A stretch of 64,000 nt of DNA from Leptolyngbya boryana PCC 6306 (GTDB taxonomy: Bacteria > Cyanobacteriota > Cyanobacteriia > Leptolyngbyales > Leptolyngbyaceae), in contig NZ_KB731324.1 in assembly GCF_000353285.1 (NCBI RefSeq), forward strand, positions 3,738,577 to 3,802,576, in the 5' to 3' direction. Shown here piece by piece: positions 1 through 64,000 of the stretch; positions within the stretch are counted from its first letter, which is position 1; each line of letters begins with the position of its first letter. Made by a program: the position numbers and the translations under genes. The notes under the pieces are model-generated. The model made no database searches, was not told where the DNA came from, and was given only the letters and a program-made list of their open reading frames with translations.

Positions 1-5
1 GTGCC

Positions 6-605
6 ATGACTCCCGAAACCAAAGCCGAACCTCAAAATCTTCCTGCTTCAGATTCTCCGCCCAAATGGAAAATCTGGTGGGAGAACTTCCAAATTCTATT
101 TATTGCCTTGATTTTGGCTTTGCTCGTGAGATCGTATGTGGCAGAACCGAGATTTATTCCATCTGATTCGATGGTTCCGACGTTGCGAGTGGGCGATCGC
201 TTAGTCGTTGAGAAATTGTCGTATCGATCGCATCCACCAGAATTTGGCGACATCATTGTCTTTGATCCACCCCCTCAGTTACAAGAACTTGGATATTCTA
301 AAGATCAAGCCTTCATCAAGCGGATCATTGGCAAGCCTGGGCAAACGGTCGAGATTAAGTCTGGAAAAGTATTTGTCGATGGTCAGGCCTTACAAGAACC
401 GTATATTGCTGAACCGCCGAAGTATACGATGCGACCTGCAGCTGTTCCAGCAGATAGCTACTTTGTGATGGGAGACAACCGAAACAATAGTAATGATTCG
501 CATGTTTGGGGCTTTTTGCCCAAAGATTTTATCTTGGGTCGCGCTTGGATCCGGTTTTATCCATTCGATCGCATTGGACGAGTCAGTATTGATACCAGAT
601 CATAA
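6..605 (+). CDS. lepB: Signal peptidase I
   Basis: Membrane-bound serine protease that removes signal peptides from exported proteins on the outer face of the membrane. The 199-residue protein has one N-terminal membrane helix (about 27-43) and the family motifs in order: box B PSDSMVPTL with the nucleophile Ser55, box D with the general base Lys105 (FIKRIIGKPG), and box E GDNRNNSNDSHVWG. The length is normal for a cyanobacterial LepB. The ATG at position 6 is the first start in the window and precedes the membrane helix by a normal distance, so the gene appears complete. It is separated from the following cluster by 144 bases and is probably a housekeeping gene independent of it. Confidence 0.95.
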   Translation: MTPETKAEPQNLPASDSPPKWKIWWENFQILFIALILALLVRSYVAEPRFIPSDSMVPTLRVGDRLVVEKLSYRSHPPEFGDIIVFDPPPQLQELGYSKDQAFIKRIIGKPGQTVEIKSGKVFVDGQALQEPYIAEPPKYTMRPAAVPADSYFVMGDNRNNSNDSHVWGFLPKDFILGRAWIRFYPFDRIGRVSIDTRS

Positions 606-617
606 TGTGAATTTTGC

Positions 618-698
618 GTGAAGTTTTTCAAAAAAGCCTGTCGTAAAAACAGAGTACACGAATCAGTAGAAACCGAACTTGCTCTACTTGTTTCCTAA
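618..698 (+). CDS. Possible 26-residue peptide upstream of the ABC exporter
   Basis: A GTG-started frame of 26 codons between lepB and the ABC exporter gene. Its N-terminal half is basic (three Lys and two Arg in the first twelve residues, one Cys) and its C-terminal half is acidic then hydrophobic. There is no clear Shine-Dalgarno sequence and no Gly-Gly leader motif. It is listed only because the downstream cluster has peptide-chaperone and exporter genes but no recognised precursor. A chance frame is the likelier explanation. Confidence 0.12.
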   Translation: MKFFKKACRKNRVHESVETELALLVS

Positions 699-749
699 AT
701 CACTTGAATAGGAAATCATTCGGAGATCATTCTCCTGTTGGGTTTCTAC

Positions 750-2528
750 ATGTTGAAAATTAACCGCGCAGTTACGTTAGTGTGGCAAAGTTCGCCATTC
801 TGGACAACGATTCATAGCTTTGTGGCGATTGTTCAAACGCTGTTACCGCTGATCCAGCTTTACTTGATTAAGCTGATTGTTGACAGCATTGCCAGTAGTC
901 TCAAGGGAACGAGTCAGTCTCAAAATTTTAATCACATTCTATTTCTGTTGATGGGTACAGGAATAGTCATGCTGCTGACTAATTTTGCTGCCGTTATCGC
1001 TGAGTTAGTCTCGACGACTTTATCTCAGCGAGTGACGGATTACATGCAAGTTGTACTCTACAGAAAAGCGATCGAGATTGATTTAGAGTCTTATGAAAAT
1101 CCTCAGTATCAAGACATTCTAGAGCGTGCGAAGTGGGAGGCGCCTCACCGTCCTACTCGAATGTTGAACAATTTGACCTCAATTGGGCAAAGTGCCCTTT
1201 CTCTCATTGTGGTTGCCGGGTTACTCATCACGATGCATTGGGGGTTGATTAGTATTTTAGTCGTTGCCTCGATGCCCATGATGCTTCTGCGGGTTCAACA
1301 GTCTAAAGCGCTTTACAAGTGGCAGCGACATCAAACTGAACTTGAACGTAAAGCTAATTATTTTGGGCATTTACTGTTAGGCGATAGCCCAGCGAAAGAA
1401 ATTCGGCTCTTCAATATTGGCAACTTACTGATTGAATGGGTGCAGGAGTTAAGACAGCAATTGCTGCGAGAAAAGCTTGCGTTGATTACCCGACAAGCCA
1501 GTGCTCGATTGCTCATGCAAGGGATCACGAGCCTTGCAGTTCTTGCAGCGTATGGATTCATGATTGAACAAACGTTGCAGGGGAAATTTCAGCTCGGCGA
1601 TCTCGTCCTTTATAGCCAAGCTCTGCAACGCGGGCAGGGTGCGCTGAAAGATCTCATTGGCAATCTAGCAAGCCTGCATGAAAATCATCTATTTCTTGCT
1701 GACCTGTACGAGTTTTTGGCGATTCAACCCACGATCGCGAAACCTCTTCACCCGACAACTGTGCCATATCCGTTTCGCCGCGGAATTGTGTTTGAAAATG
1801 TCAGTTTTCGATACCAGAATTCTGCCCGTTTTGCACTGAAGCAAATCAATCTTTCTATTCAACCGGGAGAAGTGATTGCACTCGTTGGTGAAAATGGCTC
1901 GGGTAAAACAACATTGGTCAAACTTTTGACTCGACTCTACGATGTCACAGAAGGGCGGATTACGATCGATGGCATTGACATTCGGCACTTCTCGCCTGAC
2001 GATTTGCATCGTCAGATCAGTGTGATTTTCCAAGACTACACGCGCTATCAATTCAGCGCCCAAGATAATATCTGGCTTGGCAATATTGAACTACCGATTA
2101 CCTCTGATCGCATTGTTCAATCTGCTCATCAATCGGGTGCCGATGCGGTGATTCAAACCTTGCCACAAGGCTATAACACCCTGCTCGGAAAGTGGTTTAA
2201 AGGGGGCGAAGAACTCAGCGGAGGACAATGGCAAAAGATTGCATTAGCTCGGGCTTTTTTACGTGAAGCTCAGTTGGTTGTGCTCGATGAACCAACCAGC
2301 GCTATGGATGCCAAAGCTGAGGCTGAAGTCTTTCAGAAATTTCGGGATCTGATGCGCGATCGCTCAGCGTTGTTAATTACTCATCGTCTCTCAACGGTCA
2401 AGATGGCGGATCGAATTTATGTGATGGATCAAGGAAGAATCACAGAAAGTGGGACGCATGACCAATTAATGGCGCGACGAGGAACCTATGCTCACTTGTT
2501 TGAAATTCAAGCCAAACACTATCAATGA
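750..2528 (+). CDS. ABC exporter, fused membrane and ATPase domains
   Basis: Half-transporter of the MsbA/LmrA-like type, predicted to work as a homodimer in the cytoplasmic membrane and export a hydrophobic or peptide substrate. Of 592 residues, roughly the first 330 form the six-helix membrane domain. The ATPase domain follows, with Walker A GENGSGKTT (about 380-388), signature LSGGQWQKIALARA, Walker B VVLDEPTSAMD and the switch His in LLITHRLS. There is no N-terminal C39 peptidase domain, so it does not itself cleave a leader. I chose ATG 750; an in-frame TTG at 738 is possible. Its stop overlaps the next gene as ATGA, indicating translational coupling. The co-directional neighbours suggest it exports the product of this cluster. 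Confidence 0.9.
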   Translation: MLKINRAVTLVWQSSPFWTTIHSFVAIVQTLLPLIQLYLIKLIVDSIASSLKGTSQSQNFNHILFLLMGTGIVMLLTNFAAVIAELVSTTLSQRVTDYMQVVLYRKAIEIDLESYENPQYQDILERAKWEAPHRPTRMLNNLTSIGQSALSLIVVAGLLITMHWGLISILVVASMPMMLLRVQQSKALYKWQRHQTELERKANYFGHLLLGDSPAKEIRLFNIGNLLIEWVQELRQQLLREKLALITRQASARLLMQGITSLAVLAAYGFMIEQTLQGKFQLGDLVLYSQALQRGQGALKDLIGNLASLHENHLFLADLYEFLAIQPTIAKPLHPTTVPYPFRRGIVFENVSFRYQNSARFALKQINLSIQPGEVIALVGENGSGKTTLVKLLTRLYDVTEGRITIDGIDIRHFSPDDLHRQISVIFQDYTRYQFSAQDNIWLGNIELPITSDRIVQSAHQSGADAVIQTLPQGYNTLLGKWFKGGEELSGGQWQKIALARAFLREAQLVVLDEPTSAMDAKAEAEVFQKFRDLMRDRSALLITHRLSTVKMADRIYVMDQGRITESGTHDQLMARRGTYAHLFEIQAKHYQ

Positions 2529-3775
2529 CAACTCCTGAAAATACTGCTTTACTAGCCTGTATCCGGCTCTATTTCGGCACAACAGCCGAGTGCGACGTGA
2601 AAGATGCGTTGGGAGGGGCGATCGATTGGTCGGTACTGTTAAAAACTGCGATCGATCATGGCGTTATGCCGCTGCTATATCACGCTCTTAAATCGATGGA
2701 TGTTCAAGTCCCGCGATCCATCCTGATGAATTTGCAAGTCTGTTATCGGATGAATGGATTGCATAATGTCTCGCAAACTCAGGAACTCTTGAAGGTGCTT
2801 GCGCAGCTTGAAGCGGCTGGAATTGATGCGATCGCATTTAAGGGATCGGCACTTGCGGCTTCTGCATACGGCAATATTGCCTTTCGTCAATTCAATGATT
2901 TAGATATTCTTGTTAAGCGGCAAGATTTTTGGCAAGCAAAAGCAGTCTTAGTAGCAGCAGGCTATCATTCTCCAGTTTCAACAGGCGAACTTCTACAATT
3001 TCAGCGATATCTTCAGATTTCTTTAGTGAACCGCACGCCTGATGCAGCCTTGTTTAATCAGAAGTTTCAACACTCTTTGCTGCATAGTAATCCAGAGCGA
3101 AGCATTGACTTACATTGGGGAATTCCGCCGAGACGAACTTGGAAGTGCGATCGCATTGAGCGCCTCTGGGAAAATCTAGACACGATCGATCTGATGGGAC
3201 AGTCGATTCAAACGTTTTCGCCGGAGACAGCACTGGTGGTTCAATGTCTAAATGTTGCGAAGGAACCTTGGAAGCGCTCATTTAAGCAGATTTGTGATGT
3301 TGCTCAGATCATTCAAGCGTATCCTAAGTTGAACTGGAATACTGCGCTAGAACTATCGGCTGATTTACGAAGCCAACGGCTTTTTCTCATCGGGGTTGAG
3401 GTGACTGCTCAACTTCTGGGTGTTCCGCTACCCGAATTTGTGCGCGAGAAACTTGCCGGAAACGATTCCAGTCATCAGCAAGTTTTTGAGAGCGATCGCG
3501 CTCCTACAGGCGTGTTGAAAACTTCTTGGTGGGAATATACGAACCAACTGAATACTCTAGATCAAGCGAGAGATGGCATTTTTGCGACAGGCTTTTATCC
3601 CCTCATCACGCTGCTTGCGATTTTGACAACCATCACATCGATCAATGATCGCGATCGTGAGCTATTACCTTTGCCAAGCTGGCTATTTTTCCTTTACTAC
3701 GTGCTTCGCCCAATTCGACTTTTGATCCAGTACGTATTCGCTCGTAAACTGCTCACTGTACAAAGCAAGGTATAG
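2525..3775 (+). CDS. Nucleotidyltransferase-fold protein (PF14907 type)
   Basis: A 416-residue protein of the uncharacterised nucleotidyltransferase family often found in lasso-peptide and exopolysaccharide clusters beside HPr-kinase-like proteins. The core is intact: the sequence GIDAIAFKGSALA is followed by FNDLDILV, matching the family KG motif and the metal-binding D-x-D. The rest is mostly helical, and a hydrophobic C-terminal stretch (about 365-405) could associate with the membrane. The start overlaps the ABC exporter stop (ATGA), so the two are probably co-translated. The substrate is unknown; in lasso-peptide clusters relatives modify a phosphorylated peptide. Compare the degenerate relative at 9245-10297 in the opposite arm. 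Confidence 0.8.
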   Translation: MTTPENTALLACIRLYFGTTAECDVKDALGGAIDWSVLLKTAIDHGVMPLLYHALKSMDVQVPRSILMNLQVCYRMNGLHNVSQTQELLKVLAQLEAAGIDAIAFKGSALAASAYGNIAFRQFNDLDILVKRQDFWQAKAVLVAAGYHSPVSTGELLQFQRYLQISLVNRTPDAALFNQKFQHSLLHSNPERSIDLHWGIPPRRTWKCDRIERLWENLDTIDLMGQSIQTFSPETALVVQCLNVAKEPWKRSFKQICDVAQIIQAYPKLNWNTALELSADLRSQRLFLIGVEVTAQLLGVPLPEFVREKLAGNDSSHQQVFESDRAPTGVLKTSWWEYTNQLNTLDQARDGIFATGFYPLITLLAILTTITSINDRDRELLPLPSWLFFLYYVLRPIRLLIQYVFARKLLTVQSKV

Positions 3776-3780
3776 TTCCT

Positions 3781-5190
3781 ATGAAACAGTCATCTAATGT
3801 AGAGAGTGCCCTGACTCAATTCCAGTTAGCGAACGCTTGGCACGCTCGAGGTCATCTGGAAGAAGCCTTGACGCGCTATCAAGAAACAATCCGACTCCAT
3901 CCGAACTATGCGCCTGCCTATCAGCAGTTAGCCAATTTGATGCTCAAACAACGTCGGATGGAAGAAGCATTGCAGTACTACGAGCAAGCGCTGAGCTTAG
4001 ATTTTGAGGCAACCGATCTATCGTTTTACTATCACTGTTTGGGTTTATCAGAACGTAAGAGTTCTTCTAGTCAAGCGGAAATTGTTTCAGCAGGAAACTC
4101 AAGCGTAATCAAGACAGAACATATATCCAGAGGCATGACCACTGGCAAAATTAGTCTTGGAAAACAACGAATTTTTGGGTTTCATCGTAGCGGCTGGAAC
4201 TTTGCAGTTCAGGCACTGAGTCCGTTGCACAATCCTCATGGTGTTTTGTTTGATGGGTGTATAGAAAATCAGTTTCTATTTCAGCACAATGCGCGATCGC
4301 GATCCCGCCAAATTTTGGCAAAAATGAAAGCTGATGGTGTGTTTCAGTATCTCGCAACTTCAGAAGAAAAAGGAATTACGCCTTATCAAAAACCTTGGGT
4401 TGGGTTCTTCCACAATCCTCCTGCTATTCCCATTTGGTTTCACTATCACAATTCACTCCAAAGGCTATTTCAAAAGCAAATCTGGCAAGATAGTCTACCT
4501 CATTGCATTGGGTTGTTTGCCCTCTCGAACTATCATGCAGAATGGCTAAGAGAGCAGACAGGCAAGCCTGTTTCTGTGTTAGTTCATCCAACTGAAATTC
4601 CTGAAAAACAGTTTGATTTTCATCAATTCTTACAAAATCCACGTAAAAAGGTGGTGCAGATTGGATGGTGGCTCCGCAAATTGAACTCGATTTATCGACT
4701 CCCACTGGATAAAGATAATTCACTGGGCTATGAGAAAGTCAGGCTAGGTTTTTTGTTTGATGTAGCCGAAGATCTCATTACTAAGCTGATGCAGCAAGAA
4801 GCGAGAATTCATAAGATCGATGTTGATGAAGCATACTCAGAAAATACGACTGTTCTTCGACATCTCCCTAATGATGAGTACGATGATCTGTTAGCTGCCA
4901 ATATCGCCTTTATCGATTTGTATGATGCCAGCGCGAACAATGCCGTTATTGAATGCATCGCTCGTGCAACTCCCCTGCTCGTCAATCCACTCCCGTCCGT
5001 GAAAGAATACTTGGGTGATGAGTATCCCATGTACTTCAACACTCTAGAAGAAGCCGCAGAAAAAGCGTTGGATACGTCCTTAATTCTTGAGACGCACCTT
5101 TACCTGAAGCATTGCGAAACCAGACAGAAACTCTCAGCAGATTACTTCCTGAATAGCTTTTGTAACAGTGAAGTTTATCGAATGATTTAA
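3781..5190 (+). CDS. TPR-containing GT-B-like glycosyltransferase
   Basis: A 469-residue protein. Residues about 10-80 hold two tetratricopeptide repeats (LANAWHARGHLEEALTRYQ and YAPAYQQLANLMLKQRRMEEALQYYEQAL). The remainder resembles a GT-B glycosyltransferase: a C-terminal donor-site-like segment, ANNAVIECIARATPLLVNPLPSVKEYLG, is where GT-B enzymes bind the sugar nucleotide. A low-complexity linker (about 98-120) joins the parts. It starts 5 bases after the preceding gene, in the same operon. It may transfer a sugar to a protein or peptide held by the TPR, but acceptor and sugar cannot be read from the sequence. The glycosyltransferase assignment rests on fold-like motifs, not on strong signatures. 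Confidence 0.7.
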   Translation: MKQSSNVESALTQFQLANAWHARGHLEEALTRYQETIRLHPNYAPAYQQLANLMLKQRRMEEALQYYEQALSLDFEATDLSFYYHCLGLSERKSSSSQAEIVSAGNSSVIKTEHISRGMTTGKISLGKQRIFGFHRSGWNFAVQALSPLHNPHGVLFDGCIENQFLFQHNARSRSRQILAKMKADGVFQYLATSEEKGITPYQKPWVGFFHNPPAIPIWFHYHNSLQRLFQKQIWQDSLPHCIGLFALSNYHAEWLREQTGKPVSVLVHPTEIPEKQFDFHQFLQNPRKKVVQIGWWLRKLNSIYRLPLDKDNSLGYEKVRLGFLFDVAEDLITKLMQQEARIHKIDVDEAYSENTTVLRHLPNDEYDDLLAANIAFIDLYDASANNAVIECIARATPLLVNPLPSVKEYLGDEYPMYFNTLEEAAEKALDTSLILETHLYLKHCETRQKLSADYFLNSFCNSEVYRMI

Positions 5191-5206
5191 TGAAAGGACA
5201 ATTCTG

Positions 5207-5923
5207 ATGACTGTTAATTTTCCGCTGGTTAGTGTGATTATTCCGGTTTACAATCGCGATCGCTATCTGGCTGAGGCGATTGATAGTGTTCTCGCTCAGA
5301 CTTATCCAGCGATCGAGTTAGTTGTGGTTGATGATGGATCGAGCGATCGTAGTGCAGAGATTGCTCAGCGATATCTCCCAAATCTTGTTTACCACTATCA
5401 ACCAAATGGTGGAATCAGCGCTGCTAGAAATACCGGAATTGGCTTAGCTCAAGGCGAATTTCTAGCCTTTCTTGATTCCGATGATATTTGGATGCCAGAC
5501 AAGTTATCTCAACAAATGGAAGCCTTTACATCTGATCCAAATTTGGAGGCTGTGTTTGGCTATGTTCAACAGTTTTATAGTCCAGAGCTAGACGAAACGT
5601 TTCGGCAACGCATTCGCTGTCCGGAGCAGCCGAGTGCTGCTTATATTTCCAGCGCGATGCTGATTAAGCGATCGGCATTCCTGCGAGTCGGTGAGTTTGA
5701 AACCGAGTTAAAAACAGGAATCGATATAAGTTGGTATGCCCGCGCGGTCGAACAACAGTTGAGACAGCTCATGTTGCCCGACATTGTTTATCACCGGCGG
5801 CTGCACGAGACGAACAGTGGCATTACAGAACGTCAGCACGCGAATCAACGTCTCCATATTCTCAAAACGATGCTGGATCGACGGCGGCAGTCTAATCTCC
5901 CTCAAACGACTCAGGAAATCTAA
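5207..5923 (+). CDS. Glycosyltransferase family 2
   Basis: A 238-residue GT-A enzyme. The nucleotide-binding start is VSVIIPVYNRDRYLAEAIDS, followed by VVVDDGSSD and the metal-binding DSDD in AFLDSDDIW, all standard for family 2. There is no membrane helix, so it should act in the cytoplasm. It starts 16 bases after the previous gene with AAAGGAC upstream. It is a clear paralogue of the GT2 at 6687-7382 in the opposite arm, with matching NGGISAARNTGI and NQGVSVARNRAI blocks, so the two arms probably arose in part by duplication. The sugar is unknown. Confidence 0.9.
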   Translation: MTVNFPLVSVIIPVYNRDRYLAEAIDSVLAQTYPAIELVVVDDGSSDRSAEIAQRYLPNLVYHYQPNGGISAARNTGIGLAQGEFLAFLDSDDIWMPDKLSQQMEAFTSDPNLEAVFGYVQQFYSPELDETFRQRIRCPEQPSAAYISSAMLIKRSAFLRVGEFETELKTGIDISWYARAVEQQLRQLMLPDIVYHRRLHETNSGITERQHANQRLHILKTMLDRRRQSNLPQTTQEI

Positions 5924-5925
5924 GC

Positions 5926-6690
5926 ATGCGCAACTTCTTTCAACCTCGCCCCAAGTCGGATCAGAAAACTGTTCTATTGACGGGAGCAGCCGGAACGATT
6001 GGGATGTCCTTGCAGCAACATCTAGGGGAAACCTATCACTTTCGTTGTCTCGATCGTAAACGTATTCCCCAGGTGCAAGATATGCAAGTGGTCAACATCG
6101 AAAACTTTAGAGCAGTGCTTAAGGCAATGCGAGGAGTCGATGCTGTGATCCATCTTGCAGCCAATCCTCGTATTGATCAGCCTTGGCAAGACGTTTATAC
6201 GAGCGGTATTGGTGGCACATACAACGTCTTTGAAGCAGCTCGCCAAGCCGGAGTCAAGCAAATCATTTATGCCAGCACGAATCATGTTTCTGGCTGGCGA
6301 GAAGTGAAGCAAGAACCTCAGATCACGTCTGATCAACTGGTTCGCCCTGACTCGTTGTATGCAGTTGGCAAGGCATTTGGTGAAACGTTAGGGCAATTTT
6401 TTGTCGATCGATATGAAATGTCGATCGTTTGCCTTCGCATCGGAGCCTTTGTAGCCGAACCCAAACTTTACAGCCCTAACGATCGCATGCTGGCAGTCTG
6501 GTGTAGTCCACGGGATCTGGCTCAACTGGTACAGCGATCGCTAGAGCAAGATAATCTCGGCTTTCAGATTTTCTACGCTATTTCCGGCAATACTCGCCGC
6601 TATTGGGATATCAGCAATGCTCAAGCCTTGCTAGGATATGACCCTCAAGATGACGCTGAACGCTTGCTGACCGCTCTTAAATTGACTTAA
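5926..6690 (+). CDS. NAD-dependent sugar epimerase/dehydratase family protein
   Basis: A short-chain dehydrogenase of the extended type, 254 residues. The Rossmann glycine motif is LLTGAAGTIG (about 18-27) and the active-site pair is in SLYAVGKAFGE (YxxxK). Extended epimerases are usually 300-330 residues, so this is a compact member with a reduced C-terminal substrate domain; uronate dehydrogenases have a similar size. It begins 2 bases after the GT2 stop and is the last gene of the left arm. Its 3' end overlaps the convergent GT2 gene by 4 bases. It probably prepares a nucleotide sugar for the neighbouring glycosyltransferases, but a uronate dehydrogenase role cannot be excluded. Confidence 0.85.
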   Translation: MRNFFQPRPKSDQKTVLLTGAAGTIGMSLQQHLGETYHFRCLDRKRIPQVQDMQVVNIENFRAVLKAMRGVDAVIHLAANPRIDQPWQDVYTSGIGGTYNVFEAARQAGVKQIIYASTNHVSGWREVKQEPQITSDQLVRPDSLYAVGKAFGETLGQFFVDRYEMSIVCLRIGAFVAEPKLYSPNDRMLAVWCSPRDLAQLVQRSLEQDNLGFQIFYAISGNTRRYWDISNAQALLGYDPQDDAERLLTALKLT

Positions 6691-7382
6691 TCAGCGAGTC
6701 GCTGTGTTTTACGGGCAAGCGATGCTCTCAGGATTTTGATGGCACGATGAACGCTTTCACGCCATGCTTGCCAGGACAAATTCGCGCCATGAAGCCGTCT
6801 GAGAATCAGTGTTTCAGGAAGTGTGATGATAGGGATTTGAGCATCTCTGGCTCGACATAACCATTCGAGATCTTCACTGGCACGATAATCAGGCGAGAAA
6901 TTCCCAATTTGACTAAACACAGTTCTGCGAACGACCAGCGTACTAGGAATGGGACTCTTGTGATCTTCAAGCCCAATTTCGGGTTGAAACCAGGATGGGA
7001 GCTGAGTTCCTGGTTCGATAAAATTTTTGATTTTCGTTGCGGTGATGCCAACATCCGGATTCTCTAACATATAGGCAATCTGAATACTGAGCTTATTGGG
7101 CTGCCAGACATCATCTGCATCTAAGAACGCAATGAATTCTCCTTGAGCCTCTGCGATCGCGCGATTACGAGCTACTGATACTCCCTGATTCGATTGATAG
7201 AAGTAACGCACTTCTGGATAAGCACGTACTACATCAGCCGTGTGATCCGTTGAACCGTCATCGACCACGATCGTTTCGAGCGGATGGTAACTTTGAGCGC
7301 GTACGCTATCCAACGTTGCTGCGATGAATTTTCCGTAGTTACAGGTGGGGATGATCACGCTTACTAAAGGAGAAGTGCTCAT
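6687..7382 (-). CDS. Glycosyltransferase family 2
   Basis: A 231-residue family 2 glycosyltransferase and the last gene of the right arm. It has VSVIIPTCNYGKFIAATLDS at the start, VVDDGSTDHT for nucleotide binding, and DADD in AFLDADDVW for the metal. It is cytoplasmic with no membrane segment. The start ATG is preceded by AAAGGAGAAGTGCTC, a good ribosome binding site. It ends 4 bases inside the convergent epimerase gene. It resembles the GT2 at 5207-5923, so one product may receive two sugars, or the two enzymes may act in sequence. Confidence 0.9.
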   Translation of the reverse strand: MSTSPLVSVIIPTCNYGKFIAATLDSVRAQSYHPLETIVVDDGSTDHTADVVRAYPEVRYFYQSNQGVSVARNRAIAEAQGEFIAFLDADDVWQPNKLSIQIAYMLENPDVGITATKIKNFIEPGTQLPSWFQPEIGLEDHKSPIPSTLVVRRTVFSQIGNFSPDYRASEDLEWLCRARDAQIPIITLPETLILRRLHGANLSWQAWRESVHRAIKILRASLARKTQRLAD

Positions 7383-7401
7383 GATTGGTATTGCTTAGGG
7401 T

Positions 7402-8118
7402 CTAGTAACTGTCTTGATGTAACCAGTAGATTTCCCAAGGTTTATCTCGATTAAATGGATTTTTGATTTGCCGATATCCATTTGCCGATAGCAACTGAGA
7501 AAGGGATGCTCGAATTGAGTGATCGCATTCCAAGCTCAATGCCAAAAATCGATACTGATCAAACGGAAACACTTCTAAAACATCTAACTCGCTGCCCTCA
7601 ATATCAAAAGCAGCATAGTCAATGATGTTAGGAGCCTGATGTTTCTTCAGCAGAGCTTCCAAAGTAGTTGCTTCTTTCTCGACAGATCTGCCTTTTTGAA
7701 CCACTTCTTTTCCCTGATGCTTGACCTGTTCCAGATTAGATTTAATCCCGCTCAGATAGGGGCTTACCGTATCTTCGCTGCCTTCTATGAAGATGACGTT
7801 GCCAACTCGATTTGAGAGGCAAACTTTCTCACAAGTGCTATTGGGGCGATTGTCAACAAGCTGTTCAAAAAAATAGTCATTCGGTTCAACACAAATCCCT
7901 GTCCATCCGAACTCTTGTTCCAACACATAACAGCTACTGGCTGCTTTACCATTCGCGGCTCCGATTTCTAAGAAATAACCGTTTCGCTTGCCTGGAAACA
8001 CATATTCAGCAATCCAACGATCGTTATTCGTTTCGTTATAGTATTGTCGCTGGGGTGGAAGTAGAGCGGGTGTAAATCGGGTCAGCCCATCAATCATTTT
8101 TCGCTGCAAAGCTCTCAT
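7402..8118 (-). CDS. FkbM-family methyltransferase
   Basis: A 238-residue SAM-dependent methyltransferase of the FkbM type, enzymes that usually O-methylate sugars or polyketides. The SAM-binding motif is FLEIGAANGKAASSC (about 48-62), then the acidic ribose-binding residue in GICVEPND, and later IDYAAFDIEGSELDVLEVF, the family motif IDIEGxE. The gene lies between the HPr-kinase-like gene (13-base gap) and the GT2. Together with the glycosyltransferases this suggests a methylated glycan on the cluster product. Confidence 0.88.
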   Translation of the reverse strand: MRALQRKMIDGLTRFTPALLPPQRQYYNETNNDRWIAEYVFPGKRNGYFLEIGAANGKAASSCYVLEQEFGWTGICVEPNDYFFEQLVDNRPNSTCEKVCLSNRVGNVIFIEGSEDTVSPYLSGIKSNLEQVKHQGKEVVQKGRSVEKEATTLEALLKKHQAPNIIDYAAFDIEGSELDVLEVFPFDQYRFLALSLECDHSIRASLSQLLSANGYRQIKNPFNRDKPWEIYWLHQDSY

Positions 8119-8131
8119 CTCACTGCCTCAT

Positions 8132-9235
8132 TTAAAGTGATGTCAGTAAATTCGCAATCACAGCGGGAATCTGGGCTACGTCCGTACCGAGTTCCAGAGC
8201 ATAGCAAGGAACTTGCTTGACTAAGCTAGACATCATCTGGAATGCCGTTTTTCCACTACCTGCTAATTGGAACATTGTGCTGGGCGCAAGTGCTTTTAAT
8301 GCCATTGCTGCTGTTGTCGGGCGCAAATGCGTGTCTGATTTTCCAGTTACTTGTGGAACTAATACCGCTTTAATCGGAAAGCCTGTGACGACTTTTTCAG
8401 GGCAGTGATGATTCAGAAAGAGCATTGCTTTTTCTGAATCTAGGCGATCGCGATTATTGACCCAAGGAGCCAACCGAGGAAATCGCTCTAAATCTTCTTG
8501 TCCCTTCAGTTTGGCAGTGTTGTAGAGACTATAAACATAGGGAGTCGGCTCCATCGAAAGCAGACAATAATCATCGCTGGCGTAAACGAGTGGACTATCG
8601 ATGCAAGCGAGCGCAGTAGAAGATTTGCCAGACCCCCCTTTCCCTGCAAGCAAGACACCTCCATCTAGAGTGCCAACTGCTCCAGCATGAACATATTGCT
8701 TGTGATGATCGGTTGTCCACCAATTTAGAATCATTTGCAGAGGTGAACCCTTTTCCCAGTAGGGAATATTTTCGGCATCTTTAATCCAGTAACAGGCAAG
8801 ATTTTGCTTGCGATCGAGCACGCTCAGAATGTTCGGTCCGATGTGAAAGTTGGAGCGAATGCGATCGCCATCGTATCCTTTGACTTCTTTGCGCGGTCCT
8901 AAGTGGCTCGTCCAATTGATCTCAAGCAGTTCGATGAGACTGCCAATCAGTAATGGCAATTGCGTTGAGGTAGAAGCACTATCCCAAATACAAATCGTGA
9001 GATCTGGATCTGCTACAGGTGAAGTCCCTAAGTGAGCAAGTGCAGGTGTGAGATAGGGAACTAATCCGTCTCCTGCAAACTGTAGACAAATCGTATATCC
9101 TCCAATTAGATAGAAGAACTTCACGATTCCAACAGCTTGAGCGGCTCGCTCAAATCCTGCATGAACCATCTGAAAATAGACGAGCTGTTCCTGTTCTTCT
9201 AATCTCAAAGCGGGTGGAGCTGAAGTAAGTTGCAT
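8132..9235 (-). CDS. HPr kinase-like (HprK-related) protein
   Basis: A 367-residue homologue of the HPr kinase/PEP carboxykinase fold. The C-terminal half holds the P-loop LLAGKGGSGKSSTALA (about 195-210) preceded by a conserved HAGAVGT strand, and then YASDDYCLL, like the HprK/PEPCK metal-binding DD. There is no PTS system in the window. HprK-related kinases beside PqqD-like and nucleotidyltransferase-fold proteins are known from lasso-peptide (paeninodin-type) and exopolysaccharide clusters; in the former the kinase phosphorylates the precursor peptide. The same combination here suggests the substrate is a cluster-encoded peptide or protein rather than HPr. The gap to the upstream gene is 9 bases. 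Confidence 0.82.
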   Translation of the reverse strand: MQLTSAPPALRLEEQEQLVYFQMVHAGFERAAQAVGIVKFFYLIGGYTICLQFAGDGLVPYLTPALAHLGTSPVADPDLTICIWDSASTSTQLPLLIGSLIELLEINWTSHLGPRKEVKGYDGDRIRSNFHIGPNILSVLDRKQNLACYWIKDAENIPYWEKGSPLQMILNWWTTDHHKQYVHAGAVGTLDGGVLLAGKGGSGKSSTALACIDSPLVYASDDYCLLSMEPTPYVYSLYNTAKLKGQEDLERFPRLAPWVNNRDRLDSEKAMLFLNHHCPEKVVTGFPIKAVLVPQVTGKSDTHLRPTTAAMALKALAPSTMFQLAGSGKTAFQMMSSLVKQVPCYALELGTDVAQIPAVIANLLTSL

Positions 9236-9244
9236 AAGAGTGAC

Positions 9245-10297
9245 TTAGTATCGGGGAACAAGAAGCGTTTTCAGAATTTGTCTACCTGGAAATGGGCGAT
9301 GCCGAAGCTGAAATAAATACTGTTCTAAAGGTCGCATCACAGGTAAGCTTTGCGCTCTCAGCCACGGTTGCCACTCTCCTGCTAATACTTGATAGGTGGA
9401 CAATTCCTCAGATAGGAGCGGCATCTGCACCAGCGTAGGCAGTACCCAGTTCGGTACATCTAACTCAAGGATTTGGTGCAACAGCGTCAGCGTATTTCGC
9501 AGGGGCAAGATCATACGATAGCGTTGTGCTTGAGTGATCAATCGTTGCCAGTCCAGATCGTCGCCAAATCTCTGGATCAGTAAAAATGCATCTGCGAGAC
9601 CCTGAATGGTTTGTCCTCTTGCCTTCAAGAATGTCCTTGCACAGATTTCTAAAAGCTGATCGGTTGGATCGAGTAAGAATCCAGCGTTAGGAAGCGAGAT
9701 GGCTCGCCGCCAAACCTGCTCATCTGTCTCATCTTGAGGGAATGCCCAAAATAGACGCGTCTGAATATAGAGGCTCTGCTGTTGCGCCTTGAATTGGATT
9801 GACAACTGTCCCGGAGTCGGTGCAGGGGCTTCCCAATCGAGAGCGGTAAGCGTCTTGAAGGTAGGGTCTAGCTGCTCTTGGCGGAGCAGCAAATGGAAGC
9901 TGGAGACAGGTAAATTGCTGCCGTGAAAATTGAGAGCAGCATCTCCGAGAACGATCGCATCAATTCCAGCTTCTGCCAAGGTTGCCAAAATGGTATGAAG
10001 CGATCGGATCTGAAGTTGATTAGCATACCAAGTGCGCCGATAAATCCCTTTCAGCCTTGCCATGTGAGGGTCTTCGACACCGTGCGCCAATAGAGTTTGG
10101 TATAGTTGCGGCAGGAGTGTAAAGGATGTTGAGTCTAAGGTTTCAATATCGACGCGAGCTTTCCACTGCTCCCAAGCGGTGAGTGCAGATTGACCCTTCA
10201 AAAGGGCTGCTTTTAACAGAAGCTCTTGTGTGAAAGTGAGACGATAGAATCCAAACTGGAAGATGTGTTTTTTGTGCTTCTCTGGTGAATTGTTCAT
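9245..10297 (-). CDS. Degenerate nucleotidyltransferase-fold protein (PF14907-like)
   Basis: A 350-residue relative of the protein at 2525-3775. The helical N-terminal part and the later region match the family, but the catalytic centre does not. Where the family has KG followed by D-x-D, this protein reads AIVLGDAALN and then SSFHLLLRQ, so the lysine and both metal-binding aspartates are missing. It is therefore probably not catalytic and may bind the same substrate or act as a scaffold. It lies 5 bases after the PqqD-like gene and 9 bases before the HprK-like gene, in one operon. Confidence 0.72.
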   Translation of the reverse strand: MNNSPEKHKKHIFQFGFYRLTFTQELLLKAALLKGQSALTAWEQWKARVDIETLDSTSFTLLPQLYQTLLAHGVEDPHMARLKGIYRRTWYANQLQIRSLHTILATLAEAGIDAIVLGDAALNFHGSNLPVSSFHLLLRQEQLDPTFKTLTALDWEAPAPTPGQLSIQFKAQQQSLYIQTRLFWAFPQDETDEQVWRRAISLPNAGFLLDPTDQLLEICARTFLKARGQTIQGLADAFLLIQRFGDDLDWQRLITQAQRYRMILPLRNTLTLLHQILELDVPNWVLPTLVQMPLLSEELSTYQVLAGEWQPWLRAQSLPVMRPLEQYLFQLRHRPFPGRQILKTLLVPRY

Positions 10298-10302
10298 GAG
10301 CG

Positions 10303-10746
10303 TTAGGCAGACTTGGCGTTAGGCCAGCCTACTTCTACATCGACTTCATGAATTGGATCGAGTAGGAGTAAGTCTTCCATGTCGGTGAACTTTTCCAATA
10401 TCGGTTTTTCAAATTGAGGTTTGGAGGCAGAAGGTGCAATCGTTGTGGTGGGATTTGGCGAATCAAGCGTCGTGCCTTCGACTTTCAAGATCAGTTCTTC
10501 ACGTATTAGATGGTCTAGAAACTCATCGACGGCTGTTGCAATATCCTCGTAGCTTGCTGCATAGGTTTGCGTGAGTTGATCAATGAGGTGAAGACGATCG
10601 CTGCCTTGCTCAAGACCACTCCAAACTTCTGCGCCTGTCTTAAGCAAGCTGTAGTAGTATCCTTTCTCTAAATTAACAATGACGACTTCTCCATCAATCG
10701 TTTCACAAACGACTTGCGGTGTATTGACCTGAAAGCTTATGTTCAT
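10303..10746 (-). CDS. PqqD-like peptide-binding chaperone
   Basis: A 147-residue protein, first gene of the right arm. Residues about 1-95 fit the PqqD/RRE winged-helix fold: VVCETIDGEVVIVNLEKGYYYSL, then TGAEVWSGLEQG and a helical DEFLDHLIREELI. Such domains bind the leader of a peptide and present it to modifying enzymes. The C-terminal 50 residues are an acidic, Pro/Ser-rich tail not typical of PqqD. In HPr-rel systems a PqqD-like protein accompanies an HprK-related kinase, exactly the arrangement here. No radical-SAM enzyme, lasso cyclase or transglutaminase-like protease is present. Start ATG 10746 has no strong ribosome binding site. Confidence 0.8.
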   Translation of the reverse strand: MNISFQVNTPQVVCETIDGEVVIVNLEKGYYYSLLKTGAEVWSGLEQGSDRLHLIDQLTQTYAASYEDIATAVDEFLDHLIREELILKVEGTTLDSPNPTTTIAPSASKPQFEKPILEKFTDMEDLLLLDPIHEVDVEVGWPNAKSA

Positions 10747-10828
10747 TTTGAGGCTGATATGAATTACACAGGTGACTTGTTGCAGTTTTTACAGCGTCAC
10801 AATCGAGCGTCAGGGGAAAAAAATCAAG

Positions 10829-10850
10829 ACTTCATCAAAACTTCATCAAA
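10829..10850 (-). promoter_or_regulatory. Tandem 11-bp direct repeat upstream of the PqqD-like gene
   Basis: Two exact head-to-tail copies of ACTTCATCAAA (10829-10839 and 10840-10850), read on the minus strand as TTTGATGAAGT twice. A partial third copy (TTGAT) follows at the same 11-base period. An 11-base direct-repeat period is what OmpR/PhoB-family response regulators bind. The repeats lie 83-104 bases upstream of the right-arm start. The rest of the 340-base gap (10747-11085) holds only very short frames and no gene I can support. Confidence 0.35.
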
Positions 10851-11085
10851 CGCTGCTAGTGGATTGTCGATTATGAAAGCTAGACATAATCAGCAGTATA
10901 GATACTTTTATTGTTGGCATCTTGTGATATTCAGAGACTGATGCAATCTCTTGATGCACATTTCTAAGACATTTCTTTAAATAGTACTCGGAACATGCTT
11001 TGTCCTTTTTTTAACTATGACGAGTTTTTAATTTAGGAATCGAATCGTTGATAATGCTGTGTACAAACCTCATGCAGTTAAAGTG

Positions 11086-12009
11086 ATGACAATAAAATTA
11101 AAGATCAAACAGCAGATCGCAAAATACTTGCCAGGAAATTGCTTACAGGCAACAACACAATCGTTCAAAACCCTGTTTCCTAAGAATTTTCGTGTTACTT
11201 GCATTGCATCCGGGTTGAAATTTACAGAAGGTCCGCTGTGGTCTGCAGATTCACAATGTTTACTATTTAGCGATATTCCTGCTAATCGGATCTACAAATT
11301 TGCAGATGGACAATTAACGGTTTTTCGGGAGCCTAGTGGTAACGCGAATGGCTTGACGCGCGATCGACAAAGACGATTGATCACTTGTGAGGAAGGAAGC
11401 CGTCGTTTGACGCGGACAGAGCTAGATGGAACGATTACTGTGTTATGCGATCGCTTTGGTAACCAGAAACTCAACAGTCCTAATGATGTGATTGTGAAAC
11501 AAGATGGCTCAATCTACTTTACTGATCCACCTTATGGAATTCAACCTGAGCAGCAAGAACAACCTGTTCAAGGAGTTTACTATCTATCAATTGATGGAAT
11601 GCTGAAACTGGTTGTTCAAGATTTCATTGCACCGAATGGTTTAGCATTATCTCCAGATGAAAGGACGCTGTATATTGATGATTCGTCGGAACGCTGTCAT
11701 ATTCGTGCATTTGATGTGCAAGCGGATGGTTCTCTAACCGGCGATCGAGTTTTTTGCGCGATGAGTACTCCGGGAGTATCTGGGAATCCGGATGGCATGA
11801 AGGTTGACCAAGCCGGGCATCTCTATGCGACTGGACCTGGGGGAGTTTGGGTGTTTGAACCGGATGGAACTCATCTGGGCACGATCGTATTTCCAGAGCA
11901 GCCTTCTAACTGTGCTTGGGGTGATGCTGATTGGTGCAGCCTCTATGTTACGGCTTGTAGCTCTGTATATCGGATTCGTGTGAATATTCCAGGGATTCCA
12001 GTTCCTTAA
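11086..12009 (+). CDS. SMP-30/gluconolactonase-like protein
   Basis: A 307-residue six-bladed beta-propeller hydrolase of the SMP-30/gluconolactonase family, which opens lactones using one divalent metal. Visible features are the metal-binding Glu in FTEGPLWS, the Asn in LNSPNDVIVKQDGSIYFTDPPYG, and the Asp region in GNPDGMKVDQAGHLY. The ATG at 11086 is chosen; a GTG nine codons upstream is an alternative. No signal peptide is convincing, although the first 25 residues are basic. It is divergent from the PqqD-like gene and not clearly part of that cluster. The substrate cannot be named. Confidence 0.85.
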   Translation: MTIKLKIKQQIAKYLPGNCLQATTQSFKTLFPKNFRVTCIASGLKFTEGPLWSADSQCLLFSDIPANRIYKFADGQLTVFREPSGNANGLTRDRQRRLITCEEGSRRLTRTELDGTITVLCDRFGNQKLNSPNDVIVKQDGSIYFTDPPYGIQPEQQEQPVQGVYYLSIDGMLKLVVQDFIAPNGLALSPDERTLYIDDSSERCHIRAFDVQADGSLTGDRVFCAMSTPGVSGNPDGMKVDQAGHLYATGPGGVWVFEPDGTHLGTIVFPEQPSNCAWGDADWCSLYVTACSSVYRIRVNIPGIPVP

Positions 12010-12014
12010 GTTAC

Positions 12015-12674
12015 CTATCTTGGAGTGGGCGTTACTGAACGGACAATTACTTCAACTTTTTCAGGCTTCTGATGCGGTGTAGTTGGGTAAGCGACATCTC
12101 CAGCAAAACGCAGCTGCTGATCGACTAAAATCCGGGCACGAATGACATAAGATATGTCTTCACGAATGCTAGAAGTATTGTAATTGAGCGAAAACGGGAT
12201 CGGGACTTGTTTGCCTTTCGTTTCGACAGTTTGTTCTGCAAGAACTTCGATTGGTGCGTCAACCGATTCTAAAGTGACTTGTACGATCGCATCAGGCGGC
12301 AAAGCAATCCGCTCTCGATAAGTGACGTTGCCAGAGACGGTTGTAGAGGCTGGAGAGATCATTGTTCCGGTGCAAGCTTGATAAAATGGTCGATTGTTGT
12401 GCGTCAGTTCAGCTTGATCTCCTTTGCCAGAAAAGGTGTACTTGCCAGCTTGATATCGAATTCCAGAACCTGTGCGAACTTGGCGCAGGTTCAGAGATTG
12501 ATTCTCGAAAGTCACGATCGCACGATTGCCAATAAATCTTGCTCGAAACTGCTTGCCCTCGCGACACTGAAACTCATAGATCCGAGCTTGTGCAGGCTGT
12601 TGTGCTTGAGCCGCGATCGCTGTTGTGAGGAACAAAAATGTTGCAAGTCCTATACCCTGGTTAAAAAATTTCAT
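12015..12674 (-). CDS. Exported protein, MliC-like domain plus YbaY/YscW-like domain
   Basis: A 219-residue exported protein. The signal peptide is MKFFNQGIGLATFLFLTTAI followed by an AAQAQ cleavage region. Residues about 28-100 resemble MliC, the membrane-bound inhibitor of C-type lysozyme: YEFQCREGKQFRARF, then a lone pair with CTGTM. Residues about 105-215 match the YbaY/YscW family (VTYRERIALPPDAIVQVTLE, then VPIPFSLNYN and YVIRARILV). Without a lipobox it is probably periplasmic. ATG 12674 is chosen because it starts the signal peptide; upstream in-frame starts would bury it. It is 62 bases downstream of another exported-protein gene. Confidence 0.75.
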   Translation of the reverse strand: MKFFNQGIGLATFLFLTTAIAAQAQQPAQARIYEFQCREGKQFRARFIGNRAIVTFENQSLNLRQVRTGSGIRYQAGKYTFSGKGDQAELTHNNRPFYQACTGTMISPASTTVSGNVTYRERIALPPDAIVQVTLESVDAPIEVLAEQTVETKGKQVPIPFSLNYNTSSIREDISYVIRARILVDQQLRFAGDVAYPTTPHQKPEKVEVIVRSVTPTPR

Positions 12675-12736
12675 TGTCCTAAAGGTGAATGATATTGATT
12701 GATGAATACTCTTCATCACAATAGTTCCAAGCAAAG

Positions 12737-13264
12737 TTAATTTAACTGTGAGGCGGCGCTGATCTCCACTACGCGATCGTTTTCAAATCGAAACACTAAG
12801 GACGAAGCGTACTGATCGTTGGCATAAAACACTGCATTGTCTTCGTCGGCACTGGGCGTTCCGTAAATTCGTAAGACTTTGTTTCGGCGATCGCCGACGC
12901 GCACTCCTTCTAATGTTGCGAACTTTGAACTACGCGTTGTAATCGAATAAACTGTAGCATTCGGTTCTTGACGAACGCCCATTGGGACTTCAAAATGCAC
13001 TTCCAGTTCTGGATATTTCCAGTAGAGCAAGGTTCCACAACAGGTTGAAGCTTGAGATGCCATTTGGGGTGGCTTGCCGAGTTTGCGTTCAACCTGAGAC
13101 GCTTTCATACCCAGTTTGATGCCTGCAAGACCCATGCGAGCCATTGACATCTCTTTTGGTGGTGGTTGCACTGGAGCCGCGAGAGAAACTGAAGCGAGTG
13201 GAACTGCAACGAACGTCGTTGTGAGGAGAAGAATTGTAAATAGCGATCGAGAATGAGTCAGCAT
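12737..13264 (-). CDS. Exported conserved protein with BamE/SmpA-like repeats
   Basis: A 175-residue protein with an N-terminal signal peptide (hydrophobic core LFTILLLTTTFVAVPLASVS, then LAAP). The mature part holds two copies of a pattern like that of BamE/SmpA: GIKLGMKASQVERKLGKP and GVRVGDRRNKVLRIYGTP, both a Gly/Val turn followed by an amphipathic helix ending in G-x-P. Two cysteines are adjacent (STCCGTLLYWKYPE). The function is unknown; binding in the periplasm is likely. ATG 13264 is chosen over a TTG two codons earlier. Confidence 0.65.
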   Translation of the reverse strand: MLTHSRSLFTILLLTTTFVAVPLASVSLAAPVQPPPKEMSMARMGLAGIKLGMKASQVERKLGKPPQMASQASTCCGTLLYWKYPELEVHFEVPMGVRQEPNATVYSITTRSSKFATLEGVRVGDRRNKVLRIYGTPSADEDNAVFYANDQYASSLVFRFENDRVVEISAASQLN

Positions 13265-13332
13265 AATCAAAATTTCTGAAGGAGCTTAGTTTCTGCTTCA
13301 AGCCTAAAGCCATCATTCCTCAATTTTTTCGA

Positions 13333-13869
13333 GTGATTTCGACAAATCAGGTCGAGACTGAAAGATTAACAAAATCAAGAGAGTTTTTCGTCGATCGCAC
13401 TTTTCATACTAAAAGTGATCACACAGCCTTGGAGGAAGATCTGTTGGAACGCTTGATTTTAGTGCTAGAAGAAAACCCAGAGCAGGCGATCCTGATTCAA
13501 AATGTCTTTCAACAGGATGAAGTTCCTTGTCGAGTCGAAGCGATCGCCGATGGTGCAAGCGCGATCGATTTCTTGTATCGCCGAGGCATTTACGAAAATG
13601 CTCCTCGCCCTGACTTAATTTTGCTGGATTTGGACTTGCCTGGAAAAACAGGTCATGAAGTCTTGAAAGAACTCAAATCCGATCCGCAGTTTAGAAGAAT
13701 ACCCGTGATCGTGCTGACCTTTTCTGAGAAGAAAGAAGACATCTTTCAAAGCTATGTTTTGCAAGGCAATAGCTATGTGATCGAATCTTCGGAACGCGAT
13801 CGATTGACTGAAATTATTCAGCGAATTAAAGATTTTTGGTTAGGAATTGTAACCTTACCAGGAGAGTGA
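13333..13869 (+). CDS. Rcp1-like response regulator with altered active site
   Basis: A single-domain CheY-like receiver of the Rcp1 type, up to 178 residues from GTG 13333; the first 35 or so residues precede the receiver fold and the true start may be later. The phosphoacceptor Asp is present in LILLDLDLPGKTG, and the Thr is in VIVLTFS. The conserved Lys after strand 5 is replaced: the sequence is YVIESSER where active members have the pattern Y-I-x-K, and the acidic pocket reads EE rather than ED. Missing Lys usually uncouples phosphorylation from the shape change. It precedes the phytochrome gene by 170 bases and is about 40% like the intact regulator at 16291-16713 by eye. Confidence 0.82.
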   Translation: MISTNQVETERLTKSREFFVDRTFHTKSDHTALEEDLLERLILVLEENPEQAILIQNVFQQDEVPCRVEAIADGASAIDFLYRRGIYENAPRPDLILLDLDLPGKTGHEVLKELKSDPQFRRIPVIVLTFSEKKEDIFQSYVLQGNSYVIESSERDRLTEIIQRIKDFWLGIVTLPGE

Positions 13870-14039
13870 GCGCTCAGGATTGTTTGTGCTTTGATTGCAG
13901 AGTCCTAAATTTTATAAGCTCAGAAATCTAATTAAAAAAACTGGCGATTTTAATTAACGATCTTGCTGAAATTCCTGCGCTATGCTCGGACGTGGAACGT
14001 AGGGGTAGATGTGGCAATTCACAGAGGCAGGAAAAGATT

Positions 14040-16328
14040 ATGACTGACTTAAATTTAGATACTCAATCAAGCAGTTTAATCAGCTTGAAGCAACCTTCCA
14101 TTCATCGCCTTACCCAGGTTCAACCTCATGGCATCCTGCTCGTGTTAAAGGAGCCAGAGTTAATTATTTTGCAGGCAAGCCGCAATACGACTTCTCTGTT
14201 AAAAATGGATGCTGAATCATTGCTCGGAAAAGCGATCGATGAAATTCTCGACTCTTTCCAAGTTGAACGAATCCGAGCCGGATTATCCGCAGACAATCTT
14301 GACTTTATTAATCCAACGAGAATTTGGATCAAACGAAATGGCGATGACTATGCTGTATTTGATGCTGTATTCCATCGCAGCGCAGACGGCTTTTTAGTTC
14401 TAGAGTTAGAACCTGCTTTGACAGAGGAAAACATTCCATTTCTGAGCTTTTATCATCTTGCAAAAGCTTCGATTAGCCAGCTCGAAGCAACGTCTAATCT
14501 TCAGGATTTTTGTCAAATTATTGTCCGCGAAGTTCGCAAAGTCACCGGATTCGATCGAGTGATGCTTTATCGCTTTGACCATGATGGACATGGCGAAGTG
14601 GTTGCAGAAGAAAAAATTGCAGAACTTGAATCCTACTTTGGGCTACATTTCCCTGAATCCGATATCCCGCAACCCGCTCGGAAAATGTTCTTGTCTAACT
14701 GGATTCGCGTGATTCCAGATGCTCACGCCGAACCTGTTGCCCTCTATCCGGCAAATAATCCACTGACCTACCAGCCAACCGATTTAACCCTGTCCATTCT
14801 TCGCAGTCCTTACGCGTGCCACACTGAATATCTGCACAATATGGGAGTTGGAGCATCGTTGACCATCTCCTTGATGAAAGACCAAAAGCTTTGGGGCTTG
14901 ATTGCTTGTCATCATCGCACTCCCAAACCTGTGCCGTATGAATTGCGGAAAGCCTGCGAATTTTTAGGGCGTGTGATCTTTGCAGAAATCTCGACTCGCG
15001 AAGAAACGGCAGACTATACCTATCGAATGCGCCTTGCACAGGTACAATCTGCCTTGGTTGAAGCGATGTCTGAAGCAAGTAACTTTATTGAGGGTCTGAC
15101 ACAATCCGAGCCGAATTTACTCGATCTCGCAGATGCAACAGGTGCAGCAATTTGTTTTGGTGGACGCTGGACGACTTTAGGGCAAACCCCCTCTGAAGAA
15201 GAACTGAATTATCTGGTTCAATGGCTTGCGAAGAACAATGATGACGAGGTGTTTTACACTCAATCTCTGCCGCTGATTTACTCTGATGCGGAGCGATTTA
15301 AGCATGTGGCGAGTGGATTACTCGCGATTCCAATTTCTAAGCGGAGCTATGTCCTCTGGTTCCGTCCAGAAGTGATTCAAACTGTGAACTGGGGAGGCGA
15401 TCCAAATCATGCGTATGAGCTTAAAGAATCCGGAGACGATCGTCGTTTATGCCCCCGTAAATCCTTTGAACTTTGGAAAGAGACAGTACGGCTCAATTCC
15501 TTGTCATGGAAGCCTGTCGAGATTCAAGCTACATTGGAATTGCGAAAAGCGATCGTCAACATTGTCCTCAAGCAAGCTGAAGAACTCGCACTCCTAGCTC
15601 AGGATTTAGAGCGATCGAATGCTGAATTGAAGAAGTTCGCCTATGTTGCTTCGCATGACTTGCAAGAGCCACTCAATCAAGTCGCGAACTATGTGCAGCT
15701 TCTCGAAATGCGCTACCACGATGCGCTAGATCAAGATGCCACTGAGTTCATCGATTTTGCTGTCGAAGGCGTGAGCTTAATGCAGACGTTGATTGATGAT
15801 GTCTTGGTTTACTCGAAGGTTGATCTCAAAGGCATTGAATGGCAACTGACTCATTCTGAAGCGGCGCTGACTCATGCACTCAGTAACCTCAGAGGACGCA
15901 TTGCCGAGACGGAAGCGACTGTAACGTATGATCCGATGCCTCAAATTGTGGCAGATGGAACTCAGTTGATGCAGCTCTTCCAGAATCTCATTGGGAATGC
16001 GATTAAATTTAGAGGCACAGAACCACCGAAGGTTCATATCGGCGCGCAACGGCAAGAAGATACTTGGCTGTTCTCAGTGCGCGACAATGGCATTGGCATC
16101 GATCCGCAATTTAGCGATCGCATCTTTGTGATCTTCCAACGCTTGCACACCCGCGATGAATATCCTGGCTCTGGAATGGGACTCGCAATCTGTAAGAAGA
16201 TTGTCGAATGCCATCGAGGTCGGATTTGGGTCGAATCCAATGTCAATCAAGGCGCAACCTTCTACTTCACCATTCCCGTCGGAGGACGAGATGCCGGAAA
16301 GAAAACGCATCTTTCTCATCGAAGATAA
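14040..16328 (+). CDS. cph1: Cph1-type phytochrome histidine kinase
   Basis: A red/far-red photoreceptor kinase of 762 residues, close to Synechocystis Cph1 (748). Order: N-terminal PAS (about 20-120, with IHRLTQVQPHGILL), GAF (about 135-310) with the PESDIP motif and the bilin-attaching Cys260 in YACHTEYLHNMG, PHY (about 320-500), then HisKA and ATPase domains. The phosphoacceptor is His539 in ASHDLQEPL. The N box NLIGNAIKF, DNGIGID and GSGMGLAICKKIVE are intact. Cys260 implies a phycocyanobilin-type chromophore. ATG 14040 is chosen, with AGGCAGGAAAAG upstream. The next gene, its likely partner regulator, overlaps it by 38 bases. Confidence 0.95.
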   Translation: MTDLNLDTQSSSLISLKQPSIHRLTQVQPHGILLVLKEPELIILQASRNTTSLLKMDAESLLGKAIDEILDSFQVERIRAGLSADNLDFINPTRIWIKRNGDDYAVFDAVFHRSADGFLVLELEPALTEENIPFLSFYHLAKASISQLEATSNLQDFCQIIVREVRKVTGFDRVMLYRFDHDGHGEVVAEEKIAELESYFGLHFPESDIPQPARKMFLSNWIRVIPDAHAEPVALYPANNPLTYQPTDLTLSILRSPYACHTEYLHNMGVGASLTISLMKDQKLWGLIACHHRTPKPVPYELRKACEFLGRVIFAEISTREETADYTYRMRLAQVQSALVEAMSEASNFIEGLTQSEPNLLDLADATGAAICFGGRWTTLGQTPSEEELNYLVQWLAKNNDDEVFYTQSLPLIYSDAERFKHVASGLLAIPISKRSYVLWFRPEVIQTVNWGGDPNHAYELKESGDDRRLCPRKSFELWKETVRLNSLSWKPVEIQATLELRKAIVNIVLKQAEELALLAQDLERSNAELKKFAYVASHDLQEPLNQVANYVQLLEMRYHDALDQDATEFIDFAVEGVSLMQTLIDDVLVYSKVDLKGIEWQLTHSEAALTHALSNLRGRIAETEATVTYDPMPQIVADGTQLMQLFQNLIGNAIKFRGTEPPKVHIGAQRQEDTWLFSVRDNGIGIDPQFSDRIFVIFQRLHTRDEYPGSGMGLAICKKIVECHRGRIWVESNVNQGATFYFTIPVGGRDAGKKTHLSHRR

Positions 16329-16713
16329 TCGAGGCGACATTCGGCTCATCCAAGAAGCGCTGAAAAGCACAGCGACAGAATGTGATGTGATTGTTGCTCG
16401 CGATGGCATGGAAGCGATGCAGATCCTTCAGGCTCAAGATCCTTACCCGGATTTGATTCTGTTGGATCTGAACTTACCAAAAAAAGATGGGCGGGAAGTG
16501 CTAGCAGAGATCAAAGCTGATCCTTTGCTCAAGCATATTCCCGTGGTTGTTCTGACCACTTCGCGCAATGAAGAAGACATTCATAAAAGCTACGATTTGC
16601 ATGTCAATTGCTACATTGCTAAATCTCGAAATTTACCCCAACTATTTAAGATTATTCAGGGGATTGAGGAATTTTGGTTAGAGACTGCGACATTACCTAT
16701 CAGAACTGGTTAG
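16291..16713 (+). CDS. rcp1: Rcp1-type response regulator, partner of the phytochrome
   Basis: A 140-residue single-domain receiver with the full active site: acidic pair in FLIEDN, phosphoacceptor Asp59 in LILLDLNLPKKDG, Thr/Ser in VVLTTSRNEEDIH and Lys111 in CYIAKS. The C-terminal [10 protein letters not shown] matches the dimerising tail of Rcp1. ATG 16291 follows GGAGGACGAG, a strong ribosome binding site inside the end of the phytochrome gene, so translation is coupled. Cph1-Rcp1 pairs are a known cyanobacterial arrangement. With no output domain, its effect must pass through a protein partner, possibly the hybrid kinase downstream. Confidence 0.93.
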   Translation: MPERKRIFLIEDNRGDIRLIQEALKSTATECDVIVARDGMEAMQILQAQDPYPDLILLDLNLPKKDGREVLAEIKADPLLKHIPVVVLTTSRNEEDIHKSYDLHVNCYIAKSRNLPQLFKIIQGIEEFWLETATLPIRTG

Positions 16714-18683
16714 AGAAGCCTTCTGTGCAGGTGCTGCTTGTAGAGGATAGTGCTCCAGAAGTGCGCCTGCTCCAAGAAATTCTCAAAAGCACGATTCTGA
16801 CTCGATTTGAGCTTGTCCCAGTACAGCGCATGTCAGATGCGATCGCACAGTTAAAATCGACTCATTTTGATATCGTTTTACTTGATTTGACTTTACCTGA
16901 TAGCACTGGACTCGATTCTGTGAGTAACTTAACCTCTCAGTTTCCCAGTGTTGCGATCGTTGTTCTGACGAATACCAATGATGATGATCTAGCAATCAAT
17001 GCAGTTCGACATGGCGCTCAGGACTATTTGATGAAGCGTCAACTCAATCCGGATACATTGATTCGCTCGATGCGATATGCGATCGAGCGAAAACAAGCCG
17101 CAGAAGCATTGCGGGAGGCAAATGAAATCTTAGAGCAACGCGTTCAAGAACGTACCGCAGAACTCAAGCAAGAGATTGAAAGATGTCAAAAAATCCAAGC
17201 CCGATTAGAACTCGCTCAAAAAGCTGCGAAAACTGGAACCTTTGAATGGAATCTACAAACGAACGAGATTAATTGGACAGCCGAGGCTGAAGCACTTTAT
17301 GGTCTAGCTCCGGGAAGTTTTGCTGGGAGCTATGAGCATTGGATTGAGCTACTTCATCCTGACGATCGAACTAAGATTGAGATTGAAGATCAGCAAGCTC
17401 TCGATACTGAATTCCGAATTCTGCACCCTGACGGAAGTCTGCGCTGGATTGCGGTACAAAGTAGCCTTGTGGCTCAACCGCTGCGAATGCTTGGCATTCA
17501 AATGGACATTACCGAGAAAAAGCAGCTCGAAGCCCAATTTCTCAGAGCACAAAGACTCGAAAGTTTAGGTACTCTAGCAGGTGGAGTGGCGCATGATCTC
17601 AACAATATTCTCACGCCCATTTTGGCAGTCACTCAGATTCTGCCGCTGAAGCTTCCCAATCTCGACGATCGCAATCGCTACCTCTTAAAGACGGCTGAAA
17701 CGAGCGCGCGGCGCGGCGCGGACTTGGTGAAGCAAATTCTCTCGTTTGCAAGAGGAGTCGAAGGACATCGCGTCAGTTTGCAATTGAGTCATGTTCTGCG
17801 TGAGGTGCAGCAAATCATTCAGCAGACTTTACCTAAATCGATCGACATTCATACCAATATTGCTTCTGACCTTTGCACGATTACAGGTGATGCAACCCAG
17901 ATCCATCAGATTCTAATGAATCTCTGTGTGAATGCGCGGGATGCCATGCCTGAAGGTGGAACTCTAACGCTGCAGGCTGAGAACATTGAAATTGATCATG
18001 CGATCGCGCGGTTACATCTTGATGCTCACGTGGGTTCTTATGTGGTCATCACTGTCACAGATACCGGAACGGGCATTTCGCCAGAAAATCTCAATCGGAT
18101 CTTTGATCCATTCTTCACGACGAAAGAGATCGGAAAAGGTACAGGTTTAGGACTTTCTGCTTTACTAGGCATTGTTAGAAGCCATCATGGATTTGTTGAT
18201 GTTCAAAGTCAGTTTAATCAAGGGAGTCAGTTCAAAATTTATCTGCCTGCGGATTGCTCAAAAGAGTGTCCTTCAGAGGAGACACTACAGTCTCTATCAG
18301 GTCAGCAAGCTTGGGTACTAGTCGTGGATGATGAGCAGGCAGTCTGTGATACTTTACAAGCGATGCTATTGGCTCATGAGTATCAGGTTGTTGTCGCAAA
18401 AGGGGGGACAGAAGCGATCTCACTGTTGACCGAACATTCAGAGATTCAAACTGTGATCATGGATCTGATGATGCCGACATTAGATGGATGGGCAACGTTA
18501 CCTTTACTACGGCGAGTGAACGGAGAAATTTATGCGATCGCGATGAGCGGACTTGCATCCACTGAAATTGTGACTCAAGCTGAAAGACGTGGCTTTCAAG
18601 GATTCTTACAAAAACCATTTACGACTCAAGATCTGCTGAAAGTACTCGCTCAACAACAACAGCAATTGTCGTTTTTGGTGTAG
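16674..18683 (+). CDS. Hybrid histidine kinase, REC-PAS-HisKA-HATPase-REC
   Basis: Up to 669 residues. The N-terminal receiver (LLVEDS, Asp in [13 protein letters not shown], Lys in YLMKRQ) leads through a coiled coil (about 140-185) to a PAS domain (about 188-285), a kinase core with the phosphoacceptor His in [14 protein letters not shown] box [20 protein letters not shown] and [10 protein letters not shown], and a second receiver (VLVVDDE, Asp in [12 protein letters not shown], Lys in FLQKPF). The start is uncertain: TTG 16674 overlaps rcp1 by 40 bases, and GTG 16725 starts right at the receiver. It probably continues the phytochrome signal in a phosphorelay. There is no DNA-binding output. 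Confidence 0.88.
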
Positions 18684-18714
18684 TCCGAAGCTAGAGTAGT
18701 GCTGAATTAGGTGG

Positions 18715-18756
18715 GAGTAGGGAGTGGGGAGTTGTTTCTTTGCTAGCTCCCTACTC
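18715..18756. repeat. Intergenic inverted repeat, GAGTAGGGAG type
   Basis: A 10-base perfect stem, GAGTAGGGAG at 18715-18724 and CTCCCTACTC at 18747-18756, with a 22-base loop, between the converging hybrid kinase and thiL genes. It has the same core as the inverted repeat at 29389-29436. It may be a dispersed intergenic repeat or a bidirectional transcription end; no clear T tract follows. Confidence 0.5.
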
Positions 18757-18767
18757 TTGTTAATCGC

Positions 18768-19730
18768 TTACTTTTGGAAATGTTGAAATCCTTGGTCCAA
18801 GCTCAAAGTGCGATCGCTAAATTCCCCGGAACTATCAATCAATCGCACTGCTAAATCAGAAGTAATTTGACCCACGATCGCTGAGCCGCTTACTTGCTCG
18901 ACCCAAAGCTTCGCTTCTTCTTGTGGCAAACATAAAACAAGCTGAAAATCCTCACCGCCGTACAATGCCCATTCCATTGCTTTTTCAGGAGTAACCCACT
19001 GTTTCAAAGCTGGATCAATTGGGATTAAAGCTCGATCGAGCTTTGCTCCGACTCCACTCATCCGACAGATTTGTAGGACTGCATCTGCTAAGCCATCACT
19101 ACTATCCATTCCAGACACGCGGCTCGTCAGTTGAGGAATATCAAATCGCGGAATTGGATATTGATGTGCGCGAATTAATGAGGCTCTCTCTGGTGCAGGG
19201 TCAGAATGTAAGAGCATTTCTAATCCTGCACGGGACGACCCATGAAATCCGGTCACAAAGATGGCATCTCCGGGCTGAGCGGTCGATCGCTGAATCACAC
19301 GATTCGGATCAACCTGACCAAATGCAGTAATCGCAACCGTAATCACAGGCGATCGACATAAATCTCCACCGACCAAGGCTCCCCCGTATTGATTCAGACA
19401 ATCCGCCATACCTTGATAAAGCTTTTCCACCCATTCTACGGGGGTTGTTTTTGGGAGACCTAATCCAACCGTTATGCCGAGCGGTGAAGCTCCCATTGCA
19501 GCCAAATCAGAGAGATTTGCCGCGATCGCTCTCCAACCTGCGGCTTCGGGCGGCGTCGTACGATCGCTAAAATGCACGCCATCGACTAAAACATCGGAAG
19601 TAATCACAATCGATTTTCCAGGTTCAGTCGGCAGAACCGCAGCATCATCTCCCACGACCGCACGAGGACAAAAAGCTTGAACTCGTTTTAATAATCCTTG
19701 TTCGCCAATATCTTGAACGGTAAGCGTCAT
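18768..19730 (-). CDS. thiL: Thiamine-monophosphate kinase
   Basis: Phosphorylates thiamine monophosphate to the diphosphate, the last step of cofactor synthesis. The 320-residue protein has the ThiL signatures: GDDAAVLPTEPGK (about 22-34), TSDVLVDGVHF, the glycine-rich AAMGASPLG and GLPKTTP, VGGDLCRSP, and a C-terminal YGGEDFQLVLCLP. The length is normal. No TPP riboswitch is visible upstream. A 38-residue membrane-protein gene on the same strand ends 66 bases upstream of the start. Confidence 0.95.
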   Translation of the reverse strand: MTLTVQDIGEQGLLKRVQAFCPRAVVGDDAAVLPTEPGKSIVITSDVLVDGVHFSDRTTPPEAAGWRAIAANLSDLAAMGASPLGITVGLGLPKTTPVEWVEKLYQGMADCLNQYGGALVGGDLCRSPVITVAITAFGQVDPNRVIQRSTAQPGDAIFVTGFHGSSRAGLEMLLHSDPAPERASLIRAHQYPIPRFDIPQLTSRVSGMDSSDGLADAVLQICRMSGVGAKLDRALIPIDPALKQWVTPEKAMEWALYGGEDFQLVLCLPQEEAKLWVEQVSGSAIVGQITSDLAVRLIDSSGEFSDRTLSLDQGFQHFQK

Positions 19731-19795
19731 AGTGTCGAATTAATCCCGCGATGATGATATCAAAGAACTCACGATCGCAAACGCCTTTGTCAGTC

Positions 19796-19912
19796 CTAAT
19801 CTCTCGGCTTACTCACGAGAATCCGCCAAGTTACAAACACTGTCACCGCAACGAAAGACCAAAACACTAAAGCATCCTGCCAATTTTCTAGAAAACCAAT
19901 GTGATCTGACAC
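19796..19912 (-). CDS. Single-pass membrane microprotein, 38 residues
   Basis: A frame below usual length cut-offs. GTG 19912 is preceded by GAGGAGCGATC, a strong Shine-Dalgarno GAGGAG with 5-base spacing. The N-terminus is polar (SDHIGFLENWQD), then one hydrophobic helix (ALVFWSFVAVTVFVTWRILV), then a basic end (SKPRD), the layout of the small subunits of photosynthetic and NDH-1 complexes. I cannot match it to a named subunit. It lies in the 271-base gap between the divergent thiL and flavoprotein genes, in the same direction as thiL. What makes it credible is the ribosome binding site combined with a complete helix. Confidence 0.55.
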   Translation of the reverse strand: MSDHIGFLENWQDALVFWSFVAVTVFVTWRILVSKPRD

Positions 19913-20001
19913 GATCGCTCCTCTGTACTTTTAGAATTAATTCTATCCCGGTGAAAAACGACATATACGCAGATCGCTAAAAATAAGGCTGGAGTTCTAA
20001 A

Positions 20002-21387
20002 ATGAGCAGATTTCAACATGCGATCGTGATTGGCAGTGGAATGGCAGGATTGTTAGCAGGCAGGGTTTTAGCAAATCACTTCGAGCAAGTGACGATCGTG
20101 GAACGAGATCGGTTTCCCGATGCACCTCAGCCCCGAAATGGTATGCCTCAATCTCGGCACTTACACGTTCTGTTAATGCGCGGACAGTTAATTCTCGAAG
20201 CATTGTTTCCAGGACTACGCGATCAGTTGATTCAAGCTGGCGCAGTATCCTTAAATCCTTCAGGCGATGTGGCATTGTTTAGTGCGTTTGGGTGGCTCCC
20301 CCGGTACGAATCGAACTTAGTCCAAATCTCAATGAGCCGAGATTTACTGGATTGGACAATTCGACAACGATTAGAGCAAGTCGAAAATGTACAATTTCTG
20401 CCAGAATCTCAGGTCACAGGACTGATTGCAACTAAAGACGGACAAGGAATTGCTGGCGTTAAAATTCAAGACCAATCTCTCTATGCAGATTGGATTGTAG
20501 ATGCGAGTGGACAAACTTCCAAAACGCCGCAATGGCTCAAAGCTTTAGGATATGAACCTCCAGCAGAAATGTTTGTCAATGCCTTTATTGGATATTCGAG
20601 TCGCATCTATCGGCTGCCCGCGGGCGTTCGAGCCGATTGGAAAGGCATCTTTATTGCCTGTTCGCCTCAAGGTGCAACGAGAGGGGGCATACTTTTCCCG
20701 ATCGAAGGCGATCGCTGGTCAGTCGGACTGTCTGGAGCAGAACGAGATTATCCGCCGACGACTGAAGCAGAGTTTCTAAAGTTTGCAAAAACCTTGGTCA
20801 GTCCTGAGATCTATGAGGCAATCAAAGAGGCAGAACCCTTAACGCCAATTTACGGGTTTCGGAAAACTGAAAATCGATTGCGACGGTATGAGAAAATGCA
20901 GCACCAACCTGAGAATTTCGTCGTGCTCGGACATGCAGCCTGTACGTTTAATCCAATTTATGGACAGGGTATGACGGTTGCAGCGCTCAGCGCCCAAACT
21001 TTGGATCGGTGTTTCACACAACATCGATCGAGTTCACTAAAAGGTCTGGCTCGAAAAATTCAAAAAGAGGTCGCGAAGGTACAAAATCAGCCTTGGACGT
21101 TTGCGATTAATCAGGATTATCGCTACAGCAGTGCTGAAGGGCTAAAGTCCCAAGGACTGAATCGATTGCTCGATCTGTATTTCGATCATCTCGGTCAATT
21201 GATGACGCAGAAAAAAGAGATTTATCAAGCGTTCTTAGAAGTCATGCACATGCTTAAACCTGCTTCAAGTCTGTTTCAACCAGGGATTGCAATTCAAGTG
21301 CTAGGACAAGCACTGCGATCAACAGCAGCGAGAGAAACAAATAAAAAAGAGACAATTGAACCTTCAACTGTCTCTAATAATGCTTAG
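20002..21387 (+). CDS. FAD-dependent oxidoreductase, epoxidase/halogenase-like
   Basis: A 461-residue flavoprotein of the group A monooxygenase-like fold. The FAD dinucleotide motif is AIVIGSGMAGLLAGRVLA (about 8-25) and the second FAD contact is GHAACTFNPIYGQGMTVAALSA (about 312-333). The R-x-x-x-PQ-x-R-H-L-H block (RNGMPQSRHLHVL) is typical of proteins annotated as FAD-binding monooxygenases or 2-polyprenyl-6-methoxyphenol hydroxylase-like in cyanobacteria. No tryptophan-halogenase WxWxIP motif is seen. The substrate is unknown. The last 13 codons contain an inverted repeat that on the opposite strand reads as the recA terminator. Confidence 0.82.
   Translation: MSRFQHAIVIGSGMAGLLAGRVLANHFEQVTIVERDRFPDAPQPRNGMPQSRHLHVLLMRGQLILEALFPGLRDQLIQAGAVSLNPSGDVALFSAFGWLPRYESNLVQISMSRDLLDWTIRQRLEQVENVQFLPESQVTGLIATKDGQGIAGVKIQDQSLYADWIVDASGQTSKTPQWLKALGYEPPAEMFVNAFIGYSSRIYRLPAGVRADWKGIFIACSPQGATRGGILFPIEGDRWSVGLSGAERDYPPTTEAEFLKFAKTLVSPEIYEAIKEAEPLTPIYGFRKTENRLRRYEKMQHQPENFVVLGHAACTFNPIYGQGMTVAALSAQTLDRCFTQHRSSSLKGLARKIQKEVAKVQNQPWTFAINQDYRYSSAEGLKSQGLNRLLDLYFDHLGQLMTQKKEIYQAFLEVMHMLKPASSLFQPGIAIQVLGQALRSTAARETNKKETIEPSTVSNNA
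21341..21375 (-). terminator. Intrinsic terminator of recA, inside the convergent gene
   Basis: Read on the minus strand, AGAGACAGTTGAA pairs with TTCAATTGTCTCT with one mismatch, followed at once by TTTTTTAT. It lies 143-177 bases past the recA stop but entirely within the last codons of the flavoprotein gene on the plus strand. There is no T tract on the plus strand, so it should act for recA only. Between it and recA, 21426-21448 holds a second hairpin (GCCCTGGAAT against ATTCCGGGGC) without a T tract. Confidence 0.65.
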
Positions 21388-21517
21388 GGGATGTTTGATA
21401 AAAGGATCATTCGTCGCCTCTACCCGCCCTGGAATTCCATTCCGGGGCGAGATAGACTGGAGCGAAGAAACTGTCGATACTTTTCAACCACTCTTTTAGG
21501 CTCGATCGCCCAAATTC

Positions 21518-22606
21518 CTATTCTTCATCTAGGGTTTCGTCATCATCCATTAGCTCGTGCTCATCCACTTGACCCACTGAATTCGCTGACACCTGCGCGC
21601 CCATCTCTAGCTTTTCACGCACCTGCACTTCAACTTCTTTGGCAATCTCTGGACGCTCTTCGAGATACTTAATGGCATTATCTCGACCTTGACTGATATT
21701 CTCGCCCTTGTAGCTATACCATGCGCCTTTACGGACAATCACATTGGTCTCTTCCGCCAAATCGACCAAACATCCAAGCGTAGAGATTCCCTTACCAAAA
21801 ATGATGTCAAATTCTGCAATTCGGAACGGAGGCGCAACCTTGTTTTTTGCCACCTTCACTTTCGCACGGGTTCCAAACTCTTCGGTTCCCTTCTTCAGTG
21901 TTTGAATTCGACGAATATCCAGTCGTACCGAAGCGTAGTACTTCAGAGCTTGACCACCTGTGGTCGTTTCTGGGCTACCGTAGGTCACGCCAATCTTTTG
22001 CCGCAACTGGTTAATAAAAATCACCGTACAGCCCGATTTGCCGATGTTTCCGGTGATTTTCCGTAAGGCTTGGCTCATCAAACGGGCTTGCAGACCCATG
22101 TGCGAATCACCCATCTCGCCTTCAATTTCAGCCCGAGGAACCAACGCTGCAACCGAGTCCACGACGACCACATCAACGGCAGTCGATCGTACAAGCTGAT
22201 CCACGATTTCCAATGCCGATTCACCCGTATCTGGCTGAGAAATCAAGAGATTTGCAATATCGACACCCAAAGCTGCTGAGTAGCTCGGATCAAGCGCGTG
22301 TTCAGCATCGACATAGGCTGCAATCCCACCCGACTTTTGCACTTCTGCAACTGCATGAAGCGCCAGCGTCGTTTTACCCGAACTTTCAGGGCCGTAAATC
22401 TCGATCACTCGACCTTTCGGCAAGCCGCCACCGAGCGCCAAATCCAGCGTCAAGGCTCCCGTTGGAATCGTTTCTACTTTCATCCGGGTGGCATCGCCTA
22501 GGCGCATAATACTGCCTTTCCCGAAGTTGCGCTCGATCTGGGTGAGCACGAGATTTAGGGCTTTTTGCTTATCGGTCGTTTCTGTTGTTGTTGTTTTACT
22601 TGCCAT
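21518..22606 (-). CDS. recA: RecA recombinase
   Basis: DNA strand-exchange ATPase for homologous recombination and repair. The 362-residue protein shows the N-terminal [24 protein letters not shown], Walker [13 protein letters not shown], Walker [16 protein letters not shown]-binding loop 2 with [22 protein letters not shown], and an acidic C-terminal tail ([15 protein letters not shown]). ATG 22606 is chosen because MASKTTT begins the normal RecA N-terminus. The upstream 164 bases hold no clear cyanobacterial LexA box. It is divergent from xseA, which is also a recombination-repair gene. Confidence 0.98.
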
Positions 22607-22770
22607 TAGCGCCTCAGAAAGTAGGTGTGAAAAATATGTGGGGCAAACGGGAGGGAATGAATCCAAACTTGATCAAGGGGGCAATTGTACCCGATGCGCT
22701 TTGATCTATCATCTTATTCCCAAAATTTGTAGCATGGAGATCTGGAATTGCTCTCTCTAGGGTAACGAGT

Positions 22771-24030
22771 ATGACCTCGAAACTGCCGAATTTATTGGTT
22801 CCGGATTCCGCCCTATCTGTGGCGGATTTAACGGCTTACATTCAATCGCTGATCGAGCAGGATGATCAACTGCGTCAGGTTTGGTTAACCGGAGAGGTTT
22901 CGAGTGCAACTCGATATCGCAGCGGTTTGTTTTTTACGCTGCAAGATCCAGCGGCCAAGGCGGTGATTCAGTGTGTGGTTTGGAGTAGTCAATTGCATAA
23001 GTTGACGACGATCCCAGCGCCGGGAGAACAGTTGATTGTGCTCGGTCGGGTGCATGTACAGCCGCACCGGGGCAGTTATCAGTTGGTGGTCTGGCAGGCA
23101 CTTCCGGGTGGGGAAGGTCTGCGTGCTTTGCGATCGCGTCAACTCAAAGACCGTCTAGAAGCAGAAGGGCTGTTTGATGTCGATCGCAAACGCCCAATTC
23201 CATCTCATCCTCAAACTGTGGCGGTGGTGACTTCACCGCAAGCCGCCGCTTGGGGAGACATTCAAAGAACGCTCAAACGACGGTATCCAGGTCTTCGGGT
23301 GCTGTTTTCCCCTGCATTAGTGCAAGGTGATCAGGCTCCCAGCGCGATCGTCAATGCGATCAGGCGAGTGGAGCGAGATGGCAGAGCGGATGTACTAATT
23401 CTATCACGAGGAGGCGGTGCGATCGAAGATATGGCTTGTTTTAATGACGAAAATGTGGTGAGAGCGATCGCAAACTGCTCAATTCCAGTAATTGCGGGCA
23501 TCGGACATCAAAGAGACGAGTCGTTGGCGGATTTAGCAGCCGATGTTTTTGCACATACGCCAACTGCGGCGGCAGAACAGGCAGTGCCTTGTTTGGCGGA
23601 TTTGTATGAGATTCATTTAGAGCGATCTGAGGCATTAAGCTCAGCCATGGCGAGGTACATGATGATCGCTCAGGATCGATTGGTGGGATTGCGCGATCGC
23701 ATGTCTCGCTTGAAGCTCGATCGGGCATTAAAACAGGAAATGCAAGTCGTATCCTGGTTGCAGCAGCGATTAATTCATTCGACGCAAAGACGATTTCAAT
23801 CCGCATCGCAGCATTGTCAGATGCTTCAAGAAAAATTAACAACGCTTGATCCGCAAGCCGTTTTGCAGCGAGGATATGCGGTCGTCCGTTCTGCGAAAGG
23901 AATTGTGCGATCTGCCAAAGATGTAAAAATTGGAGATAACTTGACAATTCAACTCGGACAAGGAGAAATTGAGGTGTACGTCAATAGTGTATTGAATACA
24001 TCAGCCCAACCGAATCCAGAACAACTATAA
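22771..24030 (+). CDS. xseA: Exodeoxyribonuclease VII large subunit
   Basis: Catalytic subunit of the ATP-independent single-strand exonuclease VII. The 419-residue protein has an N-terminal OB-fold (VWLTGEVSSATRYRSGLFFTL), the catalytic core with VAVVTSPQAAAWGDIQRT, the conserved DVLILSRGGGAIEDMACFNDE, and GIGHQRDESLADLAAD with HTPTAAAE. A coiled-coil arm follows (about 265-365). The length is slightly below the E. coli protein (456). The partner xseB starts 28 bases after the stop, so both should be co-transcribed. Confidence 0.97.
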   Translation: MTSKLPNLLVPDSALSVADLTAYIQSLIEQDDQLRQVWLTGEVSSATRYRSGLFFTLQDPAAKAVIQCVVWSSQLHKLTTIPAPGEQLIVLGRVHVQPHRGSYQLVVWQALPGGEGLRALRSRQLKDRLEAEGLFDVDRKRPIPSHPQTVAVVTSPQAAAWGDIQRTLKRRYPGLRVLFSPALVQGDQAPSAIVNAIRRVERDGRADVLILSRGGGAIEDMACFNDENVVRAIANCSIPVIAGIGHQRDESLADLAADVFAHTPTAAAEQAVPCLADLYEIHLERSEALSSAMARYMMIAQDRLVGLRDRMSRLKLDRALKQEMQVVSWLQQRLIHSTQRRFQSASQHCQMLQEKLTTLDPQAVLQRGYAVVRSAKGIVRSAKDVKIGDNLTIQLGQGEIEVYVNSVLNTSAQPNPEQL

Positions 24031-24058
24031 ATAAGGAAAGCCCACTTGCAAATGACGA

Positions 24059-24316
24059 ATGGCTAATTCTTCTCGCTTCAACCCTTCTAAAACATTGAAT
24101 CAACTCTCTACGGACACTTGGAACTATGAGCAGACCGTGGCACGAGTTGAGGAGATTTTGACGCGAATTGAATCCGGCGAATTGGAATTAGCGGCTGTGT
24201 TTGAAGAGTTTTCGACGGCTGTAGAGTATTTGCGGCAGTGTGAAACATTTCTGGCAGAGCGTCAGCGTCAGGTAGATTTGCTCATCGAAACCTTGACTGA
24301 CGAAGCTGAGTTTTAA
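24059..24316 (+). CDS. xseB: Exodeoxyribonuclease VII small subunit
   Basis: An 85-residue helical protein that coats the coiled-coil arm of XseA. The family core is present: [29 protein letters not shown] followed by a helix ending in [11 protein letters not shown]. The N-terminal 20 residues are an extra polar stretch. It lies 28 bases after xseA in the same operon and its stop overlaps the convergent hypothetical gene by 4 bases. Confidence 0.93.
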
Positions 24317-24693
24317 AGAATCTTCTCTCCCATCGGCTGGCAAAACGGTTGAACCCCTGTTTTCAGGACGTAAATTGCAACTGGAACCGCAAGCCGCATG
24401 GGTAGCTGAGTTTGAGACACGATTGTATCCACCAACTCGCCGGACAAACCATCTTCTAACTTTTCTTTAATATCTGCCTCACAGAGAATATGCCGCCAGC
24501 GCTTTGCCAATCCATCGATCCAGCGCTCATTTTCTTCAGGAAGCTGTCCTGATTTGATCGCCAGAGCAATTGCTGCATCTTCAAGATCTCCGTCGCAATC
24601 TTCAATCACGTCTAAAGCTGCTAAAGCAGTCGGGTGATCTGAAAGCTGTTCGCGGAAAAACTCAAGATCTGCTGGCGAAACAATAATCGACAT
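24313..24693 (-). CDS. Conserved cyanobacterial protein of unknown function
   Basis: A 126-residue, acidic, mostly helical protein with no signal peptide or membrane segment. The N-terminal half ([27 protein letters not shown]) is rich in Asp and Glu; the C-terminal part ([27 protein letters not shown]) is more hydrophobic. I recognise the pattern as a conserved cyanobacterial protein but not its role. The start ATG is preceded by AGGACTAGCCC. It converges on xseB with a 4-base overlap of stop codons. Confidence 0.7.
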
Positions 24694-24728
24694 GGGCTAG
24701 TCCTGAAAAACTCAATTCCGATGTTAGC

Positions 24729-25361
24729 TTATTCACAAGCTCTCAAGGCATCTAAATCGGCTGAAACGATTTTGTCTAGATTGCGGGTAATTTTTTGGAT
24801 ATCCCAATTCCACCAAGCGATCGACAATAGCTCTTGCACGACTTCATCTGAGAATCGCTGTCGAATTGGTTTTGCGGGATTGCCTCCAACGATCGTATAA
24901 GCAGGAACGTCTTTCGTGACGACCGATTTCGCAGCCACGATCGCGCCGTCTCCAATCTGAACTCCCGGCATAATTATCGCTTCATAACCCAACCAAACAT
25001 CATTGCCAATCACCGTATCGCCTTTATATGGAAGCTCTTGAGGAACTGGTGTGACTGTCTCCCATCCATTGCCAAAGATGTTAAACGGATAAGTTGAGAA
25101 GCCAGAGAGCTTATGATTTGCGCCATTCATGATGAACTTGACTCCTGTTGCAATGGCGCAGAACTTACCGATGATTAAGCGATCGCCAATAAAGTCAAAG
25201 TGGTAGAGAACATTGCGCTCAAAGTTTTCAGAGTCTTCTGGATCATCGTAGTAGGTGTAATCGCCAATGATGATATTGGGATTCTGAACGGTATTTTGAA
25301 TGAAGCAGATTTGGGGAAATCCCTTCATCGGGTGCTTGTCTTTCGGATCGGCTCCGTACAT
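24729..25361 (-). CDS. Vat-family acetyltransferase (xenobiotic acetyltransferase type)
   Basis: A 210-residue left-handed beta-helix acetyltransferase resembling the streptogramin enzymes VatA/VatD and the CatB chloramphenicol enzymes. The catalytic His is in [12 protein letters not shown] (residue 83, as near His82 of VatD). The trimer-forming hexapeptides follow ([32 protein letters not shown] split across turns), then [16 protein letters not shown], which closes the helix. ATG 25361 follows AGGAAGATCGCCG. The acceptor in a cyanobacterium is unknown; resistance to a hydroxyl-bearing drug is one possibility, a native acceptor another. It is divergent from the NurA-like gene. Confidence 0.88.
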
Positions 25362-25493
25362 CGGCGATCTTCCTATGAATTGAGTCAAACTGTTCTTGGT
25401 TTCTATTCTAGAAGCGATCGCTGGTCTGAATCAGTAGGATGCAGCATCTCAAAAAAACGCTATGCTTCTAGTGCAAGTGATCTGTTTTTTGAG

Positions 25494-26675
25494 ATGTTAG
25501 ATCTGACAAAACTCGCTCAACAAATGCAAGGCATTAGCCAACAGTTGACCCTCGAAGCAACGGCAACTCGACAACGCCTCGATCGAGCACAATTGCTAAT
25601 GGCGCAAGCAAATGAGCGACAAGCAGATCTCGTGCAAATGCAAGAACTATGGCGCGATCGCTTAAATTTCACCGCAGCGATGCCACTCGAATCCCTCGAC
25701 ACTCGCATTGAGATTGCTGCACCTCCGGCTGCTCATACGGTGATTGCCACCGATGGTTCTCAAATCGCACCCAGTCATCATGAAATTGCTTATTGCTATT
25801 TGATCAATGTGGGACGGATCATTTTGCACTATGGGCAAAGCAAGTTACCTTTACTCGATAGCTTGCCAGAAGTCTTTTATCGCCCTGAAGATCTCTATGT
25901 TTCTAGGCAATGGGGAATTCGCACCGAGGAGTGGATGGGCTATCAAAGAACTGCTTTAGAAGCGCAAATTCTAGCAGAGTTAGCACAAGCTCTAACTGAT
26001 GAAATGGAAGCTCCAACACTCGCGCTTACAGATGGTTCTTTGATTTACTGGTTTTTGGAACAGTTACCTGCTGAAGCACGCGATCGTATTCTGGCTCCCA
26101 TCCTAGCCGCATGGGATCAATTAAGAGCGATTTCCGTGCCGCTAGTTGGTTATATCAGTGCTTCTCGCAGCGGAGAAGCTTTGAATTTCTTAAGGCTGCA
26201 AAGCTGTCCTTACCTCGCACCGGACTGTATGACGCATTGTAGTGAAGTCGTCGATCGTGCGCCTTGCCAAGTCCTCGATCCACTTAAAGATGCAGCTTTG
26301 TGGGCAATTAGGCTAGAACCGGGACAACGTAGTCCCTTATGGAAGAGTTCGGCTCGAATTCAGGAATTTTATGGCGATCATGCGATTCATTTCTGCTATG
26401 TGAATGTTGGTAGTGAAATTGCGCGGGTGGAAGTTCCGGCTTGGGTTGCAGCCGATGAGGATATGTTGCAATCTGCATTGAGTTTAGTATTGGGTCAGGT
26501 ACAGAAAGGATATGGATATCCCGTGGCGCTGGCAGAGGCGCATAATCAAGCTGTTGTACGCGGCGGCGATCGCGCTCGATTCTTTGCACTTCTCGAACAG
26601 CAGATGATCAAAGCTGGATTGCGCAATGTCGGCACGTCCTACAAAGAAACTCGAAAGCGGGGCAGTATCGCTTGA
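25494..26675 (+). CDS. NurA-domain nuclease
   Basis: A 393-residue protein with the NurA fold, an RNase H-like 5'-3' nuclease that works with the HerA translocase in archaeal break resection. The catalytic motifs are ATDGSQIAPSHH (about 88-99, with the first metal-binding Asp) and LALTDGSLIYWF (the second Asp). The N-terminal 70 residues form a coiled coil (DLTKLAQQMQGISQQLTLEATATRQRLDR region). ATG 25494 is chosen as the first start after a non-coding stretch, although the frame stays open upstream. No HerA-like ATPase is present in the window. Its cyanobacterial role is not known. Confidence 0.82.
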   Translation: MLDLTKLAQQMQGISQQLTLEATATRQRLDRAQLLMAQANERQADLVQMQELWRDRLNFTAAMPLESLDTRIEIAAPPAAHTVIATDGSQIAPSHHEIAYCYLINVGRIILHYGQSKLPLLDSLPEVFYRPEDLYVSRQWGIRTEEWMGYQRTALEAQILAELAQALTDEMEAPTLALTDGSLIYWFLEQLPAEARDRILAPILAAWDQLRAISVPLVGYISASRSGEALNFLRLQSCPYLAPDCMTHCSEVVDRAPCQVLDPLKDAALWAIRLEPGQRSPLWKSSARIQEFYGDHAIHFCYVNVGSEIARVEVPAWVAADEDMLQSALSLVLGQVQKGYGYPVALAEAHNQAVVRGGDRARFFALLEQQMIKAGLRNVGTSYKETRKRGSIA

Positions 26676-26764
26676 GTGTGTTTTTTCTTGAAGCCAAGAG
26701 TCGTTTGATTTTCCCTGAAACTTGAAATTGGTAAAGTAAGGTTGCATCCTGTTTGGTTGAGCGA

Positions 26765-27910
26765 ATGCAATTCACTTTTCATCCTGCTGAAGATTTCAGC
26801 GATCTCAAACGGTTTGGCAGAATTTTGTCGCAGTGCTTTGATGCGCCACTTTCAGATGAGCCTACTTATCTCAGTCGAATTGGAGTAGAGAATACTCGGC
26901 TTTTATGGGCAGACCAAGAAGTGATCGGAGGATTGGGATTGCTCAATTTAGGGCAATGGTACAACCGAGTGAACTTGCCGATGGTTGGAGTCGCAGCCGT
27001 GGGCATTGCTCCAGAATGGCGAGGACAAGGCAGCGCGATCGCGCTATTAAAATCGACGTTGCAAGAACTGCATGATCGAGAAGTGCCTCTCTCTGTCTTA
27101 TTTTCTGCGGCTCAACCTTTGTATCGAAAAGTCGGATATGAGCAAGCTGGAGCTTTTTGCATTTGGGAAGTGGATACGGCGAGCATTCAACTTCACTCGC
27201 AAGAATTGCCAGTCCGATCGTTAAGTTTAGATTCTCCTCTGTTTGCTACACTATACAATCAGCAAGCCCAACGAAATCAAGGGTTTCTCGATCGCAATTC
27301 TGTCATTTGGTCGAATCTCTATAGCTTTGATGCAAAATCTCCAACGTATGCTTATCAAATTGGAGAAGAAGGCTATATTACCTTTCAGCAAAACCAAGGA
27401 CGGTTGATTGTCAAAGATTGGGTTTTACTGTCACCTGCTGCGATGCGGCAGTTCTGGGCGTTTTTATCACATCATCGATCGCAAATCGATCGCATTGAAT
27501 GGAAAAGCTCACCCATTGATGTTCTTAGTTTATGTCTGCCGGATCAAACTGCTAAAATCAAATCCTTGAGTCGGTGGATGCTACGGATTGTGCACCTTAA
27601 ACAAGCACTAGAACAGCGGAGCTATCCGAATTCAATCGAAACTGAACTCCATCTCAATGTTCACGATTCCCTATTTTCAAGCAATCATGGCTTATTTACG
27701 CTGAGTATTGCCAAAGGGAAAGGAACCTTGACCCCAGGGGGCAAAGGTGAGCTACAGCTCAGCATTAATGCACTTTCTCCCCTGTATACAGGATTGTTAA
27801 CCGCAGAGCAACTCGCTTGCTCATACCAACTGAACGGAACTGCAACTGCGATCGAGACTGCAACCTCTCTCTTTTCGAGTCCGCTTCCCTGGATGCCTGA
27901 TGCATTTTAA
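26765..27910 (+). CDS. Eis-like GNAT N-acetyltransferase
   Basis: A 381-residue protein built like mycobacterial Eis. The N-terminal GNAT domain has the acetyl-CoA motif VGIAPEWRGQGSAIALLKSTL (V/I-x-R-x-x-GxGxA) and LYRKVGYEQAG. A second, degenerate GNAT-like domain and a C-terminal SCP2-like domain (about 290-381) follow. Eis enzymes acetylate amines, including aminoglycosides and protein lysines. The substrate is unknown here. ATG 26765 is preferred to a TTG four codons earlier. The gap to the NurA gene is 89 bases. Confidence 0.85.
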   Translation: MQFTFHPAEDFSDLKRFGRILSQCFDAPLSDEPTYLSRIGVENTRLLWADQEVIGGLGLLNLGQWYNRVNLPMVGVAAVGIAPEWRGQGSAIALLKSTLQELHDREVPLSVLFSAAQPLYRKVGYEQAGAFCIWEVDTASIQLHSQELPVRSLSLDSPLFATLYNQQAQRNQGFLDRNSVIWSNLYSFDAKSPTYAYQIGEEGYITFQQNQGRLIVKDWVLLSPAAMRQFWAFLSHHRSQIDRIEWKSSPIDVLSLCLPDQTAKIKSLSRWMLRIVHLKQALEQRSYPNSIETELHLNVHDSLFSSNHGLFTLSIAKGKGTLTPGGKGELQLSINALSPLYTGLLTAEQLACSYQLNGTATAIETATSLFSSPLPWMPDAF

Positions 27911-27975
27911 TTCTCAGTCAAGCTGTAAGCCGGAGTCGCAAATTAGAATTCTGCTTGCCGATTTTAATGGATAGA

Positions 27976-28062
27976 CGATTAAAAACCGCAGATTTCATCA
28001 CAAAGATAGATGAATTTAGTGTTTAATACGCTAGTGTCTATCTTTGTTGACGGTTTTCGATT
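27976..28062. mobile_element. MITE-like element with 5-bp flanking repeat
   Basis: A 77-base segment (27981-28057) is bounded by the terminal inverted repeat AAAACCG (27982-27988) and CGGTTTT (28051-28057). Inside it, ACAAAGATAGA (28000-28010) pairs perfectly with TCTATCTTTGT (28037-28047). Directly outside lies CGATT on each side (27976-27980 and 28058-28062), as a target duplication would leave. It lies in a 238-base gap with no other gene. It could instead be a structured RNA. Confidence 0.4.
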
Positions 28063-28121
28063 ATACCTCCACAATGCAAGGTAGTTTGTAATCAGGGTAA
28101 TCACAAAACCATATCCACGTC

Positions 28122-28159
28122 TTGATGTAATGTCTTCACATTGATGTAATGTCTTCACA
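28122..28159 (+). repeat. 19-bp tandem duplication across a start codon
   Basis: Two exact head-to-tail copies of TTGATGTAATGTCTTCACA (28122-28140, 28141-28159). Each copy holds an ATG followed by TCTTCACA. In the second copy this ATG (28149) opens the NanE-GNAT gene; in the first (28130) it reads ATG TCT TCA CAT TGA and stops after four codons. Confidence 0.9.
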
Positions 28160-29333
28160 GGTGGTCATTCAATTTATGCCTCGCGATATCGCCCAACTTC
28201 TAAAACCCCTTGAATCTGGGCTAATCGTATCTTGCCAAGCACCCGCAGATTCACCCTTAAATCACCCGACGATCATTGCTGCGATCGCAGAATCTGTGGT
28301 TGCCCAAAATGCAGTTGCCGTTCGGATTGATACGCCAGAACGAGTTACTGCTGTCCGGCAGCGGATTTCGGCTCCAATCTTGGGTCTCTGGAAGCAGAAG
28401 ATTCCAGGATATGAAGTTTATATCACGCCTAGGTTTGAACAGGCTCAAGCACTAGCAGAAGCTGGAGCCGATTTTATTGCGATCGATGCGACCTTGCGCG
28501 ATCGACCTGAACCCATTGAAATCTTGATCCAGAGGATTCATCAGGAACTCGGTAAGCTTGTGGTCGCGGATATTGATAGCTTGGAATCTGCGATCGCAGC
28601 GATTCAAGCTGGGGCAGACATGATTGCCACGACCATGTACGGATTTACGCCAGCGACAGAAGGCTGTTCACCGCCAGCTTTTGATCTGTTAGCTGAGATT
28701 CTCGAGAAATCAAATGTACCTGTTATTTGTGAGGGCAAAGTCAATTCGCCGGAACTTGCAAGACAAGCGATCGATTTAGGTGCATATGCAGTTGTTGTGG
28801 GAACGGCAATTACGGGGATTGAAGCTCATGTGCAAGCGTTTGATGCTGCGCTGCGAAAGAAGATTCCAGCGCTTTTAATCGAGCGAAATGACACGTATCA
28901 TTTTGCACTGTTTACTCAGGAGCATCCTTCCTACCGTAACTATGTGCGATCTAAGTTGCGGCAATATAATCCTGAAACGACATCAGCGAATGGCTACTTT
29001 GATCAAAGTGCATTACGAGGATTGCCAATTGAAATTTTCTTGTTAGACGATCGCGATAAAGTCAAAGCAGGCTTAGTGAGTTTAACTCGCTGGAATTGGC
29101 TATTGATTGAGGCGCTATGGGTTGAAGAATCAATTCGGAGACAAGGGTTTGCAAGCCAATTGATGCATTTAGCAGAGCAGGAAGCGAGACGCAGAGGCTG
29201 CACCGAAGCGCTACTCGATACGTTTAGTTTTCAAGCCAAGGAGTTTTATGAAAAGCTTGGCTATGAAATGTTTGCTCAAGTTGATGATTATCCTTCTGGA
29301 TATAGCTTCTTTCAATTGAAAAAAGAGCTATGA
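28149..29333 (+). CDS. NanE-like epimerase fused to a GNAT acetyltransferase
   Basis: A 394-residue fusion. Residues about 15-232 are an N-acetylmannosamine-6-phosphate 2-epimerase (NanE) TIM barrel: GLIVSCQAPADSPLN, ILGLWKQKIPGYEVYITP with the catalytic Lys, FIAIDATLRDRP, MIATTMYGFTPATEG, VPVICEGKVNSPELA with the catalytic Glu, and AVVVGTAIT. Residues about 245-394 are GNAT, with VEESIRRQGFASQLMHLAEQEARRRG and EFYEKLGYEMF. NanE is normally about 230 residues and alone. The fusion may couple epimerisation to acetylation of an amino sugar. ATG 28149 lies in the second copy of a 19-bp duplication; ATG 28176 (MPRDI) is an alternative start. Confidence 0.85.
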   Translation: MSSQVVIQFMPRDIAQLLKPLESGLIVSCQAPADSPLNHPTIIAAIAESVVAQNAVAVRIDTPERVTAVRQRISAPILGLWKQKIPGYEVYITPRFEQAQALAEAGADFIAIDATLRDRPEPIEILIQRIHQELGKLVVADIDSLESAIAAIQAGADMIATTMYGFTPATEGCSPPAFDLLAEILEKSNVPVICEGKVNSPELARQAIDLGAYAVVVGTAITGIEAHVQAFDAALRKKIPALLIERNDTYHFALFTQEHPSYRNYVRSKLRQYNPETTSANGYFDQSALRGLPIEIFLLDDRDKVKAGLVSLTRWNWLLIEALWVEESIRRQGFASQLMHLAEQEARRRGCTEALLDTFSFQAKEFYEKLGYEMFAQVDDYPSGYSFFQLKKEL

Positions 29334-29336
29334 AAA

Positions 29337-29357
29337 AAGGCGTAATCATTACGCCTT
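29337..29357 (-). terminator. Intrinsic terminator abutting the stop of the convergent gene
   Basis: Read on the minus strand, AAGGCGTAAT pairs with ATTACGCCTT and is followed by TTTT running into the stop codon of the NanE-GNAT gene. It is 146-166 bases downstream of the minus-strand gene ending at 29503 and probably terminates it. The plus-strand side has no T tract. Confidence 0.6.
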
Positions 29358-29388
29358 CAGCAGCTTCAAATCAGTTGTGAAGTAAGGC

Positions 29389-29436
29389 GTGGAGAGTAGG
29401 GAATCTAGAGTGATGCTCTAATTCCCTACCCTCCAC
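29389..29436. repeat. Intergenic inverted repeat, GAGTAGGGA type
   Basis: GTGGAGAGTAGGGAAT (29389-29404) faces ATTCCCTACCCTCCAC (29421-29436) with one mismatch; the loop holds an inner stem TAGAG/CTCTA. It is between convergent genes and shares the AGTAGGGA/TCCCTACT core of the repeat at 18715-18756. Confidence 0.55.
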
Positions 29437-29502
29437 CCTTTCTAGCAGTGACGACTCAAACAGGAGCGCGATCGCTAGGAATTATAGAGGGAGTTTGTTG
29501 GA

Positions 29503-29907
29503 CTAAATCGCCCCTGTTCCTCGCCCACGCTGATCGTGTTCCATCGTCAGCTTACCTTCTTCATCCTGATTGATTTCGCGATATTCTTCGACTCGCTGCT
29601 GATGTTGCTCCTCTTCAGCCTGACGGGCATCACCAGGAACTTCATAGTACATCTCAGGTTCGATCGCATAGTTGTTCAGTAAGCCTTCTTGATCAACAGT
29701 ATAGCCTCCTGTTGTTTCAATGCTTTTTGAATCTGTTTGATCATCTGTTGAAGCAGAAGCTTCACGTTCTTCGGTTGGAACGGTCTTGAACTGAGAACCT
29801 TCGCGCTCCTTGCGAGCAGCCGTTTCAGCTGGAATAATATGCGGATCATAGGCATCGCTTTGAGCGCGATCGTGGCTATCGGTTGAGATCGTTCTATCCT
29901 GACTCAT
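29503..29907 (-). CDS. Hydrophilic, probably disordered, conserved protein
   Basis: A 134-residue protein almost without hydrophobic segments and rich in Glu, Gln, Asp, Ser and Thr. It has one short ordered-looking block, GGYTVDQEGLLNNYAIEPEMYYEVPGD, and a polar tail ending in RGRGTGAI. The start is preceded by AAGGAGAAATTTGCT. Together with the GlsB-like gene 57 bases upstream on the same strand it looks like a stress-response pair; hydrophilic disordered proteins are common in desiccation or osmotic stress. The function is not known. Confidence 0.6.
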   Translation of the reverse strand: MSQDRTISTDSHDRAQSDAYDPHIIPAETAARKEREGSQFKTVPTEEREASASTDDQTDSKSIETTGGYTVDQEGLLNNYAIEPEMYYEVPGDARQAEEEQHQQRVEEYREINQDEEGKLTMEHDQRGRGTGAI

Positions 29908-29964
29908 AGCAAATTTCTCCTTATATTTGGTAGCAGATTTCTCCTTAGATTTAGTCAGTGAGAT

Positions 29965-30234
29965 TTAGTAAGCGCGACCTGCGAACTTGTAGTAGATAAA
30001 GAGCGCAATAATTGCACCCAAAACTGCCAAGAAAACGCCCGTCAAGCTCAAGCTAGTTGCAGCGAAAGCAAATGTTCCAGTTTCAAGCAGCGTTGCGATC
30101 GTTCCACCAATAAAGGCACCAACGATACCGAGAATCAAAGTTCCCAGAATTCCACCGCCTTGACGACCGGGATAAATTGCTTTTGCAATTGCACCTGCCA
30201 ACAGTCCCAAAATGATCCAAGCTAGAATATTCAT
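29965..30234 (-). CDS. GlsB/YeaQ/YmgE stress-response membrane protein
   Basis: An 89-residue protein of the transglycosylase-associated (GlsB/YeaQ/YmgE) family, small membrane proteins induced by general stress. Three helices are visible: ILAWIILGLLAGAIAKAI, GILGTLILGIVGAFIGGTIATLL and a C-terminal GVFLAVLGAIIALFIYY. The signature PGRQGGGILGTLILGIVGA is characteristic. Its role is not defined in any organism. It lies upstream of the hydrophilic protein gene and is divergent from the YihY-like gene. Confidence 0.9.
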   Translation of the reverse strand: MNILAWIILGLLAGAIAKAIYPGRQGGGILGTLILGIVGAFIGGTIATLLETGTFAFAATSLSLTGVFLAVLGAIIALFIYYKFAGRAY

Positions 30235-30443
30235 AGTTATCTTCCGTGTAATTTAACTCTTTGAAAACCATGTGATTAACTTAACAGGCTGGAGATTCAG
30301 TCGTACCTTTCTGAGGTTAGGAGCGCTGACAGAACTTCCTCAGTCTCAAGGTGGATTTGCGCAAAACTCGTACTTGTGGGCGATGAAATGAATCTTTGTC
30401 TTACTATAAGTTGACACATAGATATATCTAAACGTCTATTCCT

Positions 30444-31349
30444 ATGCGATTCAAAACGATTGTGCGCTTGCTGCGAGATACGGTGACAGAGTGGAATGAA
30501 GATAATGTTCCTTTGTTAGCGGCGGCGTTGGCTTACTATACGATGTTTTCGATCGCGCCTCTGTTGATCATTGCGATCGCAATTGCAGGTGCAATTTATG
30601 GACAAGAGGCAGCCCAAGGCGAAATTGTTGGGCAGATTCAAGGTTTAGTGGGCAGAGATGGCGCAGAGTTCATTCAATCGATGATCGAAAATGCCAGTAA
30701 GCCTGGAGCAGGAGGAGGAGTTGCAACCTTTATCGGGATTGTAGTTCTAATTTTTGGAGCCTCTGGAGTGTTCGGACAGTTGCAAACGGCACTCAATACA
30801 ATTTGGGAAGTAAAACCGAAGCCAGGGCGGGCAGTAAAAAGCTTTCTACAAGCGCGGTTTCTCTCGTTTGCAATGGTCTTGGTGATTGGATTTTTATTGC
30901 TGGTTTCGTTAGTCTTGTCTGCAATTCTAGCCGGGATTAGCGCGTACTTTGGAGCATTCCTACCGGGGTCGATCGCGATTGGGCAAATCCTCAATTTTGT
31001 GATTTCGTTTGGGATTATTACACTGCTCTTTGCTTCAATCTATCGATTCTTGCCCGATGTGCATGTGCCTTGGAAGAACCTTTGGGTTGGTGCGGCAGTG
31101 ACAGCTTTATTGTTCAATCTAGGTAAGTTCTTACTCGGTCTTTACCTGGGTAATAGCGGTGTTAGCTCGACCTATGGAGCGGCTGGATCGCTGGTTGTGA
31201 TATTGATTTGGGTATTTTATTCAGCACAGATTTTGCTGTTTGGAGCTGAGTTTACGCAAGTATATTCTAAGTATCGAGGTAGACCGATTACGCCTTCGAG
31301 TCATGCCGTTTCGCTCAAAGATGAAGTTGTCGATCGAGATGCTCCCTAA
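30444..31349 (+). CDS. YihY/BrkB-family membrane protein
   Basis: A 301-residue inner-membrane protein of the YihY/BrkB family, once thought to be RNase BN, now of unknown transport or envelope function. Six hydrophobic segments are visible, the first in LAAALAYYTMFSIAPLLIIAIAIAGAIYG and the last in SLVVILIWVFYSAQILLFGAEF. Family motifs ALAYYTMFSIAPLL and ALNTIWEVKP are intact. The length is normal. A long hairpin follows the stop (31355-31387). It probably stands alone, as its neighbours on both sides are on the other strand. Confidence 0.9.
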   Translation: MRFKTIVRLLRDTVTEWNEDNVPLLAAALAYYTMFSIAPLLIIAIAIAGAIYGQEAAQGEIVGQIQGLVGRDGAEFIQSMIENASKPGAGGGVATFIGIVVLIFGASGVFGQLQTALNTIWEVKPKPGRAVKSFLQARFLSFAMVLVIGFLLLVSLVLSAILAGISAYFGAFLPGSIAIGQILNFVISFGIITLLFASIYRFLPDVHVPWKNLWVGAAVTALLFNLGKFLLGLYLGNSGVSSTYGAAGSLVVILIWVFYSAQILLFGAEFTQVYSKYRGRPITPSSHAVSLKDEVVDRDAP

Positions 31350-31354
31350 TGACG

Positions 31355-31387
31355 AGAACTCCGAGCTTAGCAAAAGCTTGGAGTTCT
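31355..31387. terminator. 14-bp hairpin between convergent genes
   Basis: AGAACTCCGAGCTT (31355-31368) pairs with AAGCTTGGAGTTCT (31374-31387) over all 14 positions with one G-T pair and a 5-base loop. Only a weak T-rich stretch follows on the plus strand. It sits between the YihY-like stop and the response-regulator stop and could serve both. Confidence 0.5.
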
Positions 31388-31393
31388 GAGGCT

Positions 31394-32089
31394 TTATTTC
31401 ACTAATCCTGCTCGCAGTGCGCGAACTGCAATCTGAGTCCGATCATTCACACAGAGTTTATTGAGAATGTTGCGAACGTGAGTTTTGACCGTTCCAATTG
31501 TGATGTAAAGCTTCTCTGCAATCTCAGCGTTACTTCGCCCATCTACGATCAGTTCCAGTACATCTAGCTCCCGAGTCGTTAGCGGATATTCAGAAATCAT
31601 GCCGCTATCTTCAAAAGAAAGCTTGTTAATGGTAACTGTCGTGGTCGCTTCAGTCGGTCGAGCCAGCTTGACTTGACCTAGGACAATTCGCGCGATCGCG
31701 GGATCGATCCAGGCGTTTCCAGAGGCAGTTGTGTGAATCGCTTCAGATAACCGTGAGCCTGTAATATCTTTCATGCAATAAGAATCTGCGCCTGCCGCAA
31801 ATGCAGCGAGTACCATCTCTTCATCATCGTGCATCGTCATGATCAAGATTTTGGTGTTTGGAGCTTCTCCATCGGTTCTAAATTGCTGCGTCAGTTCGAT
31901 CCCGGTCATATCCGGCAAACCAATATCGACGATCGCAACGTCCGGTTGAGTTGAGCGAATCAGATTCAACCCTGATCGAGCATCCCGCGCTTCGCCAACA
32001 AGTTCAATACCTTGCTCTCTCAAAAGTGCTCGAATCCCAAAGCGAGTCAAATCATGATCTTCAATCAATACAACTCGAATCTTCTCCAT
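31394..32089 (-). CDS. NarL/LuxR-family response regulator
   Basis: A 231-residue transcription factor. The receiver has the acidic pair in VVLIEDHDLTR, the phosphoacceptor Asp in VAIVDIGLPDMTG, and Lys in YCMKDI. The C-terminal LuxR-type helix-turn-helix is complete: LTTRELDVLELIVDGRSNAEIAEKLYITIGTVKTHVRNIL broken here for length into its two helices. The linker is 30 residues. No histidine kinase lies next to it, so its partner is elsewhere. The 313 bases upstream to the next, divergent gene hold no other gene. Confidence 0.93.
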   Translation of the reverse strand: MEKIRVVLIEDHDLTRFGIRALLREQGIELVGEARDARSGLNLIRSTQPDVAIVDIGLPDMTGIELTQQFRTDGEAPNTKILIMTMHDDEEMVLAAFAAGADSYCMKDITGSRLSEAIHTTASGNAWIDPAIARIVLGQVKLARPTEATTTVTINKLSFEDSGMISEYPLTTRELDVLELIVDGRSNAEIAEKLYITIGTVKTHVRNILNKLCVNDRTQIAVRALRAGLVK

Positions 32090-32402
32090 TTTGGCTGCTC
32101 CTACAGACGTATAAACTTTTCAGTTCAATTGCAGATTTACTTATAGTGAAATAATTCTAGATCGAGAGCATATGCAAAGCGGTCTACCTACAGTCATAGC
32201 TTTAGAGCCGTAAAATCTCGGACTAACTCTATCCAAAGATTGAACTTCGTTAAACTTGGCGCAATTCATTTCCGTAGTTTCTTGGATGTTTGTACTATCT
32301 TGAGCGAGTCATGACCTGTTTCTCGCTCGTCTTTGCCAATTCGCGTTCTAATAGAGAGATTGCTTGTGTTATTCGGTCATCAACATCATCAGGAGTTCGA
32401 TC

Positions 32403-33329
32403 GTGAAAAGGCTGTGGCTTGCAAGTCTGGCAATATTTGGCTGCGGTAGCTTAGGATTATGGTTTGTTCACTCTCTCGTTTCTTCTCAGGTTTCTGTTTC
32501 TTCTCAAGTGGCTCCCACCCAACAACCAACCGTCTTTGCATCTCCATCGGCAAGGGTTACTCAGGGTGTACCTAGATATCAAGTTTATTCTTTGCCTAAT
32601 AGCGAAATTCATACGGTGACGATCGCACCTCAAAGTCAATTTAAAGTGTCGATCGCGCTTTCTCCAAAGTTGGAACCGATCGAGCAATTTGGCAAATCGA
32701 TGAATGCGATCGCAGCCCTAAACGGTGGGTTCTTTGACCCGAAAAATGAAAAAACGACTTCCTATATTACGAAAAACGGCAAAGTTGTTTCAGCTCCCAA
32801 CACCAATGATCGCTTAATGAAGAATCCCGATCTCCAGCCGTACTTGCCTCAAATCCTAGAGCGATCGGAGTTTCGACAGTACAAATGCGGCGAGAAGATT
32901 CAATATGCGATCGCGGCTCGTTCGGCAGTCGCACCGTCGGGGTGTCAGTTGATCGATGCCATTGGCGCTGGTCCTCAACTGTTACCCAGATTGACCGCGA
33001 AACAAGAGGGCTTTGTCGATGAGATGGTCGGAAGAGATTCGATTGGGGTCACGCAGCGCAATGCGAGAAGTGCGATCGGGATCTTAAAAGATGGTTCAGT
33101 CATTTTAGTCATGGCAGCCCAAAAGCCAGATGCACCGCAAAATTCCGGGATGTCTGTGCAAGCAATGACTGGATTTTTGCAACGGTTGGGTGTTGAACAA
33201 GCCTTGAACTTAGATGGGGGTTCATCGTCATCGCTGATCTACAAAGATCAAACGTTCTATGGCAAAGTAGATAAAGATGGAAAAGCCGTTTCCAGAGCGA
33301 TTAAGTCTGCCATTGTCGTGCATGAATGA
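32403..33329 (+). CDS. Phosphodiester glycosidase (NAGPA) family protein
   Basis: A 308-residue exported protein whose C-terminal domain (about 95-308) is of the NAGPA type, named after the enzyme that removes N-acetylglucosamine from a phosphodiester. Signatures are MNAIAALNGGFFDP, SAIGILKDGSVILVMA, and EQALNLDGGSSSSLIY. The N-terminus has a signal anchor (KRLWLASLAIFGCGSLGLWF). GTG 32403 is chosen because AGGAG sits 7 bases upstream. Its stop overlaps the start of the AlkA-like gene. In bacteria the family is linked to cell-envelope glycan turnover. Confidence 0.85.
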   Translation: MKRLWLASLAIFGCGSLGLWFVHSLVSSQVSVSSQVAPTQQPTVFASPSARVTQGVPRYQVYSLPNSEIHTVTIAPQSQFKVSIALSPKLEPIEQFGKSMNAIAALNGGFFDPKNEKTTSYITKNGKVVSAPNTNDRLMKNPDLQPYLPQILERSEFRQYKCGEKIQYAIAARSAVAPSGCQLIDAIGAGPQLLPRLTAKQEGFVDEMVGRDSIGVTQRNARSAIGILKDGSVILVMAAQKPDAPQNSGMSVQAMTGFLQRLGVEQALNLDGGSSSSLIYKDQTFYGKVDKDGKAVSRAIKSAIVVHE

Positions 33330-33930
33330 TTATGCGATCGCAATTCAAACTTTAAAGCTTGCTGATCCGAGACTGGGAACAGTCATTGATCAAGTGGGAG
33401 AGTGCAAACTGACTCAGCAATCAGGAGATTTGTTGCACTCACTTGCGCGATCAATTGTTTATCAACAGCTATCAACAAAAGCTGCAACGGCAATTTATCA
33501 TCGGTTTCTTGAGCTTTACCGCGATCGCGCCATTACAGCAGAAGCAATTCTAGAAACGCCAGATGAAACGCTACGAGGAGTTGGATTTTCACGCCAAAAA
33601 ATTGTTTATCTCAAGGATCTGGCACAAAATATTCAAACCGGATTGCCAACGCTAGAAGAATTAGAAGAATTAGAAGACGAAGCGATTATCCAAACACTGA
33701 TTAAAGTCAAAGGGATTGGACGTTGGACTGTTCAGATGCTTCTGATTTTTCGACTGCATCGCTGGAATGTCTTGCCTGTTGATGATCTGGGGATTCGAGC
33801 GGGAATTCGGCGGATTTATCAGCTAGAAGAATTACCAGATAAAAAGACAGTTTTGCAAGTCGGACAGGCTTGGAACCCGTATTGTACGATCGCGAGTTGG
33901 TATATTTGGCGGAGTTTAGAATTGCCCTAG
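33322..33930 (+). CDS. AlkA-like DNA-3-methyladenine glycosylase
   Basis: A 202-residue HhH-GPD superfamily base-excision enzyme that removes alkylated purines. The helix-hairpin-helix is LIKVKGIGRWTVQMLLIF, followed by the catalytic Asp in LPVDDLGIRAGI. The N-terminal helix QQSGDLLHSLARSIVYQQLSTKAA matches the family. There is no N-terminal TBP-like domain as in E. coli AlkA, so it is the short yeast Mag-like type. ATG 33322 overlaps the preceding stop by 8 bases, implying co-translation with the unrelated NAGPA-type gene. Confidence 0.9.
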   Translation: MNDYAIAIQTLKLADPRLGTVIDQVGECKLTQQSGDLLHSLARSIVYQQLSTKAATAIYHRFLELYRDRAITAEAILETPDETLRGVGFSRQKIVYLKDLAQNIQTGLPTLEELEELEDEAIIQTLIKVKGIGRWTVQMLLIFRLHRWNVLPVDDLGIRAGIRRIYQLEELPDKKTVLQVGQAWNPYCTIASWYIWRSLELP

Positions 33931-33942
33931 ATTCAGGTCAGT

Positions 33943-33970
33943 AAAAAAGGGCGTAATGAACGCCCCTTTT
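33943..33970. terminator. Bidirectional intrinsic terminator between alkA-like and sir
   Basis: AAAAGGGCG (33945-33953) pairs with CGCCCCTTTT (33961-33970) with one bulged C and a 7-base loop. On the minus strand the stem is followed by TTTTTT, so sir terminates well here; the plus-strand side ends in TTTT within the stem. Confidence 0.65.
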
Positions 33971-33999
33971 GTCTTCCGAGTTGAAGTCACTCGTTGAAG

Positions 34000-35751
34000 C
34001 TATACTCCGGTGAATTGATGAATCGCATCTAGACCAACACGATCGCAGAAATCTCCAAAGCTTTCCCCTGCCTGCCGCTCTTTCTTAAAGTACGTAAACA
34101 CAGGCTCGAATACCGCTTCTAAATCATCCAAATTCATCTTCTCGATGAAGACCTTTGCCAATCTCGTTTGATTGGGAGCCGCACCTAGCCAAACTTGGTA
34201 CATATTTGGACCCGTTCCCACCAGTGCAAATTCTGCGAGATACGGACGCGCACAGCCATTCGGGCAGCCTGTCATGCGGAAGATAAATGACTCATTCGGT
34301 AAGCCTACTTTTTCGAGCAATAACCGAATTCGAGTCAAAATTGGTAAACTCGCTCGTTCAGCTTCCGTGGTTGCCAGTCCACACGTCGGTAATGCAGGAC
34401 ATGCCATAGAATCACGAACTAAAGGATCAATCTGATCAGGACGTTCGATCCCATGTTCGCGCAGAATGCGATTGATTCTTTGGCGATCGCTCTTTTCAAT
34501 GTTATATAAAAGAACATTCTGGCTCGGTGTCAGTAACATCGGCAGATTGAACTTTGTCACAATCTTTTTGAGCGCTGCTTTCAGCCGGAAACCGTTTTCA
34601 TCTTTGATCCGACCATTCTGAATCGAGATGCCATAGAACAGTTTTCCATCGCCTTGCTCATTCCAGCCCAGATAGTTGAGAAACTTGAATTCAGGTAAAG
34701 GCTTGAACGGCTCGATCGCTTTACCAAAGTATTCTTCAACTTTAGAACGGAATTTCTCAACGCCCCATTCTTCAACGAGGTATTTCATCCGAGAATGACG
34801 CCGATCAGAGCGATCGCCATAATCCCGCTGAGTCGCAACGATCGCTTTTACCAAATCGTAAACATCTGCTTTGGCAACATATCCAATGGGATCAGCGATG
34901 CGAGGAAAAGTTTCTTCTTTGCCATGAGTCCGCCCAAGCCCGCCTCCCGCATAGACATTAAAGCCTTCTAACTCACCTTGATCATTCGTCAAAACAACTA
35001 AAGAAATGTCCTGCGAGAACAAATCAACAGAATTGTCACCGGGAACTGTCACTGCAATTTTGAACTTCCGAGGCAGATAGTACGTTCCATAAATCGGCTC
35101 AGGCGAATCTTCAATATTGGAGCCGTTAATATTTCGCTTCCGGGCTGCGACGACTTCCGGATCTTCTTCACCCGTAATCGCTTTCTCCCCATCTAACCAA
35201 ACTTCGTAATATGCCCCGGATTGCGGCGTGAGCAAATCAGCAATATGATTCGCATACGTCCGAGCATATTCATACTCTGGGCGATTTTTAAACGGTGCAG
35301 GCGGAGACATGACGTTTCGATTCACGTCACCACAAGCACTCAGCGTTGATCCCATACTTTTGACGATCGCGCTAATCGTCGCTTTCAGATTCTTCTTCAA
35401 AACGCCGTGTAGTTGAAACGCTTGGCGAGTCGTGACCCGAATCGTGTGATTGCCATATTCATCTGATAACCGATCGATGGTCAAATACAACTCAGGGGGA
35501 ACAAACCCGCCAGGAGAGCGAGTTCTCAGCATCATCGAGTAATCTTTTTCTTGTCCTCTGACGCGATTATCACGATTATCTTGCTGATAAGACCCGTGAA
35601 ATTTCAGCAGTTGAATGCCGTCTTCGGAAAAAGCGTTCGTGTCCAGCAACAATTCTGAAGCGACGGGTTCGCGTAAGAAGTTACTACGCTCTTTGATGCC
35701 TTCAACTTTGGAGGGTTTGCGGACGGAGGGAGGTGTAGAAGAAATGACCAT
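34000..35751 (-). CDS. sir: Ferredoxin-dependent sulfite reductase
   Basis: Six-electron reduction of sulfite to sulfide for cysteine synthesis, taking electrons from photosynthetic ferredoxin. The 583-residue protein carries two reductase half-domains and the siroheme-[4Fe-4S] ligands CPALPTCG and CPNGCARP (C-x5-C and C-x3-C). The N-terminal [14 protein letters not shown] and [13 protein letters not shown] are typical of sulfite rather than nitrite reductases. ATG 35751 is used; a start nine codons upstream is possible. It terminates at 33943-33970. Confidence 0.93.
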
Positions 35752-35879
35752 TGCAATTGGTGGATCGGCTAAAGACAATAATTCGGCACTTGAATCAAAT
35801 CAAGCTGCCGTAAGCATTTATTCCCGGTATTTCGGTCGGAATTGTGTTGAATGCTCTCAGTCTATCACGATCGCTTCAT

Positions 35880-36377
35880 CTACCGTGCAGACGTAGGTGT
35901 TAAGTTCTGTTCTTGAATCACAAAATCTAACAATCCCTGACACGCATCTAAAAGCAGGTCAATCACAAAGTTAAATCCTTCCGTCCCACCATAATAAGGA
36001 TCAGGGACTTCTCTTAAGGAATGCTCGGTACAGAAGTCGCACATCAAGCGAACTTTGTCTTGATAGGTTCCAGCAGGATCGATCGACCGAATCGCTTCAA
36101 AATTATCGATGTCCATTGCCAGAATCAAATTGAATTCTTCAAAATCCGCGCGTTCAAATTGTCTTGCACGTCCAACAAGTTCGATGCCTCTGAGTTTCGC
36201 CGCAGCATTCATTCTGCGATCAGGTGGGCTGCCAATGTGATAACTCGATGTTCCTGCCGAATCACAGGTAATTTCACACTCTAATCCAGCTTGGCGGATC
36301 AGATGATTCATGATGTTTTCGGCAGAGGGCGATCGACAAATATTGCCTAAGCACACAAATAGTAAGCGATATGCCAT
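35880..36377 (-). CDS. Low-molecular-weight protein-tyrosine phosphatase
   Basis: A 165-residue cysteine phosphatase. The P-loop VCLGNICRSP near the start (about 7-16) holds the nucleophile Cys and the phosphate-binding Arg in C-x5-R-S, and the general acid Asp is in VPDPYYGG (about 125-132). Relatives act on phosphotyrosine in envelope polysaccharide synthesis or on arginine phosphate; no tyrosine kinase lies nearby. The length is normal. Confidence 0.95.
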   Translation of the reverse strand: MAYRLLFVCLGNICRSPSAENIMNHLIRQAGLECEITCDSAGTSSYHIGSPPDRRMNAAAKLRGIELVGRARQFERADFEEFNLILAMDIDNFEAIRSIDPAGTYQDKVRLMCDFCTEHSLREVPDPYYGGTEGFNFVIDLLLDACQGLLDFVIQEQNLTPTSAR

Positions 36378-36460
36378 TGGGATTGCCTCAAGTGAAAACC
36401 TCTCAAATTTTCGCTTACTTTCGCCAAATGTTGGAACATTGATCGCCGCAAAATCAATAT

Positions 36461-37294
36461 TTATCGAGTTGGGCGGCGGTTTGGTCGTGCTTGGGGTCGG
36501 GGTTGTGGTCTAGGCTGAGGTGGTCGGACCTGTGGTAAATTTCCATTTCGCCAAACTCCTTGCGATCGCGCTCCAGTTGAGAAAATATAAACCCCACGTC
36601 CATTGCGCTGATTATTCTGAAACTCGCCTTCATAGCGATCGCCATTTGGGTACAAACAGACTCCAAATCCAGTCATCGCATTCTGCCGAAATTCCCCCTC
36701 GCAGCGTGTGCCATTTGCATAAATAAAAACGCCACGCCCTTGCCGCACATTGTCACGAAATGCTCCTTCGTAGCGATTTCCACTGGAGAACGTACACCGT
36801 CCAAACCCATTCAGCGAATTCGAGCGAAAATTTCCCTCACAGCGCGTGCCATCTGCATAGGTAAACACCCCCTGTCCCTCTCGAATGTTCTGTCGAAACT
36901 CGCCTTCATAGCGATTTCCGCTCGCAAATTGGCACATCCCACGACCATTCAGCAGATTGTTCTGAAAATTTCCCTCACAGCGCGTGCCATCTGCATAGGT
37001 AAACACCCCCTGTCCCTCTCGATCGTGCCGCTGAAAATTTCCCTGAAATCGATTTCCGCTGGGAAATTGGCAAACATGCGTGCCCTGGAGCCAACCATCT
37101 TTGAGCCGCCCTTCACAATAATCGCTGTTTTTTGGAAGTGCCAAACTCTTGGCTGCACTGAACGGCAAGATCGGTTGGGCAAAAACTTCTGTACTGACAA
37201 AATCAGCGCTAGTCACGAATACAAAAAATCCTAATGACAGTTTTAGAGATTGTGATTGTGACTGCGATCGCGTTTTAGAGGTAAGCTTCACCAT
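36461..37294 (-). CDS. Exported MORN-repeat protein with Pro/Arg-rich tail
   Basis: A 277-residue protein with an N-terminal hydrophobic segment (LKLSLGFFVFVTSADFVS, signal peptide or anchor) followed by about eight MORN-like repeats. Two 23-residue types alternate: SGNRYEGEFRQNIREGQGVF and ADGTRCEGNFQNNLLNGRG. The last 20 residues are PQPRPQPRPQARPN-like, rich in Pro and Arg. MORN repeats form a flat beta-hairpin array that binds lipids or proteins. Two DNA blocks within the array are identical over 59 bases. It has no clear operon partner. Confidence 0.78.
   Translation of the reverse strand: MVKLTSKTRSQSQSQSLKLSLGFFVFVTSADFVSTEVFAQPILPFSAAKSLALPKNSDYCEGRLKDGWLQGTHVCQFPSGNRFQGNFQRHDREGQGVFTYADGTRCEGNFQNNLLNGRGMCQFASGNRYEGEFRQNIREGQGVFTYADGTRCEGNFRSNSLNGFGRCTFSSGNRYEGAFRDNVRQGRGVFIYANGTRCEGEFRQNAMTGFGVCLYPNGDRYEGEFQNNQRNGRGVYIFSTGARSQGVWRNGNLPQVRPPQPRPQPRPQARPNRRPTR
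36826..37022. repeat. 59-bp identical blocks within the MORN array
   Basis: Positions 36826-36884 and 36964-37022 are identical over 59 bases and 138 bases apart, exactly two MORN repeats (46 codons). Other units are diverged, so this pair reflects a recent duplication or gene conversion. The exact match makes the array prone to loss or gain of 138 bases. Confidence 0.9.
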
Positions 37295-37419
37295 ACTTTT
37301 GGGAGGTTCTTTTGTAAGGCTGCGATAATTTCTATGCTTTATTAAGGCAAAGATTGTCGGAAATGGGGCTATATAGGGGTAGCATTTTTGACGTTTCTAA
37401 GTTCGTCGGTAGCAAGTCC

Positions 37420-38844
37420 ATGTTTTCGAGCCTGCTTTTCTCCTCCTTCGCCCAACTTCCTCCACGGGTTCCCACTCCCGCCCCGATGATTGCCCCACAA
37501 CCGACTAACCAAGAAATTCTCCCATTTCAGGAGGGAATTCCCAATCAAGAATTCATTGAATCTCAAGAGATTCGTCCCCTGCCTGGCAAACTTGATGATG
37601 TTCCGGTTTTCAATAGCAATAGTCCTGAAGTTGTTCTCACAGAAGGGATTCTCCTTTCAACTTTTCCATCTGCAGGAATGCGGGTTCCCTCGGCTCATCT
37701 AAATTACGCATTCAACGGCAGATTTGATATCTTCGCCCATCATATTTCTAGAGCCAGCAATCCCAGTCAAACACGATCGCTCTTCCAAGGCATCGTGGTC
37801 TACAATCCCAACGATCGCCCAGTTCAAATTGATATCTCTCAAGCTGCCAGCTATCTCACTCGCCCCGATGCTCTGTTTGTTGATCTCCCTGCCTCTGTTG
37901 AAGATCCGCTAGGCACAGTCTTTGCCGGGCCGGGCAGCCGAGTTGTAAATGATATTCTTCGTGGGCGCAGGAATGGCAGTATTCCAACGGGAATGATGAT
38001 CCCGCCGAAACAGGCACAAATGCTGATGAATCTCCCAATTCCAGCAGGTACAGTCACTCCAACTTCAAACGGACGCTCTACGTTAATGCGTCTCAATAGT
38101 AATGCACCAGTCTATGTTGCCACCCTAGCAATGTTCGCGCCATTAAACGCCAATCGAACTGAGCGAGTTCCGACGATTGAAGAATGGCTAAATCTTCTAG
38201 TGAATGCTGGAGTTGCAGGACCTAGAGATATTCCTCCCACTCCTCCTAACGCCAAAACAACTAACATTACCTATGGTCGGGTCGCTGGTGTTGCCAAAGG
38301 TTCAGAATGGCGCACCAACATAACAGATGATTCTCGTTCGAACTCTCTCAATATCCCCAAACCCGGTCGCGCCTTTTCTTATGGTTTAAGTACGCTGGAA
38401 CGAGGCACATTTGGAACAGGTCAGATTCAAAGTGCTCCGATGCTGGTGCGCTATCCCGATACTGCCTACCTTGCAAATGGAAATTACGGAATTCATTACA
38501 GTTTGACCCTTCCCCTGCGAAATTCTACGCGTCAAGCTCAAACGATTCAAGTCTCGATCGAAACTCCGCTCAAACAAGATAGAAGTAGGAATGAAGTTGT
38601 CTTCCTCACGGCTCCTGCGCCTCAAATTTTCTTTCGCGGTACAATTCGGCTGCGTTATTTAGACGATCGCTCAACCCCTCAAACCCGATTTATCCATCTC
38701 GTTCAACGCCGAGGTCAAAAAGGTGATCCGCTTCTGACTTTGACGCTCTCGCCTGGGGAACGTCGCTCTGTCGAAGTCGATTTTCTCTATCCTCCCGATG
38801 CAACGCCCCCCCAATTGCTCACTGTTCGCACCCTAAATCGATAA
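37420..38844 (+). CDS. DUF3370-family protein, probably exported
   Basis: A 474-residue protein of the cyanobacterial DUF3370 family. The characteristic opening is RPLPGKLDDVPVFNSNSPE with EGILLSTF, followed by HLNYAFNGRFDIFAHHI. The remainder looks like a beta-rich, substrate-binding or structural domain with a Pro-rich linker near the N-terminus. The first residues MFSSLLFSSFAQLPP suggest a short signal peptide, so ATG 37420 is chosen; ATG 37363 and TTG 37354 would add about 20 residues. No function is known. It is 3 bases upstream of plsC-like gene and may be co-transcribed. Confidence 0.78.
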   Translation: MFSSLLFSSFAQLPPRVPTPAPMIAPQPTNQEILPFQEGIPNQEFIESQEIRPLPGKLDDVPVFNSNSPEVVLTEGILLSTFPSAGMRVPSAHLNYAFNGRFDIFAHHISRASNPSQTRSLFQGIVVYNPNDRPVQIDISQAASYLTRPDALFVDLPASVEDPLGTVFAGPGSRVVNDILRGRRNGSIPTGMMIPPKQAQMLMNLPIPAGTVTPTSNGRSTLMRLNSNAPVYVATLAMFAPLNANRTERVPTIEEWLNLLVNAGVAGPRDIPPTPPNAKTTNITYGRVAGVAKGSEWRTNITDDSRSNSLNIPKPGRAFSYGLSTLERGTFGTGQIQSAPMLVRYPDTAYLANGNYGIHYSLTLPLRNSTRQAQTIQVSIETPLKQDRSRNEVVFLTAPAPQIFFRGTIRLRYLDDRSTPQTRFIHLVQRRGQKGDPLLTLTLSPGERRSVEVDFLYPPDATPPQLLTVRTLNR

Positions 38845-38847
38845 ATT

Positions 38848-39477
38848 GTGTCCACCACCGCTACTGTCAAACCCTGGCTTTACTGGTCACTCTTCCCAAT
38901 TCATCGGACTTTTCTCAGACTGTACTTTAGTTCGATCGAAATTCAAGGGCGAGAGAATCTTCCTCAGCAAGGACCTTGTATTCTTGCCTCTAAGCATTTC
39001 AGCCGATGGGATCCTTTAGTTCTATCGCTCTTGAGTCAAGAACCCCTGCGATTCATGACAAACGCGAATCAATTTACAGGAATCCAAGGCTGGGCGATCG
39101 AACGCCTCGGAGCTTTCCCAGTCAATCTTGCTCGTCCTAGCGTTTCCAGTTTGCGATGTGCGATCGAACTTCTTCAAGCCAAACACAAACTTGTCATTTT
39201 CCCAGAAGGCGGAATTGTGCGAGACCAGCCCCTGCGCGAGTTTAAGACTGGATTAGCGCGATTAGTCCTTCAAGCAGAGGCAAGCGGAGAAATAAAGGTA
39301 CCAATTTTACCGATCGCTCTTTTTTATTCCCCAACCGCCTCAGCAGGTGCAAAAGCTTCGATCCGAATCAATCCGCCTCTCTACATAAACGACTATCGCC
39401 AAGAGAACGACAAACAAACTGCTCGAATTTTCACCCAAACCCTTTACTCAAAAATTCTAGAAAGTCTATCAAATTAA
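38848..39477 (+). CDS. plsC: 1-acylglycerol-3-phosphate acyltransferase
   Basis: Adds the second acyl chain in phosphatidic acid synthesis at the membrane. The 209-residue protein has the acyltransferase motifs ASKHFSRWDPLVLS (H-x4-D, motif I) and VIFPEGGIVRDQ (motif III), and motif II in RLGAFPVNLAR. A GTG start at 38848 follows the DUF3370 stop by 3 bases. The length is normal for the short cyanobacterial PlsC forms. The rRNA promoter lies 50 bases past its stop. Confidence 0.87.
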   Translation: MSTTATVKPWLYWSLFPIHRTFLRLYFSSIEIQGRENLPQQGPCILASKHFSRWDPLVLSLLSQEPLRFMTNANQFTGIQGWAIERLGAFPVNLARPSVSSLRCAIELLQAKHKLVIFPEGGIVRDQPLREFKTGLARLVLQAEASGEIKVPILPIALFYSPTASAGAKASIRINPPLYINDYRQENDKQTARIFTQTLYSKILESLSN

Positions 39478-39526
39478 GGCTAATCCCCTATTTTTCCCAA
39501 TCTCTCAAAAAACTTGCAAGACTTTG

Positions 39527-39555
39527 TTGACAAACCCAATTAGGCTTGATACATT
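39527..39555 (+). promoter_or_regulatory. rRNA operon promoter
   Basis: A perfect -35 TTGACA (39527-39532), a 17-base spacer and a -10 TACATT (39550-39555), placing the start near 39562. This leaves a leader of about 175 bases ahead of 16S. The rest of the 259-base gap after plsC is this leader, with no gene. Confidence 0.7.
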
Positions 39556-39736
39556 AATAAAGCGGTGAGGGAAGCGCGCTGAAGCGAGGCTCCGAACCGC
39601 AGAACTGAACCTATAAAACAGAATAGTTTAGAAGCCAGAGAAAGGAAAGCCTTCGTCAGAAAAATGTCTCTTTTGTTAGAGACCGGAAGGATAACCGGAT
39701 AAATATTCGCGATTGAGCTACAAGCTTACTCTATTT

Positions 39737-41224
<1,488 letters not shown>

Positions 41225-41230
41225 AAAGGA

Positions 41231-41281
41231 GACCTACCCTCTCACTTAGCTAAAGCTAGGATGAGAAAGGTCAACTAGGTC
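41231..41281 (+). other. 16S-23S spacer D1-D1' helix
   Basis: Begins GACCTA (41231-41236) and ends TAGGTC (41276-41281), the classic cyanobacterial D1-D1' basal clamp used in spacer-based taxonomy. The intervening 39 bases fold back as the helix, with CTCATC-like and TAGCTAAAGCTA inner repeats. Confidence 0.75.
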
Positions 41282-41338
41282 GTTCGAAGCTTTCCATAAA
41301 TTTCGATGTGCTTCTAAACTATCCCGGTTCAGGGATGG

Positions 41339-41412
<74 letters not shown>

Positions 41413-41426
41413 CTCCATTAAGACAA

Positions 41427-41499
41427 GGGGGTTTAGCTCAGTTGGTAGAGCGCCTGCTTTGCAAGCAGGATGTCAGCGGTTCGAGTCCGCTAACCTCCA
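41427..41499 (+). tRNA. trnA: tRNA-Ala (anticodon TGC)
   Basis: A 73-base tRNA, 14 bases after tRNA-Ile. Acceptor GGGGGTT pairs with AACCTCC, and the anticodon loop is TTTGCAA with TGC. The next three bases are CCA (41500-41502), so the tail could be encoded, unlike tRNA-Ile. Confidence 0.97.
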
Positions 41500-41563
41500 C
41501 CAACCGATTGATTGAATCACTCTGTTGAATTTTTTGTTGAATTGAGCGATTGAGGATATGCGA

Positions 41564-41635
41564 CAGCAACTCATCTGCGAGATGTAGAGAGCCTGCTGGA
41601 TTATGTCCAGTACAAGAACCAAGAAAACTGCATAG
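41564..41635 (+). promoter_or_regulatory. Spacer box B helix and box A antitermination site
   Basis: CAGCA (41564-41568) pairs with TGCTG (41594-41598) as the box B helix. Then GAACCAAGAAAACTGCATAG (41616-41635) matches cyanobacterial box A (GAACCTTGAAAACTGCATA) except for two bases. These assist transcription through 23S. Confidence 0.7.
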
Positions 41636-41701
41636 TAATGATGTCAGGTAGAGATACACAGACACCAATGTAAAGGACTAAAACTGATTGAAATAATTAG
41701 T

Positions 41702-44586
<2,885 letters not shown>

Positions 44587-44699
44587 TTGAATCAGATTGA
44601 ATCTAAGCCTTGGTGTTTGAGATTTCTACATTCAAAACTGACATCAAAAACTATGCAGCCTTCTGGGTTCTGGTGAATTTGAGCCAGACTCAACGAGTT

Positions 44700-44817
44700 T
44701 CCTGGTGGTGATGGCGATGTGGACCCACACTCATCCATCCCGAACTGAGTGGTGAAACGCATTTGCGGCGACGATAGTTGGAGGGTAGCCTCCTGTCAAA
44801 ATAGCTAACCGCCAGGG
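44700..44817 (+). rRNA. rrf: 5S ribosomal RNA
   Basis: About 118 bases. The 5' CCTGGTGG pairs with 3' CCGCCAGG, and CCATCCCGAACTGAGTGGTGAAACG is the standard loop region. It lies 113 bases after 23S and 14 before the terminator. Confidence 0.96.
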
Positions 44818-44830
44818 TATCATTAGAAAG

Positions 44831-44864
44831 AAAGCTCTCTAACGTTTTGTTTAGAGAGCTTTTT
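44831..44864 (+). terminator. rRNA operon terminator
   Basis: A 12-base perfect stem, AAAGCTCTCTAA (44831-44842) and TTAGAGAGCTTT (44851-44862), with an 8-base loop and a closing T tract. Confidence 0.92.
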
Positions 44865-44908
44865 GACTTAAGTCTTCAAAAAAATTCTTGTTTCTTCAAT
44901 ATGCATTC

Positions 44909-44957
44909 ATTTGAGTGCGATCGAAAAATCGTTAAGTCGCACTCAAATTATTTTTTG
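44909..44957 (+). terminator. Second terminator-like hairpin after the rRNA operon
   Basis: A 12-base perfect stem, ATTTGAGTGCGA (44909-44920) and TCGCACTCAAAT (44937-44948), with a 16-base loop and TATTTTTT after it. It backs up the first terminator, or protects the convergent gene ending at 44982 from rRNA transcription. Confidence 0.65.
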
Positions 44958-44981
44958 GATAGCTCGTGTGTTGCGGAGTTG

Positions 44982-46046
44982 TTAGTCGATACTGGTTTCG
45001 CGATCGTCTTCTAGCTTTACGCGAATTGTATGAGAGAAATTATCGCCTCTTGGATCGCCGAAGTAAAACTCCAGTGAATCACTTGAGAGCCGCTCTAAAG
45101 ATTTCAACATTGCTCTTAGATGGGGGGTGCTAGCGCCTGTATCTTCGTAGAGCTTCCCAGATAGGGAATTAACTCGTTTCCAGGTTGTGTAGAGTTTGAC
45201 GATCGCAGTTTCTAATTGTGCAGCTTGATTTACGAGTTCTGCGGCAGAATTCAAACAACCGAGTCGCATTGCTTCATCTAAAGCATTTTCAATGTCGATC
45301 GATTCGTCGTTTAATGCTTGAACTTGTGGGGCTGCTTCAAGATAGCGAGACAAAGATCTGGCTTCTCCAGTAGCTTGCTTTAAGGTGTCGAGATCTGGCT
45401 GTTCCGCAATCGCTTGGCGGATTGATGATTGATGGGCTTCGGGAAGCTTTTCTAAATGTTTCACTAAAGGTGCAACATACCGAGTCGGGATAGTTTGATC
45501 GACAACTTTTTCGCGAATCTCTTCAGGTAATAAGTCTGAACTCATCGCTGTCCAGTCATCTGAGAGTTGTCGGACTTCTCGACGAGTAATGCGATCTCCT
45601 CGTTTGACGGCATCGCTGACAAGCTGCTGAACTTCTGGTTCTGCTTGCGCTGTTTCTACAAAGGCTTGTTTGCTGAAGTGATTGATGTCTTCAGGTTCAA
45701 TATGTCCGCCTTCTAAGAGAGTATCTGCACTATCTGCAAGCTCAATGAGCCTGTAGGCTTGAGTTTTACTAATTTCGCGATCGCTTAACCAGTTTAAAAA
45801 GCTGCGTCCAAGTTTTTGTTGTTCAGATGAGCTTCGCTGTACGTAGTGTTCGCGAACGGCTCTGAGAATTCGTCCACGCCAAATATCAGTTTGCAAATCG
45901 AAGCGATCGCAAACGAGCCAGGCTTGATCAATTTTTTGCTGAAATTCAAGTTCTTCAATGTGATCATTCGTTGGATCGGGAAGATCAAACTTGAATTCAG
46001 TGGGTTCTAATGCATCAAGCGTGAGAGGTCTGGGTGAGCGTGGCAT
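44982..46046 (-). CDS. Conserved protein of unknown function, helical
   Basis: A 354-residue soluble, mostly helical protein that I do not recognise. Residues about 40-115 contain FLNWLSDREISKTQAYRLIELADSADTLL, which resembles a helix-turn-helix in proteins that read repeated DNA (KorB/ParB-like or DUF3102-type), and the middle has paired helical segments (REVRQLSDDW, LPEEIREKVVDQ). The C-terminal 50 residues are beta-like (SLEFYFGDPRGDNFSHTIRVKLEDD). DNA binding is possible but unproven. It converges on the rRNA operon. Confidence 0.6.
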   Translation of the reverse strand: MPRSPRPLTLDALEPTEFKFDLPDPTNDHIEELEFQQKIDQAWLVCDRFDLQTDIWRGRILRAVREHYVQRSSSEQQKLGRSFLNWLSDREISKTQAYRLIELADSADTLLEGGHIEPEDINHFSKQAFVETAQAEPEVQQLVSDAVKRGDRITRREVRQLSDDWTAMSSDLLPEEIREKVVDQTIPTRYVAPLVKHLEKLPEAHQSSIRQAIAEQPDLDTLKQATGEARSLSRYLEAAPQVQALNDESIDIENALDEAMRLGCLNSAAELVNQAAQLETAIVKLYTTWKRVNSLSGKLYEDTGASTPHLRAMLKSLERLSSDSLEFYFGDPRGDNFSHTIRVKLEDDRETSID

Positions 46047-46084
46047 TGGGACAATCTAAAAACAGCCGCATCATTATTGCACCT

Positions 46085-46558
46085 TTATCGGAAGATAGCA
46101 TTCCAAATTGATCCGATCAGAAAGATTGTTAAACCGCTGAGTGCAAGCACGATCGATAAAAAGACGACAACTAATAGAGCAACAAATAGATAGTCTGCTT
46201 TTTCTTGCTGTCTGGATTGAGCTAAATGGGCTTCAATCAAAGCCAAATTTTTAGAATTCGCTTTCCAAGCAAGATCAACAAAATCGCCTGCCATCGGAAT
46301 GATGCCTAAAAGAGCATCTAAAATCAAATTCCACATCATTCGTGCAAGAGAAGCACGGGGAATGCCCAAACGCGCCGCTTCTACAACGATATAAACTGAG
46401 ACGAGTGACATTGCGACATCTCCTCCGCCTGGAAGTAATCCAATCAAAGGATCGATGCCGACGCGATACTTCGTTCCAGGAATTGGTAGGGCATTATCTA
46501 GGAGATGCGTTAGAGATCGTAATCGTGCGATCGTGCTTTCGCGATGTTGAGTTTGCAT
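46085..46558 (-). CDS. DUF4112-family membrane protein
   Basis: A 157-residue protein with the DUF4112 signature: LTHLLDNALPIPGTKYRVGIDPLIGLLPGGGDV, a helix VAMSLVSVYIVVEAARLG, then LILDALLGIIPMAGDFVDLAWKAN, and a C-terminal transmembrane helix (YLFVALLVVVFLSIVLALSG region). The function is unknown. It is divergent from the BaiN-type flavoprotein. Confidence 0.88.
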   Translation of the reverse strand: MQTQHRESTIARLRSLTHLLDNALPIPGTKYRVGIDPLIGLLPGGGDVAMSLVSVYIVVEAARLGIPRASLARMMWNLILDALLGIIPMAGDFVDLAWKANSKNLALIEAHLAQSRQQEKADYLFVALLVVVFLSIVLALSGLTIFLIGSIWNAIFR

Positions 46559-46636
46559 AAATCATAAACAAATTACCTCTAAAATCTTAATCGCGAAAGA
46601 TCTCGCTAAGATCAAGATTCTAATTGGGTAAAAGTT

Positions 46637-47872
46637 GTGAAAGTCGTTGTAATTGGCGGTGGGGCAGCAGGATTTTTTGGGGCGATTTGTGCAGCGCAGG
46701 CAGGAGCAGAGGTGACTTTGCTCGAAGCTGGGCAGAATTGTTTGTCAAAAGTTCTCATCTCTGGAGGTGGTCGCTGTAATGTGACGCATTCTTGCTTCGA
46801 GCCAGCTTTACTTGTACAGCATTATCCAAGAGGCGGTAAGGCGCTGCGAGGTGCATTTTCGCAGTTTCAGCCGAAACATACGATCGAATGGTTTACAGAT
46901 CGCAATGTGAAGCTCAAAACAGAAGCAGATGGGCGGATTTTCCCGATTACGGATGATGCTCGAACGATCGCAGATTGTTTGTTGAATCAAGCCGCAGATT
47001 TGGGAGTAAAAATCTATACGCAGTCTCCTGTTAAGGCAGTTGCTAAAGTAGAAGATCAGTTCCTCGTTACGCTACGGTCTGAGCAAGTGTTGACGGCTGA
47101 TCGGGTGCTGATTGCCACTGGAAGTAATCCAAATGGATATCAGTTTGCGCGATCGCTTGGACATTCCGTGATTGATCCAGTTCCGTCACTGTTCACGTTT
47201 AATATTCGAGACGATCGCTTGACGGATCTCGCGGGTGTTTCAGTTGACCCGGTGCGGTTGCGATTACAGGTTGGAGAAGCAAAGTTTGAACAGACTGGAG
47301 CATTGCTGATCACGCATTGGGGAGTGAGTGGACCTGCCGTGCTCAAACTATCGGCTTGGGCAGCGCGGGAACTGCATGATGCGCGCTATCAGGCAAGATT
47401 GTCGATCAATTGGTTACCCAAGCAGAATCCAGAGCAGTTACGCCAAGAGTTGACAGCCGTTAGAAATCAGATTCCCCAGAAAACGATCGCGGCAAATTGT
47501 CCGGTCATGTTGCCACGGCGATTGTGGGAAAGGCTGACTGAGGCAGTAGGTATTCAGAAAGAGCGACGATGGGCAGAACTCTCGAATAAGACTTTGAATC
47601 AATTGATTCAAGAACTGATGCAGGGTAGCTATCAAATTTCGGGCAAAGGGGTCTTTAAGGACGAATTTGTGACCTGCGGGGGAGTGAATTTGAAAGAGAT
47701 TAACTTTAAAACAATGGAGAGTCGTTGCTGCCCAGGGCTTTATTTTGCGGGTGAAGTATTGGATATTGATGGGGTAACAGGTGGCTTTAATTTTCAGAGC
47801 GCTTGGACGACGGGTTGGATCGCGGGAAATGCGATCGCAAAAGTTTCAGCTTCGGTGCATCGACCTCAGTAA
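46637..47872 (+). CDS. BaiN/HI0933-type flavoprotein
   Basis: A 411-residue FAD-binding protein. The dinucleotide motif is VVIGGGAAGFFGAICAAQAG at the start, followed by GGRCNVTHS, and the C-terminal motif CGGVNLKEINFKTMES then YFAGEVLDIDGVTGGFN is characteristic of the family once called HI0933 or YhiN. Relatives include flavin-dependent reductases and enzymes acting on rRNA-derived or bile-acid substrates. The GTG start at 46637 has a weak binding site. The substrate is unknown. Confidence 0.88.
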   Translation: MKVVVIGGGAAGFFGAICAAQAGAEVTLLEAGQNCLSKVLISGGGRCNVTHSCFEPALLVQHYPRGGKALRGAFSQFQPKHTIEWFTDRNVKLKTEADGRIFPITDDARTIADCLLNQAADLGVKIYTQSPVKAVAKVEDQFLVTLRSEQVLTADRVLIATGSNPNGYQFARSLGHSVIDPVPSLFTFNIRDDRLTDLAGVSVDPVRLRLQVGEAKFEQTGALLITHWGVSGPAVLKLSAWAARELHDARYQARLSINWLPKQNPEQLRQELTAVRNQIPQKTIAANCPVMLPRRLWERLTEAVGIQKERRWAELSNKTLNQLIQELMQGSYQISGKGVFKDEFVTCGGVNLKEINFKTMESRCCPGLYFAGEVLDIDGVTGGFNFQSAWTTGWIAGNAIAKVSASVHRPQ

Positions 47873-47896
47873 ACTCTACATTTGGTTGGTGATGTC

Positions 47897-48310
47897 ATGT
47901 TTAGACTGATTTCTGGATTGGTTGCTGGTGCAATTTTGCTGGCAATATCGGAACCAGCACGTGCTGATTTTGGAATTCGCTCTTCTGGTTTTGGAGTGAC
48001 CATTGGGAGACCTTCCTCGGTTAGGCAACATCCCCGAGGAGTCCGTCGCAGCTACTATCCTTATGGGGGGAGTGGAATTGTAATTCGGAGTACGATCGAC
48101 AATTCTTACTACAACTATGGACAACCTGAATATTATTCGCCAGGGTTCCCAACTCGGACGGTGATTGTGGCTCCGAGAGTTCGGACGGTGATTCTGAATC
48201 CGGTGTATCCAAATAATTACTATCGCCAGAATTGCGGTAGCGTCATTTATGGTAGCCCGATTGCGTCTCCGATCCCGGTTGATCCGTATACGGGAAGCGC
48301 TTGTCGTTAA
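47897..48310 (+). CDS. Exported Gly/Tyr/Pro-rich protein of unknown function
   Basis: A 137-residue protein with a signal peptide (LISGLVAGAILLAISEPARA) and a mature part rich in Gly, Tyr, Ser, Asn and Pro, including YYPYGGSGIVIRS and YYNYGQPEYYSPGFP. Two Cys occur near the C-terminus. Cell-surface or matrix proteins have this composition. ATG 47897 begins the signal peptide; an upstream TTG would add five residues. Its stop overlaps the convergent PmbA gene by 4 bases. Confidence 0.6.
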   Translation: MFRLISGLVAGAILLAISEPARADFGIRSSGFGVTIGRPSSVRQHPRGVRRSYYPYGGSGIVIRSTIDNSYYNYGQPEYYSPGFPTRTVIVAPRVRTVILNPVYPNNYYRQNCGSVIYGSPIASPIPVDPYTGSACR

Positions 48311-49602
48311 GCGCGCCCTGTGCAGGAAAGTCCTTCAACGATCGCAGATGGAGTATGACACGAGCCATTCCATTCTGCATCGTTGCCGAGTTCAACCAGG
48401 TTCTTGAGTGCTGTATAGACGCTTCCGGCAACCATTGTGTCTTTGACGCGTCCAACAATTTGTCCATTTTCAATCCGATATCCTAAGTCTACGTTGACCG
48501 AGAATTCACCCGAAATTCCGGCTCCTCCACCCAGCATTTGATCGAGAATCAAGCCGTGATCGATTGAAGCAATCAGTTCGTCTAAAGATTTTTTTCCTGG
48601 TTCTACGAGCAAGTTAAATAAGCCGGGAGTTGGATAGCTCCCTAATCCTGAGCGAAAGCCATTTCCAGTAGTTCCACTGCCTAAGCTTTTTCCGGTTGTG
48701 AGGTCGGTATAAAACAGTTGCAATTCGCCGCGATCGATAAAAGTAATCGAGCGCGTCGGGGTTCCTTCGTCGTCAAATGGACAGCTAAATGGGCCTGCTT
48801 TCGGCTGTTGAGAGAGGGTGATGTGTTCTGACGTGACGAGGCTACCGATGCGATCGCTCCAAGGGGATGCGCCTTCGATCACTTGTTTTCCATTCAAGGC
48901 GGCTTGGACTGTGCCCCAAAGCATGTCGATCGCTTTTGAGGTAAAGAGAATCGGAACACGCCCAGTTGGAGGGGTGGTGTTTTCTTTCGCCCACTCTAAG
49001 CGTTGTAAAATTTGTTGCGCGATCGCGATGGGATCGAGGTGATTGCGTTCGGTTTGTCCGTCTGAGACATTGAGAAAGTCGTCGCCTCTGATCCATTCCA
49101 CTTCTAGAAAGCCGCTGAGGGTGGTGTCGGTGTAGCCGCAGTCTAAGCCGTTGGAGTTGATCAGGCGTGTGGTTTCTGCTTCACAGTCCCAGCCGCTGGA
49201 ACAGAGTACGTCGGGATAGCGATCGCGAATTTGTGCGATCGCAAGGTTGCCCCATTCAACTAGTTGTTCAATTGGAACGGACTGACCGACATCCGGGTAA
49301 GACAAGTGTGATTCTGAAGCGAGTTCGACTTCTTCGGGGTCGTTGAGTTGGCTGATGGCGATCGCGCGATCGACGAGAGCTTGGGGTTCGACGGCTCCAT
49401 AGGCGACCGCTAAGCCGGGTCGTCCGTCTTTCCAGAGTCGCAGGGCGGTTCCTTCGGCTTGGGTGCTTTCGAGTTGTTTGAGGCGGTTGGCTTCAAAAAA
49501 GACGGGACGAGAGAGAGATTGGGATTGAAAGACTTCGGCGCACTCGGCTCCGGAGCGTTTGGCGCAGTCTAGGAGTTGTTCGGGTAGGGAATCGATCGAC
49601 AT
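48307..49602 (-). CDS. pmbA: PmbA/TldE-family metallopeptidase subunit
   Basis: A 431-residue member of the TldD/PmbA family, whose heterodimer degrades unfolded peptides and processes microcin-type precursors. The N-terminal half has LLDCAKRSGAECAEVFQSQS; the C-terminal half has VPILFTSKAIDMLWGTVQ and FPCPFDDEGTPTRSITFIDRGEL-like elements, ending in NGQIVGRVKDTMVAGSVYTALKNL. The TldD motif H-E-x-x-x-H is absent, as is normal for the PmbA/TldE partner; no TldD gene is in the window. Start ATG 49602. Confidence 0.85.
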   Translation of the reverse strand: MSIDSLPEQLLDCAKRSGAECAEVFQSQSLSRPVFFEANRLKQLESTQAEGTALRLWKDGRPGLAVAYGAVEPQALVDRAIAISQLNDPEEVELASESHLSYPDVGQSVPIEQLVEWGNLAIAQIRDRYPDVLCSSGWDCEAETTRLINSNGLDCGYTDTTLSGFLEVEWIRGDDFLNVSDGQTERNHLDPIAIAQQILQRLEWAKENTTPPTGRVPILFTSKAIDMLWGTVQAALNGKQVIEGASPWSDRIGSLVTSEHITLSQQPKAGPFSCPFDDEGTPTRSITFIDRGELQLFYTDLTTGKSLGSGTTGNGFRSGLGSYPTPGLFNLLVEPGKKSLDELIASIDHGLILDQMLGGGAGISGEFSVNVDLGYRIENGQIVGRVKDTMVAGSVYTALKNLVELGNDAEWNGSCHTPSAIVEGLSCTGRA

Positions 49603-49690
49603 AGAAATCTAGGGACAAGGGAGGGGGATCTGAACCCTTGATCACTGTACGCTAAATTGATTTCCTGTTGGCGATCGCGTTGAAATTTGA

Positions 49691-49927
49691 TCAGTCGGGG
49701 CGATCATCGGTGAATTGGTTAATTGCTTCTACGATGCCTTCTGAGTAGGGTTCTAAGATGGTGGCGGCAACATGCAGGTTTGCGAGGGCTTGGCTGAATT
49801 CTTCCGAGTTTGGGTCGGTGGATTCAAGTTGTTTGATGGCAACGATCGCGCTTTCAAGTTGAGGAAGATACTCGCCGATATGGCGTTTCAGGCTGATGAA
49901 GGATTTTTCTAAAGCAGTAGTCATCAT
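49691..49927 (-). CDS. Small helical conserved protein
   Basis: A 78-residue, mostly helical protein with no membrane segment: KSFISLKRHIGEYLPQLESA, then AIVAIKQLESTDPNSEEFSQALA and AATILEPYSEGIVEAINQF. The ATG at 49927 overlaps the stop of the previous 63-residue gene as ATGA, so the two are co-translated. The function is unknown; a partner of the upstream coiled-coil protein is plausible. Confidence 0.6.
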   Translation of the reverse strand: MMTTALEKSFISLKRHIGEYLPQLESAIVAIKQLESTDPNSEEFSQALANLHVAATILEPYSEGIVEAINQFTDDRPD

Positions 49928-50115
49928 GGCTTGAGTCTCTCTAGTTTGGCAATTTGTTGACGACAATTTGCGACGGTCTTTTCCCAGTGAATAATCAGTC
50001 CTTGATCTTGCTCGTCGAATGGATTGCTCTGTTCAATCTCTATTTTCTCTAAATGTTCTGCAAGTGCTCGACGTTGCCCTTCGAGTTGCTTGCGATAGTC
50101 TTTATTCTTGGTCAT
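49924..50115 (-). CDS. Small coiled-coil protein
   Basis: A 63-residue protein almost entirely helical and charged, with two heptad-like segments (QLEGQRRALAEHLEKIEIE and HWEKTVANCRQQIAKLERL). It starts with ATG 50115 and its stop overlaps the next gene as ATGA. It is probably part of a two-protein unit of unknown role. Confidence 0.6.
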   Translation of the reverse strand: MTKNKDYRKQLEGQRRALAEHLEKIEIEQSNPFDEQDQGLIIHWEKTVANCRQQIAKLERLKP

Positions 50116-50210
50116 CCTACGGTATCGCTTTCTCGGTCAATTGATTGAGGAGGTGTGTCGGCAGAAACTTGGGCAAATAGAAATAGCCGAATAGAATTCG
50201 GGGCTATACC

Positions 50211-51935
50211 CTAACTCCCTGGCTTCAAATAATCCAACAATCGATCGCCCGAATCTGCCCGTACTAATCCCACTGCAATATCGGGCAGCATTCTCCGACT
50301 TGGAAATACTAAATACCGAGGCTCCCAACGCGGACGAAATTTCTCTTTAAACTGATGCAGTCCCTTAAAGTTATAAAACTGATTCAAATGCTCAAAAAAG
50401 TAATGCAATCCCTTCTCCACTCGCTGAGCATCCGAAGCCTCTCCCACTCCCGCTAAAGGCGACAAACTAAAATTAAAACTGTCATACCCTTCCTGCTGAA
50501 AATGCTTGAGCATCTCCGCAAATAGAAAATCCATCGTGCCTTTCTCAGCTCGATTCAAATGGCGCATCAAATCCACAGTGACTTCTTTGCGATTGTAGCC
50601 AGAGAGTAAGTTAGAAAACGCGATCGCTTCCCCATTCCCATCTTCAACTACCGCAATATGGCACTCTTTCAAATAGTCGGGATTAAACCAGCCGATCGAG
50701 AACTGCTTTTCTGACCCTTGCTTGGATTTTAACCATTCATCACTCACAGGTTTTAATCGCGTAATTAATGAATCCGCGATCGGCGGATGATAGACCTGAA
50801 GGCGATAACCCGATTTTGAGAGTTTATTGATTGCTGTTCTAAAGTCCTGATTTGCTTTGCCTTTGAGATTAAACGTATGCAAATCAATAATTGCCTCTTC
50901 CCCAATCTGCACCCAGCGATATCCTAAAGATTGATAAATGGGCAACGTCTCAGGCAGCACCTCGTAAAAGGTGGGAAACCAATCATTCTGATTACAAAAT
51001 TCTCGGAAACTCACGATCGCTTCTTGCAAGTCTTCAGGATGTCCGATCGGATCTCCTAACGTAATGGCAGCCCGCCCCTTTGCCACGTAAGCAATCACAC
51101 TCTTACCAGACGGACTGAAGTAATACGATTTATCGGGCAGCAACGATAACCGAGCGAGTGAAGTCTGACCATACTCATCAATGATTTGACGCGCTTTTTT
51201 ACGATCGTGCAACGTTGCGGGATCGCCTCGAAGTAACACAGGACGCAACAACATTAATAACGCATACGTCATCGTAACGAGACCCACGGCATAGATCGAA
51301 TTCGCAAAGAAATCGCCATAGCGTCTCCTCGGTTCCAATCCTGCATTATCTGCTGTAAAGAACATCGCTAGCGTCTGTAAAATCGATTCCCGAAAACTGA
51401 AGTTAATCGGCTGTCCATTGACATTGAAGTAACCATCGAGAATATAAAACCCGATCGTTCCATAAGCCAAAGTAAATAAAATCGCAATAATGAGCGCGCG
51501 AATTCCTTGCGCGATCGACGGAGGATCGGACTTCGCAGTATAAGCTTTGCGTAATACAAATAGCTGAATCAATAGAACCGTTGCCAGAATCCCTTCTTCA
51601 ATATCAAAGCCCTTGATCAAATGGCTCAGAATCGACAAAATCAGCAAACCAACCGTGAGATACCACGCAACTTTTTTGCGTCGCAACAGATTTGCAGCTA
51701 GGGTCAACAAAACAAACCCCGCCAAAGCCGCAAACAAATGTCCTCCAGCCCGCACCGAAAACGGAAGAAAATGCTTTAACCAAGCGGTTCGCTCTGGATA
51801 GCTCGGCACGATCGCAGACCATAAATTCACCAATCCCATCACACCCGTCAAAATCCCGGCTGACCAAATGCCGATGCGCGTCTTACGATCGACATTGCTG
51901 GAGTAGGCTGTATAGCCTGAAGAAGTCTGCTGCAT
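50211..51935 (-). CDS. MprF-like aminoacyl-phosphatidylglycerol synthase
   Basis: A 574-residue membrane protein with a C-terminal GNAT-fold DUF2156 domain that transfers an amino acid from tRNA to phosphatidylglycerol. About eight hydrophobic segments occupy residues 25-290 (LLTLAANLLRRKKVAWYLTVG region onward), fewer than in full MprF, so the flippase part is reduced. The synthase part (about 300-574) has KSVIAYVAKGRAAITLGDPIG and KEVTVDLMRHLNRAEKGTMDFL. ATG 51935 is chosen because an upstream start would place about 48 unrelated residues before the first helix. The esterase gene ends 4 bases upstream, so the two form an operon. Confidence 0.87.
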   Translation of the reverse strand: MQQTSSGYTAYSSNVDRKTRIGIWSAGILTGVMGLVNLWSAIVPSYPERTAWLKHFLPFSVRAGGHLFAALAGFVLLTLAANLLRRKKVAWYLTVGLLILSILSHLIKGFDIEEGILATVLLIQLFVLRKAYTAKSDPPSIAQGIRALIIAILFTLAYGTIGFYILDGYFNVNGQPINFSFRESILQTLAMFFTADNAGLEPRRRYGDFFANSIYAVGLVTMTYALLMLLRPVLLRGDPATLHDRKKARQIIDEYGQTSLARLSLLPDKSYYFSPSGKSVIAYVAKGRAAITLGDPIGHPEDLQEAIVSFREFCNQNDWFPTFYEVLPETLPIYQSLGYRWVQIGEEAIIDLHTFNLKGKANQDFRTAINKLSKSGYRLQVYHPPIADSLITRLKPVSDEWLKSKQGSEKQFSIGWFNPDYLKECHIAVVEDGNGEAIAFSNLLSGYNRKEVTVDLMRHLNRAEKGTMDFLFAEMLKHFQQEGYDSFNFSLSPLAGVGEASDAQRVEKGLHYFFEHLNQFYNFKGLHQFKEKFRPRWEPRYLVFPSRRMLPDIAVGLVRADSGDRLLDYLKPGS

Positions 51936-51939
51936 GAGA

Positions 51940-52893
51940 TTAAAAGTGTTGATGTTTTTTTTGCGTATGGATGTGCTGAAACTGTCGTCCAACAAAACTG
52001 AGTGAATCGGTGAGATGCTTTCTCCAATAGTTCCAACCGACATCTTGTCCAACAATTCCATGTCCACCAGGAAATACACGAAACTCGTTATAGATTCCTA
52101 AGCGATCGAGAACTTTGTGAAAATCTCGAGTGGCATCTAGATACTTCTCATCCCCTTCACCTGCATCTAGATAAGCTCGAATTCTCCGACGCTCAGCTTG
52201 AGAAATCTGTGTAACGAACAGTTGAGGACTATTTTCAGCACCACTTTTGTCAATAAAGTATCCGGTATGGCTAAAGAAAATCGTAAATTTGTCTAAGTGT
52301 CTTAACCCAATATTAAACGCGCCCCAAGCTCCCGAAGAAAGTCCACCCATTGCCCAATAGTGCGAATCCTCGATCGTCCGAAACTGCGCTTTCACTTCTT
52401 TCACTAAATCCTCGGCAATATAAGTTGCCACCTTCCCATTCGCGCCATCAAAATAATCCGAATCCCAAAATGGACTTGTTCCCCGCTGATCATTCCCATC
52501 CGGCATAATCATTAAAGCCGCAGGGAGCTTCTGCTTTTGGTACAAATTTTTGAGTGTTGCAGTGATCCCGGCTTTGATGTAGTAATCTCGTTCGTCTCCA
52601 TGTCCGCCATGCAGCAGAAAAATCACAGGATACCGTCGTTTCGGGTGCTTCTCATAACCCGGAGGTAAAACAACTCCGTACTGCCGCTGTTCTGCCATGG
52701 CGTTACTATAAAAACTTTTGACCTGAAAATTTATCCCGGCAACTTCTTCAGGTGGAGGCGTATCTAACTGGGGCGCACCTGCGATAAATACATACCAATA
52801 TCCGACTGCCGCCAGGATCAAAAGCGCGATCGCGCTGATCATCACAGCCGAGATTCGATTTTTTTTTCGTTTGGGCTTGAAGGTTAGCGGCAT
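51940..52893 (-). CDS. Membrane-anchored alpha/beta-hydrolase (esterase D-type)
   Basis: A 317-residue esterase. The N-terminus has a membrane anchor (ISAVMISAIALLILAAVGYW) after basic residues, placing the enzyme on the periplasmic side. The catalytic Ser is in GGLSSGAWG, with the oxyanion loop VIFLLHGGHGDERDYY and a His in VFPGGHGIVGQD. ATG 52893 starts the anchor. It is the first gene of the operon with the MprF-like synthase. In Pseudomonas aeruginosa a periplasmic hydrolase (PA0919) beside the alanyl-PG synthase PA0920 removes the amino acid again, so an aminoacyl-lipid hydrolase role is proposed by context. Confidence 0.85.
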   Translation of the reverse strand: MPLTFKPKRKKNRISAVMISAIALLILAAVGYWYVFIAGAPQLDTPPPEEVAGINFQVKSFYSNAMAEQRQYGVVLPPGYEKHPKRRYPVIFLLHGGHGDERDYYIKAGITATLKNLYQKQKLPAALMIMPDGNDQRGTSPFWDSDYFDGANGKVATYIAEDLVKEVKAQFRTIEDSHYWAMGGLSSGAWGAFNIGLRHLDKFTIFFSHTGYFIDKSGAENSPQLFVTQISQAERRRIRAYLDAGEGDEKYLDATRDFHKVLDRLGIYNEFRVFPGGHGIVGQDVGWNYWRKHLTDSLSFVGRQFQHIHTQKKHQHF

Positions 52894-53056
52894 GGGTAAA
52901 AGCAAACACTCACTTTTTGAGCACTGTACTGCGAACGAAACAGGATGAGGCGTATTTGAAATTGCTTTGGCAGGATATAGATGATCCTCTTCCTTCCTCC
53001 TGATTTTAATCAGAGCGATTGCGTTATAACACACGGTAGGAGATTGGGGGAAACTC

Positions 53057-54424
53057 ATGTGTGCTACAACTTATCGCGAACGAGCAGATGCCGGAATGGC
53101 GACGTTACAGACGTTCTACAATCCTGCAACCGGATTATGGAAGACCACAGGGTGGTGGAATGCTGCCAATGTTTTAGAAACAACAATCGATTACTGCACC
53201 TTTACAGATTCGCTAACTTACCGCACAAACATTTTTAATACATTTGAAAAAAACAAACGCAATCGTTTCTTAAATGAGTTCTATGATGATCAGGGCTGGT
53301 GGGCGCTGACTTGGATAAAAGCTTTTGACCTAACTGGGGAAGTCCGCTATCTAGAGGCAGCGCGCGTGATCTTTACAGACATGACGAAAGGATGGGATAA
53401 CACCTGCGGTGGCGGAATTTGGTGGAATAAAGAACATAAATATAAGAATGCGATTTCCAACGAATTATTCTTATCGATCGCGGCTCGATTGTTCCTGAGA
53501 ACGCGCGATCAAAGATATCTCGACTGGGCACAGCGCACTTGGACTTGGTTTAGTAAAACGGGCATGATCAACGCTCGCCACTTGATTAATGATGGGCTGA
53601 ATGCTCAATGTCAGAACAATGGTCAGCCGACTTGGACATATAACCAAGGTGTGATTTTAGGCGGGTTGATTGATTTATATCAATGTACGAACAATCGAGC
53701 ATTACTAAAAACTGCTGAAGCGATCGCGGATGCTGCGATTCAAAACCTTGCACCAAATGGCGTACTTAAAGAACCTTGTGAACCCAATTGTGGATTAGAT
53801 GGACCTCAATTCAAAGGTATCTTCATTCGCAATCTTTCTGATCTGTATCGAACCATTCACAAGCTGACTTATCGCGATTTCATTCTGCGCAATGCCGATT
53901 CAATCTGGGCAGAAGCGCGCAATCCTAGGAATCAATTTGGCTTATGTTGGGCACAGAAATTTGATCAAGCCGATGCGGCTCGGCAAAGTGCAGCCATGGA
54001 TGCTTTGAATGCGTCGATCGTCGCCAGCCGTACCCCAATTGTCTTGCAAGCCGAAACGGCTACCTTGCACGATTTAGTGCTAGAAGCAGTGTATGCAGGC
54101 TATGAAGCAGGAGGTTATGTCGCAGGCTGGAATCGAGATGGACAATGGGTGGATTTCAATTTCACCTTGCCGAGCGCTGGACGATTCGATTTGATTTTTC
54201 GCTATGCCGCAGCAGCAGGAAATGCCGCGCGATTTATCTTTGTCAATGGCAGAGCGATCGTAAATACTCAACTCTTTCCGGGAACTGGAGATTGGGCAGT
54301 TTGGAGTACAGTTACGCTTCCTAATGTCGCGCTGCAAACAGGAAACAATACAGTTTCTCTGATTTTTAATCAATCAAAAGGAAGTCGAAACTGGCTTAAC
54401 CTCGATCAGCTTATAATCCTTTGA
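53057..54424 (+). CDS. GH76-family glycoside hydrolase with C-terminal CBM
   Basis: A 455-residue protein with a GH76 (alpha-1,6-mannanase-like) catalytic domain (about 1-315) and a beta-sandwich carbohydrate-binding module (about 325-455). The catalytic Asp pair is in NEFYDDQGWWALTW, and further family blocks are CGGGIWWNKEHKYKNAISNELF and TYNQGVILGGLIDLY. The CBM (VLQAETATLHDLVLEAVY, then WVDFNFTLPSAGRFDLIFRY) resembles CBM6/35. There is no signal peptide in the chosen start (ATG 53057, after GGGGGAAACTC), so export, if any, is by another route. It is divergent from the esterase-mprF operon. Confidence 0.85.
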   Translation: MCATTYRERADAGMATLQTFYNPATGLWKTTGWWNAANVLETTIDYCTFTDSLTYRTNIFNTFEKNKRNRFLNEFYDDQGWWALTWIKAFDLTGEVRYLEAARVIFTDMTKGWDNTCGGGIWWNKEHKYKNAISNELFLSIAARLFLRTRDQRYLDWAQRTWTWFSKTGMINARHLINDGLNAQCQNNGQPTWTYNQGVILGGLIDLYQCTNNRALLKTAEAIADAAIQNLAPNGVLKEPCEPNCGLDGPQFKGIFIRNLSDLYRTIHKLTYRDFILRNADSIWAEARNPRNQFGLCWAQKFDQADAARQSAAMDALNASIVASRTPIVLQAETATLHDLVLEAVYAGYEAGGYVAGWNRDGQWVDFNFTLPSAGRFDLIFRYAAAAGNAARFIFVNGRAIVNTQLFPGTGDWAVWSTVTLPNVALQTGNNTVSLIFNQSKGSRNWLNLDQLIIL

Positions 54425-54445
54425 TTGATACTGTTCTAGCGAGCT

Positions 54446-55330
54446 ATGAAATCTCGAACTCGACGCTCTCATCAAGTCAAAATCCATGTTGAAAATGGGC
54501 GGTTTCAAATTGAGGGCATGAATACCTGGTTCTCCTATTGGCGTGATCCTTATCATTTGGTCTTAACGCTACCTTGGACTGGAGTTGCTGCCTTCATTTT
54601 CGTGATCTATCTGGGTATTAATGTTGGATTCGCTCTACTCTATATGCTCGGCGGAGATAGCGTTGCCAATGCGACACCGGGAGCATTTTGGGATTACTTC
54701 TTCTTCAGTGTGCAAACCTTTGCTTCCATTGGGTATGGAGCAATGTATCCCCAAACGTTTTACTCGAATACGTTAGTCACGATCGAAGCAATCAGCGGTC
54801 TGCTTGCGATCGCCATTCTCGCTGGACTTGCTTTTGCTCGCTTTTCTCGCTCTACGGCACGAGTTGTGTTTAGCAAGATTGCAGTGATTACACCGCATGA
54901 AGGTGTTCCAACTTTAAGCTTTCGCGCTGCTAATAAACGGCGCAATCTGATCTTAGAAGCCCAGATGCGGGCCTATCTTTTCCGAGATGAAGAGACCGCA
55001 GAGGGACAACATATCCGGCGAATTCATGACTTAGCGTTAGTACGAAGTCAAACGCCCGGATTTGCGCTGACTTGGCTTGTGCTGCATCCTATTGATCAAT
55101 TCAGCCCGCTTTATGGCATAACGCCTGAAGAAATGATTGAAAGCAATTGTGTCATCCAAGTTAACTTAAGCGGCATTGATGAAACAGTGACTCAAGTGCT
55201 GCACGATCGACATAGCTACGTGCCCCAAGAGATTCTATGGAATCATCGGTTTGTTGATATTGTCCATAAAACACCGGATGGACATCGGGTTATCGATTAC
55301 GCGCACTTTCATGATTCCGAACCGCTTTAA
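54446..55330 (+). CDS. KirBac-type inward-rectifier potassium channel
   Basis: A 294-residue channel. A slide-helix region (WFSYWRDPYHLVLTLPW) precedes the first membrane helix, then the pore with the selectivity filter SIGYG in TFASIGYGAMYPQTF, and the second helix (VTIEAISGLLAIAILAGLAFARFSR). The C-terminal cytoplasmic immunoglobulin-like domain (about 135-294) contains VPTLSFRAANKRRNLILEAQMRAYL, typical of Kir. It begins 21 bases after the GH76 gene and may share its transcript. Confidence 0.92.
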   Translation: MKSRTRRSHQVKIHVENGRFQIEGMNTWFSYWRDPYHLVLTLPWTGVAAFIFVIYLGINVGFALLYMLGGDSVANATPGAFWDYFFFSVQTFASIGYGAMYPQTFYSNTLVTIEAISGLLAIAILAGLAFARFSRSTARVVFSKIAVITPHEGVPTLSFRAANKRRNLILEAQMRAYLFRDEETAEGQHIRRIHDLALVRSQTPGFALTWLVLHPIDQFSPLYGITPEEMIESNCVIQVNLSGIDETVTQVLHDRHSYVPQEILWNHRFVDIVHKTPDGHRVIDYAHFHDSEPL

Positions 55331-55533
55331 TCTGTGGGTCGGATTGAGTCCTGCGGTGGCTCAATCGGGCGCACCACAACACGACCGTTTTCAATGGTTG
55401 TACAAAGTTTCTGTTGCTTGGGAGCGACGGAAGCACAACCATGCTCGGGTGATTCTTGATGCTGAATCACAGATTGTTGATCATTGAGAACCTTAACACA
55501 GCCAGTACAGGCTGGAACTGAAGCGGGAGACAT
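55327..55533 (-). CDS. Possible small Cys-containing protein
   Basis: A 68-residue frame from ATG 55533 whose last bases overlap the Kir channel stop by 4. It holds four Cys, two in PACTGCVKVL, and a Pro/Glu-rich C-terminus. The frame is open further upstream but with no better start, and no ribosome binding site is seen. It may be a real small protein or chance. Confidence 0.25.
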   Translation of the reverse strand: MSPASVPACTGCVKVLNDQQSVIQHQESPEHGCASVAPKQQKLCTTIENGRVVVRPIEPPQDSIRPTD

Positions 55534-55597
55534 AGATTTAAGTGACTCTACTTCGATTATGATGCATCTCTGTAGAAAATCAAGTTCGGGTACTACA

Positions 55598-56488
55598 TCA
55601 AGTTCGGGCGCTTCGATCGACAATTTCACGTTGCACTTGCTCAAATGCTAAAGCTCCAAGTACTTTATGTGCGGTAGCAGTCGGATGGATTCCGTCCCAA
55701 AATAGAAAGCGATCGCAGTTTGTCGCAGTCTCTAAACAGGCGTTCGTCACATTCGTAAAGCCATACTGGTTTGGATCGTTCAATGCAGTTTGATAGATAT
55801 GAAATACATCGAGTTCGGAGATGGCTAAACCTGGTTGTTCGAGCTTTTCAAGCGTTACTTTGAGTGCTTGATTATATGCGATCGCAAAGTTGGTCAACTT
55901 CTGAGCGTTCTCTTGCTGGCGTGTTGCAGGCAGCTTTCCTAGATCTGGTAAATTCGCCACCAATAATCGTTTTGCACCTTGGTTTAAAAGTAATTGCAGC
56001 GATTCGTTGAGATTATCAATCGAAACAGTCGGCGTTTCTGTACTAAAGAGATAATCATTTGAACCTGCCCAAACGACAAACAAAGCTTGCGGGTTAAGTC
56101 TGGGCTGGTTTTTGAGAAAAGCTTGAACTTGAGCGAGTATGCCTGGAACCTGATTCATCCCCACTTCTCCGGTGGTTGCTCCGCCCCAAGCAAAATTGCC
56201 AACACGATCGGCACTCAAATTTAACTTGTCGGCTAGCTCTTCAACCCAAACCTTTCCGTTAGAATGCCGACCCTGATAGTACGGTGGGGCTGGCACTGCA
56301 CCGTTCGTTGCCCGAAACACATTCCCGACATCTGAAAGACTATCGCCAAATACATAAAGTCGATCAATGGGCTGAACGGCGCGTTGGAATTGAGGCAGCA
56401 TTACTGGAAGCGTAACCGCGATCGCGGATAAGAAAAAAGCAAGGATCAGCCACATTGCTTTCTTCGAGTTCAAAATAGTTCGTCTCAT
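55598..56488 (-). CDS. SGNH/GDSL-type hydrolase, exported or anchored
   Basis: A 296-residue lipase/esterase. The signal anchor (MWLILAFFLSAIAVTLPVML) comes near the start. The catalytic Ser is in YVFGDSLSDVGN, the Gly/Asn oxyanion residues are in VGNFAWGG and WAGSNDY, and the Asp-His pair is in FWDGIHPTATAH. ATG 56488 is chosen over an upstream TTG. Cyanobacterial relatives are often called GDSL thioesterase or phospholipase-like; the substrate is unknown. Confidence 0.9.
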   Translation of the reverse strand: MRRTILNSKKAMWLILAFFLSAIAVTLPVMLPQFQRAVQPIDRLYVFGDSLSDVGNVFRATNGAVPAPPYYQGRHSNGKVWVEELADKLNLSADRVGNFAWGGATTGEVGMNQVPGILAQVQAFLKNQPRLNPQALFVVWAGSNDYLFSTETPTVSIDNLNESLQLLLNQGAKRLLVANLPDLGKLPATRQQENAQKLTNFAIAYNQALKVTLEKLEQPGLAISELDVFHIYQTALNDPNQYGFTNVTNACLETATNCDRFLFWDGIHPTATAHKVLGALAFEQVQREIVDRSART

Positions 56489-56647
56489 TTCCAGGATTTC
56501 CAAGCACTAGTGATAAACCTAGCAAATGAATCAAAAATCCACTTTAACGATAGAGAGAAATCGCTGCAAATTAATCTCTCTTTGGACTAATGTAATATCA
56601 CCGTACTCTTACATACAGTGTAGAAGAACAATATGGGTCAGTAATCG

Positions 56648-56674
56648 GGGGTGCTAGATTGCTACACCCCTTTT
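56648..56674 (+). terminator. Intrinsic terminator without an upstream gene
   Basis: GGGGTG (56648-56653) pairs with CACCCC (56665-56670), extended by TAG/CTA, and is followed by TTTT on the plus strand. No plus-strand gene lies within 1.3 kb upstream, so it may end a small RNA. On the minus strand, where the flanking genes lie, there is no T tract. Confidence 0.55.
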
Positions 56675-56704
56675 GTATGTCTTTTGTATATTGTGCCGTG
56701 TGAA

Positions 56705-57325
56705 TTAAGTCGCAACCTGAACTCGATCGCTCACCTCATCGCGCTGAATCAAAGGCTTAATCTTAGCAAGATCGACATAGCGATCGGCAATATTGACCAA
56801 ACTATCGCTCGTCATCGACTGCAAACTCACAACTTCAACCTGCACACCCCGATACGAGACACTATTCACAACATAGGTTAGATCTCCATCTCCACTGAGC
56901 AAAACCATTGTGTTGCAGTACTGCGCCAATTCCAGCATATCGACTGCGATTTCAACATCTAAATTGGCATGTTTCGATCCATCTGGGTGTTGAATCAAGT
57001 CTTTCGTCACCACTCGATACCCATGGCGACGCATCCACAACAGAAAGCCTTGCTGCTTCTCATTCCCCGGATCGACTCCCGTGTAAAAATAAGCGCGTAA
57101 CAGCCTTCTCCCGCCTGCTAGATATTTCAATAACTTCGAGTAATCGATCTCTAATCCAAGCTGCATTGCAGCATAAAAAAGATTCGAGCCATCAATAAAA
57201 ATTCCAACCCGATCGCTGCTGAGCGAATCCTTTGAACCAGACGGCGAGAATAAATCGCCTGAGTCGTAACCATCTTCCGGTTTGGGTGAAGATGCCCGAC
57301 GGTTTGCACGTGGCACAAGTTGCAT
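56705..57325 (-). CDS. NYN-domain (LabA/DUF88-like) protein
   Basis: A 206-residue PIN-like NYN-domain protein, a fold of metal-dependent RNases. The acidic motifs are intact: VGIFIDGSNLFYAA, the Asp in LDVEIAVDMLELA, and LLSGDGDLTYVVNS. The first 40 residues are a polar, disordered leader. The cyanobacterial founder LabA affects circadian gene expression. It has a paralogue, divergent and 800 bases away, at 58128-58754. Confidence 0.9.
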   Translation of the reverse strand: MQLVPRANRRASSPKPEDGYDSGDLFSPSGSKDSLSSDRVGIFIDGSNLFYAAMQLGLEIDYSKLLKYLAGGRRLLRAYFYTGVDPGNEKQQGFLLWMRRHGYRVVTKDLIQHPDGSKHANLDVEIAVDMLELAQYCNTMVLLSGDGDLTYVVNSVSYRGVQVEVVSLQSMTSDSLVNIADRYVDLAKIKPLIQRDEVSDRVQVAT

Positions 57326-57712
57326 AAAAATTATGGTGAATTGTATAAACTAAGCTCGAATTCCAGCTTCCATATCACAATCAGTTTCGGTGAGGAGCGT
57401 GGGGTATTTTGGCTTCGACCTAGCCAGTGTGCGAATCAGGAGCAATACCCTACGCTGCGTCACCTGCTGAAAAATTCAAGACTATCTTTAGGTTTTACCG
57501 TGCTTTCCAAGATTGCAGGAGATTATGAAGGCACGAAACACGATTCGTTACATTTATTCTTCTTAGTTCAGAAATAAACCAAATGTGAAGAGTAAGCGAG
57601 TTTTGCAAAATTCTTTATAATGTTTTAAGATTCAAATGTCATGGATAAAAAAGGCTTCAATTCTATAAGAGAGCCTCCAAACCTAGTTGCTCGGAGGTAG
57701 ATCAGATGGAAC

Positions 57713-57895
57713 ATGGATGCCCCTTTGGCAGAAATAACAAGACGGTTTCAGGCGAATCAGGCGACGGTATTATTCGCGATGCAGAACGGTACGATCGCGG
57801 TGGAGCAAAGCAGCAAGTGCGTGACTATCAGCGAAAGCGCGATCGCAGCACAATTAAACTTCGACCCTAAAAAATTAATTTATTGCAGAATGTAA
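57713..57895 (+). CDS. Possible 60-residue protein
   Basis: A frame of 60 residues from ATG 57713 in the 802-base gap between the two NYN genes. The composition is protein-like (LAEITRRFQANQATVLFAMQ, then ITSES-like and LNFDPKKLIYCRM), with a HIP1 site read in frame as AIA. A GGAGG lies at 57693-57697 but is spaced better for ATG 57706, which opens a different 54-residue frame. Only one can be real. The rest of the gap shows nothing else coding; a 9-base hairpin occurs at 58075-58096. Confidence 0.35.
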   Translation: MDAPLAEITRRFQANQATVLFAMQNGTIAVEQSSKCVTISESAIAAQLNFDPKKLIYCRM

Positions 57896-58074
57896 AGCAG
57901 TTTTCTTAAACTTTCTAACAAACTGCGGCGGAATTTGCGACGAAACATGATGCTCTGAATACGAATACTATTAGGGTTCCAAATCGGTCTCCTAGCAAAA
58001 CCCAAGCTTTCTGAACTCTAAGTGCCGCCGGCATCTGCCTGGGCAAGTCCTTTGATATGAACAGCTCACCTGAT

Positions 58075-58096
58075 GCAAAATAATGTCTTATTTTGC
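58075..58096 (+). other. Hairpin upstream of the second NYN gene
   Basis: GCAAAATAA (58075-58083) pairs with TTATTTTGC (58088-58096) around a 4-base loop, 32 bases ahead of the start. No T tract follows. It may affect mRNA stability or translation. Confidence 0.4.
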
Positions 58097-58127
58097 CTTA
58101 GGGGAAATTATCTGCTGAACGCGATTC

Positions 58128-58754
58128 ATGATCCAGTTAGTACGAGAACCGGACGGTGTGGAATCATCCCTTCCCCAAGCCCCGGAAAATTCCTCTGAAC
58201 AGTTACCGCTACTTTTTCCTGAAGAATTCGACGAAACAGATGCCCCAATCCATTTGCATCGAGGTCGATTGATGCTGTTTATTGATGGTGCAAATTTATT
58301 CTATGCAGCATCACAAATGGGAGTTGAAATTGATTATGCAAAATTGTTGAACTATCTTCAGCAGCAAAGTACTTTAATCTATGCGTTTTTCTATACGGGG
58401 GTTGATCCGAGCAATCTCCGCCAACATGCATTTCTCACTTGGATGCGGCGAAATGGCTACCGTGTGGTGACGAAAGATGTTGTTCTAAATCCATCAGGGT
58501 CGAAGCGCGTCAGTAGTATGAATGTTGAGATTGCGGTCGATATGATGCGCTTTGCACAGGATTGCGATACGGAGATCTTGATCAGTGGTGATGGAGATTT
58601 AGCCTATGCGGTGAATGCTGTTTCGCATGTAGGGACAAAGGTTGAAGTGATTTCTTTGCGATCGATGACGCACGATCGCTTAGTAGCGGTTGCAGATAAC
58701 TTTATTGATATCCTTAGCCTTCGTGATGCGATTCAGAAGTCTCCAAGATCTTAG
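58128..58754 (+). CDS. NYN-domain (LabA/DUF88-like) protein, paralogue
   Basis: A 208-residue NYN-domain protein with all acidic motifs: LMLFIDGANLFYAAS, MNVEIAVDMMRFA and LISGDGDLAYAVN. It shares most core residues with the protein at 56705-57325 (YFYTGVDP and WMRRHGYRVVTKD blocks). The N-terminal 40 residues are acidic and disordered. Its 3' end overlaps the convergent dynamin-like gene by 41 bases. A metal-dependent RNase acting in a regulated way is likely. Confidence 0.9.
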   Translation: MIQLVREPDGVESSLPQAPENSSEQLPLLFPEEFDETDAPIHLHRGRLMLFIDGANLFYAASQMGVEIDYAKLLNYLQQQSTLIYAFFYTGVDPSNLRQHAFLTWMRRNGYRVVTKDVVLNPSGSKRVSSMNVEIAVDMMRFAQDCDTEILISGDGDLAYAVNAVSHVGTKVEVISLRSMTHDRLVAVADNFIDILSLRDAIQKSPRS

Positions 58755-60309
58755 CGAATTGCGATCGCAACAGTTGCAACTGATGATGTCTTGGGATTTC
58801 AGATGCACTGGGTTTGAGTTCAAACTGCAAGATAGGGGTTGCGGATTGTTCGTATTGGTCGATCGCGGCTAAATTTAACTGACTAAAATGCGTGAAATAG
58901 GTTTGGATGAGTTCTTGATAGGCTTCTAATGAGTGCTGCGGATTAGGTCTTTTCATCGGTTGATCATCGAATAAAAATGAGGCACTTTCTCGCATTACAG
59001 AGGCGATCTTCCGACCAAATAGCAAATCGAGAGTGGAAGAGTCGTCACCCGATTCCTGGATCTCAACGAGTTCTTGCTTGATCGGTGGAAATGTGAGGAC
59101 AAGTTGTTTTGGGCGAGGTTGATCAAAGAATTCGCAAGCTTGATGTACCCATTTCACGAGTTCTTGCTGGTAGTCGATCGCGCTTCGCTTAAAGGCTCCA
59201 GTTTCCCAGCTTCTAAAAGTTTGAGTCTGCAAGGCGAGGCCTGCTTCGAGCTGGTATCGCGAGAGCAGTCGATCGAGAGTTAACCAATCGCGGAATTCTT
59301 GTAAGCTCGATTCAAAGCCTTTTTGAATCAATCCTTGTGCTTTTTGCTGAATTTGAAATCGTTGATTGAGCGTTTCTGTTTCAGTACGAATTTCTGATTC
59401 TAGATCGCTAATTTTCTGCTGGAGTTGTTGTTTGATTTGAACCGTGATCGCTTGAATTCGTGCCGTCTGAGTGGTGCGTGAATTTTGGAAATGAGCGGCG
59501 ATCGTTTGTAATGCAGATTCAAAAATCGGCAATCCTGATGCTTGTGCGGCAGAACTTTCACCTTTCAACCGAGCGCGTAGCGCTGGGAGTGCATCGACTC
59601 GATAGAGATTACTGATTCCGGGCGGTAAGTGCGATCGAAAACTTTCTGCGACAAATCTGAGGCGAGAGTAAACTTGCTTTTGATCGTCAGGATCGAGCAG
59701 ATTTAGGAAATTGACGACGAAAATCACGGTTGTAATACCGCGATCGAGTAACCAATCTCGAAGCTGTTCTCGCTCTCCTAATGTCATTAGCTTCCGACCA
59801 TCGAGCACTTGAATGATCACATCTGTGCTCAGGAGTTGATTTTTGACTAAAGTATCTTGAGCTTCGCGATCGTCGGTTCCAGGTAGATCAATGAATTCAA
59901 TCCCAGTTTTGAGAAAAGGATGGGGACAGAATACTTCAACAGATTTGACATCTTCGCGCATCCGCCGATCGTTATCTAAAATGGCAAACTGCTTGAGAAG
60001 GTCAGTTCCGGTTTCGGTAATCGTGCGATCGTCGTTAAATTGAATCGTGGTTTGTAGCGTCTCACCGTATTGGACTCGAATTGCTGCGCCTGTGGTTGGA
60101 ATCAGGTCAATTGGTAAAGCGCGTTCACCCAAGATTGCGTTCAATAAAGTAGATTTGCCGTAATTGAAGGGGGCGAAGACGGCGATTCGGAGATTGTCGG
60201 AGTCGCGTTGACAGATGAGTTCTAGGTCTTGTCGAATGGAATGGTTAGGGGGAAGTTCGAGTGTGCCGATCGCGGATTTGATAATTTCAATTTGTGATTC
60301 TATTGACAT
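58714..60309 (-). CDS. Dynamin-like GTPase A
   Basis: A 531-residue dynamin-family GTPase. The G1 P-loop is APFNYGKSTLLN, the switch II/G3 is IDLPGTDDREA, and the G4 region is VVNFLNLLDPDD, where the usual NKxD is not conserved. Residues about 280-350 form a coiled coil (IQAITVQIKQQLQQKISDLES). There is no clear transmembrane helix. ATG 60309 is chosen over a GTG three codons upstream. The neighbouring gene is a second, longer dynamin-like GTPase, 168 bases upstream. Such proteins bend or fuse membranes, often as heteromeric pairs. Confidence 0.85.
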   Translation of the reverse strand: MSIESQIEIIKSAIGTLELPPNHSIRQDLELICQRDSDNLRIAVFAPFNYGKSTLLNAILGERALPIDLIPTTGAAIRVQYGETLQTTIQFNDDRTITETGTDLLKQFAILDNDRRMREDVKSVEVFCPHPFLKTGIEFIDLPGTDDREAQDTLVKNQLLSTDVIIQVLDGRKLMTLGEREQLRDWLLDRGITTVIFVVNFLNLLDPDDQKQVYSRLRFVAESFRSHLPPGISNLYRVDALPALRARLKGESSAAQASGLPIFESALQTIAAHFQNSRTTQTARIQAITVQIKQQLQQKISDLESEIRTETETLNQRFQIQQKAQGLIQKGFESSLQEFRDWLTLDRLLSRYQLEAGLALQTQTFRSWETGAFKRSAIDYQQELVKWVHQACEFFDQPRPKQLVLTFPPIKQELVEIQESGDDSSTLDLLFGRKIASVMRESASFLFDDQPMKRPNPQHSLEAYQELIQTYFTHFSQLNLAAIDQYEQSATPILQFELKPSASEIPRHHQLQLLRSQFAKILETSESHHEG

Positions 60310-60476
60310 ATCTATCACTCAATCGATTTCTCTGAGTTTTAGAGTTGATTCCCCTAAAGTTAGGGGCAGAGTTGATTCTGCGGAGAAAAGCGATTCTATA
60401 TTCTGTGTTCGATTTCGACCGCGCTCAATACGTGAGGATTCTAAAACTAGAACGCTGAGCGCAGTCGAAACTTTCT

Positions 60477-62528
60477 CTATCCCAACAACGATCGATAAAT
60501 TGATTCCACCCGATCGCAGTGTTGATCAATCTGTGATCGTACCTTCATCAATCGATCGACTTCCACATCTCGATCAATCTGTCGTGATTCTTTCTGACGC
60601 ACCAAATTATCCAGCTCGGATTTTCTCGATTGGATATCATCGTCAATCCGTTGAATAATTCCGTCCTCATACGCCTCGAAACATTCCTGCACTGAATGAT
60701 AAATCGGCTGCCATTGCTCCTGAGCAACGCTCGGTAAATGATGCACTAATTCTTTTTTCACTGCTTTTGCAAACCGTTGGCGTGCATCATCGGCTTGAAA
60801 TGCTCCGATCGCAAGACCCGCAAGCAAGACTCCAAATGGGCCTAAAATCGAGCCAAACAAAAACGCAACGCCAACCGTCGCCACTAAATTCAGCGTCACG
60901 GTTCCAAAATCAAATCCACTAATCGCTAGTGCTGCTCCTGCCAAATTTCCGCGCGACAACGAGAACAATCCCATCGCCCATTTTGCCCAACTGGGTGCGC
61001 TCTCTTCTTTCTCACTAGAGTGCAATCGAGCTTGAATCCCAGTCATCTTTTCACTAATTTGTGCTGTCACTTCGCTGTAGCTTGCTCCGTGTTGTTCAGC
61101 GCGCTGAGACAATTCAGAGAATGCAGCTTTCAGTTCTTGATCTGCTGTTAATGCCCAAGCTGCACACTTATCATTCAGATACTGCTGAAAACCTTGCTGA
61201 GACTTGGCATTAAAGCGCTCTCGCTTCGACTCACTAAAGAAATCAAAAAACTGCAGCTCATTCGGCTGATATTTGAGAAAATCCTGTTCAAAGGTCGCTT
61301 CCATGCCCATGAGATACGTCCGAAACGAATCCGCGATCGCTCGTGCCTTTTTATCTTCTAACTGGCGAATCTCATCTCGAAAGCGATCGCGAATCTCTGA
61401 AAGCTTCTGAAACTCCGGTTCTACCGAATCAATGCGTTGCTTCAATTCTTGAAGATCTTGGTCTAATAACGGAATCCGCAAGTCGATTGATTCTTGCACT
61501 CGATGCTGAGCTTGCCGCGCCAAAGTTCTTGCTTTTCTCATCTCAGAAACAGCCCGTTCCTGCGTCAAGAACGTATTCAACGCTGCGAGAAATTCAGGGA
61601 ATCCAGTGCCATCTAGATTGGCATCCGGATTTTTGATGCGTCGTCTCAATGCTTGAATTGCAGAGATTTCAAACAGCCGCTCATCATAGAGATCGTAACC
61701 ATCAATGTTGCAATACTCGGCTAAGTTCGATCGAAAAACTCGTCTCAATTTCGATTCAGCCTGCGCCAACTCTTCAGCATCATCTGGATCAATCAAACTC
61801 TCTTTCACCTGATCCCAAGCATTGATCAAGAAGAAGACAGACAAGCCGCGATCTTTAATGTAATTCTCTAGATATCGACGTTCTCCAAGGGTGCAAGGCT
61901 GCGTCGATCGCATCACAAACAAAATCGCATGACAGTTGTGAATGTAGCCGAGTGAAAGTTCATTGCGCGCTTCAGTATCATTCAATCCGGGGCTATCAAC
62001 AATTTCAACGCCTTTCTCAAGTAGCGCTAACGGATACTCAACAACTGCGTGACTAATATCTGGAAACGCTTGCTGATTGTTTTGTTCTAATGTTTTTGCC
62101 TCTTCTGGAGCGATCGTATATTGCTCCTTAAACGTTCTGAAATCGGTTTGCAACGGCGACTTACCATCATTAAAATGAATCGTCACGCGCTTTTCAGTCC
62201 CGTATTTCAGCACGGTTAGCAAAGCTGTGCAAGGATTCACATCGCTAGGCAATAAGTTCTCACCCAGTAACGCATTGAGAAACGTACTTTTCCCACGTTT
62301 CATATCCCCAAGGACTAACAGGCGAAATACACCTGCTTTCAGAATCTCCCCTGCATTTGTCAAATCTTCGATCTCGCGTTCTAGCCCTAACTGACCAGAC
62401 GCGCCTGCACTTTCAGTCTCAACCTGGCGCAAAGTGGTCGAGATCGCGCTGATCTCATCTGCCATCGCAGCTCGATTCTGCGCCACTCGATCGAGATCGT
62501 CGAGAAAATTCGTTGTTTCAATTCGCAT
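60477..62528 (-). CDS. Dynamin-like GTPase B, membrane-inserting
   Basis: A 683-residue dynamin-family protein. G1 is LGDMKRGKSTFLNALLG, G3 is VDSPGLNDTEARN and G4 is FLINAWDQVK, so all three motifs fit better than in GTPase A. Coiled-coil stalk segments flank a double hydrophobic hairpin near residues 530-600 (LVATVGVAFLFGSILGPFGVLLAGLAIGAF region) that could insert in the membrane as the paddle does in BDLP. ATG 62528 overlaps the stop of the small upstream gene by one base. The gap to GTPase A holds nothing coding. Confidence 0.88.
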   Translation of the reverse strand: MRIETTNFLDDLDRVAQNRAAMADEISAISTTLRQVETESAGASGQLGLEREIEDLTNAGEILKAGVFRLLVLGDMKRGKSTFLNALLGENLLPSDVNPCTALLTVLKYGTEKRVTIHFNDGKSPLQTDFRTFKEQYTIAPEEAKTLEQNNQQAFPDISHAVVEYPLALLEKGVEIVDSPGLNDTEARNELSLGYIHNCHAILFVMRSTQPCTLGERRYLENYIKDRGLSVFFLINAWDQVKESLIDPDDAEELAQAESKLRRVFRSNLAEYCNIDGYDLYDERLFEISAIQALRRRIKNPDANLDGTGFPEFLAALNTFLTQERAVSEMRKARTLARQAQHRVQESIDLRIPLLDQDLQELKQRIDSVEPEFQKLSEIRDRFRDEIRQLEDKKARAIADSFRTYLMGMEATFEQDFLKYQPNELQFFDFFSESKRERFNAKSQQGFQQYLNDKCAAWALTADQELKAAFSELSQRAEQHGASYSEVTAQISEKMTGIQARLHSSEKEESAPSWAKWAMGLFSLSRGNLAGAALAISGFDFGTVTLNLVATVGVAFLFGSILGPFGVLLAGLAIGAFQADDARQRFAKAVKKELVHHLPSVAQEQWQPIYHSVQECFEAYEDGIIQRIDDDIQSRKSELDNLVRQKESRQIDRDVEVDRLMKVRSQIDQHCDRVESIYRSLLG

Positions 62529-62845
62529 TAGAACTTTTGCCCTTCGATAAAAACTTTGTAGAGCGCAAACGCGATCGCAACCACAATGAAGATAGTCGCC
62601 AAAGCACTTGCAATCCGAATCGCTGCAATCACGCCGATGACGATGCCAACAAAACTGGCAATCTTAATCGCATTGCGTTTCCAGCGCTGAAATCGCGTTT
62701 CTGGGGGCTGATGTTTAACGGTTTTATGGAATGGGGGCTGGTTCACTTCTGCTTCAAGTTCGCGCAGTCGCATCGCTAGCTCGCGTTCTTCAAGCTCTTT
62801 TTCACGCCGACGCAACTCTTCTTCTCTCGAATTGGCAGAACTCAT
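62528..62845 (-). CDS. Small coiled-coil membrane protein
   Basis: A 105-residue protein. The first 40 residues are a charged coiled coil (REEELRRREKELEERELAMR), then a basic linker, and two hydrophobic helices close the protein (ASFVGIVIGVIAAIRIASALATIFIVVAIAFALYKV, about 62-98). The start ATG 62845 has no strong binding site. It lies 70 bases after the Vipp1/PspA-like gene and overlaps the larger dynamin by one base, so co-translation with it is likely. It may anchor the GTPase at a membrane. Confidence 0.7.
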   Translation of the reverse strand: MSSANSREEELRRREKELEERELAMRLRELEAEVNQPPFHKTVKHQPPETRFQRWKRNAIKIASFVGIVIGVIAAIRIASALATIFIVVAIAFALYKVFIEGQKF

Positions 62846-62915
62846 GATCAGGATCGATTAACGTATGCCTCTTTAGCATTCCCACGATCGCAGATCTCTA
62901 AATCGACCTAAATTC

Positions 62916-63647
62916 TTACATTGACCGCCGAATCTCTGAGCGCAATTTCTCTAACTCCGGATCAACCGGCTGGCTCTGCGGCAATGCCCCCTGATTGATC
63001 TGACCTTTCATTGCGGCGAGTTCAGCATCGATTTCGTCACCTTGACCTAATGCCTCAAACCGCTTCTCCAAGCTATCTCCACTTAATTCTGCCATTGCTT
63101 CCGATCGCGCTTCAAGCTGCAAGACTTTATCTTCCATGCGCTCAAACGCATTCATGGCGCTACCCGTTCCGACTCGATTTAGCATTTCATTTAATTGCTC
63201 AGACGCTTTTGCCGATCGCGCGCGCGCAATGTACATATCTTTCTTCGTCTTCGCTTCTGAAATCTTGCTCTCAAGCTTCATCATGTTCTGCTTCAGCTGA
63301 GTGACGATCGCACCTTGCTGGCTTAGCTGCGCTTCCATCGCACTTGCCGTTTCTACGTAGCTTTTTCGTCGCGCTAATGCTTCTCTTGCCAGATTCTCAT
63401 CGCCTTTTTGCAGCGCTAACTGGGCGCGACGATACCATTCCTCTGAATTCGTTCGGGCTTGAGACGCTTGGCGTTCAGTGCGTTTTTGAGTCGCGATCGC
63501 TTGTGCGACAGCTTGGCGAAGCTGAATCAGGTCATTCTGCATGTCCAAAACGGTCTGCTCCAGAATTTTCTCTGGATCTTCCATTTTGCCAACCAGGTCA
63601 TTTAAATTTGCACGAATCACGCGCCAAATTCGGTCAAACAATCCCAT
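62916..63647 (-). CDS. PspA/IM30 family protein, Vipp1-like
   Basis: A 243-residue member of the ESCRT-III superfamily that forms rings and rods on membranes; Vipp1 supports thylakoids and PspA the stressed cell membrane. The N-terminal amphipathic helix MGLFDRIWRVIRANLNDLV is followed by a long coiled coil with family blocks EDPEKILEQTVLDMQ, ENLAREALARRKS and KISEAKTKKDMYIARA. After ELAAMKGQI comes a short linker (ALPQSQPVD) and a final helix (PELEKLRSEIRRSM), a shortened version of the Vipp1 tail absent from E. coli PspA (222). It is the first gene of the dynamin-containing run. Confidence 0.93.
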   Translation of the reverse strand: MGLFDRIWRVIRANLNDLVGKMEDPEKILEQTVLDMQNDLIQLRQAVAQAIATQKRTERQASQARTNSEEWYRRAQLALQKGDENLAREALARRKSYVETASAMEAQLSQQGAIVTQLKQNMMKLESKISEAKTKKDMYIARARSAKASEQLNEMLNRVGTGSAMNAFERMEDKVLQLEARSEAMAELSGDSLEKRFEALGQGDEIDAELAAMKGQINQGALPQSQPVDPELEKLRSEIRRSM

Positions 63648-63734
63648 AGCAGCATCTCCGCAGAATGATGAAGGGGTAAACCCCTCTTTTCACTTCACTC
63701 AATCCTACCGCACGTTACCGAGCCGTGGCTCTTC

Positions 63735-64000
63735 TTAGGGTTTGACTTCTGCTGCAAGACCAAGATTTTTCAGTTCTTGAGCTTTACGTTGTGCTTCAGC
63801 CTGGTCGCCGAATGCTGCAAGCTGAATCTTGCCATCAGGACGGACAAACGCATCCGGGACAACTTGACGAGCTGCGGCTAAAGATTGATCACCTGTGAAT
63901 GGAGCCTCAACTTTATATTGATAGGCGTTATTTTCAGGAGCAGTCGTTGCGGGCGATTTGCTGACGCTGACGGATGGCAATAGCACTGAGGAGCCTGCTG
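63735..64000 (-). CDS. SPOR-domain protein, 5' end outside the window
   Basis: The last 88 residues of a longer protein; the frame is open to the right edge, with an internal GTG at 63986. Residues read as a SPOR domain, a fold that binds denuded peptidoglycan: YQYKVEAPFTGDQSLAAAR, VRPDGKIQLAAFGDQAEAQRKAQELKNLGL. The preceding VSVSKSPATTAPENN is a Ser/Pro/Thr-rich linker. It probably acts at the cell wall or septum. It ends 88 bases upstream of the Vipp1-like start in the same direction. Confidence 0.75.
   Translation of the reverse strand, partial: AGSSVLLPSVSVSKSPATTAPENNAYQYKVEAPFTGDQSLAAARQVVPDAFVRPDGKIQLAAFGDQAEAQRKAQELKNLGLAAEVKP

Follow-up and report, generated by a model that had tools for sequence, protein, structure and literature searches.

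A small putative membrane protein accompanies the BDLP1-type dynamin pair in Leptolyngbya boryana and other cyanobacteria

Introduction

The bacterial dynamin-like protein BDLP1 of Nostoc punctiforme (also NosDLP; structures 2j68, 2j69 and 2w6d) serves as a structural model for mitofusin-type membrane fusion. Membrane tubulation by BDLP1 and tethering by a dynamin pair of Campylobacter jejuni have been published (PMC5827413; PMC6104087; both papers, like PMC9950537 below, are cited from excerpts of their text), and the in vivo function of BDLP1 was called unclear (PMC5827413). A tandem dynamin pair containing BDLP1 was described by Jilly et al. 2018 (PMC5827413), and B2IZD2, a neighbour of BDLP1 with a DnaJ-like domain, was mentioned by Liu et al. 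2018 (PMC6104087). The excerpts of these two papers mention neither a small companion protein nor an NFxN G4 motif, and our search of the open-licence literature found no paper on DUF3040 with a dynamin and none on N. punctiforme BDLP1 with BDLP2.

Here, we analysed a 64,000-nt stretch of the Leptolyngbya boryana PCC 6306 genome (the window), in which an initial annotation had proposed a membrane module of two dynamins, an ESCRT-III protein and a small anchor protein, a set for which it knew of no described system. For the dynamin pair this last statement is contradicted by the two 2018 papers. The pair is already known, and the small membrane protein that accompanies it in many cyanobacteria is little noticed; our data point to two steady companions of BDLP1.

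Results

Gene content of the locus

The following genes were called, with coordinates in the window:

63735..63986, minus strand: SPOR-domain gene, end only (PF05036, 1.8e-4)
62916-63647, minus strand: PspA-like gene, 243 aa (Pfam PspA_IM30, PF04012, 5.5e-62)
62528-62845, minus strand: small partner gene, 105 aa, with a 70-nt gap to the PspA-like gene
60477-62528, minus strand: GTPase B gene, 683 aa, with a 1-nt overlap with the small partner gene (TAATG)
58714-60318, minus strand: GTPase A gene, 534 aa from a GTG start (Dynamin_N, 6.6e-26)
58128..58754, plus strand: NYN-domain gene (PF01936, 3.3e-28), converging on the GTPase A gene with a 41-nt overlap

The initial annotation had given the four minus-strand genes in the order PspA-like, small protein, GTPase B and GTPase A, with a 70-base gap and a one-base overlap, all of which the coordinates confirm. 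The gap that it placed before GTPase A also exists, its length being 158 nt from the GTG start, or 167 nt should translation begin at the ATG at 60309, and not 168. The best orthologs of the NYN-domain gene lie away from PspA in G017, G018, G021 and G023 and, as in the window, next to it in G022 (Leptolyngbya Prado105). Scanning both strands of 6 kb gave 6 promoter-like sites against 6.7 expected and 10 terminator-like sites against 6.0 expected, and is uninformative; the minus-strand sites all fall outside the gaps separating the cassette and PspA genes.

GTPase B is an ortholog of BDLP1

GTPase B matches N. punctiforme BDLP1 (2j68) over residues 3-682 (phmmer E 6.6e-282), including the helical trunk and the paddle, the latter being placed by hydropathy at about residues 541-578. 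Pfam assigns Dynamin_N (3.4e-34) and the bacterial dynamin helical domain PF21808 (6.1e-158), and the G1 and G4 motifs read GDMKRGKS and NAWD, respectively. By this full-length homology, the 683-aa protein is an ortholog of BDLP1/NosDLP, of the Tandem B type. For comparison across loci, A-type (n = 55) and B-type (n = 88) sets, window included, were built from open reading frames of 350 aa or longer, each placed in the set to which it had the higher BLAST score (E 1e-30); G4 is N[AG]xD in 87/87 B-type proteins with letters at those columns, one row being gapped there. Around BDLP1, a gene of one family lies 0.5-4.0 kb upstream in 25 loci (two members were checked, both PALP), and a 4-TM protein of about 179 aa lies near it in 9 of 79 loci (best 80 of 89 stretches); the window contains no such 4-TM protein, and four members scanned have no Pfam match.

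GTPase A is an unequal partner

GTPase A has a dynamin G domain and a gene adjoining that of the BDLP1 ortholog, and the best Foldseek match of its AlphaFold model (pLDDT 78.6; residues 418-459 below 50) is BDLP (2j69, E 2.6e-20). It retains the P-loop GKST, the switch Thr and DLPG; GKST and DLPG are invariant in 55/55 A-type proteins, and the first Gly of the P-loop is Ala in nine of them, the window protein among these. The non-canonical G4 noticed in the initial annotation is real, reading NFLN here and NFxN in every one of the 55 proteins. In alignment, the GTPase A proteins of the window and Prado105 show neither a paddle-like stretch nor a J tail. Membrane contact of GTPase A in L. boryana appears doubtful, because the Gly-rich hydrophobic stretch of its orthologs is degenerate in the window protein.

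By alignment and Pfam, the window GTPase A does not have the DnaJ-like domain that B2IZD2 reportedly carries at its C terminus, and a J domain is thereby ruled out as a feature of this locus. Among A-type proteins, the J-tail motif is found in 39/55, all in a single clade, and Pfam DnaJ in 6 of the 18 scanned. The tail arose once, in heterocystous lineages (as read from record titles and the families in the tree), and, being confined to that clade, it does not define the wider A-type family. Its absence from all 15 A-type proteins that fall outside this clade suggests that the DnaJ-like tail does not act as a general assembly domain in this family.

The small partner and the PspA-type neighbour

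The small partner comprises an N-terminal coiled-coil helix, a linker with a TVKH-like motif and a C-terminal hydrophobic helix or hairpin of about 50 residues. The two closing hydrophobic helices of the initial annotation are plausible: in five orthologs (L018, L024, L025, L063 and L080), hydropathy picks out a pair of neighbouring hydrophobic stretches of 19 residues each, whereas AlphaFold predicts, besides helix 2-34, one continuous helix at 51-101 (mean pLDDT 81). DUF3040 (PF11239) is matched at E 0.01 or better by 17 of 25 orthologs (best 1e-7), and the window protein stays below the curated gathering score (17.4 vs 24.7 bits; E 0.0053).

The protein encoded at 62916-63647 belongs to the PspA/IM30 (ESCRT-III) family, as initially annotated, its residues 2-216 covering positions 1-217 of the 220-position profile. 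It is not Vipp1 proper: against 6zvr it scores 247.7 bits, compared to 320.7 bits for the other copy in this genome (C1:201252), which outscores it on each Vipp1 chain listed for both. On these scores, C1:201252 is the Vipp1-like copy of the genome and the window gene is PspA-type.

The small protein, BDLP1 and GTPase A co-occur

In one draw of 146 genomes from the phylum, which is not biased to close relatives as the locus set below is, thresholds of E 1e-100 for BDLP1, 1e-5 for the small protein and 1e-60 for GTPase A were applied. BDLP1 was found in 15 genomes and the small protein in 18, adjoining BDLP1 on the same strand in 15/15 BDLP1 genomes. Of its three occurrences among the 131 genomes without BDLP1, those in G104 and G143 lie beside BDLP1/A remnants and that in G063 carries two stops; two weak matches away from any BDLP1 (G065:C100 and G049:C96) reach E ~1e-6. 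GTPase A is present in 14/15 BDLP1 genomes, the exception being the draft genome G089, vs 0/131 others, and lies directly downstream of BDLP1 in 13. Fisher p-values for co-occurrence with BDLP1 (8e-18 for the small protein, 1e-18 for GTPase A) ignore the relatedness of the genomes and for that reason overstate the evidence.

Eight of 42 genomes of the family encode GTPase A, exactly those with a BDLP1 of at least 66% identity. In five of the family genomes it lies outside the cassette, either surrounded by other genes 1.3 Mb away or on a different contig (G015, G037, G028 and G032) or on another, short contig (G014), so that its co-occurrence with BDLP1 is more than linkage; the two are retained together in linked and unlinked arrangements alike.

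A search with exact peptide patterns taken from the BDLP1 of the window identified 79 related loci, which lean to close relatives; all counts in this paragraph refer to the best 80 of 89 stretches, and L082 and L084, without a full B-type reading frame, were dropped from B counts. The small protein occurs in 55/79 loci and, window included, shares the dynamin strand in 56/56 cases; the order small protein, B, A is found in 46 sequences (45 loci and the window), and A follows B in the window and 54 loci. Where the sequence extends 1 kb or more upstream (70 loci), 17 loci do not have the small protein, and in four of these the 4-TM protein is nearby instead; where it extends 2.5 kb or more downstream (67 loci, counting the window), 13 have no A. 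Since G021 and G037 also have A and B without the small protein, the latter is not strictly required. The conserved unit is the triad of small protein, BDLP1 and GTPase A, and the co-occurrence in the phylum draw and the family supports the initial idea to this extent: the two dynamins are an unequal pair, and a small membrane protein frequently accompanies them.

Alternative readings of the locus

Cooperation of the PspA/Vipp1-family ESCRT-III protein with the dynamin pair in a four-part membrane-repair module, as initially proposed, would agree with the shared strand, the 70-nt gap free of terminator-like sites on the minus strand, the gene order kept in Prado105 and the membrane remodelling described for both protein types (PMC9950537). 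Gene neighbourhood argues against it. PspA adjoins the dynamins in 1/15 BDLP1 genomes of the draw, and in the other 14 is on a different contig or at least about 0.9 Mb away; in 2/42 family genomes, the window genome and G022 (locus L011); and in 1/79 loci (best 80 of 89 stretches), some of which have short flanks. A PspA-family match is found in 41/42 family genomes, 34 of which encode a copy sharing 68% identity or more with that of the window, vs just 8/42 for BDLP1 at 66% identity or more. In six of seven congeners PspA is followed downstream by other genes, three different ones in all, and its recurring neighbours are a SPOR gene, within 1.5 kb upstream in 24/29 relatives' loci (L091-L119; tblastn), and a second PspA-family gene, nearby in 5/29 and, from a reading of coordinates, in 26 of 61 genomes with a match. 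Because the genes flanking the four on either side are likewise common to the window genome and G022, lack of rearrangement suffices to explain the order in the two. The search for the four-gene order in relatives, suggested by the initial annotation, thus found that PspA does not stay with the other genes, and the ESCRT-III part of the module was not borne out. We rejected PspA as a dynamin partner on its neighbourhood in the 79 loci and in the family and phylum genomes: the gene is probably a lineage-specific neighbour outside the cassette, it looks like a chance neighbour common to two close relatives, and a four-part module is very improbable. Removing PspA from the picture avoids a misleading ESCRT-dynamin story.

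An anti-phage dynamin system related to LeoA/LeoBC, which we take to be Eleos, is a reading to which we give little credence. It would account for the moderate PADLOC matches (LeoA, 4.1e-12 for A and 2.5e-14 for B; LeoBC, 1.6e-8 for A and 5.4e-13 for B) and for the patchy occurrence of BDLP1 in the family together with decayed copies, but the match of B to BDLP1 is far above its LeoA score, and the site, with its one-family gene upstream of BDLP1 in 25 loci, is stable, unlike a roaming defence island. It is also unlikely that the dynamins act independently, with operon linkage reflecting shared regulation and A being a decaying paralog. The missing paddle-like stretch and J tail in the window and Prado105, the departure of NFxN from the GTP consensus and the Ala in the P-loop of nine A-type proteins would fit such decay. 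Against it stand the invariant GKST and DLPG and the presence of A with BDLP1 even when unlinked; moreover, a decaying protein would not hold NFxN invariant.

Discussion

We favour, as a somewhat better than even prospect, that the small protein, BDLP1 and GTPase A work as a single functional unit, a cyanobacterial hetero-dynamin cassette that would operate as follows. Most likely, the C-terminal hydrophobic segment anchors the small protein in the membrane, and the coiled coil recruits or nucleates the dynamins. BDLP1 would insert its paddle and, with GTP, tubulate or tether the bilayer for fusion, with GTPase A as its heterotypic partner. Because the guanine-specifying Asp of G4 is fixed as Asn, GTPase A probably has a regulatory or structural role, its specificity for guanine being altered or weak. 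The likely function is hetero-dynamin membrane tethering and fusion, possibly in membrane repair, with the small protein as anchor.

A more specific version can be put forward tentatively. The three proteins might form a complex in which the coiled-coil anchor nucleates a hetero-polymer of the NAWD dynamin and its Asn-G4 partner (55/55), the two using nucleotides unequally, with A either not selecting for guanine or showing a preference of the xanthine type. In heterocystous lineages, a J domain might later have been fused to A so that Hsp70 dismantles the coat, much as auxilin and Hsc70 take the clathrin coat apart.

Among known systems, N. punctiforme BDLP1 is the closest, GTPase B being its full-length ortholog. 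GTPase A corresponds to the B2IZD2-type dynamin, as judged from its position and from the Nostoc orthologs: like B2IZD2 it adjoins BDLP1, and the A orthologs of Nostoc loci have a J domain at the C terminus, as is reported for B2IZD2 (PMC6104087), whereas the window protein has none. In the excerpt on the Tandem A and Tandem B clades of cyanobacterial dynamins (PMC5827413), the Tandem A gene lies upstream of the BDLP1 gene; different from this arrangement, A comes after B in the window and 54 loci. After BDLP1, the next-ranked relatives by sequence and fold are Cj-DLP1/Cj-DLP2 of C. jejuni (5owv, 5oxf; PMC6104087), distant in sequence (E ~1e-8 to 1e-12) and with T-K-A-D at G4 in the aligned chain, yet likewise an unequal pair of dynamins encoded side by side.

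Gene layout of the cassette and identity of the two dynamins

The window spans G000:C1:3738577-3802576 of the 7.26-Mb genome. The four minus-strand genes of the initial annotation were present in it as described, as judged by gene coordinates and Pfam searches:

62916-63647, minus strand, PspA-like protein (243 aa; Pfam PspA_IM30)
62528-62845, minus strand, small protein (105 aa; 70 nt after the PspA-like gene)
60477-62528, minus strand, GTPase B (683 aa; one-base TAATG overlap; Pfam Dynamin_N and bacterial dynamin helical domain)
58714-60318, minus strand, GTPase A (534 aa; Pfam Dynamin_N)

The gap before GTPase A is 158 nt with a GTG start and 167 nt with an ATG start. Two NYN-domain genes (Pfam) lie 3' of the cassette at 56705-57325 and 58128-58754, and the latter, nearer the cassette, has six matches in the genome at E 1e-20.

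GTPase B matched N. punctiforme BDLP1 over residues 3-682 (E 6.6e-282). GTPase A, the more distant dynamin, has BDLP1 as its closest sequence relative among solved structures (1.2e-22, residues 42-279). Foldseek placed 2j69 at the top (E 2.6e-20) for the AlphaFold model of GTPase A (pLDDT 78.6, pTM 0.54, 18 sequences); since the query TM-scores in the list were just 0.27-0.45, the modelled domain arrangement is not reliable.

The PspA gene as a neighbour

In the 79 loci collected with the window's BDLP1 peptide patterns (best 80 of 89 stretches, leaning to close relatives), PspA was near BDLP1 in one, L011 of Leptolyngbya Prado105, although some flanks are short. Among 42 family genomes, 41 had a PspA-family match (in 34, at least 68% identical over most of the protein) and 11 a BDLP1 match at E 1e-100 (eight of these with at least 66% identity), and the two genes were adjacent only in G000 and G022, the latter on the contig of L011. 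These two genomes also have flanking genes in common on both sides of the four-gene order, and six of the seven congeners of G000 lack the adjacency. The gene downstream of PspA is one common to G017, G018 and G021, another in G019 and G020, a third in G023, and a fourth kind in G029 and G030 of another genus. Upstream of PspA, a SPOR-domain match was found in 24 of 29 relatives' loci, and the downstream neighbour varies within one genus. A second PspA-family gene lies within 1.5 kb of PspA in 5 of these 29 loci and, as counted from coordinates, beside it in 26 of the 61 phylum genomes that gave a match. In a 146-genome phylum draw, each of the 15 genomes with BDLP1 also gave a PspA-family match (E 1e-60), which adjoins BDLP1 in G000 only. 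By sequence, the protein at 62916-63647 is a PspA-type paralog, since the genome's other family copy, at C1:201252, outscores it against Vipp1 chains. The comparison of relatives' neighbourhoods thus indicates that the PspA-dynamin link is common to two close genomes, flanking genes included. The partnership with an ESCRT-III protein that had been proposed, with its four-gene order kept only in G000 and G022 of the family genomes, does not hold.

Co-occurrence of GTPase A, BDLP1 and the small protein

GTPase A was found in 14 of the 146 phylum-draw genomes, each with BDLP1, lying directly downstream of it in 13 and on another contig in G032. Eight of the 42 family genomes encode it, exactly those with a close BDLP1, and neither A nor the small protein was found in the three family genomes with diverged BDLP only (52-60%). 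In G015, G037, G028 and G032, A lies either 1.3 Mb from BDLP1 or on a separate contig, surrounded by genes that differ from genome to genome; in G014, a fragmented draft, the two are on different contigs. Two observations speak against a strict triad: the small protein was not found in the family genomes G021 and G037, and, of the 67 loci (window included) whose downstream flank spans 2.5 kb or more, 13 lack A, some of these 13 coming from genomes with an unlinked A.

The small protein was detected in 55 of the 79 loci, or 53 of 70 when only loci reaching 1 kb or more upstream are counted, and its gene always shares the strand of the dynamins. In 44 of 56 cases (window included) the gene stops 2-36 nt short of the first dynamin ORF. 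Of the phylum-draw genomes, 18 carry it: the 15 BDLP1 genomes without exception, always next to BDLP1, and also G104, G143 and G063. In G065 and G049 there is one further, weak match each (E about 1e-6), away from any BDLP1. Alignment and AlphaFold divide the protein into a coiled-coil helix (2-34), a linker in which one Thr is nearly invariant and KH is frequent, and a hydrophobic helix (51-101); there is weak DUF3040 similarity.

Decayed cassettes were seen at L142, L143 and L144. In the first two (G104, G143), BDLP1 and A remnants lie beside the small protein, which outlives the deleted dynamins; in the third (G063), the small-protein copy is broken by two stops, and a dynamin search of the surrounding 7 kb gave no match. 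More than one BDLP1-type gene is present in L025, L027, L034, L053, L063, L064, L080 and L081; in L063 and L080 a single small protein is followed by as many as three. L080 (JAAUUT010000006.1), titled Candidatus Gracilibacteria, is arranged just like Hydrococcus Prado102 (L063) and may be a cyanobacterial contig binned under the wrong name. Nine of the 79 loci have a four-TM protein of about 179 aa in the vicinity of BDLP1, and four of the nine (L019, L023, L081 and L087) lack the small protein; four members scanned against Pfam gave no match. Examples are:

L018:9409-9963, four-TM protein
L019:4815-5345, four-TM protein
L023:9389-9919, four-TM protein
L063:12097-12636, four-TM protein
L081:9053-9604, four-TM protein

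Nucleotide motifs and C-terminal tail of GTPase A

All 55 A-type proteins carry the P-loop GKST and DLPG, and 54 or 55 the switch Thr. The non-canonical G4 noticed earlier in GTPase A proved real: the motif reads N-F-x-N in 55 of 55 A-type proteins, and N-[AG]-x-D in all 87 B-type proteins having letters there. In Ras-like GTPases, guanine is read by the G4 Asp, and an Asp-to-Asn change shifts the preference to xanthine. Nine A-type proteins, the window's among them, have Ala in place of the first P-loop Gly. A Gly-rich hydrophobic stretch (GWLLGGPVGAAV-like, residues about 430-455) is present in many of the 18 A proteins aligned; the window and Prado105 proteins have lost it, and AlphaFold is unsure there for the window protein.

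A C-terminal J-domain motif was found in 39 of 55 A proteins (HPD proper in 38), and Pfam DnaJ matched 6 of the 18 that were scanned (1.6e-15 at best). The J-tailed proteins all fall within a single clade of heterocystous-type lineages, in which the one remaining row of 40 is a short ORF, and the tree gives a single gain. They include those of L026, L028-L030, L032, L035 and other heterocystous-type loci. Such a tail is already in print for the dynamin B2IZD2, and its published description suggests that the DnaJ-like domain might also link A with BDLP1 (Liu 2018, PMC6104087). Yet the 15 A proteins outside the clade have no J domain and still adjoin BDLP1, so the J domain is, on sequence grounds, more likely accessory, for example for DnaK.

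Proposed mechanism and comparison with known dynamin pairs

The small protein may serve as a membrane anchor positioning the dynamins, while BDLP1 and A would assemble on the membrane and tether or bend the bilayer, leading to fusion or repair; A may regulate dynamin assembly. Membrane tethering or bending in vitro is described in print for BDLP1 and the C. jejuni pair (PMC5827413, PMC6104087).

The cassette is a real, conserved hetero-dynamin cassette of known type. The initial annotation knew of no described system, which fails for the dynamin pair: as these sources describe it, BDLP1 belongs to Tandem B, and its gene adjoins that of another dynamin, Tandem A, a hetero-oligomer being proposed (Jilly 2018, PMC5827413); the neighbour of BDLP1, with a DnaJ-like C-terminus, is named B2IZD2 (Liu 2018, PMC6104087). 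The A orthologs of Nostoc loci share this C-terminus, B2IZD2 being compared by its published description. Tandem A is described as upstream (Jilly 2018, PMC5827413), whereas A comes after B in the window and 54 loci. Beyond the known dynamin pair, the cassette adds an under-noticed third member, the small protein, and the invariant odd G4 of A.
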